Shown: positions 1 to 64,000 of the stretch, one piece after another
Layout: the number at the start of each line of letters is the position of its first letter
Position numbering within the stretch: position 1 is the stretch's first letter
Assembly (NCBI RefSeq): GCF_018070575.1
Contig: NZ_JAGPXN010000002.1
Span: 236,131-300,130 of the forward strand
DNA from: Micromonospora sp. C31
GTDB taxonomy: Bacteria; Actinomycetota; Actinomycetes; Mycobacteriales; Micromonosporaceae
Length of the DNA stretch: 64,000 bases
Direction of reading: 5' to 3'
The notes under the pieces: model-generated
What the model saw: the letters and a program-made list of their open reading frames with translations, nothing else
What the model was told of the DNA's origin: nothing
Databases searched by the model: none
Translations under genes and position numbers: made by a program

Positions 1-60
1 CGTGACGGCGCTCGCCCCGGCGTGACGGCGCTCGCCCCGGCGTGACGGCGCCCGCCCCGG
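1..60. repeat. three tandem copies of a 20-bp unit
   Basis: Three back-to-back copies of cgtgacggcgctcgccccgg; the third differs by one base (cccgcc for ctcgcc). The array touches the window edge and may continue outside. No gene can be assigned to it. It lies just beyond the 3' end of the minus-strand PspC gene. Confidence 0.85.
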
Positions 61-117
61 TCCACGGGACGGGCGCCTCGGGCTCACCCCCCGCGCCGGG
101 CGGGGGGCGGGGTGGGC

Positions 118-324
118 TCAGTAGCGGGTGGCGGCGTGGCGGTCCTCGTTCGGCATCAGGAGCCAGAGGACCAGGTAGACGACCACCTGGGTGCCGGGCA
201 GCAGCAGCGACAGCAGGAACAGCAGCCGGATGAAGCCGGCCGACCTGCCGAAACGCTGGGCCAGGCCGGCGCAGACGCCGGCGATCATGCGCCCCTGACG
301 GGGGCGGACCAGTTTGCGACTCAT
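118..324 (-). CDS. PspC-domain small membrane protein
   Basis: A 68-residue protein made almost entirely of a PspC domain. The motif RMIAGVCAGLAQRFG near residues 12-26 is the family signature, followed by one hydrophobic segment (about residues 31-56, rich in Leu/Val). PspC proteins are envelope-stress membrane proteins; many actinobacterial copies are short stand-alone versions like this one. The ATG is preceded on the minus strand by a GGGAGT ribosome site at suitable spacing. No psp operon partners lie next to it, so its role in any phage-shock response is inferred only from the domain. Confidence 0.85.
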   Translation of the reverse strand: MSRKLVRPRQGRMIAGVCAGLAQRFGRSAGFIRLLFLLSLLLPGTQVVVYLVLWLLMPNEDRHAATRY

Positions 325-639
325 CGTCGTACTCCCACTCTGCGGCGTTCGCCGCCTCTGCCCTCAACGGTAGGAAGGGGTGGCCACCGTGCCCTCGGTC
401 GGGAGGAGGAGCGCCGGTGCGTGTCCCCGTAGGTGGTTACCCGGGAACCGGCCCCGCGACGCCCCCGGGCCCGTCGACGCTGCGACGGCCGGCGAGCGGA
501 CGACGGGCAGGGGCTGAGCTGGGCGGGTAGGCTCGCCGGTCGGGCACCCACACCCCCGGGTGCCGGACGGCCGCCCCGACCGGGGCCGGCCACGACCGTG
601 CCGCAGACCCATGAGGTACGACGGCGAGGAAGTGCAGCC
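325..639. other. intergenic region between pspC-like gene and sdaA
   Basis: A 315-bp divergent spacer that should carry promoters for both flanking genes. It contains a GC hairpin at 543-564 (GGCACCC, 8-nt loop, GGGTGCC) about 75 bp before the serine dehydratase start, which could be a leader structure. I see no recognisable riboswitch and no convincing small gene. Confidence 0.5.
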
Positions 640-2010
640 ATGATCAGCGTCTTCGATCTGTTCAGCGTCGGCATCGGGCCGTCCAGCTCCCACACGGTGG
701 GGCCGATGCGGGCCGCCCGCACCTTCGTCGCCGGCCTCAAGGCCGACGGGTTGCTGACCGGCACGGCACGGGTGCAGGCGGAGCTCTTCGGCTCGCTCGG
801 CGCCACCGGGCACGGCCACGGCAGCGACCGGGCCGTCCTGCTCGGGCTGGCCGGCGAGGCCCCGGAGACGGTGGACACCGACACGGTCGACGCGCGCGTC
901 ACCCGCATCCGCGCCGAGCGGCGGCTGAGCCTGCTCGACGCGCACGAGATCGACTTCGACCCGAACCGTGACCTGGTGCTGCACCGGCGCCGGTCGCTGC
1001 CGTACCACCCCAACGGAATGACCTTCGTGGCGTACGACGACGCGGGCGCGCAGCAGCGGGTGCGGACGTACTACTCGGTCGGCGGCGGGTTCGTGGTGGA
1101 CGAGGCGGCGGCCGGCGCGGACCGGATCAGGCCCGACGCCACCCGGGTGCGGCACCCGTTCCTCACCGGCGCGCAACTGCTCGGCGTGACCGCGTCGACG
1201 GGGCTGTCGATCAGCGAGGTGATGCTCGCCAACGAGCTCTCCTGGCGCGGCGAGGGCGAGGTGCGCGCCGGCCTGCTGGAGATCTGGCGGGTGATGCGGG
1301 AGTGCGTCGAGCGGGGCTGTTCGCGCGACGGGGTGCTGCCCGGCGGGCTGAAGGTCCGCCGCCGCGCCGCCGAGCTGCGCCGCAGCCTGGAGACGGAGCC
1401 CGATCCCGCCGACCCGCTGCGCGCGATGGACTGGGTGACCCTCTTCGCCCTCGCCGTCAACGAGGAGAACGCGGCCGGTGGCCGGGTCGTCACCGCGCCG
1501 ACCAACGGGGCGGCCGGGATCATCCCGGCGGTGCTGCACTACTACACCCGTTTCGTGCCGGGCGCCTCCGAGGAGGGCGTGGTCCGGTTCCTGCTGGCGG
1601 CGGGCGCGATCGGGGTGCTGTTCAAGGAGAACGCCTCGATATCCGGCGCCGAGGTGGGCTGCCAGGGCGAGGTGGGCTCGGCCTGCTCGATGGCCGCCGC
1701 CGGCCTGGCCGAGGCGCTGGGCGGCACCCCCGAGCAGGTGGAGAACGCCGCCGAGATCGGCATGGAGCACAACCTCGGGCTGACCTGCGACCCGGTCGGT
1801 GGTCTGGTGCAGATCCCCTGCATCGAACGGAACGCGGTGGCTAGCATCAAGGCGATCACGGCCGCCCGGCTGGCGCTGCGCGGCGACGGGGTGCACCACG
1901 TCTCGCTGGACAAGGTCATCAAGACCATGCGCGAGACCGGCGCGGACATGAAGGTCAAATACAAGGAGACGGCGCGTGGCGGACTGGCCGTCAACGTGAT
2001 CGAGTGCTGA
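640..2010 (+). CDS. sdaA: L-serine ammonia-lyase (iron-sulfur type)
   Basis: A 456-residue single-chain L-serine dehydratase, which converts L-serine to pyruvate and ammonia using an oxygen-sensitive [4Fe-4S] cluster. The N-terminal beta domain begins [20 protein letters not shown], a family hallmark. The C-terminal alpha domain carries the cluster cysteines in [14 protein letters not shown], in LTCDPVGG and in VQIPCIERN. Length is normal for the fused form. The ATG at 640 was chosen because the conserved family N-terminus starts there and a GAGGA ribosome site precedes it; the frame is open further upstream but that part is not family-like. It stands alone; the next gene starts 59 bp downstream behind its own possible -10 (TAACCT, 2034-2039). 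Confidence 0.95.
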
Positions 2011-2069
2011 GGGGGCGTTCGTTCACCGACTGCTAACCTGTCGTCCGTCCGGTGAGGCGGGAGGCGGCG

Positions 2070-2897
2070 GTGACCTCTGGCGTCGCGGCGTTGTGGTCGC
2101 ACCGCACCTCGCTGCGCATCCTGGTCAGGCGCGACCTCGCCGTGAAGTACCAGCAGTCCGTGCTCGGGTATCTCTGGTCGCTGATCGAGCCCCTCGGCCT
2201 GGGGGCGATCTACTGGTTCGTCTTCGGCGTCCTCTACTCGCGGGACACCAGCCGCCACCTCGGTGACGCGGCCGACTCGTACCCGCTGTTCCTGCTCACC
2301 GGGATCTTCGCCTGGATGTGGACCAGTTCGGCGCTGAGCGAGGCCACCAACGCGCTGACCGGCCAGGCCCGGCTGATCACCACGATGAACCTGCCGCGGC
2401 AGGTCTTCCCGATCGGCCGGGTCACCGGCCGCTTCGCCGAGTACGCCGCCGGCCTGCCGATCCTGCTGGCCGTCGCCGTCGGGTACGCCGCGTCCGGGCG
2501 GGTCGAGCCGGGCTGGTCGCTGCTGGCCCTGCCGCTGGCGGTGGTGGTGCAGGGCGTCCTGCTGGTCGGGCTGGCGCTGCTGCTCTCGGCGGCCAACGTG
2601 CTGATGCGCGACGTCGAGCGGTTCATGCGGCTGGCTGTCCGGGTGCTCTTCTACGCCACCCCGATCATCTACCCGCTGAGCCTCGTGCGCGACGCCGACC
2701 TGCCGGGCTGGCTGAAGGTCGCGTACGAGCTGAACCCGCTGGTCGGCATCTTCCAGCTGCACCACGCGGTCTGGTATCCCGACGAGTTTCCGGACGCCCG
2801 GCTGCTGACCACCGCCGTCGGCGTCAGCCTGCTGGTGCTGGCCGCCGGCTGGTGGTCGTTCCGCCGGCTCGAGCCCGCCGTGCTCAAGGAGCTGTAG
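2070..2897 (+). CDS. ABC-2 type polysaccharide/teichoic-acid exporter permease (TagG/Wzm-like)
   Basis: About 275 residues with six predicted membrane segments, starting with a cytoplasmic stretch ([20 protein letters not shown]) typical of TagG, Wzm and RfbA permeases. It would form the membrane channel of an ABC-2 exporter moving undecaprenyl-linked glycopolymer across the cytoplasmic membrane. The ATPase partner starts 2 bp after its stop. I prefer GTG at 2070, which has a GGGAGG ribosome site 6 bp upstream, over GTG at 2052. It is first in an apparent four-gene operon running to 7858. The substrate is inferred from the downstream CDP-alcohol and TagF-like genes. Confidence 0.9.
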
Positions 2898-2899
2898 GG

Positions 2900-3649
2900 A
2901 TGGCCGAGGCGATCATCGAGGCGGACGGGCTCGGCATCCGGTTCGTCCGCAACCGGCGGCGGCAGTTGCGGCTGCGGGAGCTGTTCATCCACCGGGGGCG
3001 GCGCGGTGCGGCCGACGACGGCCGGTTCTGGCCGCTGCGGGACGTGTCGTTCTCGGTGCGGGCGGGGGAGACCGTCGGCGTGGTCGGCCGCAACGGCACG
3101 GGCAAGAGCACCCTGCTGCGGCTGATCGCCGGCGTGCTCATCCCCGACGAGGGCCGCATCCGGGTGCGCGGGGACGTCGCGCCGCTGCTGGAGCTCTCCG
3201 CCGGGTTCTCCGGCGACCTGACCGGTCGGGAGAACCTCTACCTGGTCGGTGGCCTGCACGGGCTTGCGTCGGGCTACCTGCGCCGGCACTTCGACGACAT
3301 CGTCTCGTTCGCCGGTGAGCAGGTGGAGCGGGCCGTCGACACGTCGGTGCGGCACTACTCGTCCGGCATGAAGGTCCGGCTCGGCTTCGCCATCATCTCG
3401 CACCTGCCGCACCCGATCCTGCTCATGGACGAGGTGACCGCGGTCGGGGACGAGGAGTTCCGCAACAAGTGTTATGCGACGATCGACCGTCTGCTCGGGG
3501 AGGGGCGCACTCTGGTGCTGGTGTCACACAACGAAAAGGACCTGACCCGGTTCTGCCGTCGGGGGCTCTACCTCGACGCGGGCCGGCTGAGCGTCGACGG
3601 CACGATCGCCGAGGCGCTGCACGCGTACCACGCCGCGGTTCCGTGGTGA
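2900..3649 (+). CDS. ABC exporter ATP-binding protein (TagH/Wzt-like)
   Basis: A 249-residue nucleotide-binding protein. Walker A is GRNGTGKST, the signature region is the divergent [11 protein letters not shown] seen in Wzt/TagH ATPases, and Walker B is [12 protein letters not shown]. The N-terminus contains an Arg-rich insertion before the first beta strand ([15 protein letters not shown]), as in TagH. It lacks the C-terminal carbohydrate-binding extension of long Wzt proteins, so chain-end recognition is unlikely to be built in. It pairs with the permease directly upstream, and its stop overlaps the start of the next gene (GTGA), implying translational coupling. Confidence 0.92.
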
Positions 3650-5637
3650 CGCTCGCGATCGTGCTCGCCGCCGACGCTCCGGCCGCGAGCCTGCCGACCC
3701 GCTCGGGCGAATCCGTCGCCGACCGGCTGGCCGGCCAGCTCCGGCGTGCGGGGGCGGACGAGGTGCGCCACGTCGCCGACCTCGGCGAGCTGGCCGCCCT
3801 CGCCGACGCGGCCACGCACCCGGTGCTCGTCACCGGCGCCGACCTGGTCGCGCACACCGCCGTCCTGCGGCACCTGGCCACCAGCCCCGTCGGGCCGACG
3901 GTGGCGCTGGTGCTCACCGACCCGCCCGGCGAGGGCCGCACGGCCGTGCGCGAGGAGCGCGGCCAGGTGGTCGGTGCCGGGCCGCCGGAGGCGCTCGACG
4001 GTGAGGCCACCGGCGTCTTCGGCGGCGCGCTGCGGGTCGGCGTCGACGACCTGCCGTCGCTCGCCGCCGCCGCGCGCGCGGTCGCCGCCGGGGTGGCGCC
4101 GGCCGCCGCGCCGGTCGGGCCCGCCGTGGACCGGCTCTTCGCGGGCCTCACCGGGCTCGGCACGCTGACCTTCGCCCAGCGCGTACGCCTGCTCGTCGCG
4201 CACCGGGTGGCCGACCCGGCGGGGCTGGCCGCCGCGGAGGCGGCCGTGGCCGCCGTCGACGAGGACCGGGCCGAGCTGAGGCTCTCGGTGAAGGAGCGCG
4301 ACGACTTCTTCACCACCTTCTTCGTCAGCACCTGGTCGCCGTACGTGACGAAGGCGTCGGCGAAGCTCGGGCTCGGCCCCACCGCGGTCACGATGATCTC
4401 GGTGGCGTTCGCGGTGGCCGCAGCCGTGCTCTTCGGCACGGGTGGCCGGGTGGCGCTTCTCGCCGGGGCGGTGCTGCTCTACCTCGGCTTCGTGCTCGAC
4501 TGCGTGGACGGCCAGCTTGCCCGCTACACCCGGCACTTCAGCGCCTGGGGCGGCTGGCTGGACACGATGGCCGACCGGGCCAAGGAGTACGTGGTCTACG
4601 CCGGCCTCGGCTACGGGGCCACCCAGGCCGGTTTCCGGTACGGCTGGGCGCTGGCGATCGCCGCGATCACGTTGCAGACCGTCCGGCACATGACCGACAC
4701 CTGGTACGGCGTGCTGCACGACGAGGCGGCCCGCCGGCCGAAGGCGGTCGGCACCTCCGGCGGCGGCATCGGCGACAGGCTGAACGCCGCCTCCAACCGG
4801 GTGCAGGCCGACACGGGCTCGGTGTCGTACTGGCTGAAGCGGACGGTGGTCTTCCCGATCGGTGAGCGGTGGGCGCTGATCGCGATCACCGTGGCGCTGT
4901 TCGGCCCGCTGGTCAGCCTGTACGCGGTGCTGGCCTGGGGGGTGCTGGCGTTCGCGTACACCGGGGCGCTGCGTACGCTGCGGGCCCGCTGGATGTGGGT
5001 GCCGGTGCTGGACACGGTCGACGCCACCCTGCACCGTGACGACGGGCCGTTGGCCCGGCTCCTGCCGGTGCTGCGGCCCGTGGGTCCGCTGACGCTGGCG
5101 GTCGGCGCGGCGCTGGGCTCGGCGGCGCTGCTGGTGGCGGCGCTGCTGACCCGCGACGGCGCGGGGGCGGAGGGCCTGCGGTGGGCGGTGCCGGCCGCGC
5201 TGCTGGTGCTGCTGGCCGCCGGCCTCGGTGCCGGCGCGGCACACAACGGGCCGCTGGACTGGCTGGTGCCGGCCGCGCTGCGGGCGGGCGAGTACCTGTT
5301 CGCCATCGCGGTCGGCGTGGTCGGTGACGTGCCGGCGTGGCTGGTCTTCGGGTACGTCTTCGTGCTGACCCTGCACCACTACGACCTGACCGCGCGGTTG
5401 GAGAAGCGGCAGTCCGCCCCGCCGCTGCACGGCGTCACACTGGGCTGGGAGGGCCGTTCGGTGCTGCTGGCCCTGGCGGCGATCGCCGGTATTGCCGGTA
5501 TCGGGATGGCTACACTCGGTACGTACCTTCTCGTGGTTTTTGTGGGGAGTGTGGCCCTCGCCTGGGTGGTCCTGCCCGCCCGCGCCGCGCGGGCGTCGGT
5601 GGGCCTGGTCGGCGCGGGAGGTCGCTCGCCGGGCTGA
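3646..5637 (+). CDS. nucleotidyltransferase-like / CDP-alcohol phosphotransferase fusion with extra membrane domain (DUF5941-like)
   Basis: A 663-residue multidomain protein. Residues 1 to about 210 resemble a degenerate nucleotidyltransferase fold (starts [12 protein letters not shown], without the usual Gly-rich loop). From about residue 220 comes a CDP-OH-P transferase domain with the signature DCVDGQLAR, followed by GWLDTMADR, which together supply the conserved Asp residues that bind CDP and metal. The C-terminal 250 residues are multi-membrane-spanning. The family transfers a phospho-alcohol from a CDP-alcohol to an acceptor hydroxyl. Lying between an ABC glycopolymer exporter and a TagF-like gene, it probably makes or primes the wall polymer or its lipid anchor. 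The GTG at 3646 overlaps the upstream stop; substrate unknown. Confidence 0.85.
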
Positions 5638-5653
5638 CGGAGGGGGCCGGCCG

Positions 5654-7858
5654 ATGACACTGATCAGCTTCGTCGTGCCGGCCTACCGGGTGCAGGGCTA
5701 CCTGCGCGAGTGCCTGGACTCCATCCTCGCCCAGCCGGTCGCCGACATCGAGGTGATCGGCGTCGACGACTGCTCGCCGGACGACAGCGGCGAGATCCTC
5801 GCCGAGTACGCGGCCCGCGACCCGCGGGTGCACGCCGTCCGGCTGGCGGAGAACGTCGGGCTCGGTCCGGCCCGCAACGTCGGGCTGGACCGGGCCGCCG
5901 GCGAGTACGTCTGGTTCGTCGACGGCGACGACTGGCTCGCGCCGGACTGCCTGACCGAGGTGGCCGGGCGCCTGCGCGCGAGGCGCCCCGACGTGCTCCT
6001 GGTCGACCACGTCCGCACGCACTGGAACAACGCCATCAGCCGCAGCGCGATGGCGGAGGTGTTCCCGGAGCCGCCCGGCGAGGCGACCTTCCGGCTGCGC
6101 GAGCGGCCCGAGACGCTGCGGCTGCTGCACACCGCCTGGAACCGGCTGGTCCGCCGGCGGTTCCTGCTCGAGCAGGGCCTGCGCTTCGCCCCCGGCTGGT
6201 ACGAGGACGTCTCGTTCAGCTACCCGGTGCTGCTGGCCGCCGAGCGGATCGGGGTGCTGGACCGGGTCTGCGTCAACTACCGGCAGCGCCGGACCGGGGC
6301 GATCACCAGGACCAGGGGCGAGCGGCACTTCGAGGTGTTCGGGCAGTGGCACCGGGTGTTCCGGCTGATGGACGACCGGGGGCCGGCCGTCGACGACCTG
6401 CGCCCCGCGCTGTTCGAGCGGATGATCTGGCACCAGCTGACCGTGCTCGGCAACGGGGAACGGATCGCGCCCGAGCTGCGCCCGGCCTTCTTCGCCCGGA
6501 TCGCCGCCGACCACGCGCGCTGGCTGCCGCCGGGCGGTTACCCGACGCCGACGGGTGCCGAGGGGCTCAAGCACCGGCTGGTGGCCGCCGGCCGCTGGCG
6601 CACGTTCAGCGCGCTGCGCGCCGCCTACCGGGCGCGGGACGTCGCCCGCCGGACGGCCGGGAACGCGAGGCGGCGGGTCGCACCCCCGGCCCGGCTCGCG
6701 GCCCGGCTGGCCCGGGACACCCTGCTGCGCGAGTACTACCGGGCCGAGTTGCGCCGGCCGGTCGACCCGACGCTGGCCGTCTACGCGGCCTACTGGTACC
6801 GCGGGTACGCGGACAACCCGGCGGCCGTCTTCGAGGCGGCCCGCCGGCTGGCACCCGAGGTGCGCGGGGTGTGGATCGTCCGGCGCGACCGGGCGCACAC
6901 CGTGCCCGACGGCGTCGCGTACGTGGTCGCCGGGACCCGCGCCTACTACCGGGCGCTGGCCCGGGCGCGGTGGCTCGTCAACAACGTCAACTTCCCGGAC
7001 CACGTCCGCAAGCGGCCGGGCACCGTGCACGTGCAGACCCACCACGGCACGCCGGTGAAGGTGATGGGCCTCGACCAGCAGCGGTACCCGGTCGGCGCGG
7101 TCGGGATGGACTTCGTCGGGCTGCTGCGCCGGGTGGACCGCTGGGACTACAGCGTCAGCGCGAACAGCTTCTCCAGCCAGATGTGGGAGCGCGCGTACCC
7201 GGCCGCGTACACCACGCTGGAGGTCGGCTATCCGCGCAACGACCGGCTGGTCACCGCCACCGCCGAGGAGGTGCTCCGGCTGCGCGCCGGGTTCGGCCTC
7301 GGGCTCGGCGAGCAGGTCGTCCTGTACGCCCCGACGCACCGCGAGCACCTGCCCGGCTACCAGCCGCCCTTCGATGCGGAGCGGCTGCTCGACGTGCTCG
7401 GACCGACCGGCCGGCTGCTGATGCGCAGCCACTACTTCCACGACCGGGACCGCCACGCCGGGCGCCCGGCGGAGCGCGACCGGGTACGCGACGTCAGCGA
7501 CCACCCGCACGTGGAGGATCTCTACCTCGTGGCGGACGTGCTGATCACCGACTACTCCTCGGCGATGTTCGACTACGCCGTGCTCGACCGGCCGATCGTC
7601 GTGTACGCCCCCGACTGGGAGGCGTACCGGCTGGCCCGTGGCGTCTACTTCGACGTGACCGCGCAGCCGCCGGGCGCGGTGGCCACCCGCTTCGCCGACC
7701 TGCTCGACCTGTTCCGCGCCGGCGAGGTCCACTCGGAGGCGGCGCGCAAGGCCCGGCAGCGGTTCCGGGCCCGGTTCTGCGCGCTCGACGACGGCCACGC
7801 CGCCGAGCGGGTGGTCCGGCGGGTCTTCCTCGGCGAGGGGCCCGCGGCCCACGGGTGA
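5654..7858 (+). CDS. bifunctional GT2 glycosyltransferase / CDP-glycerol glycerophosphotransferase-like protein (TagB/TagF family)
   Basis: A 734-residue fusion. Residues 1 to about 320 form a GT-A family 2 glycosyltransferase (MTLISFVVPAYRVQGYL start, DDCSPDDSGE, and the metal-binding FVDGDDW). Residues from about 390 match the CDP-glycerol glycerophosphotransferase family: HHGTPVKVMG, VLYAPTHRE, and DVLITDYSSAMFDYAV followed by PIVVYAPD. Such enzymes polymerise or prime poly(polyol phosphate) chains of teichoic acids on the cytoplasmic face. With the exporter genes upstream this completes a small wall-glycopolymer locus. The ATG at 5654 lies 16 bp after the previous stop behind a GGAGGGGG ribosome site. 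The polyol and sugar cannot be read from sequence. Confidence 0.9.
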   Translation: MTLISFVVPAYRVQGYLRECLDSILAQPVADIEVIGVDDCSPDDSGEILAEYAARDPRVHAVRLAENVGLGPARNVGLDRAAGEYVWFVDGDDWLAPDCLTEVAGRLRARRPDVLLVDHVRTHWNNAISRSAMAEVFPEPPGEATFRLRERPETLRLLHTAWNRLVRRRFLLEQGLRFAPGWYEDVSFSYPVLLAAERIGVLDRVCVNYRQRRTGAITRTRGERHFEVFGQWHRVFRLMDDRGPAVDDLRPALFERMIWHQLTVLGNGERIAPELRPAFFARIAADHARWLPPGGYPTPTGAEGLKHRLVAAGRWRTFSALRAAYRARDVARRTAGNARRRVAPPARLAARLARDTLLREYYRAELRRPVDPTLAVYAAYWYRGYADNPAAVFEAARRLAPEVRGVWIVRRDRAHTVPDGVAYVVAGTRAYYRALARARWLVNNVNFPDHVRKRPGTVHVQTHHGTPVKVMGLDQQRYPVGAVGMDFVGLLRRVDRWDYSVSANSFSSQMWERAYPAAYTTLEVGYPRNDRLVTATAEEVLRLRAGFGLGLGEQVVLYAPTHREHLPGYQPPFDAERLLDVLGPTGRLLMRSHYFHDRDRHAGRPAERDRVRDVSDHPHVEDLYLVADVLITDYSSAMFDYAVLDRPIVVYAPDWEAYRLARGVYFDVTAQPPGAVATRFADLLDLFRAGEVHSEAARKARQRFRARFCALDDGHAAERVVRRVFLGEGPAAHG

Positions 7859-8049
7859 GTGCGGGGGGAGCCCGTCCCGGGCCCGCGTCGGGGACCGGAA
7901 GGAGGAGCTCGGGGAGGGGGCGTCGTCCCGGCGGGTGGGCGTCACAGGGTCGTCACAAGCCGAACATGGCACGTTTACCCGATGTGCGAACCGGATGGTC
8001 CTCGTCACAGTCATTCCGAGTTCGGCCGACGAGCTGGGGGGAGGGCACG

Positions 8050-9345
8050 GTGACAACCGTCGCGCTCAAGGACGTCACGAAGGTCTTCAGGGACGGCACC
8101 CTCGCCGTCGACAACGTCAATCTCGACGTCGACGACGGCGAGTTCATGGTGCTGCTCGGCCCGTCGGGCTGCGGGAAGTCCACGGTGCTGAGGATGGTGG
8201 CCGGGCTGGAGGAGCCGACGTCGGGCGCGGTGATGCTCGACGGCGAGCTGGCCAACGACCTGCCGCCGCGCGACCGGAAGATCGCGATGGTCTTCCAGGA
8301 CTTCGCGCTCTATCCGCACATGACCGTCGGCGACAACATCGCCTTCCCGCTCAAGTTGGCCGGGTTGGAGCCCGAGCCGCGCGGCGAGCGGGTCACCGAC
8401 GTGGCCAGCGCGCTCGGCATCGGCGACGTGCTCGGCCGCAAGCCCAGCCAGCTCTCCGGCGGGCAGCGGCAGCGGGTCGCGATGGGTCGGGCGATCGTGC
8501 GCCGCCCCGGCGTGTTCCTGATGGACGAGCCGCTCTCCAACCTCGACAGCGGGCTCCGCGCCGAGCTGCGCGCGGAGATCTCCGGCCTGACCCGGGAACT
8601 GGGCGTCACCACCATCTACGTCACCCACGACCAGGCCGAGGCGCTGACCATGGCCGACCGGGTCGCCATCATGCGCAAGGGCGTCCTGCAGGACGTCGGC
8701 ACCCCCACCCAGGTGTACGGCCGCCCGGCCACCCTCTACGTGGCGGCGTTCCTCGGCAGCCCGCGGATGAACCTGCTGGAGGCCTCGGTCTACGTCCACC
8801 TCGACCGCTACGTCACCCTCACCCTCGGCGAGCAGGCGCTCTACCTGCCGTGGGACGACATCCGCAGCCGGGCGGTCGCGCATTACCACGGGGAGCGGAT
8901 CGTGGTCGGGATGCGGGCCGAGGCGCTCACCCCGGTCGCGCCGGACACGCAGGGCGCCGTGTTGCACGGCCGGATCCGCTATCTGGAGCACCACGGGCAC
9001 GAGTCGCTCGCCTTCCTCGACGTCGGGGCCACCGCGATCTTGGTGGACGAGATGGGCACCCAGGTCGACGCGCCCAGCGGTCAGCGCGGCCGTCGTCGCT
9101 TCGGGCAGGTCGTGCAGCGGCTGACCGGGCGTGCCGCCGAGGAGGAGACCGCCCCGGCCACCGATGCGCGCACCAGCGTGCTCAACGACCCGGGTCGGCA
9201 CCACCGTCGCCCCGCCGAACTCGCGGTCCGGCTCGCGCCGTACCCGGGGGTCTCCGCCGGTCACGCCCTGGCGGTCTCCGTACGCATGGACGCGCTGCAC
9301 TTCTTCGACGAGCGCGGCGACCGCATCGACGTGGGCTGGCGTTGA
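8050..9345 (+). CDS. MalK/UgpC/MsiK-type sugar ABC importer ATPase
   Basis: A 431-residue ATPase with Walker A GPSGCGKST, Q-loop VFQDFALYPHM, signature LSGGQRQRVAMG, Walker B FLMDEPLSNLD and switch His VTHDQAEAL. After about residue 240 there is a TOBE/OB-like regulatory region, longer than usual and including a low-conservation insert around residues 335-390. Orphan ATPases of this type in actinobacteria (MsiK) energise several sugar importers encoded elsewhere. No permease or binding protein is adjacent, so a shared role is likely but not shown. The GTG start follows a strong GGGGGGAGGG ribosome site. Confidence 0.93.
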   Translation: MTTVALKDVTKVFRDGTLAVDNVNLDVDDGEFMVLLGPSGCGKSTVLRMVAGLEEPTSGAVMLDGELANDLPPRDRKIAMVFQDFALYPHMTVGDNIAFPLKLAGLEPEPRGERVTDVASALGIGDVLGRKPSQLSGGQRQRVAMGRAIVRRPGVFLMDEPLSNLDSGLRAELRAEISGLTRELGVTTIYVTHDQAEALTMADRVAIMRKGVLQDVGTPTQVYGRPATLYVAAFLGSPRMNLLEASVYVHLDRYVTLTLGEQALYLPWDDIRSRAVAHYHGERIVVGMRAEALTPVAPDTQGAVLHGRIRYLEHHGHESLAFLDVGATAILVDEMGTQVDAPSGQRGRRRFGQVVQRLTGRAAEEETAPATDARTSVLNDPGRHHRRPAELAVRLAPYPGVSAGHALAVSVRMDALHFFDERGDRIDVGWR

Positions 9346-9367
9346 CGGGGCGGCCCTTGCCGGAGAA

Positions 9368-9383
9368 GTTACCGAATAGTAAC
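9368..9383 (+). promoter_or_regulatory. palindrome GTTAC-N6-GTAAC at a probable promoter
   Basis: The inverted repeat GTTACCGAATAGTAAC ends 8 bp before the thioesterase ATG. It contains TAGTAA, which could serve as a -10 element giving a very short leader, so a bound regulator would block transcription. No candidate regulator is adjacent. Confidence 0.35.
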
Positions 9384-9391
9384 GTCGGTTC

Positions 9392-9856
9392 ATGACCATC
9401 GACTCGCGCCAGGTGGCGGCCGGCTTGCTCGACGCGGTGCCCTTCGCCCGTACGCTCGGACTCGAAATCGTCGAGGTGGCCCCCGAGGCCGACGGTGGGG
9501 TTCGGGCCGTGGTCCGGCTCCCCGATTCGCCGGCCACCCACAACCACGTCGGCGGGCCGCACGCCGGTGCCATGTTCACCCTGGGTGAGACGGCCTCCGG
9601 CGCGGTGGTGCTCGTCGCGTTCGGGCACCTGCTCGACCGGGCCACGCCCCTGGCGGTGCGCGCCGACATCGCGTACCGGAAGCTCGCCAAGGGGCCGGTC
9701 CGCGCGACCGCCCGGCTGGGGCGCGCGGTGGCCGAGGTGGTCGCGGAGCTGGAGGCCGGGCGGCGGCCGGAGTTCCCGGTACACGTCGAGATCGCCACCG
9801 AGGAGGGCAAGCCGACCTCGGAGATGACCGTGGTCTGGACGCTGCGCCCGAACTGA
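9392..9856 (+). CDS. hotdog-fold thioesterase-like protein (DUF4442/PaaI type)
   Basis: A 154-residue single-domain hotdog protein. The segment ATHNHVGGPHAGAMFTLGE (about residues 48-66) corresponds to the helix and strand that bear the active-site residues in PaaI-like acyl-CoA thioesterases and the DUF4442 subgroup. It is probably cytoplasmic and hydrolyses an acyl-CoA, substrate unknown. It stands alone behind a short palindromic promoter region. Confidence 0.8.
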   Translation: MTIDSRQVAAGLLDAVPFARTLGLEIVEVAPEADGGVRAVVRLPDSPATHNHVGGPHAGAMFTLGETASGAVVLVAFGHLLDRATPLAVRADIAYRKLAKGPVRATARLGRAVAEVVAELEAGRRPEFPVHVEIATEEGKPTSEMTVVWTLRPN

Positions 9857-9884
9857 GCCGGGCGGCAAGGGGACCGAAAGCGGT

Positions 9885-9911
9885 TTGCGGGCCCGGAGGT
9901 CTGGATAGATT
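9885..9911 (+). promoter_or_regulatory. probable leaderless promoter of the pgmB-GH65 operon
   Basis: A TTGCGG -35-like element (9885-9890) and TAGATT -10 element (9906-9911) lie only 6 bp before the GTG start at 9918, so the transcript would begin at or next to the start codon. No ribosome site is present, which fits leaderless translation. Confidence 0.5.
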
Positions 9912-9917
9912 CGTACC

Positions 9918-10670
9918 GTGTTGGGCCTGCCTGCTCACGTGACCGCCTGTCTCTTCGATCTGGACGGTGTGCTGACGCAGACCGCCAGGGTGCACAACGC
10001 CGCCTGGACCGCGACGTTCGACGGCTTCCTGCGCCGCCGCGCCGCCGTCACCGGCGAGGAGTTCCGCCCCTTCGACCCCGGGCCGGACTACAACCGCTAC
10101 GTCGACGGCCGGCCGCGCGCCGACGGGGTGCGCACCTTCCTCGCCTCCCGGGGCATCGTGCTGCCCGAGGGATCGCCCGACGACCCGCCGGACGCCGACA
10201 CCGTCAACGGGGTCGGCAACAGCAAGAACGTGCTGCTGCTGGAACAGCTGCGCACGCACGGGGTGGACGTCTATCCCGGCTCCGTCGCCTACCTGGAGGC
10301 GGCGGTCGCCGCCGGCCTGCGCCGGGCGGTCGTCACCGCCAGTGCCAACGGCCGGGAGGTGGTGGCCGCCGCCGGGATGGAACCCCTGCTGGAGGCCCGG
10401 GTCGACGGGCTCGTCGCCCGCGCCGAGGGACTGCGCGGCAAGCCGGCCCCGGACACCTTCCTGGCGGGCGCGAAGCTGCTCGGGGTCGACCCGCGCGACG
10501 CCGTCGTCTTCGAGGACGCCCTCGCCGGGGTCGCCGCCGGACGCGCCGGCGGATTCGGGTACGTGGTGGGCGTCGACCGGGTCGGCCAGGCCGCCGAACT
10601 GCTGGCCCACGGCGCCGACGTCGTGGTCACCGACCTCGCCGACCTGCTCGACACCGGGCGGCCCGCGTGA
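9918..10670 (+). CDS. pgmB: beta-phosphoglucomutase-family HAD hydrolase
   Basis: A 250-residue HAD-superfamily protein. Motif I is [13 protein letters not shown] with the nucleophilic and acid/base Asp pair; the substrate-specificity loop contains [14 protein letters not shown]; later motifs are TASANG and the Lys/Asp pair GKPAPDTF and VFEDALAG. It should interconvert beta-glucose 1-phosphate and glucose 6-phosphate. Its stop overlaps the GTG of the GH65 gene by four bases, and that enzyme makes beta-glucose 1-phosphate, so the two form a disaccharide-degradation module. The GTG start lies directly after a leaderless-type promoter; TTG at 9921 is an alternative. Confidence 0.9.
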
Positions 10671-13039
10671 TCCGGGAACGCGCCTATCCGGTCGAGCCGT
10701 GGCACGTCCGGGAGACGCGGCTGGACATGGACGTCCTGGCCCAGTCGGAGTCGGTCTTCGCCCTCTCCAACGGGCACGTCGGGCTGCGCGGCAACCTCGA
10801 CGAGGGCGAGCCGCACGGCCTGCCCGGCACCTACCTCAACTCCTTCTACGAGCTGCGCCCGCTGCCGTACGCGGAGGCCGGCTTCGGGTTCCCCGAGTCC
10901 GGCCAGACGATCGTCAACGTGACCAACGGCAAGCTGATCCGGCTGCTGGTCGACGACGAGCCGCTCGACGTCCGCTACGGCGAACTCCTCGCCCACGAAC
11001 GGGTCCTCGACCTGCGCGCCGGCACCCTGCACCGGGAGCTGCACTGGCGCTCCCCGGCCGGCCGCGAGGTCAAGGTCCGCAGCACCCGGCTGGTCTCGTT
11101 CACCCAGCGCGCCGTCGCCGCGATCAACTACGAGGTGGAGGCGGTGGACGGTCCGCTGCGGCTGATCCTCCAGTCGGAACTGGTGGCGAACGAGACCCTG
11201 CCCCCGCAGAGCCGGGACCCGCGCGTCGCGGCCGTGCTGGAGTCGCCGCTGCAGGCCGAGGAGGAACTCACCACCGCCGACGGCGGGCTGCTGATCCACC
11301 GGACCAAGGTCTCCGGGCTGCGGGTGGCCGCCGCGATGGAACACGAGGTGTACGCCCCGGCGCGCAAGACCATCCAGTCCGAGGGGTACGAGGACTGGGT
11401 GCGTACCACGATCGGGTGCGTGCTCCGGCCCGGCGAGAAGCTGCGCGTGGTCAAGTACCTCGCGTACGGCTGGTCGAGCCGCCGGTCGCTGCCGGCGATG
11501 CGCGACCAGGTCAAGGCCGCCCTGACGGGGGCACGCCTCGACGGCTGGGACGGGCTCTGCCGCGAGCAGCGCGAGTACCTCGAGAATTTCTGGGACGTCG
11601 CCGACGTGGTGGTGGAGGGCGACCCGGAGATCCAGCAGGCGGTCCGGTTCGGGTTGTTCCACGTGCTCCAGGCCGGCTCCCGGGCCGAGCAGCGGCCCAT
11701 CGCCGCGAAGGGCCTGACCGGCCCCGGGTACGACGGGCACGCGTTCTGGGACACCGAGATGTTCGTCCTGCCGGTGCTCACCTACACCCACCCGCCCGCC
11801 GTGCGGGACGCCCTGCACTGGCGGTACCGGACCCTGGCCGCCGCCCACGAGCGGGCCCGGACACTCAACCTGGAGGGGGCGGCGTTCCCCTGGCGCACCA
11901 TCGAGGGGCCGGAGTCGTCGGGCTACTGGCCGGCGGGCACCGCCGCCTTCCACATCGCGGCCGGCGTCGCCGACGCGCTGCGACGCTACGTGCAGGTGAC
12001 CCAGGACACCGACCTGGAACGCGAGATCGGGCTGGAGCTGCTGGTCGAGACCGCCCGGCTGTGGCGGTCCCTGGGCCACCACGACCGGCACGGCCAGTTC
12101 CACATCGACGGGGTCACCGGCCCCGACGAGTACACGGCGGTGAAGAACGACAACATCTACACCAACCTGATGGCGCAGCGGAACCTGATCACCGCCGCCG
12201 ACGCGGTGTCGCGCTACCGGGACGAGGCCTTCCACCTCGGCGTCACCGACGAGGAGGCGGCGGCCTGGCGGGACGCGGCGGCCTCCATGCACGTCCCGTA
12301 CGACGAGGAGATCGACGTCCACGAGCAGGTCGAGGGCTTCACCCGGCTCCAGGAGTGGGACTTCGGGCACACGCCGCCGGAGAAGTACCCGCTGCTGCTG
12401 CACTACCCGTACTTCGACCTCTACCGCAAGCAGGTCGTCAAGCAGGCGGACCTGGTCCTGGCCATGCACTGGCGGGGCGACGCGTTCACGCCGGAGCAGA
12501 AGCTGCGCAACTTCCTCTACTACGAGCGGCGGACGGTGCGCGACTCCTCGCTGTCGGCGTGCACCCAGGCGGTGCTGGCGGCCGAGGTGGGCCACCCGGA
12601 GCTGGCGCACGTCTACCTGCGCGAGGCCGCGCTGATGGACCTGCACGACCTCAACGAGAACACCCGTGACGGCGTGCACATGGCCTCGCTCGCCGGCGCC
12701 TGGATCGCACTGGTGGCCGGGTTCGGCGGGCTACGCGACCACGACGGCAACCTCTCCTTCGCGCCCCGGCTGTCGAGCCGGCTGGAGCGGCTGGAGTTCT
12801 CGCTCCAGTGGCGCGGGCTGCGGCTGCGGGTCGACGTCCGACCGCACGAGACCACCTACGAACTGCGCCACGGCGACCCGGGCGACGTGCTGGAGTTGCG
12901 CCACCACGGCGAGCCGGTCCACGTCACCTGCGACGAGCCGGTGACGATGCCGGTCCCCTCGGCGGAGGTCGCCGGGCCGGCCCCGGAGCAGGTCCCGGGC
13001 CGGGCTCCCCTGCTGCGCCTGCCCGAGAACGAGCCGTGA
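10667..13039 (+). CDS. glycoside hydrolase family 65 disaccharide phosphorylase
   Basis: A 790-residue GH65 enzyme of normal length: N-terminal beta-sandwich, (alpha/alpha)6 barrel and C-terminal beta domain. Family hallmarks include [13 protein letters not shown] near residue 31, the phosphate-binding region [10 protein letters not shown], and the catalytic Glu in GVTGPDEYT followed by NDNIYTN. The family covers maltose, trehalose, kojibiose and nigerose phosphorylases, which split a disaccharide with inorganic phosphate to beta-glucose 1-phosphate and glucose. Which disaccharide is used cannot be read here. It is coupled to the phosphoglucomutase gene upstream and is followed by a strong terminator hairpin. 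Confidence 0.93.
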
Positions 13040-13042
13040 CCG

Positions 13043-13079
13043 GCCACCGGCCCGCGTACGCCCGAGGCGGGCCGGTGGC
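13043..13079. terminator. GC-rich hairpin terminator between convergent genes
   Basis: A perfect 13-bp stem (GCCACCGGCCCGC with its complement) and 11-nt loop directly after the GH65 stop. It also lies at the 3' side of the small minus-strand gene, so it can act in both directions. There is no T-tract, as is usual in actinobacteria. Confidence 0.75.
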
Positions 13080-13084
13080 GTGGG

Positions 13085-13261
13085 TCAGACGGGCCTGCCC
13101 TGTGACGGCCGGCCGGCCGCGTCGCGGGGCGCCATCGCCCGCGGGTCGTCGGCCGTGCGTGCCTGGGCCGCGTCGTCCGCCCAGTCCCGGCCGCGTTCGG
13201 TCTGCTGTTCCCGCCGGTCCCGGTCGGTGTCCTGCTGCCGGGTCTCTCGCTGCTGCGTCAT
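13085..13261 (-). CDS. small hydrophilic protein of unknown function
   Basis: A 58-residue, strongly charged protein (starts MTQQRETRQQDTDRDRREQQ) rich in Arg, Asp and Gln and with no membrane segment. Support is a GAGGA ribosome site 6 bp before the ATG, high GC at third positions and a terminator at its 3' side. I do not recognise a family. It could be a disordered or stress-related small protein; a spurious call is possible. Confidence 0.5.
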   Translation of the reverse strand: MTQQRETRQQDTDRDRREQQTERGRDWADDAAQARTADDPRAMAPRDAAGRPSQGRPV

Positions 13262-13427
13262 GGCGATCCTCGCGATCCGTCGGGGCGCGGGTGCGCCGGT
13301 ACGGTCTGCGGTCACCCGCCGCCTACCCGGGCCCCCTGGCGACAAACGCCGGCTCGCCGGGGCTGCTTGCCGGCGTCGGGGACGGGTATGCGGCCGGCCG
13401 GGGACGACCGAGGCGTACGGAGGCGAG

Positions 13428-14087
13428 ATGGACGCGCGTAGCGGTGCGGTGACGATCCCGGCGGGAGACGTCGACCTCCCGGCCGACCTGCTGGTTCCGG
13501 CGGAGCCGGCCGGCGTGGTGCTCTTCGCGCACGGCAGCGGCAGCTCCCGGCACAGCCCGCGCAACACGGCGGTGGCGCACGTGCTCAACCGCAGCGCCCT
13601 CGGCACCGTGCTGGTGGACCTGCTCACCCCCGCCGAGGACCAGGTCGATGCCCGGACCGCCGAGCTGCGCTTCGACATCCCCCTGCTGGCCGGTCGGCTC
13701 GCCGGGATCGTGGACTGGCTGGCGGCGGAGCGGCCCCTCGGCGCGGTGCCGATCGGGCTGTTCGGGGCCAGCACCGGGGCCGCCGCCGCCCTGGTGGCGG
13801 CTGCGGCCCGACCGGACCTCGTCGGCGCGGTGGTCTCCCGGGGCGGCCGTCCCGACCTGGCCGGCCCGGCCCTCGACCAGGTACGCGCGCCCACGCTGCT
13901 GCTGGTCGGCGGCCTGGACGAGCAGGTGATCACGCTCAACGAGCAGGCTCAGGAGGCGCTGCCGGAGTCGGCCGAGCTGACGGTGGTCCCGGGGGCGACC
14001 CACCTCTTCGAGGAGCCCGGCACCCTGGAAGAGGTCGCCCACTGCGCCGCCGACTGGTTCACCACCCACCTCCCCGGCTCCCGCTGA
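13428..14087 (+). CDS. alpha/beta hydrolase (dienelactone hydrolase-like)
   Basis: A 219-residue alpha/beta hydrolase. The oxyanion region is LFAHGSGSSRHSP. The nucleophile elbow reads GLFGASTGAAA, with Ser in G-A-S-T-G. The acid is in VGGLDEQV and the catalytic His in PGATHLFEEPG. Proteins of this type act on small esters or lactones; here the substrate is unknown. The ATG follows a GGAGGCGAG ribosome site. It converges with the AI-2E transporter gene with only 15 bp between stops. Confidence 0.85.
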   Translation: MDARSGAVTIPAGDVDLPADLLVPAEPAGVVLFAHGSGSSRHSPRNTAVAHVLNRSALGTVLVDLLTPAEDQVDARTAELRFDIPLLAGRLAGIVDWLAAERPLGAVPIGLFGASTGAAAALVAAAARPDLVGAVVSRGGRPDLAGPALDQVRAPTLLLVGGLDEQVITLNEQAQEALPESAELTVVPGATHLFEEPGTLEEVAHCAADWFTTHLPGSR

Positions 14088-14102
14088 GCGCCGCCGCCGA
14101 GG

Positions 14103-15224
14103 TCAGGCGGGGGCCACGGGTGGGGTCGTCGGGTGCTGGCGGTGCTGCTGGACGGTGTCGACGACCCGCCAGACGACGGCGGTGATCGGCACCGAGACGA
14201 AGGCTCCGGCGATGCCGGCGATCAGCGTGCCGGCGGTCACCGCCACCAGGATCACCGCCGGGTGCAGGCGCACCTGACGCTTCATGATCAGCGGCTCCAG
14301 CAGGTTGCCCTCCATCTGCTGCACGGCGATCACGGCGGCCAGGGCGAGCAGCGCGGTCACCGGCCCCTTCGCCGCGAGGGCGACCAGCACCGCCACGGCG
14401 CCCGTCACGGTCGCCCCGATGATCGGGACGAAGGCCCCGAAGAAGGTGATGAGCGCGAGCGGAAACGCCAGCGGCACCCGGAGCACCACCAGCGCCAGGC
14501 CGATGCCGATCGCGTCGATCGCGGCGATCATCATCGTGCCCCGGCTGTACGCCCCCAGCGTCCGCCAGCCCACCCGACCGGCCTCGGCGGTCACCTCCCG
14601 GTTCGGCCCGGCCGCTCGGGACAGGGTCCACTGCCACATGGACCGGCCGTCCTTGAGCAGGAAGAACAGCAGAACGAGCGCGAGCAGCGCCGAGCCGAGA
14701 ACCTCCACGGCCGTCCTGGCCCCCGAGACCGGGTCCGTGCCCTGCCCGAGCCCTCGGCGGGCCTGGTCGAGCAGCCGGTCGAGCTGTTGGTCCGTGACCG
14801 GCAGCGTCGAGATCACGAAGTCCCGGGTGCGTTGCAGACCCCGCCCCAACTCCTCGCTCAACTCGCTGAACTGGCCCGCGGTGAGAGTCCACACCAGCGC
14901 GCCGACGCCGAACAGCAGGCCGAGCAACAGCAGCACGGTGAGCAGGGCGGCGAGTGCGGCGGGCAGCCGGAGCCGACGCAGGGCGAGCTGCACCGGATCG
15001 AGCAGCGCGGCGAGGAAGACGGTGGCGGCCAACGCGATGGCCAGCGGCGCGAGCAGCACCGCGATCTTCCCCAGCAGGTACAGCCCGGCGACGACCACCA
15101 CCAGGCAGGCGCTCCACACCACGGCCGAGCGGACCAGCCAGGGAAGCCCGGCCCAGGTCTGTCGGGGGCCCGCGCCCCGATCCGTCGTCCCGTCGGGCGT
15201 ACGCCCGGCATCGTCTGCGACCAC
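14103..15224 (-). CDS. AI-2E family (PerM/UPF0118) membrane transporter
   Basis: A 373-residue polytopic protein with about seven to eight membrane segments, a long extracytoplasmic-type loop around residues 115-165, and the family motif near the C-terminus (VQQMEGNLLEPLIMKRQVRL, then HPAVILVAV). The family includes putative quorum-signal exporters and sodium/proton antiporters, so the substrate cannot be stated. The N-terminus (about 30 residues) is hydrophilic. The GTG start at 15224 lies in a 200-bp divergent spacer shared with the small antitoxin-like gene. Confidence 0.88.
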   Translation of the reverse strand: MVADDAGRTPDGTTDRGAGPRQTWAGLPWLVRSAVVWSACLVVVVAGLYLLGKIAVLLAPLAIALAATVFLAALLDPVQLALRRLRLPAALAALLTVLLLLGLLFGVGALVWTLTAGQFSELSEELGRGLQRTRDFVISTLPVTDQQLDRLLDQARRGLGQGTDPVSGARTAVEVLGSALLALVLLFFLLKDGRSMWQWTLSRAAGPNREVTAEAGRVGWRTLGAYSRGTMMIAAIDAIGIGLALVVLRVPLAFPLALITFFGAFVPIIGATVTGAVAVLVALAAKGPVTALLALAAVIAVQQMEGNLLEPLIMKRQVRLHPAVILVAVTAGTLIAGIAGAFVSVPITAVVWRVVDTVQQHRQHPTTPPVAPA

Positions 15225-15423
15225 GTCGGCCCTCCTCGATCTCCGGCGAGTCGGTACCCGGCCAGCGTCCCTCCGACACCCGCGTCCCCTCTCACGCTAG
15301 ATGGTGGACGAGGTGTCGGGGAGCACCGGCCGTTTCCGGATCGCGCTCCGGTGGCCCCGCCGTCGCGTTTGCGCCCCCGGCCTCAGGGAAGGCAGAGATC
15401 GGACCGGATTCGAGGAGGACCCG

Positions 15424-15606
15424 ATGAGCGACTTCATGGACAAGGCCAAGGACTTCGCCGACAAGCACGACAAGCAGGTCGACCAGGGCCTGGAGAAGGG
15501 CGGCGACATGGCCGACAAGCGCACCGGCGGCAAGTACGACGAGCAGATCGACAAGGGCGTCGACCAGGCGCAGACGCGTACCGGTGAGGGCGACCAGGTC
15601 CGCTGA
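15424..15606 (+). CDS. MT0933-like (Rv0909 family) antitoxin-type small protein
   Basis: A 60-residue, highly charged helical protein (begins MSDFMDKAKDFADKHDKQVD) with heptad-like repeats of KxxDxxxDK and a Gly/Asp-rich tail. It matches the actinobacterial family annotated as MT0933-like antitoxin. No toxin gene lies beside it, so a toxin-antitoxin role is not supported here. The ATG has a GAGGAGGA ribosome site, and a strong hairpin terminator follows. CsbD-like stress proteins have similar composition. Confidence 0.8.
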   Translation: MSDFMDKAKDFADKHDKQVDQGLEKGGDMADKRTGGKYDEQIDKGVDQAQTRTGEGDQVR

Positions 15607-15618
15607 GCAGGTAGGGCC

Positions 15619-15653
15619 GTCCCGGGCCGTCGCGCGGTCGACGGGCCCGGGAC
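15619..15653 (+). terminator. hairpin terminator after the MT0933-like gene
   Basis: A 10-bp perfect stem (GTCCCGGGCC with GGCCCGGGAC) around a 15-nt loop that is itself partly paired, ending in GCCGTTT. It lies 12 bp after the stop. Confidence 0.75.
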
Positions 15654-15726
15654 GCCGTTTCCGGACGTTCGACGCGTACCGCTAGCCAAGGATCGACCAC
15701 TCTCGCTACTATCCGCAGTCGGAACA

Positions 15727-15744
15727 TGACTCAAAGTGGAGTCA
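15727..15744 (+). promoter_or_regulatory. candidate operator upstream of the P450 gene
   Basis: A perfect inverted repeat, TGACTC-aaagtg-GAGTCA, sits about 20 bp after a -10-like TACTAT (15704-15709 region). A second small hairpin, CACCCC-TT-GGGGTG (15766-15779), lies in the leader 22 bp before the start. Together they suggest transcriptional or leader control of the P450/ferredoxin operon. No regulator is adjacent. Confidence 0.4.
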
Positions 15745-15801
15745 CCCCCGACCGGACCGGTGCCCACCCCTTGGGGTGCCGTGACGAGAGGAAGTCATCC
15801 G

Positions 15802-17007
15802 GTGACCGAGGCCCCCGAGACGACCGCCCCCCAGCGCTATCCGTTCAGCGAACCCGACCGGCTCAACCTCGACCCGCGCTACGCCCGGCTGCGCCGGGAC
15901 GAACCCCTCACCCGGATCCGGTTGCCGTACGGCGAGCCGGTCTGGCTCGCCACCCGGCACGCCGACGTGCGGACCGTGCTCGGCGACGCCCGGTTCAGCC
16001 GGGCCGCCTCCGTGGGGCGGGACGAGCCCCGCAACACGCCGCGGCAGCAGGAGGGCGGGATCCTGTCGATGGATCCGCCGGAACACACCCGGCTGCGTCG
16101 GCTGGTGGCGAAGGCGTTCACCGCCCGGCGGGTGGAGGAGCTGCGACCCCGCACCAGGCAGGTGGCCCACGAGCTGGTCGACGGCATGCTCGCCGCCGGT
16201 CCGCCGGCCGACCTGGTGGAGCACCTGGCCACCCCGCTGCCGATCCGGGTCATCTGTGACCTGCTCGGCGTTCCGGTGGCCGACCAGGACCGTTTCCACA
16301 CCTGGTCCGAGGCGATCGTGTCGACCACCTCGCTGAGCCCGGAGCGGGCCCAGGAGTACATCGACAGCCTCTTCGCGTACATGGGCGAGCTGATCGCGCG
16401 GCGGCGTGAGCAGCCCACCGACGACCTGCTCGGCGCGATGGTCCGGGCCCGGGACGCCGACGACCGGCTGGCGGAGGACGAGGTCGTGCGGCTGGCCGCC
16501 GGGCTGCTCGCCGCCGGGCACGAGACGACGGTGACCCAGATCCCCAACTTCGTGTACGCGCTGCTCACCCACCCCGACGAGTGGGCCCGGCTGCGGGCGC
16601 GGCCGGACCTGGTGCCGGGTGCCGTGGAGGAGCTGACGCGGTTCGTGCCGCTCGGTGCGACCTCGGCCTTCGCCCGCTACGCCCTGGAGGACGTCGAGCT
16701 CGGCGGCGTGCTGGTGCGGGCCGGCGAACCGGTGGTGGTGTCGATCTCGTCGGCCAACCGGGACGAGACGGTCTTCCCCGAGGCGGACCGGCTCGACCTG
16801 ACCCGGCAGGTCAACCCCCACCTCGGCTTCGGGCACGGGGTGCACCACTGCATCGGCGCCCAGCTCGCCCGGATGGAACTCCAGGTCGTCCTGGAGACGC
16901 TGGTCGCCCGCACGCCCGACCTGAGGCTGGCCGTGCCGGAGTCCGAACTGATCTGGAAGAGCGGCCTGCTGGTGCGGGGGCTCGTCGCCATGCCGGTGAG
17001 TTGGTGA
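15802..17007 (+). CDS. cytochrome P450 monooxygenase
   Basis: A 401-residue bacterial class I P450. The I-helix oxygen-binding motif is AGHETT, the K-helix ExxR is EELTR, and the heme-binding loop is FGHGVHHCIGAQLAR with the proximal Cys at about residue 350. Length and motifs match CYP105/CYP107-type enzymes of actinomycetes, which hydroxylate xenobiotics or secondary metabolites. Its redox partner follows 4 bp later. The GTG at 15802 was chosen because GAGAGGAAG precedes it. No biosynthetic cluster is nearby, so the substrate is unknown. Confidence 0.95.
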   Translation: MTEAPETTAPQRYPFSEPDRLNLDPRYARLRRDEPLTRIRLPYGEPVWLATRHADVRTVLGDARFSRAASVGRDEPRNTPRQQEGGILSMDPPEHTRLRRLVAKAFTARRVEELRPRTRQVAHELVDGMLAAGPPADLVEHLATPLPIRVICDLLGVPVADQDRFHTWSEAIVSTTSLSPERAQEYIDSLFAYMGELIARRREQPTDDLLGAMVRARDADDRLAEDEVVRLAAGLLAAGHETTVTQIPNFVYALLTHPDEWARLRARPDLVPGAVEELTRFVPLGATSAFARYALEDVELGGVLVRAGEPVVVSISSANRDETVFPEADRLDLTRQVNPHLGFGHGVHHCIGAQLARMELQVVLETLVARTPDLRLAVPESELIWKSGLLVRGLVAMPVSW

Positions 17008-17011
17008 ACGG

Positions 17012-17248
17012 ATGAGCACGACGAACGAGCAGTGGCGGGTGCACGTGGACCCGACCCGGTGCATCGGGTCGGGGATCTGCGCGGGCATCGCGCCGAAGCA
17101 CTTCGTGCTGGTGCACGGGCTGGCCCGCCCGCTGGCCGAGCGGGTGGCGCCGGACGACGCGCTGGTGGACGCCGCGGACTCCTGCCCGATGGAGGCGGTG
17201 ATCGTCTCCGAGGCGGACGGCCTGCGCCGGGTCGCGCCGGAGCCCTGA
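17012..17248 (+). CDS. [3Fe-4S] ferredoxin, P450 redox partner
   Basis: A 78-residue ferredoxin. The cluster ligands are in CIGSGIC and in DSCPMEAV, giving three cysteines in the pattern of single [3Fe-4S] ferredoxins, where the usual second Cys of the CxxCxxC loop is replaced. It begins 4 bp after the P450 stop, and such pairs are normally co-transcribed so that the ferredoxin reduces the P450. No ferredoxin reductase gene is present in the window. Confidence 0.93.
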   Translation: MSTTNEQWRVHVDPTRCIGSGICAGIAPKHFVLVHGLARPLAERVAPDDALVDAADSCPMEAVIVSEADGLRRVAPEP

Positions 17249-17285
17249 GCCGGCGGCGGAGACCGGCCCGGCCGGTGGGAACGCC

Positions 17286-17317
17286 GGTGGCCACGCCCCG
17301 TGCCGGGCGTGGCCACC
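17286..17317. terminator. bidirectional hairpin terminator
   Basis: A perfect 13-bp inverted repeat (GGTGGCCACGCCC) with a 6-nt loop between the convergent ferredoxin and hemerythrin genes. Confidence 0.8.
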
Positions 17318-17335
17318 GTGGACGGCAACGGTCGG

Positions 17336-17938
17336 TCAGCGCTGCTTCTCGCCCAGCTCCGACACGGACGTGGTGCGGCCACTGAACGCGTCCCGCATCC
17401 GGTCCACGAGGCCGGCTCCGGGGTTGAGCAGGCGGTTCGCCGGTGGGTGGTCGGGCGCGGCCGGGTGCGGTCGGGTCGGTGCGGTCTTCTTGGTCGCCTC
17501 CACCTTCCCGGCCAGCTCGACCATCTCCTCGGCGGCCACCGCGGCGCGCAGGCGGGGGAAGAGATCCGACTCCTCGTCCTTGACGTGGTGCCGGATCGTG
17601 CTGGTCAGGTGCGTCAGCAACTCGTCGAAGCGCGGGTCGGACGGGTCGACCGACTCCAGCTCCTTCATGGTCCGCTCGGCGTCGGCGTGCTCGGAGATCT
17701 CGTGCTCGGCGACCTGGTCGCCGTCCGGCAGCGCCCTGCGGGCGGCCGGATAGACGTGCATCTCCTCGGCGACGGCGTGGCGAACCAGCTCCGCGATCAT
17801 CACATCGGCCAGTTGCCGGCGGTGCTCGGGGGTGCCCTGCCGGCTCTCCAACTGCACGAAGAGCGCTTCGACCTCCCGGTGGTCGGCGGTGAGGACGTCC
17901 ACCACGTCCTGGCCGCTGGTGTCGTTTGCTTTGGTCAT
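17336..17938 (-). CDS. hemerythrin HHE-domain protein
   Basis: A 200-residue cytoplasmic protein. The HHE domain (about residues 12-140) contains the iron-binding His and Glu residues in LTADHREVEALF, HAVAEEMHVYP, HEISEHADAE and HHVKDEESDLFP. A Pro/Ala-rich tail of about 60 residues follows. Such proteins bind a di-iron centre and may sense or store oxygen or handle oxidants. The ATG is preceded by AGGGGCAGAG. It is monocistronic, facing a terminator. Confidence 0.9.
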   Translation of the reverse strand: MTKANDTSGQDVVDVLTADHREVEALFVQLESRQGTPEHRRQLADVMIAELVRHAVAEEMHVYPAARRALPDGDQVAEHEISEHADAERTMKELESVDPSDPRFDELLTHLTSTIRHHVKDEESDLFPRLRAAVAAEEMVELAGKVEATKKTAPTRPHPAAPDHPPANRLLNPGAGLVDRMRDAFSGRTTSVSELGEKQR

Positions 17939-18030
17939 CTCTGCCCCTTACCGGTTGCGGAACGGTCGGCTGTCCACCTGTACCCGCGAACCGTCGACCG
18001 AACCCGGGGCGCGGTCGATCGACGTGCCTC

Positions 18031-18066
18031 AGCGCCGGCCGGCCCCCGCTCGGGCCGGCCGGCGCT
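18031..18066. terminator. strong hairpin terminator of the C39-like peptidase gene
   Basis: A perfect 15-bp stem (arm AGCGCCGGCCGGCCC) with a 6-nt loop, 10 bp beyond the minus-strand peptidase stop. Confidence 0.8.
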
Positions 18067-18075
18067 CAGGTCGGA

Positions 18076-18744
18076 TCAGGACGAGTAGCCGCGCTCGGCG
18101 ATCCAGTTGGCGACCTTCTCCAGCGTCATCCAGTACTCGGCCTCGGGGGCGGCCGGGTCGGCGACCCGGATCAGGTTCCCGCCGTCCCGGTAGCCCACCA
18201 GGGCCAGGTAGTGCCCGCCCTCGTACGAGTGGGGGTTGCCGACGGTGTCGACCGCGGTGCCCTTGACGTTGGCCACCACCGGCCGGCCCTCTTCGAGGGC
18301 CGTGACGACGTCCGACCGCAGCCGGTCGACCTGCTCCGGCCTGGCCACCGAGTCCCGGATCTCGGTGGTCCGGTATCGACGGCCGGTCAGCTCGTTGAGC
18401 ACGCGGGTGGTGTCCAGGGCCGAGTCGGTGCCGGCCTCGGTGGTGCCCAGCCTCCTGGCGACCTCGTCCTGGGACAGCGCCTTGCCCAGCGCCGACAGGG
18501 CGATCCGGGTCGCGGCCGGGCCGCAGTAGTAGAAGTTGGGCTGGGCCTGGTACTCGATGCCCACGGTGCGCTCGGCAGGCCGGCCGTCCTTGTCGGCGCG
18601 GCCGTCCCGGTCGGTCTGCGCCGCGCCGACCGGAGTGGTCGCCGCCGGCGGGGCCTGGGCGGTGACCGCAGGGCCCGCGAGGCATCCGCCGGCCACCAGC
18701 AGGCCGGCGACGGAGAGGCCGCTCCGCTGCGCGATCGAATTCAT
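18076..18744 (-). CDS. secreted C39-family peptidase-like protein
   Basis: A 222-residue exported protein. A signal peptide (about 30 residues, with VAGGCLAGPAVTAQA at its end) is followed by a linker rich in Asp/Arg and a papain-like C39 domain. The catalytic Cys is in FYYCGPAATRIALSALG and the His in YEGGHYLALVGYRD, with an Asp in IRVADPAA. Stand-alone C39_2 proteins are secreted cysteine peptidases, not fused to an ABC bacteriocin exporter. The ATG at 18744 has GGAG 8 bp upstream; the frame is open further but the signal peptide begins here. Confidence 0.85.
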   Translation of the reverse strand: MNSIAQRSGLSVAGLLVAGGCLAGPAVTAQAPPAATTPVGAAQTDRDGRADKDGRPAERTVGIEYQAQPNFYYCGPAATRIALSALGKALSQDEVARRLGTTEAGTDSALDTTRVLNELTGRRYRTTEIRDSVARPEQVDRLRSDVVTALEEGRPVVANVKGTAVDTVGNPHSYEGGHYLALVGYRDGGNLIRVADPAAPEAEYWMTLEKVANWIAERGYSS

Positions 18745-19099
18745 GGTCGGGCTCCAATCGGGGGTCGACGCCACCGGGGGCCGGGGGCGCGCAGCACCGG
18801 GAAAGGCGCACGGCTCGGGGGACTCGACGGCCCGCAGCGGTCGGCCCACGGGCGTACTCAGGGATGCAACGGGCCTGCTCCGGCGGGCATTCCGGGGCCC
18901 CGCGGCCGGGCATGCCGGCCGCACGTCGGGTGCAACCGGCCCGCGGGCAGCGGGATTCCGGCGTACGGATGCCCCGTGTCACAGCCCCGGCGCGGGTGCC
19001 GTCCGGTGGCCGGCCGGTGCGCCGGTCGCGCCGAGGCGGGAGGGACGGACCGGTCGGGCGGTGCGTCGGGGCTCGGGCCGGGACGAACCGGTCAGCCGG

Positions 19100-19507
19100 T
19101 CACAGGCTGCCCAGCAGGCGGGTCACCGCGATCTCGATGACCACGCGGTCCAGATTCGGGCGGGGTGTCCGGTAGCGTTCGGCGTACCGGCGTTCGGCCT
19201 CGGCCACGGCGGGCCGGTCGGAGCGCACGACGGCCCGGCCCTCGATGGTCAGCCAGCGCCGCCCGTCGACGTGGCAGACGGCCACCGGGGCGCCCCCGGG
19301 GCCGGCGGCGGCGACGTGCCGCGCCTTGCGGGAGGCGCCGCCGGTGATCACGCGGGCCAGGCCGGCCGACGCGTCGAAGGTGACCCCCACCGGAACGACG
19401 TGCGGGGTGCCGTCCGCGCGCAGGGTGGTCAACGTGGCCAGGTGCCGTTCCCGGCAGAACGCCACGACCCGCTCGTCGTGGGGCGTCAACCGATGGTCGC
19501 CGGGCAC
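19100..19507 (-). CDS. PPOX-class F420/FMN-dependent oxidoreductase
   Basis: A 135-residue split-barrel flavin-binding protein. The first strands read [20 protein letters not shown], followed by the ligand-binding [12 protein letters not shown] segment, as in actinobacterial PPOX-class F420-dependent enzymes (TIGR03618 type). Cofactor identity (F420 versus FMN) cannot be fixed from sequence by eye. The GTG start follows AGGGGA. The DUF1232 gene upstream ends 31 bp away on the same strand. Confidence 0.85.
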
Positions 19508-19538
19508 GGGCGTCCCCTGTCTCGCGGTGCGGTACCGG

Positions 19539-19865
19539 TCATGGCACGCGGCGCCGGTCGGGTGCGGACGGCACGTCGGGCGCGGCGGTCGGCGGTCGGT
19601 TCGCGGCGCGGCGCTGCCGGGCCAGGCGACCGAGGTAGAGCAGCGCGCCGGTCAGCACCGCCATGTCGTCCAGGTAGATGGGGTCGGGCAGCAGGTCGAC
19701 CGGCGAGACGGTGTAGAGCAGTGCGCCGTAGAAGGCGACCTTGCCGTTCACCCCGAGGGTGCCGAGCAGCCGGCGGGTGCGGATCAGGCGGACGGCCAGC
19801 ACCACCGCGCCGACCAACGTGACGACTGCCACGACGCCGACGACGACCCACGCCTGTCTGGACAC
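19539..19865 (-). CDS. YkvA/DUF1232-domain membrane protein
   Basis: A 108-residue protein with an N-terminal membrane segment (residues 6-26), then the DUF1232 core with its hallmark [20 protein letters not shown], and a basic C-terminus. The function of DUF1232 is unknown. The GTG start lies 6 bp after a TAGCGT -10 element, so it is probably translated from a leaderless transcript. Confidence 0.85.
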
Positions 19866-19871
19866 ACCGTC

Positions 19872-19877
19872 ACGCTA
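19872..19877 (-). promoter_or_regulatory. -10 element (TAGCGT) of a leaderless promoter
   Basis: On the minus strand TAGCGT is followed by 6 bases and then the GTG of the DUF1232 gene. Nearly the same arrangement recurs at 27401-27416. Confidence 0.5.
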
Positions 19878-19911
19878 GCCCAGGGGGGCCGGTTCCGCCC
19901 GGCCCCGCCGG

Positions 19912-20730
19912 TCAGTACGCGGGGACGGCCGCCCGGCCCCGGGCCACCGGCGGCACGTCGCGACCGGTCACCGTCGGGAACTCCCGGGTCTGCTCCGCCG
20001 CACCGGCGCGCTCGATCAGCGGCAGCAGCGACGGCGACTCCTCGGGACGGCGGTTGACCGCGGCGAACGCCTCGTCCCGCAGGCTGCGCGCCGCCTCGGC
20101 GGCGGTCTCGGCGGCCCGCCACGCGGCCTGCTCCCGCTCCCGGGCCGCCCGCTGGCGGGCGAGCAGGTTGTCCCGTACCGCCCGGCGCAGCACCAGTTCC
20201 TGCTCGACCGGGTGCAGCCGAGGGTCCCAGCCGTTGCGGTGCGCGAAGACGTCGCTGAGTTGCTCCACCGACAGTTCCTTGCGCCAGTACGCGTCGAGGG
20301 CGGCCCGGTGCAGGAAACGCTCGCGCTCGGCGTACTCGGCGGGCGTCCGGACGGTACGCGGAAGAGGCATCGCCTCGGCGACCGCCAGCCGGTGGACGTC
20401 CGCCTCGGCGGCCTCGTGCGCCAGCCAGGCCGCCTCGACCTCCTCCTGCGCGGCCAGCCACTCGGCCCGCAGCCGGGCGGCGGTGGTGGCGGCCCGCTCC
20501 GCGGCGACCGAGACCTCTCCGGCGTACCGGGAACGTTCGCGCGCCTCCTCGGCCCGTTCCAACTCGCTCGGCATCGCGGCACGCCGGATCCGGGAACCGG
20601 CGTCGATCGTGAGCCGGCCGGGTCGCAGCAGCAGGCCGGCCACGGCGACGGCGACGACGCCGAGCAGGCTCAGCCAGATCACGGCGGCCCGGGGCACGTC
20701 GAGCAGGACGGAGGAGAACACGTTTTGCAT
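19912..20730 (-). CDS. membrane-anchored coiled-coil protein of unknown function
   Basis: About 272 residues: one N-terminal membrane segment (around residues 13-33, AVIWLSLLGVVAVAVAGLLL), then a long Ala/Glu/Arg-rich helical region predicted to form coiled coil (about residues 50-130), a short Trp/Tyr-containing segment (YWRKELSVEQLSDVFAHRNG) and a second helical run. I do not recognise the family. The ATG at 20730 is preferred because GAGGT lies 8 bp upstream; GTG at 20739 is possible. The cytoplasmic helical part suggests a scaffolding role. Confidence 0.7.
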   Translation of the reverse strand: MQNVFSSVLLDVPRAAVIWLSLLGVVAVAVAGLLLRPGRLTIDAGSRIRRAAMPSELERAEEARERSRYAGEVSVAAERAATTAARLRAEWLAAQEEVEAAWLAHEAAEADVHRLAVAEAMPLPRTVRTPAEYAERERFLHRAALDAYWRKELSVEQLSDVFAHRNGWDPRLHPVEQELVLRRAVRDNLLARQRAAREREQAAWRAAETAAEAARSLRDEAFAAVNRRPEESPSLLPLIERAGAAEQTREFPTVTGRDVPPVARGRAAVPAY

Positions 20731-20980
20731 GGTCAGCACCTCGCGGTCGATCGAGGGAAATCGACAGGATCTGTGCCCGGCGTACGGGCGGGGTGGGTAT
20801 CGGGCCTGCGTGCGGGGCGTACCGCGGTGGTGGCCGCGCCGACGGTGGGGGGCGGCAGGCTACGGGGTGGACGCCGGCGAGACGACGGCCGGAGCGCGGG
20901 GGCCGGGCCGGACCGACCCGCGTCGCGCGGCGGCGATCCGTCGCGGTCGGTGCCCCGGACGCGGAGCCGGTGGCCGACGG

Positions 20981-21340
20981 TCAGGGGGCGGGCGGACCGC
21001 GCCGGGCGGGAACGCCCCGGCCGGGGTCGCGGGCGAGGCCGCCCGGGCGCGCGACCGGAACGACGGAGGTGTCGGCCGGAGCGTCGGCGACGGGACGGGT
21101 CGCAGGCGGGGCAGCGGCGCCGTTGACCAGCTCCGCCACCGGTTCGCGACGCGACGGTGGCTGCGCGAGCCGGGCGGCGTCGGCGACGGTGACGGCGGCG
21201 GACGGCGTCGCGGCCGGCGCGGGGGTGGCGCCTCCGAGGCCAACGGCGAGCACGAGCGCGGCGACCGCCAGGCGGGTCAGCTCGCGCAGGCAGCGCAGCG
21301 TGACCGACCAGAACGGGTCGACGGACGCTACGGACGGCAC
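20981..21340 (-). CDS. putative secreted or membrane Ala/Pro-rich small protein
   Basis: A 119-residue reading frame with a hydrophobic segment (residues 21-44, ending PAPAATPSA) that could be a signal peptide, then an Ala/Pro/Arg-rich unstructured tail. Its GTG lies 6 bp after a TAGGTT -10-like element on the minus strand, matching the leaderless arrangement of other genes here. No homologue is recognised. The call rests on promoter position and codon pattern only. Confidence 0.45.
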   Translation of the reverse strand: MPSVASVDPFWSVTLRCLRELTRLAVAALVLAVGLGGATPAPAATPSAAVTVADAARLAQPPSRREPVAELVNGAAAPPATRPVADAPADTSVVPVARPGGLARDPGRGVPARRGPPAP

Positions 21341-21349
21341 CCGTCCAAC

Positions 21350-21583
21350 CTATCGTTCGCGCCCGGCCCGTGCAGTGCGGCGACGGCCCGGGATCGGATG
21401 AACGGCGCCACGATGTCCGAAATGGATCAACCGGCGGTGGGCGCTACCGAGCTTGTCGAGGTCGCGGGACAGCCCGTCGAGCATGCCCTTGAGCGCCGTC
21501 CACTGCGCGGCGACGCCGTCGGTCTGGCCCGCGAGAACCACGTCGGCACCGAGATGAACGACGCCATGGCGTGGAACTGACAC
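21350..21583 (-). pseudogene. possible remnant of a small WXG100/ESX-like gene beside the mycosin gene
   Basis: On the minus strand a run of about 29 codons (around LAGQTDGVAAQWTALKGM, then LDGLSRDLDKLGSA) has essentially all third positions G or C, as real genes here do. The codons on both sides do not, and the probable N-terminus (MASFISV) lies in another frame. This looks like a frameshifted, truncated helical protein. It is divergent from a type VII-associated mycosin, which suggests, but does not prove, a WXG-like origin. Confidence 0.3.
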
Positions 21584-21662
21584 AATCGCCGACGCGGCTC
21601 CGGTCCGGTTCGATCGGGTCGGAGCCACGTCACGTTGTGCGTCGACAGGTTCTGGGAGAATC

Positions 21663-22910
21663 ATGCGTGCGGGGAAGCCTTCGTGGCCCGAGCTCAGGCT
21701 GGCCGCCGCGGCGCTGGCGCTGCTCGTCGGCGCCGGGTCCGGTCCACTGGTCGCGCCCGCTCCGGCACGCGCCGACACGGTACGGGGCCTCCAGTGGTAC
21801 CTCGACACGCTGCAGATCCCGCAGGCCCACAAGCTCACCAAGGGCAAGGGCGTCACCGTCGCGGTCATCGACACCGGAGTCAACCCCGACCTGCCGGACC
21901 TGCGCGGCCAGATCCTGCCGGGCAGGGGCGTCGCCTCCGGCACGGCGGCCGACGGTCGCCGTGACGACGACACCAGGAAGGCCCACGGTTCGGCGATGGC
22001 CGGGATCATCGCGTCCCGGGGTGGTGGCCCGATGCGGCACCTGGGCATCGCGCCGGAGGCGAAGATCCTGCCCGTCGCGGTCGGCAGGTCCTTCGACTCG
22101 GCAGACCTCTCGGCGGGCATCCGCTGGGCGGCCGACGCCGGCGCCGACGTGATCAACCTGTCCGTCGGGACGGGCACGGCGGCGACCCCCGACGAGATCG
22201 CCGCCGTCCGGTACGCCCTGGACAAGGACGTCGTGCTGATCGCCTCTGCCGGCAACCGGCTGCAGAACGACCGCGTCGTCACCAGCCCCGCGAACATCCC
22301 CGGCGTCGTCGCAGTGACCGGGCTGGGGAAGAACGGCGAGTTCTTCGCGCAGAGTGCCACCGGTCGGGAGGCCGTGCTCGCCGCGCCGATGCAGGAGATC
22401 ATCTCTCCCCGGTCCACGTCGGTGTCGTCCAACGGTTACGGCATCGGCAGCGGCACCAGCGACGCTGCCGCCATCACCTCCGGCGTGGCGGCGCTGGTCC
22501 GCGCGAAGTACCCGGACCTCGACGCGGCCAACGTGGTCAACCGACTCATCCGCACCGCCCGTGACCAGGGCCCGAACGGCCGCGACAGCCAGTACGGCTT
22601 CGGCGCGATCGATCCGCTCGCCGCGCTGACCCGCTCCGTGCCGGCGGTGGACGCACACCCGCTGCTCGCCGGCGCCCCTGACGGTGCCGCCCCGTCCGCC
22701 GGCGCGGCCGGTTCGCGGGGGGACGACAGGCCGGCGGTGTCGATCAGCATGAAGAAGGGCGCCGGTGCGTTGGTCCAGGGGGCCCTCTGCCTGCTCGTAC
22801 CCGTCGCGTCGCTGATCCTCGTGATCCTGCTGGTACGCCGGTCCCGCCGGAAGACGGCCGTCGCCCGGCAGCGCGCCGACGGCACCGCCCACCCCCGCCG
22901 GCTCCGCTAG
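21663..22910 (+). CDS. mycP: mycosin (subtilisin-like serine protease of type VII secretion)
   Basis: A 415-residue S8 protease. The signal peptide spans residues 1 to about 37. The catalytic triad is visible as Asp70 (VAVIDTGVN), His108 (KAHGSAMAGII) and Ser266 (GSGTSDAAAITSG), with the oxyanion Asn in IASAGN. A C-terminal membrane helix (about residues 375-398) ends in a basic tail. This layout is that of MycP proteases, which sit in the membrane next to ESX secretion complexes. No EccB/C/D/E genes are in the window, so it is an orphan locus. An ATG with GGGAGA upstream supports the start. Confidence 0.9.
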   Translation: MRAGKPSWPELRLAAAALALLVGAGSGPLVAPAPARADTVRGLQWYLDTLQIPQAHKLTKGKGVTVAVIDTGVNPDLPDLRGQILPGRGVASGTAADGRRDDDTRKAHGSAMAGIIASRGGGPMRHLGIAPEAKILPVAVGRSFDSADLSAGIRWAADAGADVINLSVGTGTAATPDEIAAVRYALDKDVVLIASAGNRLQNDRVVTSPANIPGVVAVTGLGKNGEFFAQSATGREAVLAAPMQEIISPRSTSVSSNGYGIGSGTSDAAAITSGVAALVRAKYPDLDAANVVNRLIRTARDQGPNGRDSQYGFGAIDPLAALTRSVPAVDAHPLLAGAPDGAAPSAGAAGSRGDDRPAVSISMKKGAGALVQGALCLLVPVASLILVILLVRRSRRKTAVARQRADGTAHPRRLR

Positions 22911-23023
22911 CTGACGGTGGCCTGGCCGACCGGAGGGGACGCGGACGCTGGGGACGCGGGCGGCGGCCGGGTGGGCCGGGGGCCGGCTGACGATGGCCTG
23001 GTGGGCCGGAGGCGACGCGGGCG
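22911..23023. repeat. imperfect direct repeat downstream of the mycosin gene
   Basis: Two copies of about 37 bp (22911-22947 and 22987-23023), both starting ctgacg(g/a)tggcctgg and continuing through a ccggagg-gacgcgg core, 76 bp apart. The first copy begins immediately after the mycosin stop codon. The origin is probably local duplication. Confidence 0.6.
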
Positions 23024-23037
23024 GCGGGGCGTCGCCG

Positions 23038-23379
23038 TCAGGGGCGCTCGGGGGCCTTGGCCGGCTCCGGCTCGTCGGCGAACAGGTTGAGGAGGTCGCC
23101 GACCTGCCGGTCCGCTTCGGCGGGATGCCGGAACCGCCCGGCGGGGTTGAGCGTGTACTCGTTGCGCCGGCCGACCCGGGTGCGGTGCAGGTAGCCGCCG
23201 GCCTCCAGGTCGGCGACGATCGCCTGGGCGGCCCGCTCGGTGACGCCCACCTCGTCGGCGACGTCGCGGAGTCGGGCGGTGGGGTTGCGGGCGATGGCGA
23301 GCAGCACGTGCCCGTGGTTGGTGAGGAACGTCCAGTTGCGGGTGCTCTCGTTCTCCCCAGTCGTCGCCATGTCCGTCAT
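23038..23379 (-). CDS. winged-helix (MarR/ArsR-like) transcriptional regulator
   Basis: A 113-residue protein. A winged helix-turn-helix occupies about residues 15-85: NHGHVLLAIARNPTARLRDV, the recognition region VGVTERAAQAIVADLEAGGY and wing RTRVGRRNEYTLN. A short tail with acidic residues follows. The ATG at 23379 has an AGGGG ribosome site upstream; ATG at 23370 is in frame. It is divergent from the carbonic anhydrase gene across 250 bp, so it may regulate itself or that gene. No effector domain is seen. Confidence 0.85.
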   Translation of the reverse strand: MTDMATTGENESTRNWTFLTNHGHVLLAIARNPTARLRDVADEVGVTERAAQAIVADLEAGGYLHRTRVGRRNEYTLNPAGRFRHPAEADRQVGDLLNLFADEPEPAKAPERP

Positions 23380-23628
23380 CGTATGGCCCCTGCTTCGTGT
23401 TTTGCTGCGCGCCCTCGCGGCTGCGCGTCCTCGTGCCCGGCGGGGCGGCCGGGCCGGTCGCCGCCCGTACCGGACGCCGGCGACCGCCGTACCGGAGGCC
23501 GGCGAACATATGAAATGGATATCACGCATACCTTGACGTACCTTTCGGTGCGTGTGACGGTGGTGGCAGCCCGCGTCCAGCGTCGGCCCGGGTGACCAGG
23601 CCGTTCACGTCAGGGAGCGAGGTGTGGG

Positions 23629-24381
23629 ATGAACCGTCCCGGATCGCCAGGCACTCAACCGGGCCCGGAGCGGACGCTCCCGGTGTCGACCACGGGCACT
23701 GCCCCGGCCGACGTCGGAATCGCGCCGGCTGCCCCCGCGAGTCCCGAGGAGGCGCTCGCCGAGCTGTACGCCGGCAATCGGCGGTTCGTGTCCGGCGCCC
23801 CGCGCCACCCCAACCAGGACGCCGTGCACCGCACCGCGGTCGCCGACGGACAACACCCCTTCGCGGTGATCGTCGGCTGCTCCGACTCCCGGCTCGCCGC
23901 AGAGATCATCTTCGACCGTGGCCTGGGTGACCTCTTCGTGGTCCGCACCGCCGGGCACACCATTGGCCCCGAGGTGCTGGGCAGCGTGGAGTACGCCGTC
24001 ACGGTCCTGGGCACGCCCCTGGTGGTGGTGCTCGGGCACGACTCCTGCGGGGCGGTCCAGGCGGCGCGTACGGCGGACGCCACCGGCACCCCACCGGTCG
24101 GGCACCTGTGCGCCGTGGTGGACGCCGTGGTGCCCAGCCTGCGCCGGGCCGCCGCCGAGGGCGTGGCGGACATCGACGGGATCGTCGACATCCACATCGC
24201 GTACACCGTCGAGGCGATGCTGGGCCGGTCCGCCGTGCTCGCCGCGGAGGTGGCCGCCGGCCGTTGCGGGGTGGTCGGCATGTCGTACCGGCTGACCGCC
24301 GGCGAGGTGCGGACGGTGGCCGGGGTGCCCGCCCGTACGGTCGACGCGCCGGAGCCGGCCGCCAGCGCCGCGCTCGCCTGA
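23629..24381 (+). CDS. beta-carbonic anhydrase
   Basis: A 250-residue beta-class enzyme that interconverts CO2 and bicarbonate. Zinc ligands and catalytic residues are visible: Cys84, Asp86 and Arg88 in GCSDSRLA, then His137 and Cys140 in LGHDSCGAV. The N-terminal 38 residues are Pro/Ala-rich and not part of the fold; a later in-frame start is therefore possible, but GGAGCGAGG precedes the ATG at 23629. It is monocistronic and followed by a bidirectional terminator. Confidence 0.94.
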   Translation: MNRPGSPGTQPGPERTLPVSTTGTAPADVGIAPAAPASPEEALAELYAGNRRFVSGAPRHPNQDAVHRTAVADGQHPFAVIVGCSDSRLAAEIIFDRGLGDLFVVRTAGHTIGPEVLGSVEYAVTVLGTPLVVVLGHDSCGAVQAARTADATGTPPVGHLCAVVDAVVPSLRRAAAEGVADIDGIVDIHIAYTVEAMLGRSAVLAAEVAAGRCGVVGMSYRLTAGEVRTVAGVPARTVDAPEPAASAALA

Positions 24382-24386
24382 GACGA

Positions 24387-24424
24387 GACAGGGCCGCTCC
24401 CGCGTCAGGCGGGGCGGCCCTGTC
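24387..24424. terminator. bidirectional hairpin terminator
   Basis: Perfect 11-bp arms (GACAGGGCCGC) with a 16-nt loop, between the convergent carbonic anhydrase and coiled-coil protein genes. Confidence 0.8.
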
Positions 24425-24456
24425 CGCGTTCTCGCTGGTGCGACCGCTGGTCGCGG

Positions 24457-25473
24457 CTAGAGCAGTGACACGTGGACGTGGTCGGTGTGGTTCGACGGGC
24501 CGCTGTAGGAACTCCAGCCCGTCGCGGGGAACCAGATCTGCCGGTTCCAGATCACGTAGTAGATACCGAGCCGGTCGGCGTTGCGGACCAGGAACGCGGT
24601 CAGGTTGTTGCCGTACATGTAGGTGTCGTCGTTGTGCCAGGGGGAGAAGCCGCTGCGTTGCAACGACCAGTCGCAGGCTCGGCCCTTCGGATGCTCGTAC
24701 GGCCCGCCGGGACGGTAACAGCCGACGAACCGGTTGAAGCCGACCCGCTTGACCTCCTTGTACATGTGCAGCGTGCGCGCGGTGATGCAGCCGCCGGTGG
24801 TGGGGTCGTCCTCTGTGCAGGACAGGGGCTTCCAGTCGCCGTCGGCGGTACGACCGGGCGCCATCTTCGCCACCGGCGACGTGGCGACCACCTTGCCACT
24901 GGTCAGCCCCCTGCCGCCGACCAGTGCGAGCGCCTTCTCCGCCTCGCGCTTGCCGCGCGCCATCTCGTTCGTCAGCTTCTGCTGCTCGCGTACCTCGGCG
25001 TCGAGCGCCAGCTTGGCCTGCTCGGCGCGGTCCTTGACCGCGTTCACCTCGGCGAGCTTCTTGGAGTTGACCAGGTTGAGCTCGTCGAGGGCGGCGGCGC
25101 GCTTGACGAACGAGTCGGGGCTGGCGGTGTCCAGCAGCATCGACACCGCGCCGATCCGCCCGGTCCGGTAGGACTGGGCGGCGATCTGGCTGACCTGCGG
25201 GGCCAGCGCGTCCAGCTCGGCCTGCGCGCGGTTGACCTCCAGGGCCAGTTCGAGCTGGCGCTTCTTCGACTTCTCCAGCTTCGCCTTGGCCTGCACGTAG
25301 GACCGGTTCCGGGCCTCGATCAGGTCGTCGAGCAGCTTGGGCTCGTCGTCGCCGTGCCCGGAGGGCTTGGGCGGGGTGGGCGCGGCCGCTGCCGGGAGTG
25401 GCCCGGCGAAGACCGCCAGGGCGGCGAGTGCGGCCACCACGGGCGTCAACCAGCGGCGTAGGGGTGCCGTCAC
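24457..25473 (-). CDS. secreted coiled-coil protein with ARB_07466-like C-terminal domain (cell-wall associated)
   Basis: A 338-residue exported protein. It has a signal peptide (about 31 residues, ending PLPAAAAP), a long coiled coil (about residues 45-180, with LDDLIEARNRSYVQAKAKL), and a C-terminal domain of about 110 residues with HPKGRACDWS, RNADRLGIYYVIW and NHTDHVHVS. The His/Asp set in the last part resembles the zinc site of LD-carboxypeptidase/ARB_07466-type domains linked to peptidoglycan. The coiled coil resembles that of RipA-type hydrolases. A c-di-AMP riboswitch occupies its leader, consistent with control of a wall-remodelling protein. Confidence 0.88.
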   Translation of the reverse strand: MTAPLRRWLTPVVAALAALAVFAGPLPAAAAPTPPKPSGHGDDEPKLLDDLIEARNRSYVQAKAKLEKSKKRQLELALEVNRAQAELDALAPQVSQIAAQSYRTGRIGAVSMLLDTASPDSFVKRAAALDELNLVNSKKLAEVNAVKDRAEQAKLALDAEVREQQKLTNEMARGKREAEKALALVGGRGLTSGKVVATSPVAKMAPGRTADGDWKPLSCTEDDPTTGGCITARTLHMYKEVKRVGFNRFVGCYRPGGPYEHPKGRACDWSLQRSGFSPWHNDDTYMYGNNLTAFLVRNADRLGIYYVIWNRQIWFPATGWSSYSGPSNHTDHVHVSLL

Positions 25474-25487
25474 AGTTTTCCCTTCCG

Positions 25488-25637
25488 TCGACCGCCGACC
25501 GGGTTAGCTGACGGGTTCGGGGCGGAAGTGGCCCCTACCGCTGTCGCGGATTCACCCCAGTTACCTGGGTCCCCGGCTCGCCTGGTGGCGATTGGGCGGC
25601 GGCACCGCAGGCGCCGCTGCGCGCCTTCGGCGGTGAC
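25488..25637 (-). promoter_or_regulatory. ydaO-type cyclic di-AMP riboswitch
   Basis: Reading the minus strand, the leader contains the ydaO/yuaA consensus in order: GAGCCGGGGACCCAGG, then AACTGGGGTGAATCCGCG, GCGGTAGGG, CTTCCGCCCCGAACCCGTCA, and GCTAACCCGGTCGGCGG. Flanking ACCGCCG (near 25634) and CGGCGGT (near 25491) can form the closing P1 stem. It ends 15 bp before the start of the coiled-coil wall protein. In this class ligand binding usually turns expression off, and in actinobacteria it commonly precedes wall hydrolase genes. An A+T-rich stretch at 25690-25712 is the likely promoter. Confidence 0.93.
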
Positions 25638-25774
25638 CGGCAGCGAGGTTACCCGAGAGCACTCCCGGGGATCTACGTCCCTAAGCCGACTAAATGCGTT
25701 ATTTCGTAATGGCGCACGGTGACCAGTGACGCGTTTATCAGGACGGACGCCCCGATCGGTGACGCTCAGGAGTG

Positions 25775-27124
25775 TCACCATCCGGTGTCCGTGTTCCCGG
25801 CCCGACCGGGCCACCCGGGCGCGCTGGACGGCGTGTCGCCGCCGCGGGGCCCGCCGAGTGCCTCCAGCGCCTCCGACCGGTCGGCCGCCGGTCGGGGCGC
25901 CGGCGCGGCCGGGGGCGGGCTGCCGTCGGCGGCGTCGCCGCCGCGCCGGCCCGCCGTGGTCACCACCGCCGCCAGCCCGGTGGTCAGCGGCACGGCGGCG
26001 ATCAGCCCGAGGGTGGCGACCGCGCTGCGGACGATCTCCTGGGCGAGGAACTCGCTGGTGAGGAGCTGGGTCACCGCCCGCGAGTCGGCCGTCAGCAGGA
26101 GCAGCACCGGCAGCGAGGCGCCGGCGTACGCCAGCACGATGGTGTTCACCGTCGAGGCGATGTGCGCCCGTCCGACCCGGGTCGCCGCCCGGTAGAGCTG
26201 CACCCGGGACAGCCCGGGATTGGCGTGCGCCAGCTCGGTGACCGTGGCGGCCTGGGTGACCGTGACGTCGTCGAGCACACCGAGGGAGCCGATGATGATC
26301 CCGGCCAGCAACAGCCCGTGCAGGTCGACGTCTGCCTGGTACATCGACAGCGTGGTGGCGTCCTCGGAGCCGAACCCGGTCAGGTGGGTCGCGGCGGTGG
26401 CGATCGTGCCGAGCACACCGGTCAGCACCAGGCTGCCCAGCGTGCCGAGCACGGCGACCGAGGTCTGCGCGGTCACGCCGTGGGTCAGGTAGAGCACCAC
26501 GAACATGATCAGAGCGGCGCCGACGACCGCGACCAGGAGCGGCGGGCTGCCGGCGCCGATGCCGGGCAGCACGAAGGTCAGCAGGATGGCGAAGCTCGCC
26601 GCCAGACCGGCCAGCGCGGCCAGCCCGCGCCACCGCCCGAAGGCGACGATCGCCGCCGCGAAGAGCGCCACCAGCCAGATCAACGGCTTGCCGCGCTGGT
26701 GCTCCGCGATGTTGTAGGTGCTGACCGTGGGGTCGGCGGGGTCGGTGAGCTCGACCAGGATGATCTCGTCGCCCACGGCGACGGTCGGCGCCCCGGGACC
26801 GGCCGGGACCGGCGTCTGGATCTGCTGGCCGGCGTCGGGACCGCCCTCCACCCGTACGGTGACGGTGCCGCAGGGGCCCCGCGTCGCGCCGGGGCCCCCC
26901 TCGGGGGTCTCCGGGGCCGGCGGGCACGGCTCCGTCACCACCCGCGTCACCGTGCCGTGGTGGCGGGGCGGCTCGCTGCCCGCCACGGGGTCGGGCGTGT
27001 CTGACGGCCACAGCACCAGGGCCGCGATCAGGGTGGCGACGAAGAGGGGCACCACCGTCGCGACGAGGATCCGCCGCACCCTCGGCGGGGCGGACGGAGC
27101 GGGACGGGTGTGGTCGGCGCCCAT
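25775..27124 (-). CDS. YibE/F family multi-pass membrane protein
   Basis: A 449-residue protein with one N-terminal membrane helix, an extracytoplasmic domain of about 100 residues (containing VAVGDEIILVELTDPADP), then about seven membrane helices. The family motif HGLLLAGIIIGSLGVLDDVT is followed by TQAATVTEL. YibE/F proteins are of unknown function, possibly transporters. The C-terminal 60 residues are a Pro/Ala/Gly-rich tail. The ATG at 27124 has GGGAGA upstream; the frame extends further but lacks coding features. Confidence 0.88.
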   Translation of the reverse strand: MGADHTRPAPSAPPRVRRILVATVVPLFVATLIAALVLWPSDTPDPVAGSEPPRHHGTVTRVVTEPCPPAPETPEGGPGATRGPCGTVTVRVEGGPDAGQQIQTPVPAGPGAPTVAVGDEIILVELTDPADPTVSTYNIAEHQRGKPLIWLVALFAAAIVAFGRWRGLAALAGLAASFAILLTFVLPGIGAGSPPLLVAVVGAALIMFVVLYLTHGVTAQTSVAVLGTLGSLVLTGVLGTIATAATHLTGFGSEDATTLSMYQADVDLHGLLLAGIIIGSLGVLDDVTVTQAATVTELAHANPGLSRVQLYRAATRVGRAHIASTVNTIVLAYAGASLPVLLLLTADSRAVTQLLTSEFLAQEIVRSAVATLGLIAAVPLTTGLAAVVTTAGRRGGDAADGSPPPAAPAPRPAADRSEALEALGGPRGGDTPSSAPGWPGRAGNTDTGW

Positions 27125-27400
27125 CGAGTGTCTCCCAACGAATCCAGGGCGGGGTACGGGCCGGCGGGCCGGTCGGTTCAGCGTCGCCGCGTGGCCGGGA
27201 CGGTGGACCGCCTCCATGTGGCGGTGCGGTCACTTACCGTCGTCTTCGGCCCCTGCCCGGTGACGGGTGCTCGATGCGCCGCCCGGCGGGGAGTGCGGGG
27301 CGGGCGGTGCGGAAACCGGAGGGCCACCGGCCGAATGGTAGCCCGCGCAGCCGTCCGGGATCGTGCCGCGCGGTGGTCCCCGCAGGGCGGGTCGACGCGC

Positions 27401-27406
27401 TAGCGT
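27401..27406 (+). promoter_or_regulatory. -10 element (TAGCGT) of a leaderless promoter
   Basis: TAGCGT is followed by 7 bases and the GTG at 27414, the same TAGCGT-GACGG arrangement as before the DUF1232 gene. Confidence 0.5.
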
Positions 27407-27413
27407 GACGGAT

Positions 27414-27941
27414 GTGCGGACGACAGTGACGGCGGCGCGGGGCGCGCGGCTCCTGCTGCTCGTCGGCACGCTGCTCGGTCTGGCCGCGATGCACACCATC
27501 GGTCACGACTCGCACCCGACCGGTCATTCCGTCGACCCGTCGGCGCACGCCGCCGCCGCGCACGCCGCCGCGCCCGTTGTGGCGCCGCGTGACACGGCTC
27601 CCCGCGGGCCGCACGCCGCCGTCGCGCCGTCGCTTGACATCGGGCTTCCCCACGCCGCCGTGGCGGCTCTCCAGGCCGTCGTGGGCTGCTCCGGTGGCTG
27701 CGTGCCCGACCGGCTCCTGCCGTCCGGCGGCACCGGTGGAGAAATGCCCGGGTGGGGGGCGTGCCTGGCCGTGCTGGGTGCGTTCGCGGCCTCGCTGGTG
27801 TTGGCGGCGCTGCTGTCGGCCCGCGTACGCGCCGTCGGCCCGGCGGGGGGCGGTCCGGTCGGCTCCCTCGCGTCGCCCCGGGCCCCGCCGCCCCGGCCGG
27901 TCGGTCTGCGGCTCGCCACGGTCTCGGTGCTGCGCAGGTAG
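27414..27941 (+). CDS. DUF6153-like His-containing membrane protein
   Basis: About 175 residues: an N-terminal membrane segment (LLLLVGTLLGLAAMHTIGHD), a His/Ala-rich loop with several His residues, a Cys pair (VVGCSGGCVPD), a second membrane segment (GACLAVLGAFAASLVLAALL) and a basic tail. This matches the small DUF6153 family often found beside DUF305 and copper genes. A role in copper binding is plausible from its His and Cys content and context, not proven. The GTG at 27414 fits a leaderless transcript; GTG at 27405 is an alternative. Confidence 0.7.
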   Translation: MRTTVTAARGARLLLLVGTLLGLAAMHTIGHDSHPTGHSVDPSAHAAAAHAAAPVVAPRDTAPRGPHAAVAPSLDIGLPHAAVAALQAVVGCSGGCVPDRLLPSGGTGGEMPGWGACLAVLGAFAASLVLAALLSARVRAVGPAGGGPVGSLASPRAPPPRPVGLRLATVSVLRR

Positions 27942-28021
27942 GACGCGTTCGGCGCGGGGCGGCTCACGTCGTTCCGCGTCCCCGTCATGCCGCGTACGTT
28001 CCGACACCGAAAGGCTCAGTC

Positions 28022-28648
28022 ATGACCACTCGTACCCTCGCGCGCCGTGCCGCCCTGGCCGGCGTCGTCGTCACCGTCGCCCTCGCCGTGGCCGCCTGCG
28101 GCGGCGACGACCACTCGTCCCCGGACGCGGGACACGGCACCTCCGGCACCGGCGGCCCGGCGGTCACCGCCACCGGCGCGGCCGCGTTCGGCGACGCCGA
28201 CGTGATGTTCGCCCAGATGATGGTCCCGCACCACCGGCAGGCGGTGGAGATGGCCGACCTGGCGGCGACGCGGGCGGCCGACCCGGAGGTCAAGCGGCTC
28301 GCCGTGGAGATCAAGGCGGCCCAGGCGCCCGAGATCGCCACCATGAGCGGCTGGCTGGCGGCCTGGGGGCGGCCGGTGCCGTCGCCGGGCGGGATGCCGC
28401 ACATGGACCACGCCATGCCGGGCATGATGTCCGACGCCGACATGGCAGAGCTGGGGGCCGCCGCCGGCCGGGAGTTCGACCGGCAGTTCCTGACCATGAT
28501 GATCGCCCACCACGAGGGCGCGGTCACCATGGCCCGCGACGTGCTCGCCCGGGGTGCGCACGCGGAGGCCAAGGCGCTGGCCCAGCAGATCATCAGCACC
28601 CAGCAGGCCGAGATCGACACGATGAGGAAGATCCTCGGCCGGTTCTGA
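28022..28648 (+). CDS. DUF305 lipoprotein, copper-associated
   Basis: A 208-residue exported lipoprotein with lipobox VAAC near residue 25 and a His-rich spacer. Two DUF305 half-repeats follow, each with the Met/His motif: FAQMMVPHHRQAVEMADL and FLTMMIAHHEGAVTMARD, separated by the Met/His-rich PHMDHAMPGMM. DUF305 domains have a ferritin-like helical fold and are frequent in copper-resistance loci, where the Met/His clusters may bind Cu(I). It sits between DUF6153 and csoR. A terminator hairpin follows the stop. Confidence 0.9.
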   Translation: MTTRTLARRAALAGVVVTVALAVAACGGDDHSSPDAGHGTSGTGGPAVTATGAAAFGDADVMFAQMMVPHHRQAVEMADLAATRAADPEVKRLAVEIKAAQAPEIATMSGWLAAWGRPVPSPGGMPHMDHAMPGMMSDADMAELGAAAGREFDRQFLTMMIAHHEGAVTMARDVLARGAHAEAKALAQQIISTQQAEIDTMRKILGRF

Positions 28649-28655
28649 CCCGGTC

Positions 28656-28687
28656 GCCCCGGCGCTCCCACCCGGGGGCGCCGGGGT
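28656..28687. terminator. hairpin terminator after the DUF305 gene
   Basis: Arms CCCCGGCGC and GCGCCGGGG enclose a 12-nt loop, 8 bp after the stop. Confidence 0.65.
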
Positions 28688-28851
28688 GCCCCGGCCGGGA
28701 GGCGCCCGGCGTCGCCGGGCGGAGCGTCCTCGGCCCGGCCCGGCCCGGCGCTGGCCAATCCCACCGACGTGACCAGGAGCGGGAGTGCGGCTGCACGTCA
28801 CGCCACGCTCCGCCGCTGCCGGCGGGTGGCCGTGGTGGTGCAGCCCGCGCT

Positions 28852-29154
28852 TCAGCCGCGCTTCATCAGGCGGCCGACGGCGGCCATCATCTCGGTGGCC
28901 ATCTCGTCGGCCCGGCCCTCGGCCGCACCCTCGTGCATGCAGTGTCGCGCGTGCCCGTCGAGCAGGCCGAGCGCGACCTTGTCCAGGGCGGCCTGGATCG
29001 CGGAGATCTGGGTGAGCACGTCGATGCAGTAGCGGTCGTCGTCGACCATCTTCTCGATGCCACGGACCTGCCCCTCGACGCGGCGCAGCCGCGCGAGCAG
29101 CTGGTCCTTGGTGGCGGTGTAGCCCCTGGTCGGGGTGGGCGTCGGTGTGGTCAT
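28852..29154 (-). CDS. csoR: CsoR-family copper-sensing repressor
   Basis: A 100-residue all-helical DUF156 protein. The Cu(I) ligands of CsoR (Cys-His-Cys) are visible in DDDRYCIDVLTQ and in GHARHCMHEG; the DNA-binding face includes QLLARLRRVEGQVRGIEKM. Apo-CsoR represses copper genes and leaves DNA on Cu(I) binding. It is divergent from copZ-copA, with palindromic boxes in the 150-bp spacer. The ATG at 29154 gives the usual family length; the upstream frame runs into the operator. Confidence 0.95.
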   Translation of the reverse strand: MTTPTPTPTRGYTATKDQLLARLRRVEGQVRGIEKMVDDDRYCIDVLTQISAIQAALDKVALGLLDGHARHCMHEGAAEGRADEMATEMMAAVGRLMKRG

Positions 29155-29164
29155 GGGGTCGAGC

Positions 29165-29191
29165 GTACCGTACCCCTCGGGGGTATGGTAC
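29165..29191. promoter_or_regulatory. CsoR-type operator 1 (divergent region)
   Basis: An extended dyad: GTACCgTACCCC, TC, GGGGGTAtGGTAC. It begins 11 bp upstream of the csoR start codon. The TACCCC/GGGGTA core is the CsoR binding pattern, so autoregulation is likely. Confidence 0.75.
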
Positions 29192-29208
29192 GGTCCTCCG
29201 TGGCCGAG

Positions 29209-29277
29209 ATACCCCCACCGGGTACCGGTACACGGCACAGGCGCCCGTCCGCCTCCGAATTACCCCTGGGGGGTATA
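29209..29277. promoter_or_regulatory. CsoR-type operators 2 and 3 before copZ
   Basis: A clear box TACCCC-TGG-GGGGTA (29261-29275) lies 29 bp before the copZ ATG, and a weaker half-like copy, ATACCCCCACCGGGTAC, is at 29209-29225. Both resemble the CsoR pattern and probably control the copZ-copA operon. Confidence 0.65.
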
Positions 29278-29304
29278 GGATGGAGGCGTCGAGAGGAGAG
29301 TTCG

Positions 29305-29514
29305 ATGACCACCACCACCTACCAGGTGCAGGGCATGACCTGCGGGCACTGCGCCACCGCGGTCAGCAACGAGGTCGGCGCGATCCCGGGCGTCAGCGAC
29401 GTCCAGGTCGACGTCGCCGCCGGTCGGGTCACCGTCACCAGCGAGGGCCCGTTGGACACCGACACCGTGCGCTCCGCCGTCGACGAGGCCGGCTACGACC
29501 TCGTCGGCGGCTGA
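29305..29514 (+). CDS. copZ: CopZ-like copper chaperone (HMA domain)
   Basis: A 69-residue single heavy-metal-associated domain with the Cu(I)-binding loop GMTCGHCATAV at residues 10-20 and the ferredoxin-like beta-alpha-beta pattern. It delivers Cu(I) to CopA. It is first in the copper operon, with an AGAGGAGAG ribosome site and a CsoR-type box immediately upstream; a secreted His-rich protein follows 29 bp later. Confidence 0.95.
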   Translation: MTTTTYQVQGMTCGHCATAVSNEVGAIPGVSDVQVDVAAGRVTVTSEGPLDTDTVRSAVDEAGYDLVGG

Positions 29515-29543
29515 GAGCGGGCACGGGGAAGACGAGGCACACC

Positions 29544-30542
29544 ATGAACACGGCGACGAAGCTGAGCGGTTTCGCCCTCGGCCTCGCGGTGGTGTTCGGC
29601 GCCACGTACGGGGTCGGTCGGGTGGCCGACCCCGTGACGCCGCCCGCCGAGGCCCCGCACGACGCCGGCGGGGGGCACGGCGACGACGGCGGAGCCGGAC
29701 ACGGGGGCGACAACGGCGCGGCGGCGCACCTGCCCGGCGGGCTGCTCGTCTCCGACCGCGGGTACACCCTGCGTCCGGTGGACGCCCCGGCCGGGCAGTT
29801 CGCGTTCCAGGTCACCGGCCCCGACGGCCGGGCGGTGACCGCGTACGACGTGGCGCACGACAAGCGCATGCACCTGATCGTGGCCCGCCGTGACCTCTCC
29901 GGCTTCCGGCACGTGCACCCCGAGATGACGCCGGACGGCACCTGGCGGGTCGACTCGCCGCTCGCCGGGCCCGGCGTCTGGCGGGCGTTCGCCGACTTCA
30001 CCCCGACCGGGGGCGAGGCGCTGACCCTCGGCGTCGACGTGACCGTCCCCGGCGAGCTGACCGGGCGGCCGCTGCCCGCGCCGGCCACCAGCACCACGGT
30101 CGACGGCTACACCGTCACGCTCGCCGGTGCCCCGGAGCCCGGGCGCACCGCCGAGCTGACCCTGAGCGTGAGCCGCGGCGGCGCGCCCGTCACCGACCTG
30201 GAGCCCTACCTGGGCGCGTACGGCCACCTGGTGGCGCTGCGCCAGGGCGACCTCGCGTACCTGCACGTGCACCCGCACGGCGAGCCGGGCGACGGGCGGA
30301 CGCGGCCCGGCCCCGAGGTGAGCTTCTCGGCGGAGATGCCGTCGGCGGGCGCCTACCGGCTCTACCTGGACTTCAAGCACGGCGGCGTCGTGCGTACCGC
30401 CGAGTTCACGGTCGTCGCCGGCAGCCCGACCGCGCCGGGTGTCCCGGCCGCGACCGGCTCCCCGACGGCGGGCACACCCGCCGCCACGAGCTCCCCGACC
30501 GCCGACGCCGGCCACGGCGTCCCCGGCCACGGGCACGACTGA
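29544..30542 (+). CDS. secreted His-rich copper-operon protein of unknown function
   Basis: A 332-residue exported protein with an N-terminal membrane or signal segment ([18 protein letters not shown]). Then come a His/Gly-rich region (residues about 45-65), a beta-rich domain with conserved His/Met stretches ([20 protein letters not shown], then [10 protein letters not shown]; later [13 protein letters not shown]), and a Pro/Thr-rich tail ending HGVPGHGHD. Similar proteins occur in actinobacterial copper operons next to copA. Periplasmic-side copper binding is inferred from the His/Met clusters and operon position only. Confidence 0.8.
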
Positions 30543-30553
30543 CGGGAAGCGTG

Positions 30554-32803
30554 ATGACCACCAAGCCCCTGCTGATGGCGCCGAACCAGATCGAGCTGGC
30601 GATCGGCGGCATGACCTGCGCCTCCTGCGCCGCCCGGATCGAGAAGAAGCTGAACCGGATGGACGGGGTGACCGCAACCGTCAACTACGCGACGGAGAAG
30701 GCCACCGTCCGGTACGCCGACGAGGTCAGCCCGGACGACCTCATCGCGACGGTGGAGAAGACCGGCTACACCGCGGCCCTGCCGCCTCCGCCCACGCCCG
30801 CCGGTGGTGCACCGGTCGCCGAGCCCGTGGACGAGTTGCGCGTCCTGCGCACCCGGTTGTGGGTCTCGGCCGTGCTCACCGTGCCGGTGATCGCGCTGGC
30901 GATGGTGCCCGCCTGGCAGTTCGACTTCTGGCAGTGGCTGTCGCTGACCCTGGCCGCCCCGGTCGTGGCCTACGGCGGCCTGCCCTTCCACCGGGCGGCC
31001 TGGATCAACCTGCGACACGGCGCGGCGACCATGGACACCCTGATCTCGGTCGGCACCCTGGCCGCGTTCGGCTGGTCGGTCTGGGCGCTCTTCCTCGGCA
31101 CCGCCGGGACGCCGGGGATGACCCACCCGTTCAGTCTCGCCATCAACCGCACCGACGGCACCGGCAACATCTACCTGGAGGCGGCCGCCGGGGTGACCGT
31201 GTTCATCCTCGCCGGCCGCTACTTCGAGGCGCGGGCGAAGCGGACCGCCGGCGCGGCGCTGCGCGCCCTGCTCGAACTGGGCGCCAAGGAGGTCGCGGTG
31301 CTGCGCGGCGACACCGAGACCCGGATCCCGGTGGACCAGCTCGTGGTGGGGGACCGGTTCGTGGTCCGGCCCGGCGAGAAGATCGCCACGGACGGCGTGG
31401 TCGACGAGGGCACCTCGGCGGTCGACGCCAGCATGCTCACCGGCGAGTCGGTCCCGGTCGAGGTGGGTCCGGGCGACTCCGTGGTCGGCGCCACCGTCAA
31501 CGCGGGCGGCCGACTGGTGGTCACCGCCACCCGGATCGGCGGCGACACCCAACTGGCCCAGATGGCCCGGCTGGTCGAGCAGGCGCAGACCGGCAAGGCG
31601 GCGGTGCAGCGGCTGGCCGACCGGATCTCCGGCGTCTTCGTGCCGATCGTGATCGCCCTCGCGGTGGGCACCCTCGGCTGGTGGCTCGGCAGCGGGTCGG
31701 GCGCCACGGCCGCGTTCACCGCCGCCGTGTCGGTGTTGATCATCGCCTGCCCGTGCGCCCTCGGGCTGGCCACGCCGACCGCGCTGCTGGTCGGCACCGG
31801 CCGGGGCGCGCAGCTCGGCGTCCTGATCAAGGGCCCGGAGGTGCTGGAGTCCACGAAGCAGGTGGACACGGTCGTGCTGGACAAGACCGGCACCGTGACC
31901 ACCGGTCGGATGACCCTGGTGGACGTGGTACCGGCGACCGGTGAGGACCGCGCGGAGCTGCTGCGGCTCGCCGGGGCGCTGGAGTCCGCCTCCGAGCACC
32001 CCATCGCCCGGGCCATCGCCGCCGGCGCGGCCGAGGCGGGCACGCTGCCGCCGGTGGCCGGCTTCGCCAACGCCGAAGGGCTCGGGGTGAGCGGGACCGT
32101 CGAGGGCCGGGAGCTGCTGATCGGCCGATCCCGGCTGCTTCGCGAGCACGGTCTCGACGTACCGGAGGAGGTCGAGCGGGCGGCGGCCACGGCGGAGGCC
32201 GAGGGCCGCACGGCGGTGCTGGCCGGCTGGGACGGCCGGGCCCGGGGGGTCCTCGCGGTGGCCGACGTGGTCCGGCCGACGAGCCGGGCGGCGATCGTAC
32301 GGCTGCGCGCGCTCGGCCTGACGCCGGTGCTGCTGACCGGCGACAACACCACCGTCGCCCGCGCGGTGGCCGCCGAGCTGGGCATCGACGAGGTGGTCGC
32401 CGAGGTGCTGCCCGCCGACAAGGTCGACGTCGTACGGCGACTCCAGGGCGAGGGGCGGACGGTGGCGATGGTCGGTGACGGAGTCAACGACGCCGCCGCG
32501 CTGGCCCAGGCCGACCTCGGCCTGGCCATGGGCTCCGGCACGGACGTGGCGATCGAGGCGTCCGACCTGACCCTGGTCCGGGGCGACCTGATGGCCGCCG
32601 TGGACGCGATCCGGCTGGCCCGGCGCACCCTCGGCATCATCAAGGGCAACCTGTTCTGGGCGTTCGCCTACAACGTGGGGGCCCTGCCGCTGGCCGCGGC
32701 CGGCCTGCTGAACCCGATGATCGCTGGCGCCGCGATGGCCTTCTCCTCGGTCTTCGTGGTTGCCAACAGCCTCCGGCTGCGGAGCTTCCGTACGGTCGCC
32801 TGA
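30554..32803 (+). CDS. copA: Cu(I)-exporting P1B-type ATPase
   Basis: A 749-residue CopA. Domains in order: one HMA domain ([15 protein letters not shown]), eight membrane helices, actuator TGESVPVE, ion-site [10 protein letters not shown] (CPC), phosphorylation DKTGTVTTG, nucleotide domain [10 protein letters not shown], and hinge [14 protein letters not shown]. This is the CPC copper-exporting class. It follows the His-rich protein by 11 bp in an operon with copZ, all behind CsoR-type boxes, so copper induction is expected. GTG at 30551 is an alternative start; the ATG at 30554 has better spacing to GGGAAG. A terminator hairpin follows. Confidence 0.96.
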
Positions 32804-32821
32804 CCTGCCGCACCGCACCGT

Positions 32822-32851
32822 GCCGCCGACCACGCCGAGAGGGTCGGCGGC
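32822..32851 (+). terminator. hairpin terminator of the copper operon
   Basis: A 10-bp perfect stem (GCCGCCGACC with GGTCGGCGGC) and a 10-nt loop, 18 bp after the copA stop. Confidence 0.75.
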
Positions 32852-32981
32852 GCGGTCGTGCGGGATCTCGCGGCGTGCCGGCGCGGGCCTATGGTCGACG
32901 CTGCGTGACCGGGGACGGTTGGACGACGGCGGGGCGGGGTACATCAGGGGCGTACCGGCACCGCCAATTCGGGAGGTTGAC

Positions 32982-33155
32982 ATGGGTTTCGACGACAAGA
33001 TCAACAACACGACCGAGGACGCGGCCGGCAAGCTGAAGGAAGGCGCCGGCCGGGCCACCGACAACGAGCGGCTCGAGGCCGAGGGCCGCAACGACCAGGC
33101 CGGCGCCAAGCTGAAGCAGGCCGGCGAGAAGATCAAGGACGCCTTCAAGAGCTGA
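32982..33155 (+). CDS. CsbD-like stress protein
   Basis: A 57-residue charged helical protein (MGFDDKINNTTEDAAGKLKE start) with the CsbD repeats DAAGKLKEGAGRATDN and QAGAKLKQAGEKIKD. CsbD was first known as a general-stress (sigma-B) product in Bacillus; its biochemical role is unknown. The ATG has GGGAGG upstream and a strong terminator follows, so it is monocistronic. Confidence 0.92.
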   Translation: MGFDDKINNTTEDAAGKLKEGAGRATDNERLEAEGRNDQAGAKLKQAGEKIKDAFKS

Positions 33156-33166
33156 CCCGCGTACGT

Positions 33167-33207
33167 GCCCTCCGCCGGATCGGTCCTGAGCCGACCCGGC
33201 GGAGGGC
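33167..33207 (+). terminator. hairpin terminator after the csbD-like gene
   Basis: A 12-bp stem (GCCCTCCGCCGG with CCGGCGGAGGGC), framed by GTAC on both sides, 12 bp after the stop. Confidence 0.8.
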
Positions 33208-33340
33208 GTACTGGCGTATCCGGCGGGACGTGTCCTGCGGGGGTGGCCCCTCGTTGCCAGGTCGACGTGCCCGCCGCCCGACGTCGGCCGAACCCGGGCC
33301 GTCACCCGCAGGACGGCCGAGCCCCCGAACGGGAGGTCCC

Positions 33341-33841
33341 GTGTCCCGATCCGTCGTCTACGCGCGCCGCGCCGCCGCCACGGTGGCGCTCGGGGTGCTG
33401 GCCATGGGTTGCCAGGACACCGCGCGGAAGGAGGCGGCCTCCACCGGCGCGTCCCCGCCGAGCCCGACGGCCCCGGCGAGCGCCGGCTACCGGAGCCCGT
33501 CCCCGGTCGCCACGACCGCCGCCAACACCGCCGAGGTCTGCCGCGAGGTCGACCGGGCCATCGTCGCCGGCAGCCGGAGGATCGCCACCGACTCGGCGGC
33601 CTCCGTCACCCGCGAGTTGACCGGGCAACAGGTAGCCGACCAGCTTCGGCGCAACCTGGCGGAGCTGGCCGACGACGTGCGCGCGCAGGCCCGCCGGGCC
33701 GCAGATCCGCAGATCCGCGCCCTGATCGAGGAGACCGCCGAGCGGATCGACGCCGGTTCCCGGGCGTCGCGGCCAGCCGCCTGGATGGCGGCCACCTTCA
33801 CCGGCATCCCGCCCAAGCTGACCCGCGAGTGCCGCGCCTGA
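33341..33841 (+). CDS. lipoprotein of unknown function
   Basis: A 166-residue exported lipoprotein: lipobox LAMGC at about residue 24, a Ser/Pro/Thr-rich linker (to about residue 60), then a helical domain beginning NTAEVCREVDRAIVAGSR and ending PPKLTRECRA, so one Cys near each end could form a disulfide. No family is recognised. The GTG start has GGGAGGTCCC upstream. Confidence 0.8.
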   Translation: MSRSVVYARRAAATVALGVLAMGCQDTARKEAASTGASPPSPTAPASAGYRSPSPVATTAANTAEVCREVDRAIVAGSRRIATDSAASVTRELTGQQVADQLRRNLAELADDVRAQARRAADPQIRALIEETAERIDAGSRASRPAAWMAATFTGIPPKLTRECRA

Positions 33842-33955
33842 GCCGGTGGGCACCGACCTGCCGTCCGGCCAGGCCCGAGGGAGTACCCGGCCCGGTCCAG
33901 CCCGGCACCGCCGACGTGGGCCCGCACCCGATTCGACAGCGGGCCGGGCGGAACC

Positions 33956-35197
33956 TCAGCGCCGGCCGCGTACCTGGCGTTTCGGGGCGGGACCGGCGCC
34001 GAGCGAGGCCCGGTCGGCGGCGGAGGTGCCCGACGACCAGCCTTCGGCGTCGCGCACGGTGAGCCGGCCCCGGACGACGCCGGGAAAGAGCGTGTCGAGG
34101 CGTTCGCGCACCGCCTCGGCGCGGGTGGCGAGCACCGGCAGCAGCCGCTCCGACCCGGCCTGCGCCGTGGCCTCCCGGTCGGCCGTGTCGGTGGCGGCCC
34201 GCAGCCGCTCGCCGATCCGCAGCGCGAAGGCGTTCAGGAAGGACTCGTCGTAGTCCCGGGTCCGCCGGCCGGTGCCCCTGGCCCGCCGTTCAACCCGGCC
34301 GCGCAGCATCGCGGTGGTGGCCTGCACCAGCAGCGAGGTGTGGAGCAGCTCGACCGCCTCCAGGTCGGCCGGCCAGCCCAGCACCGTGGTGAACCCGAGG
34401 TCGTCGGACCAGACCGCCTCGCAGCGGTTCGCCGCCGCCACCTCCTGCGCCAGCAGCGCCTTCGCGCCCGCGTACGGGGGTTCGGTGCCGAGACGCAGCC
34501 CTCCGGGCCGGTCGGCGGGCTCGGCGACACCGGCCAGCAGCGCCTGGTCGATGCTGTGCCGGGCGATCAGCTCCTGGGCCTTGCCGGTCAGCGCCTCCGC
34601 CTCGGCCGGGTAGGTGGTCGACTCCGCCTTGGCCAGCAGCGCCCGCACCCGGTCGAGCATGCGGGAACCGCCACCCGGACCGCCGCCGTGCGCGACGCCC
34701 GTCGACGGCACGCCGGGCGGCGGGCGCAGCACGGCGATCGGCGGGAGCCCCTCGACCACGGCCAGCGCGTCGACCGCCGCCCGTAGGGCGGTGAACCGGT
34801 CGCACCCGACGCGGGTCGACCAGGCGGCCAGGTGGCCCTCGTCGGCGTCCCACCACACCGCCGCTCCGAGATCGCGGAGCTGGTCGTCCCACCACGGCGG
34901 CACCGGCCCGGCCAGGTCGCGGCGGTGCGCGGCGAGCGCGTCGGTGACCAGCCCCGACGCCCGGGGGCCGAGCCGGCGGGCGGCGAGCCGGCCGAGGTCC
35001 ACCGGCTGCCAGCCGTGCCGTGCCAGCCGCTCCACGCCCCCCACCAGGCGGCGCAGGAGCGCGGCGTCCACCGCCGCCGCGCCGTCCGCCGCGCCCGTCC
35101 CGATCATCAGCCGGTCCAGCTGCCGCTCCGCGAGGCGTACGTCGGTGCCACGCACCGCCGCGAGCGCGTAACTGACCAGTTCCTCGGCGTCCGGCAC
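33956..35197 (-). CDS. DUF2786-domain protein
   Basis: A 413-residue cytoplasmic protein. The DUF2786 core (about residues 175-215) reads LDRVRALLAKAESTTYPAEA and LTGKAQELIARHSID. A further conserved region (about 240-370, with YAGAKALLAQEVAAANRCEA) resembles the DUF7168-type partner domain. The N-terminal part is Ala/Leu-rich and helical. The function is unknown; the family is common in actinobacteria and some phages. The GTG at 35197 follows AGGAGG; the open frame continues upstream without coding features. Confidence 0.82.
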   Translation of the reverse strand: MPDAEELVSYALAAVRGTDVRLAERQLDRLMIGTGAADGAAAVDAALLRRLVGGVERLARHGWQPVDLGRLAARRLGPRASGLVTDALAAHRRDLAGPVPPWWDDQLRDLGAAVWWDADEGHLAAWSTRVGCDRFTALRAAVDALAVVEGLPPIAVLRPPPGVPSTGVAHGGGPGGGSRMLDRVRALLAKAESTTYPAEAEALTGKAQELIARHSIDQALLAGVAEPADRPGGLRLGTEPPYAGAKALLAQEVAAANRCEAVWSDDLGFTTVLGWPADLEAVELLHTSLLVQATTAMLRGRVERRARGTGRRTRDYDESFLNAFALRIGERLRAATDTADREATAQAGSERLLPVLATRAEAVRERLDTLFPGVVRGRLTVRDAEGWSSGTSAADRASLGAGPAPKRQVRGRR

Positions 35198-35519
35198 GGC
35201 CGTGTCCTCCTGGGGTCTGCGTCTCCCGCGCCGGGAAACGATCGTCGCCCGCCCGCCGAAGGTACCTCCGGGCCCGTCCGCCGTCCGCCGGTGGTGACCG
35301 GTGCCACCGGAACCGCCCGGCACGACCATCCCGTCGTGGGGGCTTGCGCACGGTTCGGTCGCCCCCGGGTAGTTCGGCACGGATGCGAGTGATGAGGTGA
35401 CTCAGATGGCGAAAGTGCCGGCGAGCGGCGCCGAGGCACCCGACCTCCGCCGGTCGGCCATCGCCACCGCGGTGTCGCCGGCCCGCCCGGTCCGGCACCA
35501 GGGCGCGAGCCCGCCCCGG
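35198..35519. other. intergenic region upstream of the DUF2786 gene
   Basis: A 322-bp stretch holding the AGGAGG ribosome site of the minus-strand DUF2786 gene and presumably its promoter. A plus-strand frame from ATG 35406 has gene-like codon use for about 35 codons but then only runs antisense to the next gene, so I do not call it. No riboswitch or strong hairpin is seen. Confidence 0.4.
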
Positions 35520-36479
35520 TCAGCCGGTGTACGCGTTCCCGGCCGTCAGCCGCAGGGTGAAGCCGTCGTCGTCGCGCTGCCAGGTCACGTGGTTGCAGGA
35601 CTGGTAGGTGATCCAGAGGCCGAGCCCGCCCGGCGCACCGTCGGACGCGGGGAGCAGCCCGCAGAACGGGTCGCCCGGCCCGTCGCCGGCGTCGCTGACC
35701 GTCGCCACGATGCGGTCGTCGCCGGCCCAGACGCGCAGCCGGACCGGCGGCCTGCCGTGGCGCAGCGCGTTGGTGACGATCTCGCTGACGGCGACGACCA
35801 GATCCTCCACGTCGTCGACCGGCACCTGGCCCTGGTCGGCCTTGTGTACGGCGGTACGCGCCTCGGCGGCCGTCGGGTCGGTCAGCTCGACGGCCGGCGG
35901 CTGCGCCTGGAGCGGGTCGGGCACGACCGGCAGCGCCTGCCGCAGGTAGTCCCTCGGCGGCGTCCAGGTCGGACTCGGCACGTGCCGCCCGCCGGGGGTG
36001 GCGAACCGGGGGTGCGTCCGGGCCACGTCCGCCAGCACCGCCGGCGGCGTGATCCGGGAGTCGTACGCGCACATGCTCCACAGCGGGAATTCGTCGTACG
36101 CGTGGTTGATCGCCGACTCGTAGCGGGCCCACCAGTCCCAGGTCGCGCCGAACGAGGCCGACGGCACCTCACCGATGATCCGGATCTGCCCCGCGCCGGC
36201 GGCCACCTGCTCGGCGAGGAGCTGGCGGTAGAAGCGGATGGCGGCGGCGGGCCGGGCGTAGAGATCGCCACCGGGCAGGAACTCGACCGGGCAACCGGCC
36301 GGCAGCGCCGAGCGGACCAGCCCGCCGGTGCGCTCGCCCAGCGCGACGAAGGTCGGCTCACCCGCGTCGACGCCGCCGAGCAGGAACGGCACCACCACCG
36401 CGAGCAAATCGTCGTCGGAGCCGTAACGGAGGGCCTCGTGGTAGTAGCCGTGGTGCCCGGCGGCAGCGCCCGTCCTCAT
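35520..36479 (-). CDS. anti-sigma regulatory protein with MEDS sensor and HATPase domains (RsbA-like)
   Basis: A 319-residue protein. The N-terminal MEDS domain (about residues 8-185; HHGYYHEALRYGSDDDLLAV, FVALGERTGG, MCAYDSRITPPAVLADVART) is followed by a GHKL ATPase domain with VVAVSEIVTNALRHG (N box), VSDAGDGPGDP (G1 box) and GGLGLWITYQSCN (G2 box). Such proteins act as anti-sigma kinases in which the MEDS domain is thought to sense a small molecule. The gene overlaps the upstream MEDS-STAS gene by four bases, so the two products are made together and probably bind each other. Confidence 0.9.
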   Translation of the reverse strand: MRTGAAAGHHGYYHEALRYGSDDDLLAVVVPFLLGGVDAGEPTFVALGERTGGLVRSALPAGCPVEFLPGGDLYARPAAAIRFYRQLLAEQVAAGAGQIRIIGEVPSASFGATWDWWARYESAINHAYDEFPLWSMCAYDSRITPPAVLADVARTHPRFATPGGRHVPSPTWTPPRDYLRQALPVVPDPLQAQPPAVELTDPTAAEARTAVHKADQGQVPVDDVEDLVVAVSEIVTNALRHGRPPVRLRVWAGDDRIVATVSDAGDGPGDPFCGLLPASDGAPGGLGLWITYQSCNHVTWQRDDDGFTLRLTAGNAYTG

Positions 36480-37309
36480 GCCGTGACCTCGACCCGGATC
36501 GCGGGCAGGCGCAGCAGGTCGACCAGGCGGGCGGCGGCCGGGCGGGGCGTACGCAGCACAGCGGTCGCGCCCCGACGGTGCGCGTACTCGGCCAGCAGGG
36601 TCAGGGCGCGGTGGTCCAGAAAGCGCAGGTCGGCTGCCGACAGGATCAGCTCACCGTCGACGGGCCGCAGGTCGGCGCGGTCCAGGGCGGTGCGGAACAG
36701 CTCGTGGTTCGACATGTCCAGCTCGCCGGCGATCGCGGCGTGCCCGTCGTCGGGCGCCACGGCGTACAGCTGGAACAGCAGGTCCTCGACGTTGGTCTGC
36801 GGGTGCATGCAGGCCAGCTCCGTGATCGTCCGGTCGCCCAGCTTCGGCCGGTGGTAGGCGCACACGGCCTTGAACGGCCCGGTGCGCATGTAGCGGTCGA
36901 TGAGATGCTCGTAACGGGTGAAGACGTCGAGCTGGGCCGGGGTGCGGACCAGCTCGGTGGCCTCCGCGACCACGCGCAGCCCGGTGTGCCCGTCGGCCAG
37001 CGCCTCGTCCGTCGCGCCCGCGTAGGCGGCGACCTGCGCCGGCGGGTCGACGACGTGGTCGGGCGAATAGGTCGACATCAGGGGGATCACCTCGGCGGCC
37101 CCCCGGCGGACGGCGTCGGTGAAGCCCGGCAGGGCGCGCAGCCGCTCGGCCACGAGATCCGAGGGGCGCGGCGTCACGTACCAGAAGCGCTCGCCGGCGG
37201 CGAGGCTCGCGGCGAGGTGGCGCTCCGTCTGGTCGGCGAGGGACTCCGGGTCGTCGTACGACCAGCAGAGATGACCGCCGGGCGCGGTCCGCCGTTCGCT
37301 GCTGGTCAT
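36476..37309 (-). CDS. MEDS-STAS anti-sigma factor antagonist
   Basis: A 277-residue protein with an N-terminal MEDS domain (about residues 10-165; HLCWSYDDPESLADQTERHL, FWYVTPRPSDLV, VCAYHRPKLGDRTITELACM) and a C-terminal STAS domain (IAGELDMSNHELFRTAL, LSAADLRFLDHRALTLLAEY). The predicted phosphorylatable Ser sits in GELDMSNHE. It would be phosphorylated by a cognate anti-sigma kinase such as the next gene product. The start at 37309 fits the beginning of the MEDS domain, but no good ribosome site is visible; a start upstream is possible. Confidence 0.88.
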   Translation of the reverse strand: MTSSERRTAPGGHLCWSYDDPESLADQTERHLAASLAAGERFWYVTPRPSDLVAERLRALPGFTDAVRRGAAEVIPLMSTYSPDHVVDPPAQVAAYAGATDEALADGHTGLRVVAEATELVRTPAQLDVFTRYEHLIDRYMRTGPFKAVCAYHRPKLGDRTITELACMHPQTNVEDLLFQLYAVAPDDGHAAIAGELDMSNHELFRTALDRADLRPVDGELILSAADLRFLDHRALTLLAEYAHRRGATAVLRTPRPAAARLVDLLRLPAIRVEVTA

Positions 37310-37484
37310 GCCGAGTGCCTCACGGCAACCAGTGTAGGCCGCCCGGAAACGCGCACCAGGCTCGCGACCTGCCTGAACGATGGGGCCCGCGTCGATCATG
37401 CAGTCGTGGTGGGGCACGAACCGCCCGGACGGGTGTCGAACGGGCACCACGGCTGCATGATCGGCCGGGGTGGGGGCGGGGTGG

Positions 37485-37940
37485 TCAGGGGGTTGGTGCG
37501 GTGTGGAGGCGCTCGGTGCGGGGGAAGGACGCCCAGATGTTCTTGGTGGTGCCCGTGGCGTACCAGCCGACGTCGAGGGACAGGGCGCGGGCCAGCTCCA
37601 GGCCGCGCCCGCCGTCGCCGACCGGCCGGGCCTCGGCGAGCTTCGGCAGGGAACCCAGGTCGTGGTCGGCGACGTCCAGGATCAGGTAGTCGTCGGTCGC
37701 GAGCAGCCGGACGATGGTCGGTGGGATCCCGTGGCGCAGGGCGTTCGTGGCCAGCTCCGTCGCGATCAGCGCGACCAGCTCGGGGACCTCCTGGAGCGAC
37801 TCGCCCTCGCCGAGCACGTCGCCGGTCAGTTCCTCGTGCAGGGACGCCCGCAGGGCGCGCAGGTGGGCTGCCTCCGACAAGGTCCACCGGCGCAGCTCAA
37901 CGGACTGCGGTGGGGGTGGGGAACTGCTCAGCTGGCCCAT
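37485..37940 (-). CDS. RsbW-like ATP-binding anti-sigma/serine kinase
   Basis: A 151-residue stand-alone GHKL ATPase. The N box is LIATELATNALRHGIPP, G1 is LDVADHDLGSLPK and G2 is GDGGRGLELARALSLDVGW, followed by TKNIWASFP. This is the HATPase_c_2 type found as anti-sigma factors or phosphatase partners in actinobacteria. It lies 175 bp upstream of the MEDS pair on the same strand, so all three may be one partner-switching network, although no sigma factor of the SigB/SigF type is in the window. Confidence 0.88.
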   Translation of the reverse strand: MGQLSSSPPPPQSVELRRWTLSEAAHLRALRASLHEELTGDVLGEGESLQEVPELVALIATELATNALRHGIPPTIVRLLATDDYLILDVADHDLGSLPKLAEARPVGDGGRGLELARALSLDVGWYATGTTKNIWASFPRTERLHTAPTP

Positions 37941-38040
37941 GGCCCCGTTCTACCCGATCTCCGGCCGGCTCACGCCAGGGGCAGCCGGTAAGCGCATGGG
38001 TGCGACTCGGCTCTTCCCGGATCTCCGGGAATGGCGACCG

Positions 38041-38059
38041 TATACCCGAGGGGGGTATA
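38041..38059 (+). promoter_or_regulatory. CsoR-type operator before the CopB-like ATPase
   Basis: TATACCCGAGGGGGGTATA, a near-perfect dyad matching the boxes near csoR at 29 kb. It ends 22 bp before the ATPase start codon, with a GGAGG ribosome site between. Confidence 0.7.
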
Positions 38060-38081
38060 GGGTGGTCGGGAGGAGGCGACC

Positions 38082-40307
38082 ATGTCCCACGACCCGCGCC
38101 ACGAGCACCACGGCCCTCGGCACCTTGGCCCGGCACCGGCTGGACCACCCGCCGCCAGCCACGCGGCCAGGTCCCCCGGCCATGAGGAGCGTGCCGGCGC
38201 GGACGGGTCTGCCGGGCGCGCCCAGGGCTCCGCCGGGCACGACGAGCACGCCGGACATGGCGGCGGGGGGCACGACAAGCACGCCGGGCACGGCGGCGGG
38301 GGGCACGACAAGCACGCCGGGCACGACCCGGAGCAGTTCCGCCGCAAGTTCTGGCTGAGCCTGGCGCTGACCGTGCCGATCGTGCTGACCAGCGAGATGG
38401 TGATGGACTGGTTCGGCTACCGGCTGGAGTTCCCGGGCGTGGCGTGGGTCGGCCCGGTCCTCGGCACGGTCGTCTTCCTCTACGGCGGCTGGCCGTTCCT
38501 CCTCGGCGCGGTGCGGGAGGTGCGCGACCGGGCGCCGGGCATGATGCTGCTGATCGCGATGGCCATCACGGTGGCCTACGTCGCCTCGGCGGCGACCGCG
38601 CTGGGGGCCTTCGACCTGGACTTCTGGTGGGAGCTCGCGGCCCTGGTCACGATCATGCTGCTCGGGCACTGGCAGGAGATGAAGGCCATCGGGCAGGCGC
38701 AGGGCGCGCTGTCCGCACTGGCGGCGCTGCTGCCCGACGACGCCGAGCGGGTGACGGCGGACGGCGGGGTCGAGCCGGTGTCGGTGGCGGACCTGCGGGT
38801 CGACGACCTGGTGCTGGTCCGCCCCGGCGCGCGGGTGCCGGCCGACGGGCGGATCACCGAGGGCGCCGCCGAGCTGGACGAGTCCATGGTCACCGGCGAG
38901 TCGCGGCCGGTCTCCCGGGGCGTCGGGGACCGGGTGGTCGCCGGCACGGTGGCCACCGACGCGGCGGTCCGGGTGCGCGTCGAGGCGGTGGGCGAGGACA
39001 CCGCGCTGGCCGGCATCCAGCGCCTGGTGGCCCAGGCCCAGCAGTCCAGCGGTCGCGCGCAGGTGCTCGCCGACCGCTTCGCCGCCTGGCTGTTCTACGT
39101 CGCGACCGGGACGGCCCTGGCGACCCTGGTGACCTGGGCGGTGCTCGGCGACCTCGGTGGGGCCGTGGTGCGTACCGTCACCGTGCTCGTGATCGCCTGC
39201 CCGCACGCGCTCGGCCTGGCCATTCCGTTGGTGATCGCGCTTTCGACGGCCGTGGCGGCCAAGGGCGGCATCCTGGTCAAGGACCGGCTGGCGCTGGAGC
39301 GGATGCGCACGGTCGACGCGGTGCTGTTCGACAAGACCGGCACCCTGACCCGGGGCGAGCACGTGGTGTCGGGGGTGGCGGCCACGGGGGGCGGCAGCGA
39401 GGACGAGGTGCTCGCCCTGGCGGCGGCGGTGGAGGCGGACAGCGAGCATCCGCTGGCCCGGGCCATCGTGACCGCCTGGGCCGAGCGCGGCGTGGCGCGG
39501 CGGGCGACGGGGTTCCGCTCGCTGGCCGGGCGCGGCGTGCGCGCCGAGGTCGACGGCACGGCGTACGCCGTCGGGGGGCCCGCCCTGCTGCGCGAGCTGC
39601 ACGCGGAGGTGCCGGCCGACCTGACCGACCGGCAGGACGACTGGTCGCGCCGGGGCGCGGCGGTGCTGCACCTGCTGCGCCTCGACGGCGACGCGGCCTC
39701 CGTGCTCGGCGCCCTCGCGTTGGAGGACCAGGTCCGCCCCGAGGCTCGGGCGGCGATCGCCGAGCTGCGGCAGCAGGGCGTCGGCAAGATCGTGATGATC
39801 ACCGGGGACGCCCGGCCGGTCGCCGAGGCGGTCGCCGCCGACCTCGGCTTCCGCTCCGGCGTGGACGAGGTCTTCGCCGAGGTGCTGCCGGCCGACAAGG
39901 ACGAAGCCGTGGCCGACCTGCAACGGCGGGGGTTACGGGTGGCGATGGTCGGCGACGGGGTGAACGACGCCCCCGCCCTGGCCAGGGCCGACGTGGGCAT
40001 CGCCATCGGCGCCGGCACCGACGTGGCGATCGAGTCCGCCGGGGTGGTGCTCGCCTCGTCCGACCCGCGCGGCGTCACCGGCGTGATCCGGCTGTCCCGG
40101 GCCTCGTACCGCAAGATGATCCAGAACCTGGCCTGGGCGGCCGGCTACAACGTCGTCGCCCTTCCGCTGGCCGCGGGCGTGCTGGCGTGGGCCGGGGTGA
40201 CGCTCAGCCCGGCGGTCGGCGCGATCCTGATGTCCGCCTCGACGATCGTGGTGGCGCTCAACGCCCAGTTGCTGCGCGGCGTGCGCCTGCGCCCTCGGGA
40301 GGAGTGA
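38082..40307 (+). CDS. CopB-type heavy-metal P1B ATPase with His-rich N-terminus
   Basis: A 741-residue P-type ATPase. Its first 85 residues are His/Gly/Asp-rich with three near-identical units (the core GGGGHDKHAGHG). It has no HMA domain. The membrane ion site is IACPHALGLA (CPH, the CopB/P1B-3 class), the actuator MVTGESRPV, phosphorylation site DKTGTLTRG, nucleotide domain DSEHPLARAIV and hinge GDGVNDAPALARAD. CPH ATPases transport Cu(II) or Cu(I) outward. A CsoR-type box directly upstream ties it to the copper regulon 9 kb away. Confidence 0.94.
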   Translation: MSHDPRHEHHGPRHLGPAPAGPPAASHAARSPGHEERAGADGSAGRAQGSAGHDEHAGHGGGGHDKHAGHGGGGHDKHAGHDPEQFRRKFWLSLALTVPIVLTSEMVMDWFGYRLEFPGVAWVGPVLGTVVFLYGGWPFLLGAVREVRDRAPGMMLLIAMAITVAYVASAATALGAFDLDFWWELAALVTIMLLGHWQEMKAIGQAQGALSALAALLPDDAERVTADGGVEPVSVADLRVDDLVLVRPGARVPADGRITEGAAELDESMVTGESRPVSRGVGDRVVAGTVATDAAVRVRVEAVGEDTALAGIQRLVAQAQQSSGRAQVLADRFAAWLFYVATGTALATLVTWAVLGDLGGAVVRTVTVLVIACPHALGLAIPLVIALSTAVAAKGGILVKDRLALERMRTVDAVLFDKTGTLTRGEHVVSGVAATGGGSEDEVLALAAAVEADSEHPLARAIVTAWAERGVARRATGFRSLAGRGVRAEVDGTAYAVGGPALLRELHAEVPADLTDRQDDWSRRGAAVLHLLRLDGDAASVLGALALEDQVRPEARAAIAELRQQGVGKIVMITGDARPVAEAVAADLGFRSGVDEVFAEVLPADKDEAVADLQRRGLRVAMVGDGVNDAPALARADVGIAIGAGTDVAIESAGVVLASSDPRGVTGVIRLSRASYRKMIQNLAWAAGYNVVALPLAAGVLAWAGVTLSPAVGAILMSASTIVVALNAQLLRGVRLRPREE
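38228..38330 (+). repeat. in-frame tandem repeat encoding the His-rich metal-binding units of the CopB-like ATPase
   Basis: Units of 33 bp built around ggcacgacaagcacgccgg, repeated about three times without frame change; the last two copies are nearly identical at DNA level. Recent copy-number change is likely. Confidence 0.75.
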
Positions 40308-40341
40308 GGCGGCGAGGTTCCCGCCGAACAGCTTCGTTGTC

Positions 40342-40363
40342 TTGACAGAAAAAATTGTCGGTG
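40342..40363 (+). promoter_or_regulatory. promoter/operator of the ArsR-SRPBCC operon
   Basis: TTGACA (40342-40347) is a consensus -35. It is part of the dyad GACA-gaaaaaat-TGTC, an A-rich element unusual in this sequence, 20-35 bp before the ArsR start. It probably combines promoter and autoregulatory site. Confidence 0.5.
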
Positions 40364-40376
40364 AGACGCTGTGGTC

Positions 40377-40985
40377 ATGTTCGACATCGCAGTGATCGAG
40401 GATCCGGCGGCGGCCGAGGCCTCCCTGGACCCGATGCGGGCCCGGCTGCTGGCCGCGCTCGCCGAACCGGCCTCGGCGACGATGCTCGCGGCCCGCGTCG
40501 GCCTGCCCCGACAGAAGGTCAACTACCACCTCCGGGCGCTGGAGCAGCACGGCCTGATCGAGCTGGTGGAGGAGCGCCGGAAGGGCAACGTGACCGAGCG
40601 GGTCATGCGGGCGACGGCGGCGTCCTACGTGATCTCGCCCGCGGCCCTCGCCGCCGTGCGGCCCGACCCGGCGCAGTCGCCGGACCGGCTGTCGGCGCGG
40701 TGGCTGCTGGCACTGGCCGCCCGCCTCGTGCAGGACGTCGGCGCGCTCATCACCGGCGCCGAGCGGACGAAGCAACGGGTGGCCACGTTCGCCGTCGACG
40801 GCACCGTCCGGTTCGCCTCGGCGCGCGACCGGGCGGCCTTCGCCGAGGAACTGGCGGCGACCGTCAGCGCCCTGGTCGGCAGGTACCACGACGAGAACGC
40901 CCCCGGCGGTCGCGAGCACCGGGTGGTGGTCGCCCTGCACCCCGACGCCGGCCCCGACGACAGAACCGCGAACGAGGAGCACTGA
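40377..40985 (+). CDS. ArsR-family winged-helix regulator
   Basis: A 202-residue regulator. The winged helix is at about residues 18-85: MRARLLAALAEPASATMLAA, RVGLPRQKVNYHLRALEQHG, then the wing RRKGNVTERVMRATA. The C-terminal 110 residues are helical with no metal-ligand pattern, so it is not an obvious metal sensor. It is co-transcribed with an SRPBCC gene two bases after its stop, a common pairing in actinobacteria. The ATG at 40377 was chosen over the in-frame GTG at 40371; a consensus TTGACA lies just upstream. Confidence 0.9.
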   Translation: MFDIAVIEDPAAAEASLDPMRARLLAALAEPASATMLAARVGLPRQKVNYHLRALEQHGLIELVEERRKGNVTERVMRATAASYVISPAALAAVRPDPAQSPDRLSARWLLALAARLVQDVGALITGAERTKQRVATFAVDGTVRFASARDRAAFAEELAATVSALVGRYHDENAPGGREHRVVVALHPDAGPDDRTANEEH

Positions 40986-40987
40986 CG

Positions 40988-41746
40988 ATGGGACACCACT
41001 TCGAGCTGCGCAAGGACGTCGAGCTGGCCGCCACGCCCGAGCAGGTGTGGGAGGCCATCGCGACCGGCCCCGGCATCGACTCCTGGTTCATGGGCCGCAG
41101 CGAGGTCGAGCCGGGCGAGGGCGGCCTGACCCGCCTGACGATGGCCGGGCACGTGGAGGAGGCGACAATCACCGCGTGGGAGCCCGGCAAGCGGTTCGCC
41201 GACCGCACCGGAACGGCCCCGGACGGCACGTTCATGGCCACGGAATACCTCATCGAGGGCCGCGAGCGGGGCAGCACGACCCTGCGGCTCGTGCAGAGCG
41301 GTGTCCTCGGCGACGACTGGGAGACCGAGTACGAGGCGATGGCGGTCGGCTGGGACATGTACCTCGGGACGCTGGCCGCGTATCTCGCCCACTTCCCCGG
41401 TCGGACCGCGACCCCGGTCTCGGCGTTCCGTTCGGGCGTGGGCGGCGCGGATCGGGCATGGGCGGCCGTGGCCGACGCCCTCGGCGTCGCGGGGCCGCTC
41501 GCGGAGGAGGCGCGGGTCCGGTTCACCGTCGACGGCCTCCCGCCGGTCGAGGGCGTCGTCGACCTGGCCGGCCTCCCGACCTATGTCGGTGTCCGCACCG
41601 CCGACGGGCTCTACCGGTTCCTGCACTCCGGTGCCGAGCGGGGCGACGCCCTGGTCCTCGGCCACCACGTCTTCGCCGCCGGGCAGGACCCGGCCCCGGC
41701 CGAGCGGGCCTGGCGGGACTGGCTCACCGCCCTGCCCCTGGGCTGA
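40988..41746 (+). CDS. SRPBCC/AHSA1-domain protein
   Basis: A 252-residue protein. The N-terminal 145 residues form an AHSA1/SRPBCC domain (VELAATPEQVWEAIATGPGI, WFMGRSEVEPGEGG, VGWDMYLGTLAAYLAHFPGR). The C-terminal 100 residues look like a second, shorter domain of the same type with weaker conservation. Such proteins bind small hydrophobic ligands. Being coupled to an ArsR regulator suggests that its level is under that regulator's control; the ligand is unknown. Confidence 0.88.
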   Translation: MGHHFELRKDVELAATPEQVWEAIATGPGIDSWFMGRSEVEPGEGGLTRLTMAGHVEEATITAWEPGKRFADRTGTAPDGTFMATEYLIEGRERGSTTLRLVQSGVLGDDWETEYEAMAVGWDMYLGTLAAYLAHFPGRTATPVSAFRSGVGGADRAWAAVADALGVAGPLAEEARVRFTVDGLPPVEGVVDLAGLPTYVGVRTADGLYRFLHSGAERGDALVLGHHVFAAGQDPAPAERAWRDWLTALPLG

Positions 41747-41861
41747 CCGTGAACGGGCGGTCGGCCGCCCGCCGCGTCGCCGCGCGGTCGGTACGGTCGG
41801 CCGCGTGCCGTCGGCGTACCCTGCTTCCGGTCGCCGGCCGCGCCCCGGTGCCCGGTGCTTG

Positions 41862-41878
41862 TTGCACTACTTTGGCAA
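41862..41878 (+). promoter_or_regulatory. Nur-like (nickel uptake regulator) box
   Basis: TTGCAC-TACTT-TGGCAA matches the streptomycete Nur consensus tTGCaa-N5-ttGCAA at all core positions but one per arm. It lies about 170 bp before the Nik/Dpp-type importer operon. An adjoining GCAATTGC palindrome overlaps its right end. The rest of the 300-bp spacer (41747-42050) shows no gene. Confidence 0.6.
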
Positions 41879-42050
41879 TTGCGGGATGCTGGCGTTAGTG
41901 GCCGGCTGCCCCGGCACGCGATGATCAGACGATCGCCGGGGCGCCGCCCGCTCGTGACCGTGGACCGCCGCGGGCGCGGTCGGCCAGAGCAGGACGCCCA
42001 CCCGGCGTGACACCGGGCGGTCGTGCGACGAACAGACCCGGGAGCATGTC

Positions 42051-43652
42051 ATGGGTACGCGTGTGTCCAAGCGCGTGACGGCGGTGGCCGTGGCCGTCGC
42101 CGGCGTCCTCGCCCTGACCGCCTGCTCGTCGCCGACGACCACGTCGACGGGCGCGGGCGACGGCGGCACCCTCGTCGTGGCGACGGCGGGTGAGCCGGAC
42201 GCGCTGAACCCGGTGCTGAACTACGGGGTCGACGGCGGCTCCCTGATCTTCGACGGGCTGGTCGCCCGCGACGCCCGCAACGAACTGGTGCCGGCGCTGG
42301 CCCGGGAACTGCCCACCGTGTCGGCGGACGGCAGGACGATCACCGCGAAGCTGCGCGAGGGCGTGCTGTTCCACGACGGCAGCCCGTTCACGGCCCAGGA
42401 CGTGGTCTTCACCTACCAGGCGGTGCTGGACCCGAAGGTCGACTCCACGCTCCGCTCCGACCTGGACATGCTCGCCTCGGTCACCGCCCCCGACCCGTCG
42501 ACCGTGGTCTTCACCCTCAAGTACGCCTACGCGCCCTTTCCGCAGCGGCTGGCCCTCGGGATCGTGCCGGCCAAGGCGCTGACCGGGCAGGACATCAACA
42601 AGGCCGAGTTCAACCGCAAGCCGGTGGGCACCGGCCCGTACCGCGTGACGTCCTGGACCCCGGGCGACCGGCTCGTGCTCGCGGCCAACGACGGCTACTG
42701 GGGCGGCAGGCCCGCCAACGGCGGCGTGGTGGTGGCGTTCGTCGCCGACGACAACGTACGCGCGCAGCGGACACGGGCGGGGGAGTTCGACGCGGCGGAG
42801 CTGGCGCCGAAGCTGGCCGTCGGCTTCGACGGCCAGGCCGGCTACCGGGTGCAGCGGGTGCCCACCGCCGACTACCGGGGCGTGATGCTGCCGATGGGCA
42901 ACCCGGTCACCGCCGACCTCGCGGTGCGGCAGGCGCTGAACGCGGCGGTGGACCGTGCGGCGATGGTCACCGGCCTGCTGGGCGGGGCCGGCGAGCCGGC
43001 GTTCGGGCCGGTCCCGCCGACGTCGGAGTTCGCCGAGCCCTCGATCGTCGGCAAGCCGGCCGCCGACCCGGCCGCCGCGACCGCCGCCCTCGACGCCGCC
43101 GGCTGGAAGCCGGGCCCGGACGGGATCCGCGTCCGCGACGGCCGGCAGGCCGCGTTCGCGCTGATGTACCCGGCCACGGACAGCCTCCGCAAGGAACTCG
43201 CCCTCGCGGTCACCGCCGACGCGAAGAAGGTCGGCATCAAGATCACCCCCGAGGGCCTGACCTGGGACGCGATCACTCCCCGGATGAAGAGCGACGCGCT
43301 GGTGATGGGCTACGGCACCCCGTACGACCCGGACTTCGTCTCCTACAAGCTCTTCGGCTCCGCCTTCGCCGGCCAGGGCTTCTTCAACCCCGGCGGCTAC
43401 CGGTCGCCCGTGGTGGACAGGGCGTTGCAGGAGGGCCGCGCCAGCGCCGACCCGGCCGCCCGCAAGGCCGCGTACGCCACGTTCCAGAAGCAGCTCGCCA
43501 CCGACATGCCGTGGGTGTTCCTCACCTACCTCCAGCACACCTACGTGGTGAAGGACGGGCTCGCCGGGGTGACCCCGCGCGTGGAGCCGCACGAGCACGA
43601 CGTCGCCAACAGCCTCTGGTGGAACATCCACACCTGGACGAGGAAGTCGTGA
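42051..43652 (+). CDS. nikA: ABC importer substrate-binding lipoprotein, SBP_bac_5 family (nickel/peptide type)
   Basis: A 533-residue lipoprotein: lipobox LTAC near residue 25, then the family-5 binding fold (GGTLVVATAGEPDALNPVLN, REGVLFHDGSPFTAQDVVFT, FNRKPVGTGPYRVTSW). The family binds peptides, nickel chelates or other small solutes. A nickel role is inferred from the Nur-like box upstream and the five-gene Nik arrangement. The His-containing end (VEPHEHDVANSLWW) is noteworthy. The stop overlaps the next start (GTGA). Confidence 0.85.
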   Translation: MGTRVSKRVTAVAVAVAGVLALTACSSPTTTSTGAGDGGTLVVATAGEPDALNPVLNYGVDGGSLIFDGLVARDARNELVPALARELPTVSADGRTITAKLREGVLFHDGSPFTAQDVVFTYQAVLDPKVDSTLRSDLDMLASVTAPDPSTVVFTLKYAYAPFPQRLALGIVPAKALTGQDINKAEFNRKPVGTGPYRVTSWTPGDRLVLAANDGYWGGRPANGGVVVAFVADDNVRAQRTRAGEFDAAELAPKLAVGFDGQAGYRVQRVPTADYRGVMLPMGNPVTADLAVRQALNAAVDRAAMVTGLLGGAGEPAFGPVPPTSEFAEPSIVGKPAADPAAATAALDAAGWKPGPDGIRVRDGRQAAFALMYPATDSLRKELALAVTADAKKVGIKITPEGLTWDAITPRMKSDALVMGYGTPYDPDFVSYKLFGSAFAGQGFFNPGGYRSPVVDRALQEGRASADPAARKAAYATFQKQLATDMPWVFLTYLQHTYVVKDGLAGVTPRVEPHEHDVANSLWWNIHTWTRKS

Positions 43653-44692
43653 CGACACCCGCCCCGACAGCCGCGCCGGCACCGGCGGAGAGCACCCCCC
43701 GGCGCCGGTCGCGCCGGTTGGCGGGAGCCGGCGCGGTGGTCCGGCGGCGGCTGCTGGTGGCCGTGCCCATCCTCGCCGCGACCAGCGCCGGCATGTTCGC
43801 CCTCGGCGCGGCCTCGCCGATCGACCCCGCCCAGCAGTACGCGGGCGCGGCGGCGTTCACCACCACCGAGGAGAACCTCGCGCAGATCCGCGCCAACTGG
43901 GGCGTCGACGACCCGCTGCCGGTGCAGTACCTCCGCTGGGTGGGCAACCTGCTCCAGGGCGACCTGGGCTGGTCCACCAGCCGCCACGAACCGGTCACCT
44001 CCGTGCTCGCCGCCCGCGCCGGCTGGACCCTGCTGCTCGTGGGCGCGGCCCTCGCCCTCGTCCTGGTGGCGAGCCTGCTGCTGGGCACGCTGGCGGCGTA
44101 CCGGCGCGGCGGCTGGTTCGACCGGGCGCTGCGCGCCACCGCGTACGCCGTGCAGTCGATGCCGGTGTTCTGGATCGGGCTGGCCGCGATCGCCCTGTTC
44201 GCCCTCACCCTCGGGTGGCTGCCGGCGGGCGGGCTCACCGACATCACCGCCACCGGCACCGACCCCGCCGACGTGGCCCGGCACCTGATCCTGCCGGTGG
44301 GCGTGCTGGCAGTCGCCCAGCTGCCGTGGTTCGTGCTGTTCATCCGGGACGCCGTCGCCGACAGCCTCCGCGACGACCACGTCCTCGCCGCCCGGGCGCG
44401 GGGCCTGCCCGGCCGCACCGTCCTGTTCGGCCACGCCCTGCGCACGGCGTTGCTGCCGTTCCTCACCCTCGTCGGCACCCACCTGCCCGAACTCATCGGC
44501 GGGGCCGTCCTGGTGGAGACCGTGTTCTCCCTGCCCGGCCTCGGCGCGGTCACCGTCCAGGCCGCGCTGGGCAGCGACTTCCCGCTGCTGGCCGCCACGA
44601 CCCTCGCCACCACCGTCGTGGTGCTGGCCGCGAACCTGGGCACCGACCTCGCCTACGCCGCCGCCGATCCACGGGTACGCCTCGATGACTGA
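43649..44692 (+). CDS. nikB: ABC importer permease (NikB/DppB-like)
   Basis: A 347-residue permease with a Pro/Ala-rich 30-residue cytoplasmic start and six membrane helices. The EAA loop, which contacts the ATPases, is AARARGLPGRTVLFGHALRT. The conserved YLRWVGNLLQGDLGWS segment near residue 90 is typical of DppB/NikB. It overlaps the preceding and following genes, so expression is tightly coupled. Substrate assignment follows the operon. Confidence 0.88.
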   Translation: MTTPAPTAAPAPAESTPRRRSRRLAGAGAVVRRRLLVAVPILAATSAGMFALGAASPIDPAQQYAGAAAFTTTEENLAQIRANWGVDDPLPVQYLRWVGNLLQGDLGWSTSRHEPVTSVLAARAGWTLLLVGAALALVLVASLLLGTLAAYRRGGWFDRALRATAYAVQSMPVFWIGLAAIALFALTLGWLPAGGLTDITATGTDPADVARHLILPVGVLAVAQLPWFVLFIRDAVADSLRDDHVLAARARGLPGRTVLFGHALRTALLPFLTLVGTHLPELIGGAVLVETVFSLPGLGAVTVQAALGSDFPLLAATTLATTVVVLAANLGTDLAYAAADPRVRLDD

Positions 44693-45554
44693 CCTCGCCC
44701 TGCCCGTCCGGCTCCGGCGGTCGAAGCCGCGTACGGGTCGCGTCGGTGCCGCCGCCGCCTGGGCCGTGCTCGTCGGCGCGGGCCTGGCCTGCCTGCTCGC
44801 CCCCGTCCTCTGGCCGCTCGACGAGAGCGCCGTGGACCTGGCCCGCACCCGGCTAGCGCCCTCCTGGGCGCACCCGGCCGGCACCGACGACCTGGGCCGC
44901 GACGTGGCCCACCGCAGCCTGTACGGCCTGCGGGTCTCGCTGCTCGTCGGCGCGGTCGCCGCGCTCGTGGCCACCGTGATCGGTGGTCTCGTCGGCGCGG
45001 TGGCCGGCACCCTCGGCGGCTGGGTCGACCGCGTGCTGATGCGGGTGGTCGACACCATGGCGGCGCTGCCGCACCTGCTGCTGGGCATCTTCATCGTCGC
45101 GATGCTGCGCCCGAGCCTGGGCGCGGTGATCCTGTCGATCGGGCTGACGCACTGGCTCTCCACCGCCCGCATCGTCCGCTCGGAGCTGCTCAGCCTGCGC
45201 ACCCGACCGTTCATCGACGCCGCGATCTCCGGCGGCGCCAGCCGTACCCGGGTGATCACCCGGCATCTGCTGCCGCACGTGCTGCCCCGGCTGGCGCTGG
45301 CCACCACGCTGATGGTGCCGCACGCCGTCTGGCACGAGACCGCGCTGTCCTTCCTCGGCCTCGGCCTGCCCCCGCACCTGGCCTCGATCGGCAACATGAT
45401 CAACGATGGGCAACGGTCCCTGCTCACCGGCGCGTGGTGGGCCAGCATCGTGCCCGGCCTGCTCCTGGTCGTCGTCACGCTGGCCCTGGCCGCCCTCACC
45501 GGCCGCTGGCGCGACCGCCTCGACCCGCGCGTACGAGCGGAGCTGAACCTGTGA
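44685..45554 (+). CDS. nikC: ABC importer permease (NikC/DppC-like)
   Basis: A 289-residue permease with the N-terminal membrane helix and conserved HPAGTDDLGRDVAHRSLYGL typical of DppC/NikC, then five more helices. The EAA loop is DAAISGGASRTRVITRHLLP. It starts 8 bp inside the end of the nikB-like gene and ends overlapping the ATPase gene, giving a continuous translation unit. Confidence 0.9.
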   Translation: MTDLALPVRLRRSKPRTGRVGAAAAWAVLVGAGLACLLAPVLWPLDESAVDLARTRLAPSWAHPAGTDDLGRDVAHRSLYGLRVSLLVGAVAALVATVIGGLVGAVAGTLGGWVDRVLMRVVDTMAALPHLLLGIFIVAMLRPSLGAVILSIGLTHWLSTARIVRSELLSLRTRPFIDAAISGGASRTRVITRHLLPHVLPRLALATTLMVPHAVWHETALSFLGLGLPPHLASIGNMINDGQRSLLTGAWWASIVPGLLLVVVTLALAALTGRWRDRLDPRVRAELNL

Positions 45555-46645
45555 CCACCACCCGCCAGCCCACGCCCGTCCCGTCCGGCACCGGCACCGT
45601 CGCGCCGGCCGACTCCGGAACGGTCAACCGGGCCGGCACCGCCGCTCCGGCCGGCACCGCCGCTCCGGCCGGCACCGCCGGCCGGCCCGGCCTGCTGGAG
45701 GTCGACGGGCTGACCGTCCGCTTCCAGCTTCGCGACGCCGTGGTGCAGGCCGTCACCGACCTGAACCTGACCGTCCACGCGGGCGAACTGCTGGCGGTCG
45801 TCGGGGAGTCGGGCTGCGGCAAGTCGGTGCTCGCGCACGCCCTGCTCGGCCTGCTTCCGGGCAACGCCACTCTCACGGGCCACGCCCGCCTGCGTCGGCC
45901 CGCCGGGGAGCGGGTCGACCTGGTCGCCTCCTCCGAACGTCACCTCGCCCGCGCCGTACGCGGCCGGGCGGTCGGGCTGGTGCCGCAGAGTCCCGCCACC
46001 GCGCTGAACCCCGTACGCACCGGCCGACGGCTGCTGGAGGAGACCCTGCGCGCCCACGGGCGCACCCGGCGCGAGGCGCCCGCGGCGGCCGAGCGGGTCG
46101 CCGCCGACGTCGGTCTCGACCCCGCCGACCTCGACCGCTATCCCCACGAGCTCTCCGGCGGCATGGCCCAGCGCCTGGCCACCGCCCTCGCCCTCGCCCC
46201 CGACCCGCCGCTGCTGCTGGCCGACGAACCCACCACGGGCCTCGACCGGCCCCTGGTCGACCACACCCTCGACCTGCTGCGTCGCCGCTGCGACGCCGGC
46301 GGGGCCGTCCTGCTCATCACCCACGACCTGGCCGCCGCCCGCAGGGTCGCCGACACGGTCGCCGTCATGTACGCCAGCCGGATCGTGGAACGGCGGCCGA
46401 CGGCGGAGTTGTTCGCGGCGCCCGCCCACCCGTACACCGCCGGCCTGCTCGACGCCCTGCCCGAACGGGCCTTCCGGCCGGTCCCCGGCCACCCGCCGAT
46501 GCTCACCGACCTGCCACCCGGCTGCGCCTTCGCCCCGCGCTGCGAGCGCGCCACCGACGTCTGCCGCACCCCGCCCACGCCTCCGGCGGGCACGCCGGGA
46601 CGCGTCGCCTGCCACCACCCGCTGACCCTGGGAGCGCCGGCATGA
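45551..46645 (+). CDS. nikD: ABC importer ATPase (NikD/DppD-like)
   Basis: A 364-residue ATPase. Walker A is GESGCGKSV, signature HELSGGMAQRL, Walker B LLADEPTTGLD, switch ITHDLA. The C-terminal oligopeptide/dipeptide region includes HPYTAGLLDALP and the Cys-containing CAFAPRCERATDVC. The first 48 residues are a Thr/Pro/Ala-rich extension with a repeated AAPAGT, absent from typical NikD. Its stop lies in the first unit of the 26-bp repeat described separately. Confidence 0.92.
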   Translation: MTTTRQPTPVPSGTGTVAPADSGTVNRAGTAAPAGTAAPAGTAGRPGLLEVDGLTVRFQLRDAVVQAVTDLNLTVHAGELLAVVGESGCGKSVLAHALLGLLPGNATLTGHARLRRPAGERVDLVASSERHLARAVRGRAVGLVPQSPATALNPVRTGRRLLEETLRAHGRTRREAPAAAERVAADVGLDPADLDRYPHELSGGMAQRLATALALAPDPPLLLADEPTTGLDRPLVDHTLDLLRRRCDAGGAVLLITHDLAAARRVADTVAVMYASRIVERRPTAELFAAPAHPYTAGLLDALPERAFRPVPGHPPMLTDLPPGCAFAPRCERATDVCRTPPTPPAGTPGRVACHHPLTLGAPA

Positions 46646-46708
46646 CCAGCACCGCCGGAGCGCCGGCATGACCAGCACCGCCGGAGCGCCGGCATGACCA
46701 GCACCGCG
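46631..46708 (+). repeat. 26-bp unit in triplicate creating two chained nine-codon mini-ORFs
   Basis: Three copies of ggagcgccggcatgaccagc plus accgcc; only the last base of copy three differs. Each unit supplies GGAG, a 7-bp spacer and ATG. Because 26 is not divisible by three, ATG at 46642 opens MTSTAGAPA and stops at the TGA overlapping ATG 46668; the same peptide then runs to the TGA overlapping ATG 46694, the true nikE start. The nikD stop itself overlaps the first ATG. Ribosomes could thus pass through four stop-start junctions. Confidence 0.9.
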
Positions 46709-47365
46709 CTCGCGGCCCACGAGGTCGCCGTCTCGTACGGTGGCCGGCGCGTCCTCGACGGCGTCGACCTGCGCGTCGCCCCCGGCGAGACGGTCGGGCT
46801 GCGCGGGCCCTCGGGCAGCGGCAAGTCCACCCTGGCCCGGGTGCTGGCCCTGCTGCACGCCCCCGAGGCCGGGCACGTCACCCTCGACGGCCACCGGGTG
46901 GCGGGGGCCCGGCACCGGCTGCCCGCCGCCGTCCGTACGCGCGTCGCGATCCTGTTCCAGAGCCCCCGCGCCGCCACCGACCCCCGGCTGGGCCTCGCCG
47001 ACATCATCGCCGAACCACTCCGCGCCACCGGCACCCCCGAGGAGCGGGCGCGGGCCCGGGCGGCGGAGCTGGCCGACCTCGTCGGCCTCACGCCCGACCT
47101 GCTCACCCGCCGCCCGCACGCGGTCAGTGACGGGCAGCTGCAACGCGCCTGCCTCGCCCGCGCGCTCGTGCACCGGCCGGACTACCTGCTCTGCGACGAG
47201 GCCACCGCCATGCTGGACGCCTCCACCCAGGCGCACCTCGCGGCCGTCGTCACCGACTACCAACGGCAGCACGCCGCCGGGGTCCTGCTCATCACCCACG
47301 ACCCGGCGCTGATGGCCCGCTGGGCGACGCGGGTGGTCGACCTGCCGCCTCCGCCACAGTCCTGA
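46694..47365 (+). CDS. nikE: ABC importer ATPase (NikE/DppF-like)
   Basis: A 223-residue ATPase, shorter than typical NikE. Walker A is GPSGSGKST, Q-loop ILFQSPRAATDPR, the signature is the degenerate VSDGQLQRACLAR, Walker B LLCDEATAMLD, switch LITHDPAL. It lacks the C-terminal oligo_HPY region present in the NikD-like partner. The start is ATG 46694; the two earlier ATGs in the repeat are in other frames and stop after nine codons. It is last in the importer operon. Confidence 0.9.
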   Translation: MTSTALAAHEVAVSYGGRRVLDGVDLRVAPGETVGLRGPSGSGKSTLARVLALLHAPEAGHVTLDGHRVAGARHRLPAAVRTRVAILFQSPRAATDPRLGLADIIAEPLRATGTPEERARARAAELADLVGLTPDLLTRRPHAVSDGQLQRACLARALVHRPDYLLCDEATAMLDASTQAHLAAVVTDYQRQHAAGVLLITHDPALMARWATRVVDLPPPPQS

Positions 47366-47489
47366 CCGCCCGCACCGTCGGGCGTCCCGCACCGTCGGGC
47401 GTCCCGCACCGCCGGGCGCCCTCGGTCGGGTCGTCCCCGATGGTGTTCGTCACGTGACTTCCGGGCCGTCCGGCGGCTAGGGTGACGCT

Positions 47490-47645
47490 GCCGTGGTGTT
47501 CGGGAAGCCGGTGCAAGACCGGTGCGGCCCTCGCCACTGTGATCGGGAAGTTCGCGGCCCTCGTCGTAAGAGGTCACTGGGCGTCACACGCCTGGGAAGG
47601 CCGGCCACGGACGCACCTCCCGTCAGCCAGGAGACCGGCCACGGC
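47490..47645 (+). promoter_or_regulatory. cobalamin riboswitch
   Basis: Consensus parts in order: GGAAGCCGGTGCAAGACCGG, TGCGGCCC, CGCCACTGTGATCGGGAAG, GTCACTGGG, CCTGGGAAGGCCGG, and the B12 box AGCCAGGAGACCGGCC. The ends GCCGTGG (47490-47496) and CCACGGC (47639-47645) form P1. TAGGGT at 47478-47483 is a likely -10, placing the transcript start at the aptamer. The downstream gene starts 41 bp later. Cobalamin binding is expected to reduce expression of the importer. Confidence 0.95.
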
Positions 47646-47686
47646 ATTGCGATGACCCGTCCACGAGGTGTTGGAAGGCGGTCCCG

Positions 47687-48700
47687 ATGCGCGTGCGCGC
47701 TGTGCGGTCCACCCTGTCCCGGCGCGTCGCCGCGCCCCTGTCCGTCCTCGTCGTCCTGCTCGGCGGCTGCGCCACGGACGATCCGGCCACGACGCCCCCG
47801 CCGTCCGCCGCCCCGGTCACGCTGACCAACTGCGGTACGCCGGTCACCGTCGCCGCCCCGCCCGCGCGGGCGGTGACCCTGAACCAGCCCGCCACCGAGA
47901 TCATGCTGGCGCTCGGCCTCGCCGACCGGATGGCCGGCACGGCGTACCTGGACGACGCGATCCTGCCCGAGCACGCCGCCGCGTACGCCACCGTGCCGGT
48001 GCTGTCGGACAGGTACCCGGCGAAGGAGAAGCTGCTGGAGGCGGCACCGGACTTCGTCTACGCCTCGTTCCACAGTGCCTTCGGCGACGAGGGCGTCGGC
48101 GACCGCGCCGCGCTGGCGGGGCTCGGCATCGGCACGTACCTCTCGCCGGCCGGCTGCCCGAAGCAGCACCGACCGGCGAAGCTGACCGTCGAGGACGTGT
48201 TCGCCGAGATCCGGGACGTGGCGGCCGTCTTCGGGGTGCCGGAGCGGGCCGAGAAGCTCATCGCCGAGCAGCGGGCCCGGATCGCCACGGCGGCCGCCCG
48301 GATCGGCGGCGCGCGGGACGTGTCGGTGCTCTGGTGGGACGCCGGCACCGACGCCCCGAGCGTGGGCGCCTGCTGCGGCAGCCCCAACATGATCATGTCA
48401 GCGGTAGGGGTGGGCAACGCGTTCGGCGACCTCACCGGCGCGTGGGCCGACACCAGCTGGGAGGCGGTCGTGGACCGCGATCCCGACGCGATCGTGCTGG
48501 TCGACGCGAGCTGGGACCAGGCCACCGCGAAGCGGGCCTTCCTGGCCCGGCACCCCACCCTGAAGGACCTGCCGGCGGTGGCCGGGCAACGCTTCGTCGT
48601 GATCCCGTTCACGTCCACCTCCGCCGGCGTGCGCGTCGTGCTCGGCGTCGAGGCGCTCGCCGCGGGCGTGGCGCGGCTCCCCGCCGGGGTGGACCGCTGA
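47687..48700 (+). CDS. btuF: cobalamin ABC importer substrate-binding lipoprotein (BtuF-like)
   Basis: A 337-residue type III binding lipoprotein: lipobox LLGGC at about residue 28, then the two-lobed fold (PPARAVTLNQPATEIMLALG, PDFVYASFHSAFG, DPDAIVLVDASWDQATAK). By sequence it could bind iron-siderophore, heme or cobalamin; the riboswitch directly upstream makes cobalamin or a corrinoid the likely ligand. A CCG motif (GACCGSPNM-like, with adjacent Cys residues) lies mid-protein. The GGAAGGCGG ribosome site lies 5 bp before ATG. Confidence 0.9.
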   Translation: MRVRAVRSTLSRRVAAPLSVLVVLLGGCATDDPATTPPPSAAPVTLTNCGTPVTVAAPPARAVTLNQPATEIMLALGLADRMAGTAYLDDAILPEHAAAYATVPVLSDRYPAKEKLLEAAPDFVYASFHSAFGDEGVGDRAALAGLGIGTYLSPAGCPKQHRPAKLTVEDVFAEIRDVAAVFGVPERAEKLIAEQRARIATAAARIGGARDVSVLWWDAGTDAPSVGACCGSPNMIMSAVGVGNAFGDLTGAWADTSWEAVVDRDPDAIVLVDASWDQATAKRAFLARHPTLKDLPAVAGQRFVVIPFTSTSAGVRVVLGVEALAAGVARLPAGVDR

Positions 48701-48705
48701 CCGCC

Positions 48706-49832
48706 GTGGCCCGCCGCGCCGCCGACCCGGACAGCCGCACCGACGCCGCCGACCCGACCCGACCCACCGGTCCCGGAGCTGTCCGCCGTGCCGGCCACGC
48801 CGGGTTCCGCGCGGCGCATCCGGTCGGCCTGGCGGCGCTGCTGGTGGCCCTGCTGGCGGGGCTGGTCGTGTCGATCGGCGTGGCCGTCACCATCGGGCCG
48901 GCCGACATCCCCGTGTCGACCGTCTGGTCGGTCGTGGCCGACCGCCTGGGGCTTCCGCACGCCGAGGTGCCCCTGCTGCGCGAGCACATCGTCTGGCGGC
49001 TGCGCCTGCCCCGGGTGCTCGGGGCCGCCGCGGTGGGGGGCGGGCTGGCGGCCGTCGGCGCGGTCATGCAGACCGTCACCCGCAACCCGCTGGCCGACCC
49101 GTACCTGCTCGGGGTCTCCTCCGGGGCGTCGCTCGGCGCGGTCGCGGTCCTCGTCCTGGGCTTCGGCGGCGGGGTCGCCGCGCTCACCGGGGGCGCCTTC
49201 GCCGGGGCGCTGGCCGCGTTCGCGGTGGTGGCCGCGGTGGCCGGCCGGCGGGCCGCACTGGCCCCCACCAGGGTGGTGCTGGCCGGCGTGGCCGTCGCGC
49301 AGCTCTGCGGGGCCGCGACCTCGTTCGTCATCATCTGGGTCGCCGACCCGCACGCCACCCAGAGCATCACCTTCTGGCTCTCCGGCTCGTTGGCCCGCGT
49401 CGACTGGGCCGCCCTGGCCTGGGCCGCGCCGGTCCTGGCCGCCGTGCTCGCCCTGGTGGCGGCGTACGCCCGCACGCTCAACGCGTTCGCCTTCGGCGAG
49501 GACGCCGCGGCGACCCTCGGTGTCCCCGTCGGCCGGGTGCGGTGGCTGCTGCTGGTCGCCACCGCGCTGCTCACCGCGGCGCTGGTCGCCGTCAGCGGCG
49601 CGGTGGGCTTCGTCGGGCTGATCCTGCCGCACGCCGCCCGGTTCCTCACCGGGGCGGACCACCGGCGCCTGCTGCCCGTCGCCGTCCTCGCCGGGGCGAT
49701 CTTCCTGGTCTGGGTGGACACCGCCGCGCGGACCCTGTTCGCGCCCCGGGAACTGCCCGTCGGCGTGCTGACGGCGCTGCTCGGGGTGCCCGCCTTCGTG
49801 GTGCTGCTGCGCCGCCGGAAGGTGCGTGGCTG

Positions 49833-49833
<1 letters not shown>
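48706..49833 (+). CDS. btuC: cobalamin ABC importer permease (BtuC/FecCD family)
   Basis: A 375-residue FecCD-type permease with about ten membrane helices. Conserved segments are LRLPRVLGAAAVGGGLAAVG, TRNPLADPYLLGVSSGASLG and GAVGFVGLILPHAARFLTG. A hydrophilic N-terminal tail of about 30 residues precedes helix one. I chose GTG 48706, five bases after the btuF stop; no strong ribosome site is visible, so coupling to btuF translation is likely. The next gene overlaps its stop (TGATG). Confidence 0.92.
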
Positions 49834-50596
<763 letters not shown>

Positions 50597-50600
<4 letters not shown>

Positions 50601-50962
50601 CCGTCGCACCGGGCTGCCTCGTCACCGTCTGCCGCGACTGCTGCTGCGGCAGCACCCGCAAGCACCCGTCCGTCGACCACGACGCGCAGTTGCGGCGGCT
50701 GCGCGCCGGGCTGCCGGCACCGCACCGGGTACGGGTCAGCGACTGCCTCGACCTCTGCGCGCAGTCGAACCTCGTCGTCGTCCACCCCGCGCCGGCGGCC
50801 CGCCGCGCCGGTGCGCGGCCGGTCTGGTTCGGCCTGGTCCTGCACGACACCGTCGTCGACGACATCACCGGGTGGGTCCGGGCGGGCGGGCCGGGCGTGG
50901 CGCCGCTGCCCGCCGCGCTGGAGCTGTCGGTGGTCACCCCGGCGCTGCGCCCCGGCCGGTGA
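50597..50962 (+). CDS. thioredoxin-like [2Fe-2S] ferredoxin
   Basis: A 121-residue protein with a thioredoxin-like [2Fe-2S] fold. Likely cluster ligands are in VCRDCCCGSTRKH and SDCLDLCAQSNLVVVHP. Related proteins occur in cobalamin and iron-uptake operons, where reduction of the corrinoid cobalt is a possible role. Overlap with the importer ATPase gene makes it the last gene of the B12-riboswitch operon. Which partner it reduces is unknown. Confidence 0.85.
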
Positions 50963-51000
50963 GGCGGCCTCAGCCGGTTGCGCCGCGCCCCGGGACCGCC

Positions 51001-51756
51001 TCAGGCCGCGCGGCGGTCGGAGGCGCACGCCGAGCCGGGGTACGGCGACGGGAGCAGCCGCAGCCCCGGCGACTCCGTGGGCTCGTCGGCGGGCAGGCTC
51101 CAGCGGGGCTCGTCCGGACGGCTGCGCCGGGCGGGACCGTCGGGGCGCAGCCCCGGGCGGGACAGGGCGACGACGATGAGGTAGCCCGCGAGGAGGAAGC
51201 CGTGGCTGACCAGCCGGGTGGTGTCCACCCGCTCCGTCAGCAGGTCGTTGACCGACAGCAGCGCCAGCATGCCGACGAAGGCGCTCAGCATCGGCACCAG
51301 CCCCGTCGGCGGTGTGCGCCGGGCCGCGACGAACAGGAAGCCGGCGCCCACGGCGACGTTCCACGCCGCCGACTCGTGCCACAGGTGCCCCGACACCAGC
51401 CCGCCGGGCGCCGCGTGCGCGTGCGCGCTCGCGGTGCCGCGTCCGACCTGCGCCAGGCCCAGCACGAGTTGCAGCGCCCCGACCAGACCCAGGACCGCCC
51501 GCAGGGTGACCACGACCCGATCCCGCCAACGGCGTGGGGACGGTGTGGGCAGCGCGGCGACGATGACGTCGGTGAGGTCGTCACCGGCGACGGCGACCGA
51601 GAGCCGGGCCCGGCGGGTCACCGCGGTGGCCTGGTCGTACCACCTGCGGCAGCCGGCGCAGCCGGCCAGGTGGTCCGCCACCGCCGCCCGCTCGGCGGCG
51701 GTCTCCTCCCCGTCCAACCGCGCCGACAGCACCTCGCGCCATTGCTCACACCCCAT
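51001..51756 (-). CDS. membrane anti-sigma factor with zinc-finger (zf-HC2) domain
   Basis: A 251-residue protein. The N-terminal zf-HC2/ZAS domain carries the zinc motif HLAGCAGC (with an upstream Cys in MGCEQWRE). Four predicted membrane helices follow (about residues 85-205), with a His-containing outer loop (SAHAHAAPGGLVSGHLWHES), then a cytoplasmic Pro/Arg-rich tail. It lies 89 bp downstream of the ECF sigma gene on the same strand, the usual arrangement for a cognate anti-sigma factor. The exposed His loop could sense metal; this is inference. Confidence 0.87.
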   Translation of the reverse strand: MGCEQWREVLSARLDGEETAAERAAVADHLAGCAGCRRWYDQATAVTRRARLSVAVAGDDLTDVIVAALPTPSPRRWRDRVVVTLRAVLGLVGALQLVLGLAQVGRGTASAHAHAAPGGLVSGHLWHESAAWNVAVGAGFLFVAARRTPPTGLVPMLSAFVGMLALLSVNDLLTERVDTTRLVSHGFLLAGYLIVVALSRPGLRPDGPARRSRPDEPRWSLPADEPTESPGLRLLPSPYPGSACASDRRAA

Positions 51757-51845
51757 GTACCGGTAGTCGGCGCGAAGGCGTGGTTGGTTCCCGCGCAGTT
51801 TGGCGGGCCATCGCCCGCCCGCAGGTCAGCGCGGGGGAGCGCGGC

Positions 51846-52412
51846 TCATCCGGTGGCGTCGCCGCCCCGGCGTGCGCCCGGCTCGGACCAGCTCCGCGCG
51901 GCGGCGACCAGATCCTCCCGGGCCCGCGCCACCCGGGAACGGATGGTGCCCACCGGGCAGCCGCACACCTGCGCCGCCTCGGCGTAGGACAGGCCGAGCA
52001 CCTGGGTGGCGACGAACGCCTCCCGCCGGTCGCGGGGCAACGCCGCGATGAGGCGTTCGAGCACGACCTGCCGGTCGAAGCCGCTGTGCGCCGGGTCGGG
52101 TGCGTCGTAGCCCGCCGGCATCGACACCGTGCGCGGCCGTGAGGTCAGGGTGCGGACGTGGTCCGCCGCGACCCGGCGGGCGATGGCGAGCAGCCACGTC
52201 CGCGTCGAGGAACGTCCGGCGTACGACGGCAACGACCGCACCGCCCGCAGGAAGGTCTCCTGGGTCAGATCGTCGGCCTCGCGGGGCGAGACCAGCGCGG
52301 CGAGGAAGCGCCGCACCTGCTGCTGCGTAGCCCGGACGAGGCAGGCGGCGGCGCTGCGGTCACCCCGGCCGGCGGCCAGCGCCCACGCGGTCAACTCCGC
52401 GTCGTCGGCCAT
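51846..52412 (-). CDS. ECF RNA polymerase sigma factor (SigC-like)
   Basis: A 188-residue ECF sigma factor. Region 2 contains DDLTQETFLRAVRSLPSYAG and TRTWLLAIARRVAADHVR; region 4 contains RREAFVATQVLGLSYAEAA and PVGTIRSRVARAREDLVAAA, the helix-turn-helix that reads the -35 element. The pattern resembles the SigC subgroup. The ATG at 52412 follows GGAGGT at good spacing; an earlier start is unnecessary. It is paired with the zinc-finger membrane protein downstream, and a dyad lies upstream. Confidence 0.92.
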   Translation of the reverse strand: MADDAELTAWALAAGRGDRSAAACLVRATQQQVRRFLAALVSPREADDLTQETFLRAVRSLPSYAGRSSTRTWLLAIARRVAADHVRTLTSRPRTVSMPAGYDAPDPAHSGFDRQVVLERLIAALPRDRREAFVATQVLGLSYAEAAQVCGCPVGTIRSRVARAREDLVAAARSWSEPGARRGGDATG

Positions 52413-52458
52413 CCGGCACCTCCGCGTCGGGCCGCCGGAGGTGATGTCCGACGACAAT

Positions 52459-52475
52459 CACGACAGGTTGTAGTA
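52459..52475 (-). promoter_or_regulatory. dyad upstream of the ECF sigma gene (BlaI/CopY-like pattern)
   Basis: On the minus strand TACTACA-ACC-TGTCGTG, preceded by another TACT. Five of seven positions are symmetric, and the TACTACA half-site matches BlaI/MecI/CopY-type operators. It begins 46 bp before the sigma start codon. No BlaI-type gene is in the window. Confidence 0.35.
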
Positions 52476-52613
52476 GTAACTGCCGGGTAGCGTACCGCAA
52501 GCGGCCCCCGCGCGGGCCCGTCCTCACCGCCGCACACCCCGGGTGCCCGGCGTCCAAGGCCGGGAGCTGTCTAGCATGGACGGCCCCCGCCCGACCGTCG
52601 AAGCAGGCAGCCC

Positions 52614-54221
52614 ATGACCGGTACGGTGTTCGAGAACGCCCGGATCCACACGCTCGACCCCGCCCGTCCACATGCCGAGGCGATGCTGGTGCGCGGCGAG
52701 CGCATCGTCGCCGTCGGGGACCTCGACGAGTGCCGCGACCGCGCCGGCGCCGGGGTACGCCGGGTCGACCTCGCCGGCATGGCCGTGCTGCCCGGGCTGA
52801 TCGACAGCCACCTGCACTCGGCGCTCTACGTGCGCGGCCTGGAGCAGGTGGACCTGCGCGGCACGACCAGCCTCGACGAGGCGCTGACGCGGATCGCCCG
52901 GCACGCCGCCACCCTGTCGCCCGACGCCTGGCTCCTCGGCGGGCGCTGGGACAGCCACAAGTGGGACCGGCCGGTGCAGCCGACCCGCGCCGACCTGGAC
53001 CGCGTCTGCCCGGACCGGCCCGCCGTGCTGCCCAGCATCGACGGGCACACCACCTGGGTCAACACCGCCACCCTCCGGCGGCTCGGCATCGACGCCGACA
53101 CCCCCGACCCGATCGGCGGGCAGATCGCCCGCGACGAACGCGGCGAGCCGACCGGCATCCTGCGGGAGGCGGCCGGGGACGCGGCGTACGACGTCATGCG
53201 CTCCTCGCTCGCCGGTGACCTGGTCGCGCAGCTGCGTACCCACCTGCCCCGGCTGCTCGCCGCCGGCCTCACCAGCATCCACGACCTCGACGGGCAGGAC
53301 TGCCGGGCCGCCTACGAGACCCTGTACGCCCGGGGTGAGCTGCCGCTGCGGGTGCACAAGTCGATCCCGTCGACCGCGTTGGACGAGGTGATCGACCGGG
53401 GCTGGGCCACCGGTGACGGGGACCGGTGGCTGAGCACCGGCCCGGTCAAGATCTTCACCGACGGGGCGCTCGGCTCGCACACCTGCCTGATGACCGAGCC
53501 GTACGAGGGCGAGCCGCACAACCACGGCATCGCGGTGACCCCGGCGGAGGAGTTCGAGCGGCTGGTGGCGAAGGCGGCCGGCGCCGGCATCGCCGTCGCG
53601 GCGCACGCGATCGGCGACGCGGCGAACGAGATGGTGCTGCGGGCGTACGCCCGTTGGCAGGAGTCGGCGCGCACCGACCCGACCGTCGCCGGGGCGGTAC
53701 GGCGGCTGCGGCACCGGATCGAGCACACCCAGCACCTGCGGCCGGTGGACGTGCCGCTGTTGGCCCGGCTGGGCGTGACCGCCTCGATGCAGCCCACCCA
53801 CTGCACCAGCGACATCCCCCTGACCAGCCGGATGCTCGCCGGCCGGGACCTCGCCTCGTACGCCTGGCGGAGCCTGCTGGACGCCGGCGCGACGGTGGCG
53901 TTCGGCTCGGACGCCCCGGTGGAGGACCCGGATCCGTTCTTCGGCATCCACGCCGCGGTGACCCGGCAGCAGCCCGACGGCACCCCGCCCGGCGGTGTGG
54001 ACCCGCACGAGCGGGTGGACCTCGACACCGCGCTGCGCTGCTTCACCGAGGCCGGCGCGTACGCCTCCTACGAGGAGCACCTGAAGGGGCGGCTGACCCC
54101 GGGGATGCTCGCGGACTTCATCGCGCTGCCCACCGACCCGTACCAGGTCGAGCCGGCGGCCCTGCGCGACCTCACGGTGGCGCTCACCGTGGTCGGCGGG
54201 GTCGTGCGCTGGCAGCGCTGA
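52614..54221 (+). CDS. YtcJ-like metal-dependent amidohydrolase
   Basis: A 535-residue amidohydrolase-3 family protein. The first metal-binding motif is LPGLIDSHLHSALY, the SIDGHTTWVN segment follows, then AAHAIGDAANEMVL and HRIEHTQHLRP bearing His ligands, and AFGSDAPVEDPDPFFGIHAA with the catalytic Asp. Family members hydrolyse amides or formamides with zinc-type sites; the substrate is unknown. A -10-like TAGCAT lies at 52572-52577, 36 bp upstream. Monocistronic. Confidence 0.9.
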   Translation: MTGTVFENARIHTLDPARPHAEAMLVRGERIVAVGDLDECRDRAGAGVRRVDLAGMAVLPGLIDSHLHSALYVRGLEQVDLRGTTSLDEALTRIARHAATLSPDAWLLGGRWDSHKWDRPVQPTRADLDRVCPDRPAVLPSIDGHTTWVNTATLRRLGIDADTPDPIGGQIARDERGEPTGILREAAGDAAYDVMRSSLAGDLVAQLRTHLPRLLAAGLTSIHDLDGQDCRAAYETLYARGELPLRVHKSIPSTALDEVIDRGWATGDGDRWLSTGPVKIFTDGALGSHTCLMTEPYEGEPHNHGIAVTPAEEFERLVAKAAGAGIAVAAHAIGDAANEMVLRAYARWQESARTDPTVAGAVRRLRHRIEHTQHLRPVDVPLLARLGVTASMQPTHCTSDIPLTSRMLAGRDLASYAWRSLLDAGATVAFGSDAPVEDPDPFFGIHAAVTRQQPDGTPPGGVDPHERVDLDTALRCFTEAGAYASYEEHLKGRLTPGMLADFIALPTDPYQVEPAALRDLTVALTVVGGVVRWQR

Positions 54222-54417
54222 CCGGCGGCGCGCTCGGCGGTGCGCCGTCTCGTCGATGTTGTGCATCGAGGAGCACCCTGCGCCGCTGACCGCGTCGCCA
54301 CCCGCCGCGCAACTCCTCCGAGGCCTCGAAAAGCCATTGATATATTTGCATGTCTTGCCTGCCCTCGTGTATGAAGACGGGAAGCACGTCCGGTGCTGGT
54401 TCTTGGAGGGAGCGACG

Positions 54418-55647
54418 ATGAAACACGCCCTACGCCGCCTGCGAACGGCGGCGGTCGCACTCGGCGCCTGCACGCTCGGGCTGAGTGTGCTGTCGGTACC
54501 CGCCGCCGAGGCGTCCGCGGTGCAACCTCTGGCACCGCACTCCCAGCGGGCGCCCGAAGCGGACCAGTTCCAAGCGGAGGGCGTCACCACCGTCGGTGAG
54601 CTGCGCACCGTCGAGGGCTCGCTCTCCGCCGCCAGCGACGGCCGTACGCAGATCATCCGGCACCCCGGCGCGTCGTACGTCAAGGTGCACTTCAGCGCGC
54701 TGCGGCTCGCCCACGGCGACTACGTCACGGTGTCGAGCCCCGACGGCCGCGAGAGCCACCGCTACGACCGCTACCTGAACCGGGCCACGGGCTCGGACTA
54801 CACCACCGACGGTCTGCCGGGCTTCTGGGCGATGTCGGTGGAGGGCGACACGGCGGTGGTGACGCTGCACAGCAGCCGCGCCTCCCGTGGCAACGTCGCG
54901 ACCATCGACCGGTTCTGGCGCGGCTACGACCGCACCGAGATCGCGCAGCACAACCTCTCCACGCAGTCCGTCTGCAGCACCGACGCCCGCCGCGACGCGG
55001 TCTGCTACCAGAACAGCCACCCCACCGAGTACGCGCGCGGCAGGGCCGTGGCGCGGCTGCTGATCAGCGGCGGCGGCATGTGCACCACCTGGCGGGTCGG
55101 CAACACCAACCGCATGCTGACCAACAAGCACTGCTTCTCCACGCAGTCCGCCGTCAGCGGCAGTGAGATGCAGTTCAACTACCAGTGCGCCACCTGCGGC
55201 GGCAACAACCCCGGCGCCGGCACCAAGGTCAGCGGCGCCACGCTCTACAAGGTGAGCAGCGGCGGATCCGGCGAGCTGGACTACGCGCTGTACTCGGTGA
55301 ACAACTTCACCAGCATCCAGAGCTTCGGCACGCTGTACCTCGCGACGACCGCCACCAGCACCGGCACGCGGATGTACATCCCGGCGCACGGCGACGGCAG
55401 GCCCAAGCGCCTCTCGATCTTCGAGGACACCCAGAACGGCGCGACGTGCACCGTCAAGAACGCGAACTACAACAGCTGGAACATCAGCTACAGCTGCGAC
55501 ACCTCCGGCGGCAACTCGGGGTCGCCCGTGCTGAACTCCAGCCACCGGGTCATCGCCCTGCACCACCTCGGCGGTTGCCCGTCGAACCAGGGCGCGAAGG
55601 CGCACGTGATCTACAACCAGATCGCCAGCCTGATCGACAACGGCTGA
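54418..55647 (+). CDS. secreted trypsin-like serine protease (lysyl endopeptidase-like)
   Basis: A 409-residue exported protease. A Sec/Tat-like signal peptide with twin basic start (MKHALRRLRTAAVALGAC) ends near residue 34. A beta-rich prodomain-like region (about 60-180) is followed by a chymotrypsin fold with His in MLTNKHCF, Asp in ELDYALYSV and Ser in CDTSGGNSGSPVLN. Cys pairs suggest disulfides (CSTDARRDAVC, CATC). The pattern is close to lysyl endopeptidase and other secreted trypsin-like enzymes. The leader (54330-54360) is unusually A+T-rich, and GGAGGGA precedes the ATG. Confidence 0.9.
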   Translation: MKHALRRLRTAAVALGACTLGLSVLSVPAAEASAVQPLAPHSQRAPEADQFQAEGVTTVGELRTVEGSLSAASDGRTQIIRHPGASYVKVHFSALRLAHGDYVTVSSPDGRESHRYDRYLNRATGSDYTTDGLPGFWAMSVEGDTAVVTLHSSRASRGNVATIDRFWRGYDRTEIAQHNLSTQSVCSTDARRDAVCYQNSHPTEYARGRAVARLLISGGGMCTTWRVGNTNRMLTNKHCFSTQSAVSGSEMQFNYQCATCGGNNPGAGTKVSGATLYKVSSGGSGELDYALYSVNNFTSIQSFGTLYLATTATSTGTRMYIPAHGDGRPKRLSIFEDTQNGATCTVKNANYNSWNISYSCDTSGGNSGSPVLNSSHRVIALHHLGGCPSNQGAKAHVIYNQIASLIDNG

Positions 55648-55666
55648 CGACCGACTGACGGAGGGC

Positions 55667-55699
55667 GGGCCGCCGGGACGCGAGTGCGTCCGGCGGCCC
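55667..55699 (+). terminator. hairpin terminator after the protease gene
   Basis: A GC stem of about 14 bp (GGGCCGCC...GACGC against GCGTC...GGCGGCCC) with one bulge and a GAGT loop. Confidence 0.7.
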
Positions 55700-55782
55700 G
55701 GTCGACGGGGCTGCGAACGTGACCGCTGTGCAGTGATCCCAGACAAGTGCGAACGCGACAGCCCGTTCCGCCAGCCGGGATC

Positions 55783-56613
55783 TCACCGCCCCGCGATGAC
55801 CGCGGCGACGGTCAGTGTCGCGACAGTGGCGACAAGCAGTGCTGCGGCGGCGCCTCGTCGATCATGCGGGAGCCGGCGGAACAACTGTGAGACGCGGCCG
55901 AGCACCGCGAGGGGCGTCGCGGCGAGCCAGACGTCTCGTTCGACTCGGCCACCGGCGAAGCGGACCACGCCGGGCAGGTGGCCGACTGCGCGCAGCAGCG
56001 GGCCGATCATCGCGCGGCTGCGGTCACTTTCCGGAAGGCGGCCGGCGGTGAGGTGGATCAGAGCGGAGCGAAGGCCGCGCTCGTCGTTGGCCCAGTGAGC
56101 GCGGTAACGGATGACTCCGGCGGTGTCGATCAGATAGGCGGAGTTGGGTTTCGGGCTCATCGCGCGGTGCAGCCCGCCGTCGAGGTCGTCCACCGCGACC
56201 TCGAAGCTGACAGCGTGATGGCGGCGCAGCTCTTCGGCGTGGGCCAGCTTCTGCGCCCACGTGCGCGGCTGGTCGAACCGCTCACCCGGGTGAGCCTCCC
56301 GGGTGTTGACCAGCACGAAGCGGACCCGGTCGCCGAACTCGCGGTGCAGCAGGCGCAGCACCGGGCCGGCGCTCTCGGTCACCGGGCAGGTGCGGGAACC
56401 GAAGACGAGCAGCACCGGAAGGCGGCCGAGATCGGTGTCACGGAACCGGCCGCCGTCGAGGGTGGGCAGGTCGAACGCCGGCATATGGTCGCCCGGCGCG
56501 GGTGCGCCACGGTCGAAGGTCAGGTCGTCGATGAGCAGACCGGTACGGAACCGGTTGAAACGGTACGCCGCCGCGTTGCCTTCGGATGCGGCGTGTGCGG
56601 ATGTCGGTGACAT
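55783..56613 (-). CDS. deiodinase-like thioredoxin-fold protein (Cys form), membrane-anchored
   Basis: A 276-residue protein. Residues about 36-190 form a redoxin/thioredoxin fold. VLLVFGSRTCPVTE places Cys76 where iodothyronine deiodinases have selenocysteine, and VNTREAHPGERFD (EAHP, 106-109) is the second deiodinase hallmark, followed by VDDLDGGLHRAMSPKPNSAY and LIDTAGVIRYRAHWAND. A C-terminal membrane helix (last 25 residues) anchors it. Bacterial members of PF00837 are uncharacterised. It may act as a peroxidase or dehalogenase. The TetR gene upstream shares the same operator sequence. ATG follows GGGAGGGG. Confidence 0.82.
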   Translation of the reverse strand: MSPTSAHAASEGNAAAYRFNRFRTGLLIDDLTFDRGAPAPGDHMPAFDLPTLDGGRFRDTDLGRLPVLLVFGSRTCPVTESAGPVLRLLHREFGDRVRFVLVNTREAHPGERFDQPRTWAQKLAHAEELRRHHAVSFEVAVDDLDGGLHRAMSPKPNSAYLIDTAGVIRYRAHWANDERGLRSALIHLTAGRLPESDRSRAMIGPLLRAVGHLPGVVRFAGGRVERDVWLAATPLAVLGRVSQLFRRLPHDRRGAAAALLVATVATLTVAAVIAGR

Positions 56614-56630
56614 GTTCCCCTCCCAGGTGT

Positions 56631-56646
56631 TTGACTGATCGGTCAA
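56631..56646. promoter_or_regulatory. TetR operator A
   Basis: TTGACTGATCGGTCAA, an imperfect palindrome with perfect TTGAC/GTCAA arms, 17 bp upstream of the deiodinase-like gene. It is the exact reverse complement of operator B at 57323-57338. Confidence 0.85.
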
Positions 56647-56684
56647 CTCTGCTGCCAGCACAATGGGCGCCAACGCCGTATCGA

Positions 56685-57278
56685 TCAGCGCGGCGCCTGC
56701 AGCAGCAGACGGATGTCCGTCTTGGCTTGCAGGACGAGGCCGGGATCGTCCATCGCCTTCGCCAGCAGCGCCAGGCCCTGCAAGTGGGCAAGTGCCCGAG
56801 TCGCGGCGGTCTCGGCGTCCACCGTGGATGCCACCTCGCCGCGACCCTTCGCCTCGCTGATGGCCGTGGAGAAGTAGGCCTTCCACGCCTGCAGCAGCCG
56901 GATGGCCTGGGCCCGCGCATCGTCGCCGTGCATGGCGAACTCGGCCGCGAGCGAGCCGAGCGGGCAGCCGGGCGTGGTGCCGAACCGGTCGCGCATCAGC
57001 GTGAGCATCCGCGCGAAGCTGTCCACGAACCGGTCGACCCGTGCCAGCGGCGGCAGGTCGTCAGCGAAGGCTTCCTCGAGCACCGCGCTCATCATCGCCC
57101 AGTTGTGCTCCAGCACCGCGCCGCCGAGGGCCTGCTTCGAGGCGAAGAAGTGGTACAGGCTGCCCTTGTGGACGCCAGCCGCCCGGCACACGTCCTCGGT
57201 GCTGACCGCGGCCAGGGATGCGCCATGGACCAGGTCACGGGCAACCGCCACGATCCGTTCACGCGTATCGCGGGCCAT
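56685..57278 (-). CDS. TetR-family repressor
   Basis: A 197-residue TetR regulator. The DNA-binding domain is TRERIVAVARDLVHGASLAA, VSTEDVCRAAGVHKGSLYHF and FASKQALGGAVLEHN. The C-terminal part resembles the YcdC/AcrR-like ligand-binding region with PGCPLGSLAAEF. It lies 71 bp upstream of the deiodinase-like gene on the same strand. The ATG at 57278 follows GGGAGGCGCGA; the frame extends into the upstream operator, so a longer start is unlikely. Confidence 0.92.
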   Translation of the reverse strand: MARDTRERIVAVARDLVHGASLAAVSTEDVCRAAGVHKGSLYHFFASKQALGGAVLEHNWAMMSAVLEEAFADDLPPLARVDRFVDSFARMLTLMRDRFGTTPGCPLGSLAAEFAMHGDDARAQAIRLLQAWKAYFSTAISEAKGRGEVASTVDAETAATRALAHLQGLALLAKAMDDPGLVLQAKTDIRLLLQAPR

Positions 57279-57322
57279 TCGCGCCTCCCGGACTCGACCG
57301 ACCAGTCGAAGGTAGCGGTTAG

Positions 57323-57338
57323 TTGACCGATCAGTCAA
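57323..57338. promoter_or_regulatory. TetR operator B
   Basis: TTGACCGATCAGTCAA, 45 bp upstream of the tetR start; identical to operator A in reverse complement. This implies autoregulation plus control of the deiodinase-like gene. Confidence 0.85.
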
Positions 57339-57386
57339 CAGCGGAGGCCGCCGGAACGCGGCCTCCGGCGAGCCATCGCCGGACCG

Positions 57387-57655
57387 TCACCTGGCCCCGG
57401 CCGTGCCCAGGTCGGCGATGAGCCGATCGAGCAGGCGCTCCTCCATCACCGCTCGGCCGGTGCGCCGCATCGACTCGCCCAGCGACTCGTCCCACGGCGT
57501 CCGGGTGGGCGTACCGAGCAGGGCCGTGCCGGTGTACGCCGCAGGCAGGTAGTCAGCCGCGGTCATCCGCCACGGGGTCGCGCCCGGATACCGCTGCAGA
57601 GCCGCCGCCGTCAGTCGTACGCAGCACGGCCGTCGCCTCGCCGAGGGTCACGATC
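57387..57655 (-). pseudogene. C-terminal gene remnant with frameshift
   Basis: The minus strand encodes LTAAALQRYPGATPWRM and on through ADYLPAAYTGTALLGTPTRT to a TGA at 57387 with gene-like codon use (about 65 codons), but no start. A frame-shifted piece (VTLGEATAVLRT) continues upstream before the sequence changes character near 57655. This is the tail of a lost gene. I do not recognise the family. Confidence 0.55.
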
Positions 57656-57659
57656 GGGT

Positions 57660-58034
57660 GTGACGTGATGTTTGATAACGGCCCGTGGTGAGTGCTGGGC
57701 CTGTCTTTTCGATGCGCCACCAGATGATTGCGGTGATGACGATGACAGCGAAGGTGGGGACGAACTGGTACGGCGTGCCGGCTCCGGTTGAGCGGTCCTG
57801 GAGTGCGCTACCGGGGTCCACTCACAGGGCTGTGGCCAGGACGAACGTGAACGTGTTGAGTGCGGCGTGCAGCACGACGGTGATCTCAAGCCCGCCGGTG
57901 CGCCAGGTGATGATGGCCAGTCCGGTCCAGAGCACAAGTACCAGACGATGATGTACGGATCCGTCGCGCCGTGTGCGGCCGTGAACAGTTACGCCGTATT
58001 CCTCGCCCGCCGACTGAGGCGGGGTGAGGAGCAT
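57660..58034 (-). pseudogene. decayed CPBP (Abi) intramembrane metalloprotease
   Basis: The minus strand reads LTPPQSAGEEYG, matching CPBP motif 1 (EE plus following residues), then, after an apparent loss of the motif 2 region, TGLAIITWRTGGLEITVVLH and AALNTFTFVLATAL with the HxxxN motif. An in-frame TGA at 57822-57824 is followed by more same-frame membrane-protein sequence (YQFVPTFAVIVITAIIWWRI). With motif 2 missing and the chain stopped, activity is unlikely. Intact relatives act in immunity or prenyl-protein processing. Confidence 0.65.
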
Positions 58035-58198
58035 CGTGGCGATGAAGATGGACTCGATCCTGGTGTCCGAAACCGAAACCCTCTACACGGCGGTCGACTG
58101 CGTCCTCAACGCCCCGACCACATGAGCGGCATCCCCTGCCGGTCCTTCACATCCCGATAGCACTCGCCCCCGTGCTCGTGGAGCGCTGATGCTCCGCA

Positions 58199-58295
58199 GC
58201 CTCGCACATCGTGAACGGGATACCGGCCGGCGACGGCGGCAGGATCGGTGTTGCCGCGCCCGCAGTGCCGGGGATGGCTGTGTGTTCCGCCGTGA
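58199..58295. repeat. dispersed repeat, copy 1
   Basis: About 90 bp sharing cgcacatcgt, ccggccgg(c/t)gacggcggcagg, gccgcgcccgcag and ggatggctgtgtgt-like blocks in the same order with the segment at 61986-62085. Read on the minus strand both copies give an LPPSPAG plus TMC peptide pattern, so they may be remnants of one gene. The rest of 58035-58447 has no gene I can support. Confidence 0.55.
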
Positions 58296-58447
58296 TCGTG
58301 GCTGAGCGTCGAGGTGCCACCAACTTCTCGCACTGCGGGCGGGCCGGGTTGAACGGGCGCGGCACCGACAGCCGTAGACCCTGATGCCCGGAGGCGGCGG
58401 GTTTGGCTGCGTGTGTTTCGTCGGGATCGCTTGGCTCACGGTAGGAG

Positions 58448-58903
58448 ATGCCACCCGCCGCTTCGTCGTCTGCGAGATTCGGTAGACCGCTCATGGAGAC
58501 CCGCGACCTGCGTTCGCATCGTGAGAAGGAGCTGACCCGGCCCGTGCCGTACGAGGCGGACTGGCACCTGGCGGAGCGGATCCTGTGCGAGGAGGCGGAG
58601 AGCATCCCGTCGACGGTCGAGGCGCGGCGCGCCATCGAGCAGATGCGCCACCGCTACCCGGTCGCCGATGCCGAGGTCGACGCCCGTGTCTTCGTCCGGG
58701 CCACCCCCAACTGGGTCGAGCTGTCCGCCCGGATCGTGGTGCCGGTCCGCACCGCACGGCAGGTCAAGGACCAGGTCACCCGGCGGGTGCTGGACCGCTT
58801 CGCCGAGAACGGCATCCGGGTGGCGTCGGTGACGCAGGAGATCACCGTCCACCCGCTCCAGGCAACGGAAACTGTCGCCGTCGTTCCGGCCGACCGCCGA
58901 TGA
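58448..58903 (+). pseudogene. C-terminal half of an MscS-type mechanosensitive channel
   Basis: The open frame (internal ATG 58493) encodes about 137 residues matching only the cytoplasmic C-terminal domain of MscS-family channels: [74 protein letters not shown]. The membrane helices and beta-domain are absent and the upstream DNA is unrelated. It is a truncated gene, though the remaining frame is intact and could still be translated. Confidence 0.7.
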
Positions 58904-58916
58904 CGAGCCACACGTC

Positions 58917-59287
58917 ATGAACCGACCTCGCACCGTGTCCGCGCGGCTGGCCGGGATGCGAAAGAGCTTCTGGCCTTCCTGCAGGACCGGACCATCCAGG
59001 CGACCCTCGGTACGTTCGTCGCCACCTTCCTGTTCGCGATGGTGGTGCTCGCCGCGTTGCCGGCCCAGGAGGAGCAACGGCTGCCGGAGCTCTCCCTCGC
59101 CGGTTCCATCGGTGCGCAGACCCGACGGTCGATCGCCCACCTGCCCCGACCCGACGAGCCGCCGGCGACGGGTGCCCGGCGGGGTGACCCGCACCGAGCC
59201 GGCACATCCATCCGTCGCCGAGTCGCCCGAGGACCCGGATCTACGAGCACCCGGTTTCCGGCTGAACAGTCAGCCGAGATCGACTGA
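58917..59287 (+). pseudogene. remnant of a DUF2254 membrane protein
   Basis: From about 58958 the frame reads [20 protein letters not shown], then [20 protein letters not shown], as in DUF2254 proteins (the RTFLRDRxxQxxLGxFxATF pattern). A different frame supplies the few residues before it ([13 protein letters not shown]), and the sequence after residue 50 becomes Arg/Pro-rich and unrelated. Both ends are therefore broken. Confidence 0.55.
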
Positions 59288-59311
59288 CCAGCCGAGATGT
59301 AGGTCCCGATC

Positions 59312-59447
59312 ATGCCACCGACGGTTACAGAGCAACGTAAACCCTGGCATCACCGCCGGGCCGAACGGCAGCGGCGACAACTTCGCGGTGACGAGCACCG
59401 CCAACGGCAACTGGACCTGGCCGACGGTCAACTGCCGCCCCGGGTGA
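59312..59447 (+). pseudogene. C-terminal fragment of a probable secreted protein
   Basis: About 40 codons ending in TGA encode [20 protein letters not shown] and [17 protein letters not shown]. The Asn/Gly/Thr-rich composition and C-terminal Cys suggest a secreted carbohydrate-related protein. No start or upstream part is present. Family not identified. Confidence 0.4.
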
Positions 59448-59489
59448 CCGGACCGATCGATACTTCGGTCCGGTCACCCGGCGGAGCTT

Positions 59490-59792
59490 TCACGCGGCGC
59501 AGATGATCTGGGCCTGCGCGAAGTAGAAGTTGGGCATGGGCTGACTCACCGAGGACACCCCGTTGGAGCACTGGAGGAACGGCTCCGAATAGCCCGCGGC
59601 ATAGGCCACGTTGCGGGCCTGGTTCTGGGCGTTGATCATCGCGATCTGCGGGATCGAGCTGCTGCCGTAGCCGGTGAAGACCTGCACCCCCGGCGACGGG
59701 GCAGCCGAAGCCGGAGAGGCGACGGCGAGGCTCGATGCCAGCATCGCCGTGGCGAGCGCCGCAGCGGCGGTGAGTCGTCGGACCGTGGACAT
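59490..59792 (-). CDS. small secreted protein of unknown function
   Basis: A 100-residue exported protein: signal peptide of 30-31 residues (MSTVRRLTAAAALATAMLAS start, cut after PASAAP), then a mature part of about 69 residues (GVQVFTGYGSSSIPQIAMIN, AQNQARNVAYAAGYSEP) with two cysteines, one at FLQCSNG and one in IICAA at the C-terminus, probably a disulfide. The ATG has AGGAGGAG at good spacing in an A+T-rich leader. It is one of few intact genes in the decayed zone. Confidence 0.8.
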   Translation of the reverse strand: MSTVRRLTAAAALATAMLASSLAVASPASAAPSPGVQVFTGYGSSSIPQIAMINAQNQARNVAYAAGYSEPFLQCSNGVSSVSQPMPNFYFAQAQIICAA

Positions 59793-59874
59793 GACTCTAA
59801 TCTCCTCCTAATTAGGTGGTGGTCGGCTGCCAGGTGTCCCCTACTGTCCCGGAACACGGAGGGGGCGGATGATC

Positions 59875-60000
59875 TCAGGCGGCACCGGCCGGGTCGCCGA
59901 GGTGCTCGTACGGCTGCGACGCGGACCGGGCGTGCCGCTTCACCTCGTCGAGGCGGTTGATCTGGCGGCCGGCCATCCCATTGCGGCGCCGGCACCGCCG
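59875..60000 (-). pseudogene. C-terminal gene fragment
   Basis: About 37 minus-strand codons with gene-like third positions (GRQINRLDEVKRHARSASQP, then YEHLGDPAGAA and TGA). No start is present, and upstream sequence does not continue the pattern. Family unknown. Confidence 0.3.
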
Positions 60001-60239
60001 TCCATGGAGACGTGGACCCGCTGCAGCAACAGGCCAAAGCGCCCAGCCGCGAGGCCGGCGTTCGCCCGACCCGACCAAAGCGCTGACCTCGACCGCATCA
60101 TGGGAGAAGATCCTAATCGATATTCTGCTTTCTGCAACGTTTCGCGATCGGCGGCCGGCGCGCGCCTGCTCTTCGTCGGGTCTATGGCATTCCACGCCGG
60201 GATGACCGCGTCCGACAGGGCCGCCGCCGGTCTGCTGAA

Positions 60240-60638
60240 CCCGGCCGACAGCGACTGAGGCAGCGCCGATGTCGCGACCGCGTCATCCGGGTGGAGGACC
60301 GGCCCGATCGCCATGAGGATCGGTTCGTTGGCACGCCAGTCCACGCCGAGTTCGACCTTGGAAACCCGCACACCGTCGGTGACAGTCAGCCGGGCGAACG
60401 TGTCGTACTGCCGCTCGATCTCGACGGTCAGGCCGTCGTCCCGGTAGCCGTGCACGACGGCGGCGACGGCGGCGGTGAACTCGTCGCGGCGGTCCCAGGC
60501 GGTGAACAGGTCGACGTCCTCGCTGGGCCGCTACAGAAGCCCGGCGGCCTGGACCGCGTAGCCGCCGGCCAGCGCGAAGCCGTGTCTATCGGCTGCCGCG
60601 AGTCCGGTACGGGCGAGGCGTTCGTGGAAGGGGTCCAC
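60240..60638 (-). pseudogene. AbiEii/AbiGii-type nucleotidyltransferase toxin, broken by a TAG stop and a lost C-terminus
   Basis: GTG at 60638 opens VDPFHERLARTGLAAADRHG and FALAGGYAVQAAGLL, then TAG (60531-60533), then in the same frame RPSEDVDLFTAWDRRDEFTA. The GG...DVD arrangement is the nucleotidyltransferase signature of AbiEii toxins. The frame goes on to GVRVSKVELGVDWRANEPIL and HPDDAVAT and then loses the family pattern. The antitoxin-like gene ends 3 bp upstream. Read-through of TAG could only yield a truncated enzyme. Confidence 0.7.
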
Positions 60639-60640
60639 CG

Positions 60641-61207
60641 CTACGGCGCGTTGCTGCGGGTCGCGGCGAGTTCGGGGAAGGCGTCCTCCCAGCGCTGGCG
60701 GAGCTGGGGCGGCAGCCAGAGGGTGGGCCAGAGCCGCCGGAGAAGGTCGGCATCGAGCCAGGTGTCCAGATCCTCGACGGTACTGGCTTCGGTGAGCACC
60801 ACCTTGTACATGCTGGCCAGGCGGGCGGGCCGGTCAAGGTCGTATTCGGCGTGCCCGGACCAGTCGAGGTGACGCGGAAGCGTCACGCTACCTTCGGTCG
60901 GACCGTGCAGCGCGGTGAGGGTTTCGGCCACTACGTAGGGCTTCCGCTCACCGTAGGGTCGGTAGTCCGCTGGCGGCTGGGGTGATGTCCTGCGCCGGCT
61001 GAGGTTGGTCGCCCGCCGGACCTCCGGTCGTAGTGCCTGACGGATCGTCTCCCGGCTGTACCCGGTGACCCGCTGCAGATCCACCGGCCGCCAACCGGCC
61101 GCGTGAAACGCCCGCAGCTGCTCGTCCCGCTCGGTCAACGCCTGCGCCCGCGTCGCCTCGTACCGGGAGACAACCGCATGCAGATCATCCTCGGAGAACC
61201 GACCCAT
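60641..61207 (-). CDS. AbiEi-like antitoxin/helix-turn-helix protein
   Basis: A 188-residue protein: an N-terminal helix-turn-helix (QLRAFHAAGWRPVDLQRVTG, then YSRETIRQALRP) and a C-terminal domain with YGERKPYVVAETLTALHGPT, LDWSGHAEYDLDRPARLASM and LPPQLRQRWEDAFPELAATR. It directly precedes the broken AbiEii-type gene, the order of type IV toxin-antitoxin operons. A perfect palindrome overlaps its promoter, suggesting autoregulation. The toxin is dead, so it may persist as an orphan regulator. Confidence 0.75.
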   Translation of the reverse strand: MGRFSEDDLHAVVSRYEATRAQALTERDEQLRAFHAAGWRPVDLQRVTGYSRETIRQALRPEVRRATNLSRRRTSPQPPADYRPYGERKPYVVAETLTALHGPTEGSVTLPRHLDWSGHAEYDLDRPARLASMYKVVLTEASTVEDLDTWLDADLLRRLWPTLWLPPQLRQRWEDAFPELAATRSNAP

Positions 61208-61222
61208 GCCCGTCAGCCTACT

Positions 61223-61245
61223 ACGCTAGGCCAAGCACGCTTGGC
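61223..61245 (-). promoter_or_regulatory. promoter and palindromic operator of the antitoxin gene
   Basis: GCCAAGC-AC-GCTTGGC (61230-61245) is a perfect 7-bp-arm palindrome. A -10-like TAGCGT (minus strand, 61223-61228) abuts it. The start codon is 15 bp downstream. Binding by the HTH protein would block the promoter. Confidence 0.65.
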
Positions 61246-61297
61246 TTTCGGTCCTAGGAGATCGGGCCAGCGAGGAAGAGGGCGGGGGCGTGGGTCG

Positions 61298-61855
61298 TCA
61301 CTCGCGGGTCAGCCCCGGTGGTAGCGCGTCCTCGTCGGATCGGACCTTGCGGGCATTGGCTACCGGGTCGCGTTCGAGGGTGTGGATCAGTGGTGTTGGG
61401 CCACCGACGCAGGTCCAGGTGTCGTCCCAGAGTGCGGAGACCAGCCATGACCTGTCGGCGGGGAAGAACAGGTCGGGTAGCGCTCCGCGGCCGTGGCGCA
61501 TGTGACCGCCGGTGCGCCAGGTGAGGGCCTGCTTGGGGCCGGCCTCGACCAGCACGTACGGCCAGTTCCAGTAAAGGAACACCCTCGGGGCGTGGGGAAA
61601 GACGACGTCGTGGGCGCCGGTGTCGAGATACCCCAGCCACCACGGCTGGTCGGGCGTGTGCGTGACGAGGTCCTCGACCAGGGCCTGCTCGTAGGCGGCG
61701 GTCGCGTAGTCGGCCTGGTACGTGGTGGCGTAGGCGTCGAAGACCGGCGGGATCCCGGTGGTGATCGAGACCCCGGCAGTGGTGTGACCAGCGATCCAGC
61801 CCACGTCGGCGGCGGCGCCGACGCGCCAGTCCCGCCCGTCCTTCTTGACCTGCAT
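61298..61855 (-). CDS. protein of unknown function
   Basis: A 185-residue cytoplasmic protein with many aromatic residues (QPWWLGYLDTGAHDVVFPHA, VFLYWNWPYVLVEAGPKQAL, TWRTGGHMRHGRGALPDLFF, SWLVSALWDDTWTCVGGP). Length and codon use look like a real gene. I do not recognise the family, though the acidic, Trp-rich layout resembles small immunity-like proteins. ATG 61855 lacks a strong ribosome site. It lies upstream of the antitoxin gene on the same strand. Confidence 0.7.
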   Translation of the reverse strand: MQVKKDGRDWRVGAAADVGWIAGHTTAGVSITTGIPPVFDAYATTYQADYATAAYEQALVEDLVTHTPDQPWWLGYLDTGAHDVVFPHAPRVFLYWNWPYVLVEAGPKQALTWRTGGHMRHGRGALPDLFFPADRSWLVSALWDDTWTCVGGPTPLIHTLERDPVANARKVRSDEDALPPGLTRE

Positions 61856-61985
61856 ACCGCTATTGAAGCCGCTGCAGCGACGGTTGGCGTGGGATCAGGC
61901 TGGTCGCAGAACGGCGGCCGGCGACCAGCCGTCATGGGCCACCATGCCGTACGCCTGCCCCGCGCTCGGCGAAGCATGCTGCGTG

Positions 61986-62085
61986 GGTTCCGCACATCGT
62001 TTCCGAGGTGCCGGCCGGTGACGGCGGCAGGCTCGAGGTCGCCGCGCCCGCAGGGCCGGGAGTGGGCATGGCTGTGTGTGTTCCT
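61986..62085. repeat. dispersed repeat, copy 2
   Basis: Partner of the segment at 58199-58295: cgcacatcgt, ccggccggtgacggcggcagg, gccgcgcccgcag, and gggcatggctgtgtgt blocks in the same order. It occupies the middle of the 325-bp stretch between the 61.3-kb gene and the tRNA; no gene is supported there. Confidence 0.55.
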
Positions 62086-62180
62086 GGGCTGGGCGAACGG
62101 GGGTCCGGGTGACGTGGGTGAAGGTGGGCGACTCCCTGCCACCCCAGGTGAACGCCCGGGTCGCTAGACTAGGCCCTCGC

Positions 62181-62253
62181 GCCCTCGTAGCTCAGGGGAT
62201 AGAGCATCGGTTTCCTAAACCGTGTGTCGCAGGTTCGAATCCTGCCGGGGGCA
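62181..62253 (+). tRNA. tRNA-Arg (anticodon CCU)
   Basis: A 73-nt cloverleaf: acceptor GCCCTCG/CGGGGGC, D arm GCTC-AGGGGATA-GAGC, anticodon stem TCGGT/ACCGT with loop TTCCTAA (anticodon CCT), T arm GCAGG-TTCGAAT-CCTGC, discriminator A. CCA is not encoded. It reads the rare AGG codon. Genes for this tRNA are common integration sites, and the decayed zone lies on its 5' side. Confidence 0.96.
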
Positions 62254-62439
62254 CCTCGAAGATCAGCCCAGAAGCCGTCTGACCTGCGGGTGCGCTCTCG
62301 CGTCGATGGCCTGCCCTGTGCAGTGGTATGCCGCCCGAAGCCACCGCTCGTCGCTGCCCCTTCCCGGCTGCTGCACATCGACGTGTCCGCGCTGAGGATG
62401 GTCGACGCCACCCGCGCCCTCGCGGCGGGTCTGGACGTC

Positions 62440-62695
62440 TCGAACATGCAGGCCCTTGGTGGTGTCCGTTCTGGCGTGGCCCGGGGCGCTCATCGTCGCG
62501 CAGGTCGGCGGCCTGATGCTGGGAATGCTGTCCTGCTGCTGACGTCGTGGTCCGAGCCGCTCTCCATCATGTTTCGGGACGCTGGGCGAGGATGAGACCG
62601 CGACCTTCGCGGCACTCGCTCTCGCCGCATGCACCATCGTCGTCGTGCTCATCGGCCGACGAGTCGTCGCAGGGACCACACGCCGAAGCTGATCT
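62440..62695 (+). pseudogene. remnant of a membrane protein
   Basis: Two gene-like stretches in different frames: LVVSVLAWPGALIVAQVGGL (then MLGMLSCC and TGA) and TLGEDETATFAALALAACTI (then VVVLIGRRVVAGTTRRS and TGA). Both are hydrophobic with high GC at third positions. They look like parts of one multi-pass membrane protein broken by frameshift and deletion. Nothing is supported at 62254-62440. Confidence 0.4.
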
Positions 62696-62741
62696 CCGCC
62701 ACGTGGTCCACGACCAGTGTCCAGGTGGGAGGTTGTCCGGC

Positions 62742-63215
62742 CTACCGGCGTGACCAGCTGCGCAGGCCGCGACGGACGAGGCTGTAGAGGGTGAGGGCCG
62801 CCAGGGCCACGCCGAGGAAGGTTCGCGGGGCACCGGGGTCGTCGGTGAGGCTGATGACCGCGCCGAGGGCCATCAGGAGTTCAGCCCACCACGGCAGGCC
62901 GCCGAGTTTCAGCGGTGAGCCGTCGCCGGCGGACTCGAAGGGGTCGCGGCCGATCGTCTTCCGGAGCCTCGCGCTCAGCTCGGATCGCTCGGGCCCGCTG
63001 TCGACGGAGACCAGCACTTCCGTGACCGCTTCCAGTTCCTCCGGGGTCAGGGTCGCCACGTGGCGCCGCCCGGGTGACTCCACCACCAGCTCCACCCGGC
63101 CCGTCGCGAGGTCGGGGGAGATGATCAAGTGGCCATGGCGTACGTCGTCCGCGCCGATGCCCACCCGGCGATGGTAGGTGGTCCTGTCCCGTCGGACGCC
63201 GGGCATGGCGGCCAC
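62742..63215 (-). CDS. small membrane protein of unknown function
   Basis: About 157 residues: a soluble N-terminal half (GHLIISPDLATGRVELVVES, RHVATLTPEELEAVTEVLVS) and two predicted membrane helices near the C-terminus (LPWWAELLMALGAVISL and TFLGVALAALTLYSLVRRG). The family is not recognised. ATG 63215 has GGAG about 10 bp upstream; GTG 63164 is an alternative start. It reads toward the decayed zone. Confidence 0.65.
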   Translation of the reverse strand: MAAMPGVRRDRTTYHRRVGIGADDVRHGHLIISPDLATGRVELVVESPGRRHVATLTPEELEAVTEVLVSVDSGPERSELSARLRKTIGRDPFESAGDGSPLKLGGLPWWAELLMALGAVISLTDDPGAPRTFLGVALAALTLYSLVRRGLRSWSRR

Positions 63216-63456
63216 TCCGTCCGGGGACGATCACCAGGCCGGCGCCGCTGACACGGTGGGACGTCCGGCCCGGCCCGTCCGCCGTCGCGTGTAACGAGAT
63301 TCGTGCGTAAGACGCTGTGGCCCGCGATCCGCGCGGATTCCCAGCGGCGGGAATAGGCTCCGAATATCGACGGTCGGCACAGCGGCGGCCATCGCGGACC
63401 GGGGGGGTCGGACGCGGATCGAGGGGGCGCGTCCGGCACCGGTGCCGGTACCTCAC

Positions 63457-64000
63457 TCAGCTCCCCGGGAGATGCTCGGCCTTCGTGACCACCCGGTCGA
63501 TCAGGCCGTACTCGCGGGCCTCCTCGGCGGTGAACCACCGGTCGCGGTCCCAGTCCCGCTGGATCTCCTCCAGGCCGCGCCCGCTGTGCCGGGCGATCAG
63601 CTCCTGCATGGTCCGCTTCACGTGCAGCATGTTCTCCGCCTGGATGGTGATGTCCGCGGCGGTGCCGCCCATCCCGCCGGATGGCTGGTGCATCATGATC
63701 CGCGAGTGGGGCAGTGCGTAACGCTTGCCGGCGCTGCCCGCGCAGAGCAGGAACTGCCCCATCGAGCCGGCGAAGCCGAGCGCCACCGTGGCCACGTCGT
63801 TGCGGACGAACCGCATCGTGTCGTAGACGGCCATGCCGGCGCTCACCGAGCCGCCCGGCGAGTTGATGTAGAGCGTGATGTCCCGCTCCGGATCCTCGGC
63901 GGCGAGCAGCAGCATCTGGGCGCAGATCTGGTTCGCCGAGGCGTCGGTCACCTCCGTGCCGAGGAAGATGATCCGTTCCTTCAGCAGCCGATCGAACACC
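63457..64000 (-). CDS. clpP: ATP-dependent Clp protease proteolytic subunit (partial at window edge)
   Basis: At least 180 residues of ClpP; the N-terminus lies beyond position 64000. The start of the visible part, FDRLLKERIIFLGTEVTD, is the usual region after the N-terminal loop. The catalytic triad is Ser in GFAGSMGQFLL, His in IMMHQPSGGMGG and Asp in QRDWDRDRWFTAEEA. It forms tetradecameric chambers with ClpX/ClpC. The GMGGTAADI loop suits one of several actinobacterial ClpP paralogues. No clpX lies downstream here. Confidence 0.94.
   Translation of the reverse strand, partial: VFDRLLKERIIFLGTEVTDASANQICAQMLLLAAEDPERDITLYINSPGGSVSAGMAVYDTMRFVRNDVATVALGFAGSMGQFLLCAGSAGKRYALPHSRIMMHQPSGGMGGTAADITIQAENMLHVKRTMQELIARHSGRGLEEIQRDWDRDRWFTAEEAREYGLIDRVVTKAEHLPGS

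Follow-up and report, generated by a model that had tools for sequence, protein, structure and literature searches.

How does a perfect tandem array come to lie exactly on the stop/start overlap of two importer ATPase genes, and does it alter the ratio in which the two ATPases are made? The question is raised by a 64,000-nucleotide stretch of the Micromonospora sp. C31 genome (contig NZ_JAGPXN010000002.1, positions 236,131 to 300,130; hereafter the window), in which a 26-bp unit stands three times between a nikD-like and a nikE-like gene. We consider it likely that the array arose by tandem duplication as a tolerated product of slippage, and that the short reading frames it creates form a relay by which the coupling of nikD and nikE is kept.

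The nikD-like gene (45551 to 46645, forward strand) matches OppD, DppD and NikD models and encodes an importer ATPase of the Opp/Dpp/Nik family; its start codon, which is our own choice, is a GTG that overlaps the stop of the upstream permease gene, and it ends with a TGA at 46643-46645. The nikE-like gene (46694 to 47365, forward strand), taken from the ORF list and profile models, encodes an importer ATPase of 223 aa in which a short MTSTA precedes a conserved LAAH block. Upstream in the same operon (42051 to 45554, forward strand) lie the genes for a substrate-binding protein (42051-43652) and two permeases (about 43655-44692 and 44685-45554). An identity as a NikABCDE nickel importer, at equivalog level, was rejected, given that all five products score below the curated NCBIfam cut-offs (NikA 190.4 vs 393, NikB 227.3 vs 447, NikC 189.7 vs 358.45, NikD 187.9 vs 318.7, NikE 157.7 vs 332.55). 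Because every NCBIfam model among the matches shown, OppD and DppD models included, scores under its curated cut-off, the importer is, as judged from its profile matches, Opp/Dpp/Nik-like, and “nickel” serves merely as a label. Downstream of the operon, a cobalamin riboswitch (47477-47657, 88.7 bits) precedes a further substrate-binding protein gene, the best match of which is TIGR03868 (F420-0 type), again under the cut-off (302.6 vs 392.4).

Direct reading places three mismatch-free copies of the 26-bp unit at 46631-46707, and Tandem Repeats Finder returns the same interval (period 26, 3.0 copies, 100% matches). Every unit is laid out as a GGAG, a 7-nt spacer and an ATGA, with GGAG 7 nt ahead of ATG in all three, so that a Shine-Dalgarno (SD) motif stands upstream of the downstream start, as in coupled gene pairs. 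A search of the window with the 25-mer GGAGCGCCGGCATGACCAGCACCGC, permitting up to 3 mismatches, gave exactly three hits, all of them perfect, and 100 dinucleotide shuffles gave none. A first-pass annotation of this DNA, which had described a triplicated unit with its own GGAG and ATG, is thus borne out by reading, by Tandem Repeats Finder and by the shuffles. Within unit 1 (46631-46656) the ATGA joins the nikD stop to the start of a first mini-ORF, the TGA at 46643-46645 sharing bases with the ATG at 46642-46644; within unit 2 (46657-46682) it joins the stop of mini-ORF 1 to the start of mini-ORF 2; and within unit 3 (46683-46707), which holds 25 of the 26 bases, it joins the stop of mini-ORF 2 to the nikE ATG, which begins at 46694 (all units on the forward strand). 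The base before the array copies is G at the first and C at the other two. Both mini-ORFs (46642-46671 and 46668-46697, forward strand; direct reading and chain script) comprise nine codons and a TGA and encode MTSTAGAPA, as previously annotated, and the chain of four-base overlaps from nikD through the two mini-ORFs to nikE is real, with agreeing coordinates. Among the listed matches to a 601-base junction query, only the window's own site spans the array (query 232-308), while the 31 others fall outside it, save for 3 bases of one.

The mini-ORF peptide is the start of NikE (MTSTA) followed by the end of NikD (GAPA), which is what a duplication of the junction must yield. Indeed, since the unit length of 26 leaves a remainder of 2 when divided by 3 and no in-frame stop interrupts the unit, the mini-ORFs are the automatic outcome of duplicating a stop/start overlap, and call for no separate invention. 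As a result of the duplications nikE now starts 48 nt past the nikD stop.

A DNA search of 160 genomes of the genus gave 53 with an alignable nikDE junction, this genome (G000) included; in one of the 53, G110 (locus L141), the contig starts about 146 nt ahead of the nikD end. Tracing the NikD frame from its conserved CHH motif, a script found the four-base overlap in 52 of the 53 (32 ATGA, 20 GTGA), and the remaining genome, G110, has an ATGA overlap read by eye at the contig edge; the nikD-nikE stop/start overlap is therefore conserved in all 53. Mini-ORFs number two in G000, one in G031 and none in the other 51 genomes, three of which carry a junction duplication that reads in frame into NikE. 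These are G104, with two copies at 27 bp, and G084, with units of 18, 18, 27 and 18 bp, both lacking a mini-ORF and extending the N-terminus of NikE in frame, and, in another part of the genus, G159, with a separate 27-bp in-frame duplication (GTGA) at the same junction. The comparison of unit number among relatives that the first-pass annotation had proposed gives one unit in the next outgroup, G077, two units and one mini-ORF in G031, and three units in G000, such that the array varies between species in the manner of a variable-number tandem repeat. One base distinguishes the two 26-bp units of G031 and none the three of G000, and the single unit of G077 already holds 25 of the 26 bases.

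On a tree of 4995 aligned columns with the array masked, (G077,((G000,G031)97,(G084,G104)75)92)100 with ultrafast bootstrap values, the distribution of units would most simply be explained by one duplication before the four-species group and a third copy in the G000 lineage. Under the same simplest history the relay form, of 26 bp, and the in-frame form, of 27 bp, would be set apart by a one-base length change, the grouping of G084 with G104 having a support of only 75, and further in-frame growth would have followed in G084. The earlier suggestion that the chain works at any copy number holds in that each 26-bp unit re-creates the overlap, yet it owes this solely to the unit length, 26 being 2 mod 3; in G104 (27 bp) and G084 (18/27 bp) the result is an in-frame NikE extension instead.

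Two further accounts of the array are addressed by these comparisons. Copy number might be wrong, the genome (6.45 Mb) being a draft of 84 contigs, and another, longer array, which lies at the window's left edge, has a run of N that may be a gap or a mask; but the array is just 77 bp, below the usual read length, and expanded junctions of a related kind are present in G031 and G084, each assembled as a single contig, and in G104 (5 contigs), which makes an assembly artefact very unlikely. It is still harder to credit a NikD-NikE fusion made by read-through of the nikD TGA, for which nikE would be in frame with exactly three units. The nikE ATG (46694) does lie 1260 nt, a multiple of 3, from the start of the nikD-frame ORF at 45434, and the nikD frame has no further stop between them, but this register exists only with three 26-bp units, not with the two of G031 or the one of G077, and is not conserved.

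The history that we favour would run as follows. A 26-bp stretch containing the SD motif and the ATGA of nikD/nikE would have been duplicated in tandem, most simply once in the ancestor of four close Micromonospora species and again in the G000 lineage, each added copy giving a mini-ORF of 9 codons that overlaps its neighbours by four bases on either side. On finishing nikD, a ribosome would re-initiate on mini-ORF 1, then on mini-ORF 2 and then on nikE, so that translational coupling would survive the 48-nt distance between the nikD stop and the nikE start. The slippage product would be tolerated and translation would remove frame-breaking lengths and leave in place the lengths that act as a relay (2 mod 3) or give an in-frame fusion (0 mod 3). 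The sequence, the states at orthologous junctions, the tree and the pattern of frames at other junctions of the genus are observed; use of the relay by ribosomes, and a near-neutral effect of the array on the NikD:NikE ratio, we infer.

In published E. coli reporter work, a +38-nt gap reduced re-initiation by 80-90% in two gene pairs and abolished it in a third; results at shorter gaps were more variable, with one pair re-initiating efficiently even at 14-15 nt, and coupling required no more of the upstream gene than its final 15 nt (PMC10666635). Because a gap of this size largely abolishes coupling in those reporters, the mini-ORFs probably maintain a coupling of nikD and nikE which the 48 nt of extra sequence would, for the most part, have broken. 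The gap would be bridged overlap by overlap, every mini-ORF having sufficient length and a start codon at its end. These distance results may not be transferable from E. coli to an actinobacterium. The nikD-nikE pair resembles the coupled overlapping pairs described in PMC6728339 and PMC10666635, with its four-base overlap in 53 of 53 genomes and an SD-like motif before the start, but differs in that the hand-over here would be needed three times in series, via two 9-codon mini-ORFs. A very short ORF that would act in cis on the next gene is also shared with uORFs (PMC12548453) and with the axe-txe minigene (PMC8708949), whereas the nikDE mini-ORFs owe their existence to tandem duplication and are linked in series behind an upstream gene.

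Each unit has its own GGAG, and nikE could consequently start de novo, without the relay. If every GGAG-ATG recruited ribosomes independently, the mini-ORFs would be incidental and the array would at most offer extra landing sites. The 7-nt spacing of GGAG and ATG in every unit is compatible with such initiation, which has been reported at the overlaps of some pairs (PMC6728339). A weak point is that in units 2 and 3 the GGAG sits within a possible GCCGG-AGCG-CCGGC hairpin, with a predicted -10.7 kcal/mol (nominally 30 C); SD-covering hairpins have been proposed, from folding, for coupled E. coli pairs (PMC6728339). The predicted cost of opening the nikE start is 14.5 kcal/mol here, compared with 8.1 in single-unit G077, but this accessibility argument is weak because four other single-unit junctions have costs of 11.8-14.8 kcal/mol. 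The frame bias of junction expansions, moreover, would be unexpected if initiation did not depend on the upstream frame, and we regard independent initiation as unlikely. The short hairpin possible in units 2 and 3 might alternatively belong to a regulatory structure between nikD and nikE, yet the 141-nt junction folds slightly worse than its shuffles (z +1.61), 192 of 200 of which fold at least as well, and we rejected RNA structure as the main explanation on the grounds that the whole-junction fold is no better than shuffles; such a device is highly improbable. No Rfam family matched the nikD-nikE junction at gathering thresholds, where only the downstream riboswitch was found.

Importers of this type are normally assumed to use their two ATPases one to one. 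The first-pass annotation had proposed that re-initiation lowers or buffers NikE, and that changes in unit number tune ATPase stoichiometry, and in its adaptive form this reading has each re-initiation step cutting NikE output, with unit number selected to set the NikD:NikE ratio. Sister species do differ in unit number (1, 2, 3), and re-initiation efficiency depends on the gene pair in the published reporters (PMC6728339, PMC10666635). A lowering or buffering of NikE is nonetheless unsupported, given that mini-ORFs occur in only 2 of the 53 genomes; the sister pair G084/G104 has an in-frame extension without a re-initiation step; and one-to-one use of the ATPases gives no obvious reason for tuning. 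Frame-compatible growth is expected from neutral slippage filtered by translation, and the tuning claim finds no support either. We consequently consider a selected rheostat unlikely. Against it we set tandem duplication with a retained relay, under which the array shares with other slippage length polymorphisms a perfect, short, head-to-tail repeat with a copy number that varies among relatives, but differs from them in that the lengths kept suit either of two frames, and not only multiples of three.

Tandem arrays as such are not unique to this junction, as their base rates indicate: with the period set to 10-60, a minimum of 2.7 copies, matches of 95% or more and indels excluded, 10 arrays were found in 800 kb of the same genome (1.25 per 100 kb) and 4 in the window (6.25 per 100 kb). 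Other repeats in the window include an 18-bp in-frame repeat (45631-45680, 2.8 copies, 100%) in the part of the nikD-like gene that encodes the N-terminal region, the length of which varies strongly among relatives; a 17-bp repeat (47369-47418, 2.9 copies) immediately 3' of the nikE-like stop; and a 33-bp repeat (38235-38325, 2.8 copies, 94%), the length of which is a multiple of three. A 20-bp array (GTGACGGCGCTCGCCCCGGC) at window positions 1-60 extends past the left window edge and has a run of N there; it contains GTGA and was considered as a second relay, and was rejected since it follows a gene stop, contains the run of N, and has no same-strand gene seen to start at its end.

Native duplications that copy an overlap junction almost exactly are rare. 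A scan of three genomes, 1.66 Mb in total, counted 219 direct four-base-overlap junctions at the script's coding thresholds, and 5 duplicated ones, three of which are alike at only 18-19 of 25 bases. A chain scan of 800 kb returned 79 direct, 19 one-step and 4 two-step cases at ATGA/GTGA sites, against 51, 11 and 0 at CTGA control sites, that is, 23 mini-ORF chains to 79 direct compared with 11 to 51. Four of the chains are made by copies of a dispersed element (see below), and once these are removed the ratios, 19 to 79 and 11 to 51, are alike, for which reason we claim no general excess; most mini-ORF chains in the count look like chance.

One of the five duplicated junctions lies between two genes which we take from sequence to be nirB and nirD (the name nuoJ-nuoK, used below, is likewise our own assignment). 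Among 30 loci, the best of 160 genomes searched, with states scored by eye, six (G000 included) have two ATGA exactly 38 nt apart around a 13-codon mini-ORF with four-base overlaps at both ends (L190 2001-2042; contig C1 of G000, 549374 onward), and in-frame duplications, of 30, 24 and 36 nt, are present at three more loci. The nirB stop was checked against the ORF list in G000 only; across the six loci the nirD N-terminus varies in length and the 38-nt spacing is constant. Taken together, the native expansions at the two junctions are eight in number (nikDE 26, 27, 18-bp units and 27; nirBD 38, 30, 24 and 36) and all are frame-compatible, with a chance of roughly (2/3)^8 = 0.04, which is modest; they are not all independent, nor are copies within arrays independent of one another. 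A possible third native relay was seen in a joined stretch of G056 (L356-L375, about 54522), where two [AG]TG starts 29 nt apart enclose a 10-codon mini-ORF with weak similarity (19/25).

The 800-kb chain scan also brought to light a repeated 59-bp sequence, GTGAGCGCGAGGAGTGAGCCGG..TTGCGAGCCCCGCAGTCGCGAACGGAGG and variants, with 60 matches in G000 (E up to 0.1). At E 1e-6 it occurs in all 61 Micromonospora genomes sampled, with 7-39 matches (15 candidates scored per genome); it was found in 45 of 121 family genomes sampled and 18 of 44 genera (7 candidates scored per genome), and in a class-wide sample 3 of 246 genomes matched, all of them Micromonospora (3 candidates scored per genome). The element starts with GTGA or ATGA, has an SD-like motif at its end and frequently forms tandem runs; at stop/start overlaps it encodes mini-ORFs of ~20 codons (consensus VSARSEPGLRAPQSRT) that relay into the next gene. 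Examples in G000 are C1:373801-373922 (minus strand), C9:123014-123305 (plus strand) and C1:784514-784632 (minus strand), among loci L221-L295, and the longest array among the G000 loci, on contig C9, has five units and five mini-ORFs. By eye there is no similarity between the 26-bp unit and the 59-bp element, none of whose 60 matches falls in the nikDE array, and we treat them as separate routes to the same architecture; the 59-bp element, different as it is, shows the same solution many times over.

We followed the reading frame through element arrays at 59 of the 60 matches of G000 and at the best 30 matches each of G056 and G127, counting those arrays whose first TGA ends an upstream coding frame (n = 47) and setting aside 11 places with no recognisable [AG]TGAG start (9, 1 and 1, not de-duplicated) and 17 arrays with a non-qualifying upstream frame, 15 of which also reach a coding ORF. 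A coding ORF is reached by 44 of the 47 (19/20 in G000, 14/14 in G056, 11/13 in G127), 37 via one or more mini-ORFs, joined by four-base overlaps and in one case also by a one-base overlap, and 7 directly in frame. After an in silico 1-nt deletion 17 of the 47 arrays still reach the next gene, and after a 1-nt insertion 36 do so, the insertion frequently converting a relay to a fusion. The distance to the next [AG]TGA, in 89 distinct long-form copies, is 2 mod 3 in 59, 0 in 22 and 1 in 1, with no next [AG]TGA found for the other 7.

At nuoJ-nuoK (L396-L425), 25 of 30 fetched loci could be placed, the 5 dropped being those in which the script mis-located nuoK. A direct four-base overlap is present at 15 empty loci and the other 10 are filled, 8 of them with lengths of 59, 62, 116, 119 or 173, all 2 mod 3. 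The remaining two, at 61 nt (1 mod 3), were scored as breaks; there the mini-ORF stops 8 nt inside nuoK and an overlap remains. The pattern of frames suggests that gene overlaps are insertion-tolerant sites, accepting DNA that relays or fuses.

Mycobacterial MIRUs (mycobacterial interspersed repetitive units) vary in tandem copy number. According to a 2025 review (PMC12548453), which refers to Supply et al. 1997, they insert at start codons, with an internal ORF that couples to the gene at -4 nt, and the insertion probably alters expression very little. The working principle of the relay is, by analogy, already known from these elements: the nikDE unit, too, is a repeat at a start codon with a small ORF overlapping its neighbouring gene by four bases. 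It differs from a MIRU, however, in occupying one genomic place, being neither dispersed nor mobile, and in being a duplication of a native site rather than an insertion into an empty start-codon site, as the outgroup G077 already has 25 of the 26 unit bases; we accordingly rejected the nikDE array as a MIRU, since it is neither dispersed nor inserted. The 59-bp element is a closer analogue and, likened to MIRUs by architecture alone, the better candidate for a MIRU-like family in Micromonosporaceae. Among the open-licence papers listed in literature searches we recognised no description of such a Micromonospora junction repeat or of the 59-bp element.

A broader reading, which we offer tentatively and hold to be doubtful, is that operon overlaps in Micromonosporaceae have been repeatedly expanded by translated relay units, with one to five serial steps setting downstream output, the units comprising the native duplications (nikD-nikE, nirB-nirD) and the MIRU-like 59-bp element in its runs of up to five in G000. 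The orthologous nikDE junctions with 0, 1 and 2 native mini-ORFs, together with these runs, form a natural titration series that bears on the processivity of termination-reinitiation and on whether step number alters subunit ratio. The interest of the nikDE case lies mainly in its having led to this large natural series of serial re-initiation junctions.

Codon-position variation within the element gives a non-synonymous to synonymous ratio of 0.32 per site, a signal that comes mainly from a few sites (codons 8, 9 and 16) and that we regard as weak. In G086, six adjacent element matches lie on contig C1 at about 4073385-4073736, with a spacing of ~60 nt between match positions, a run that exceeds any seen in G000.
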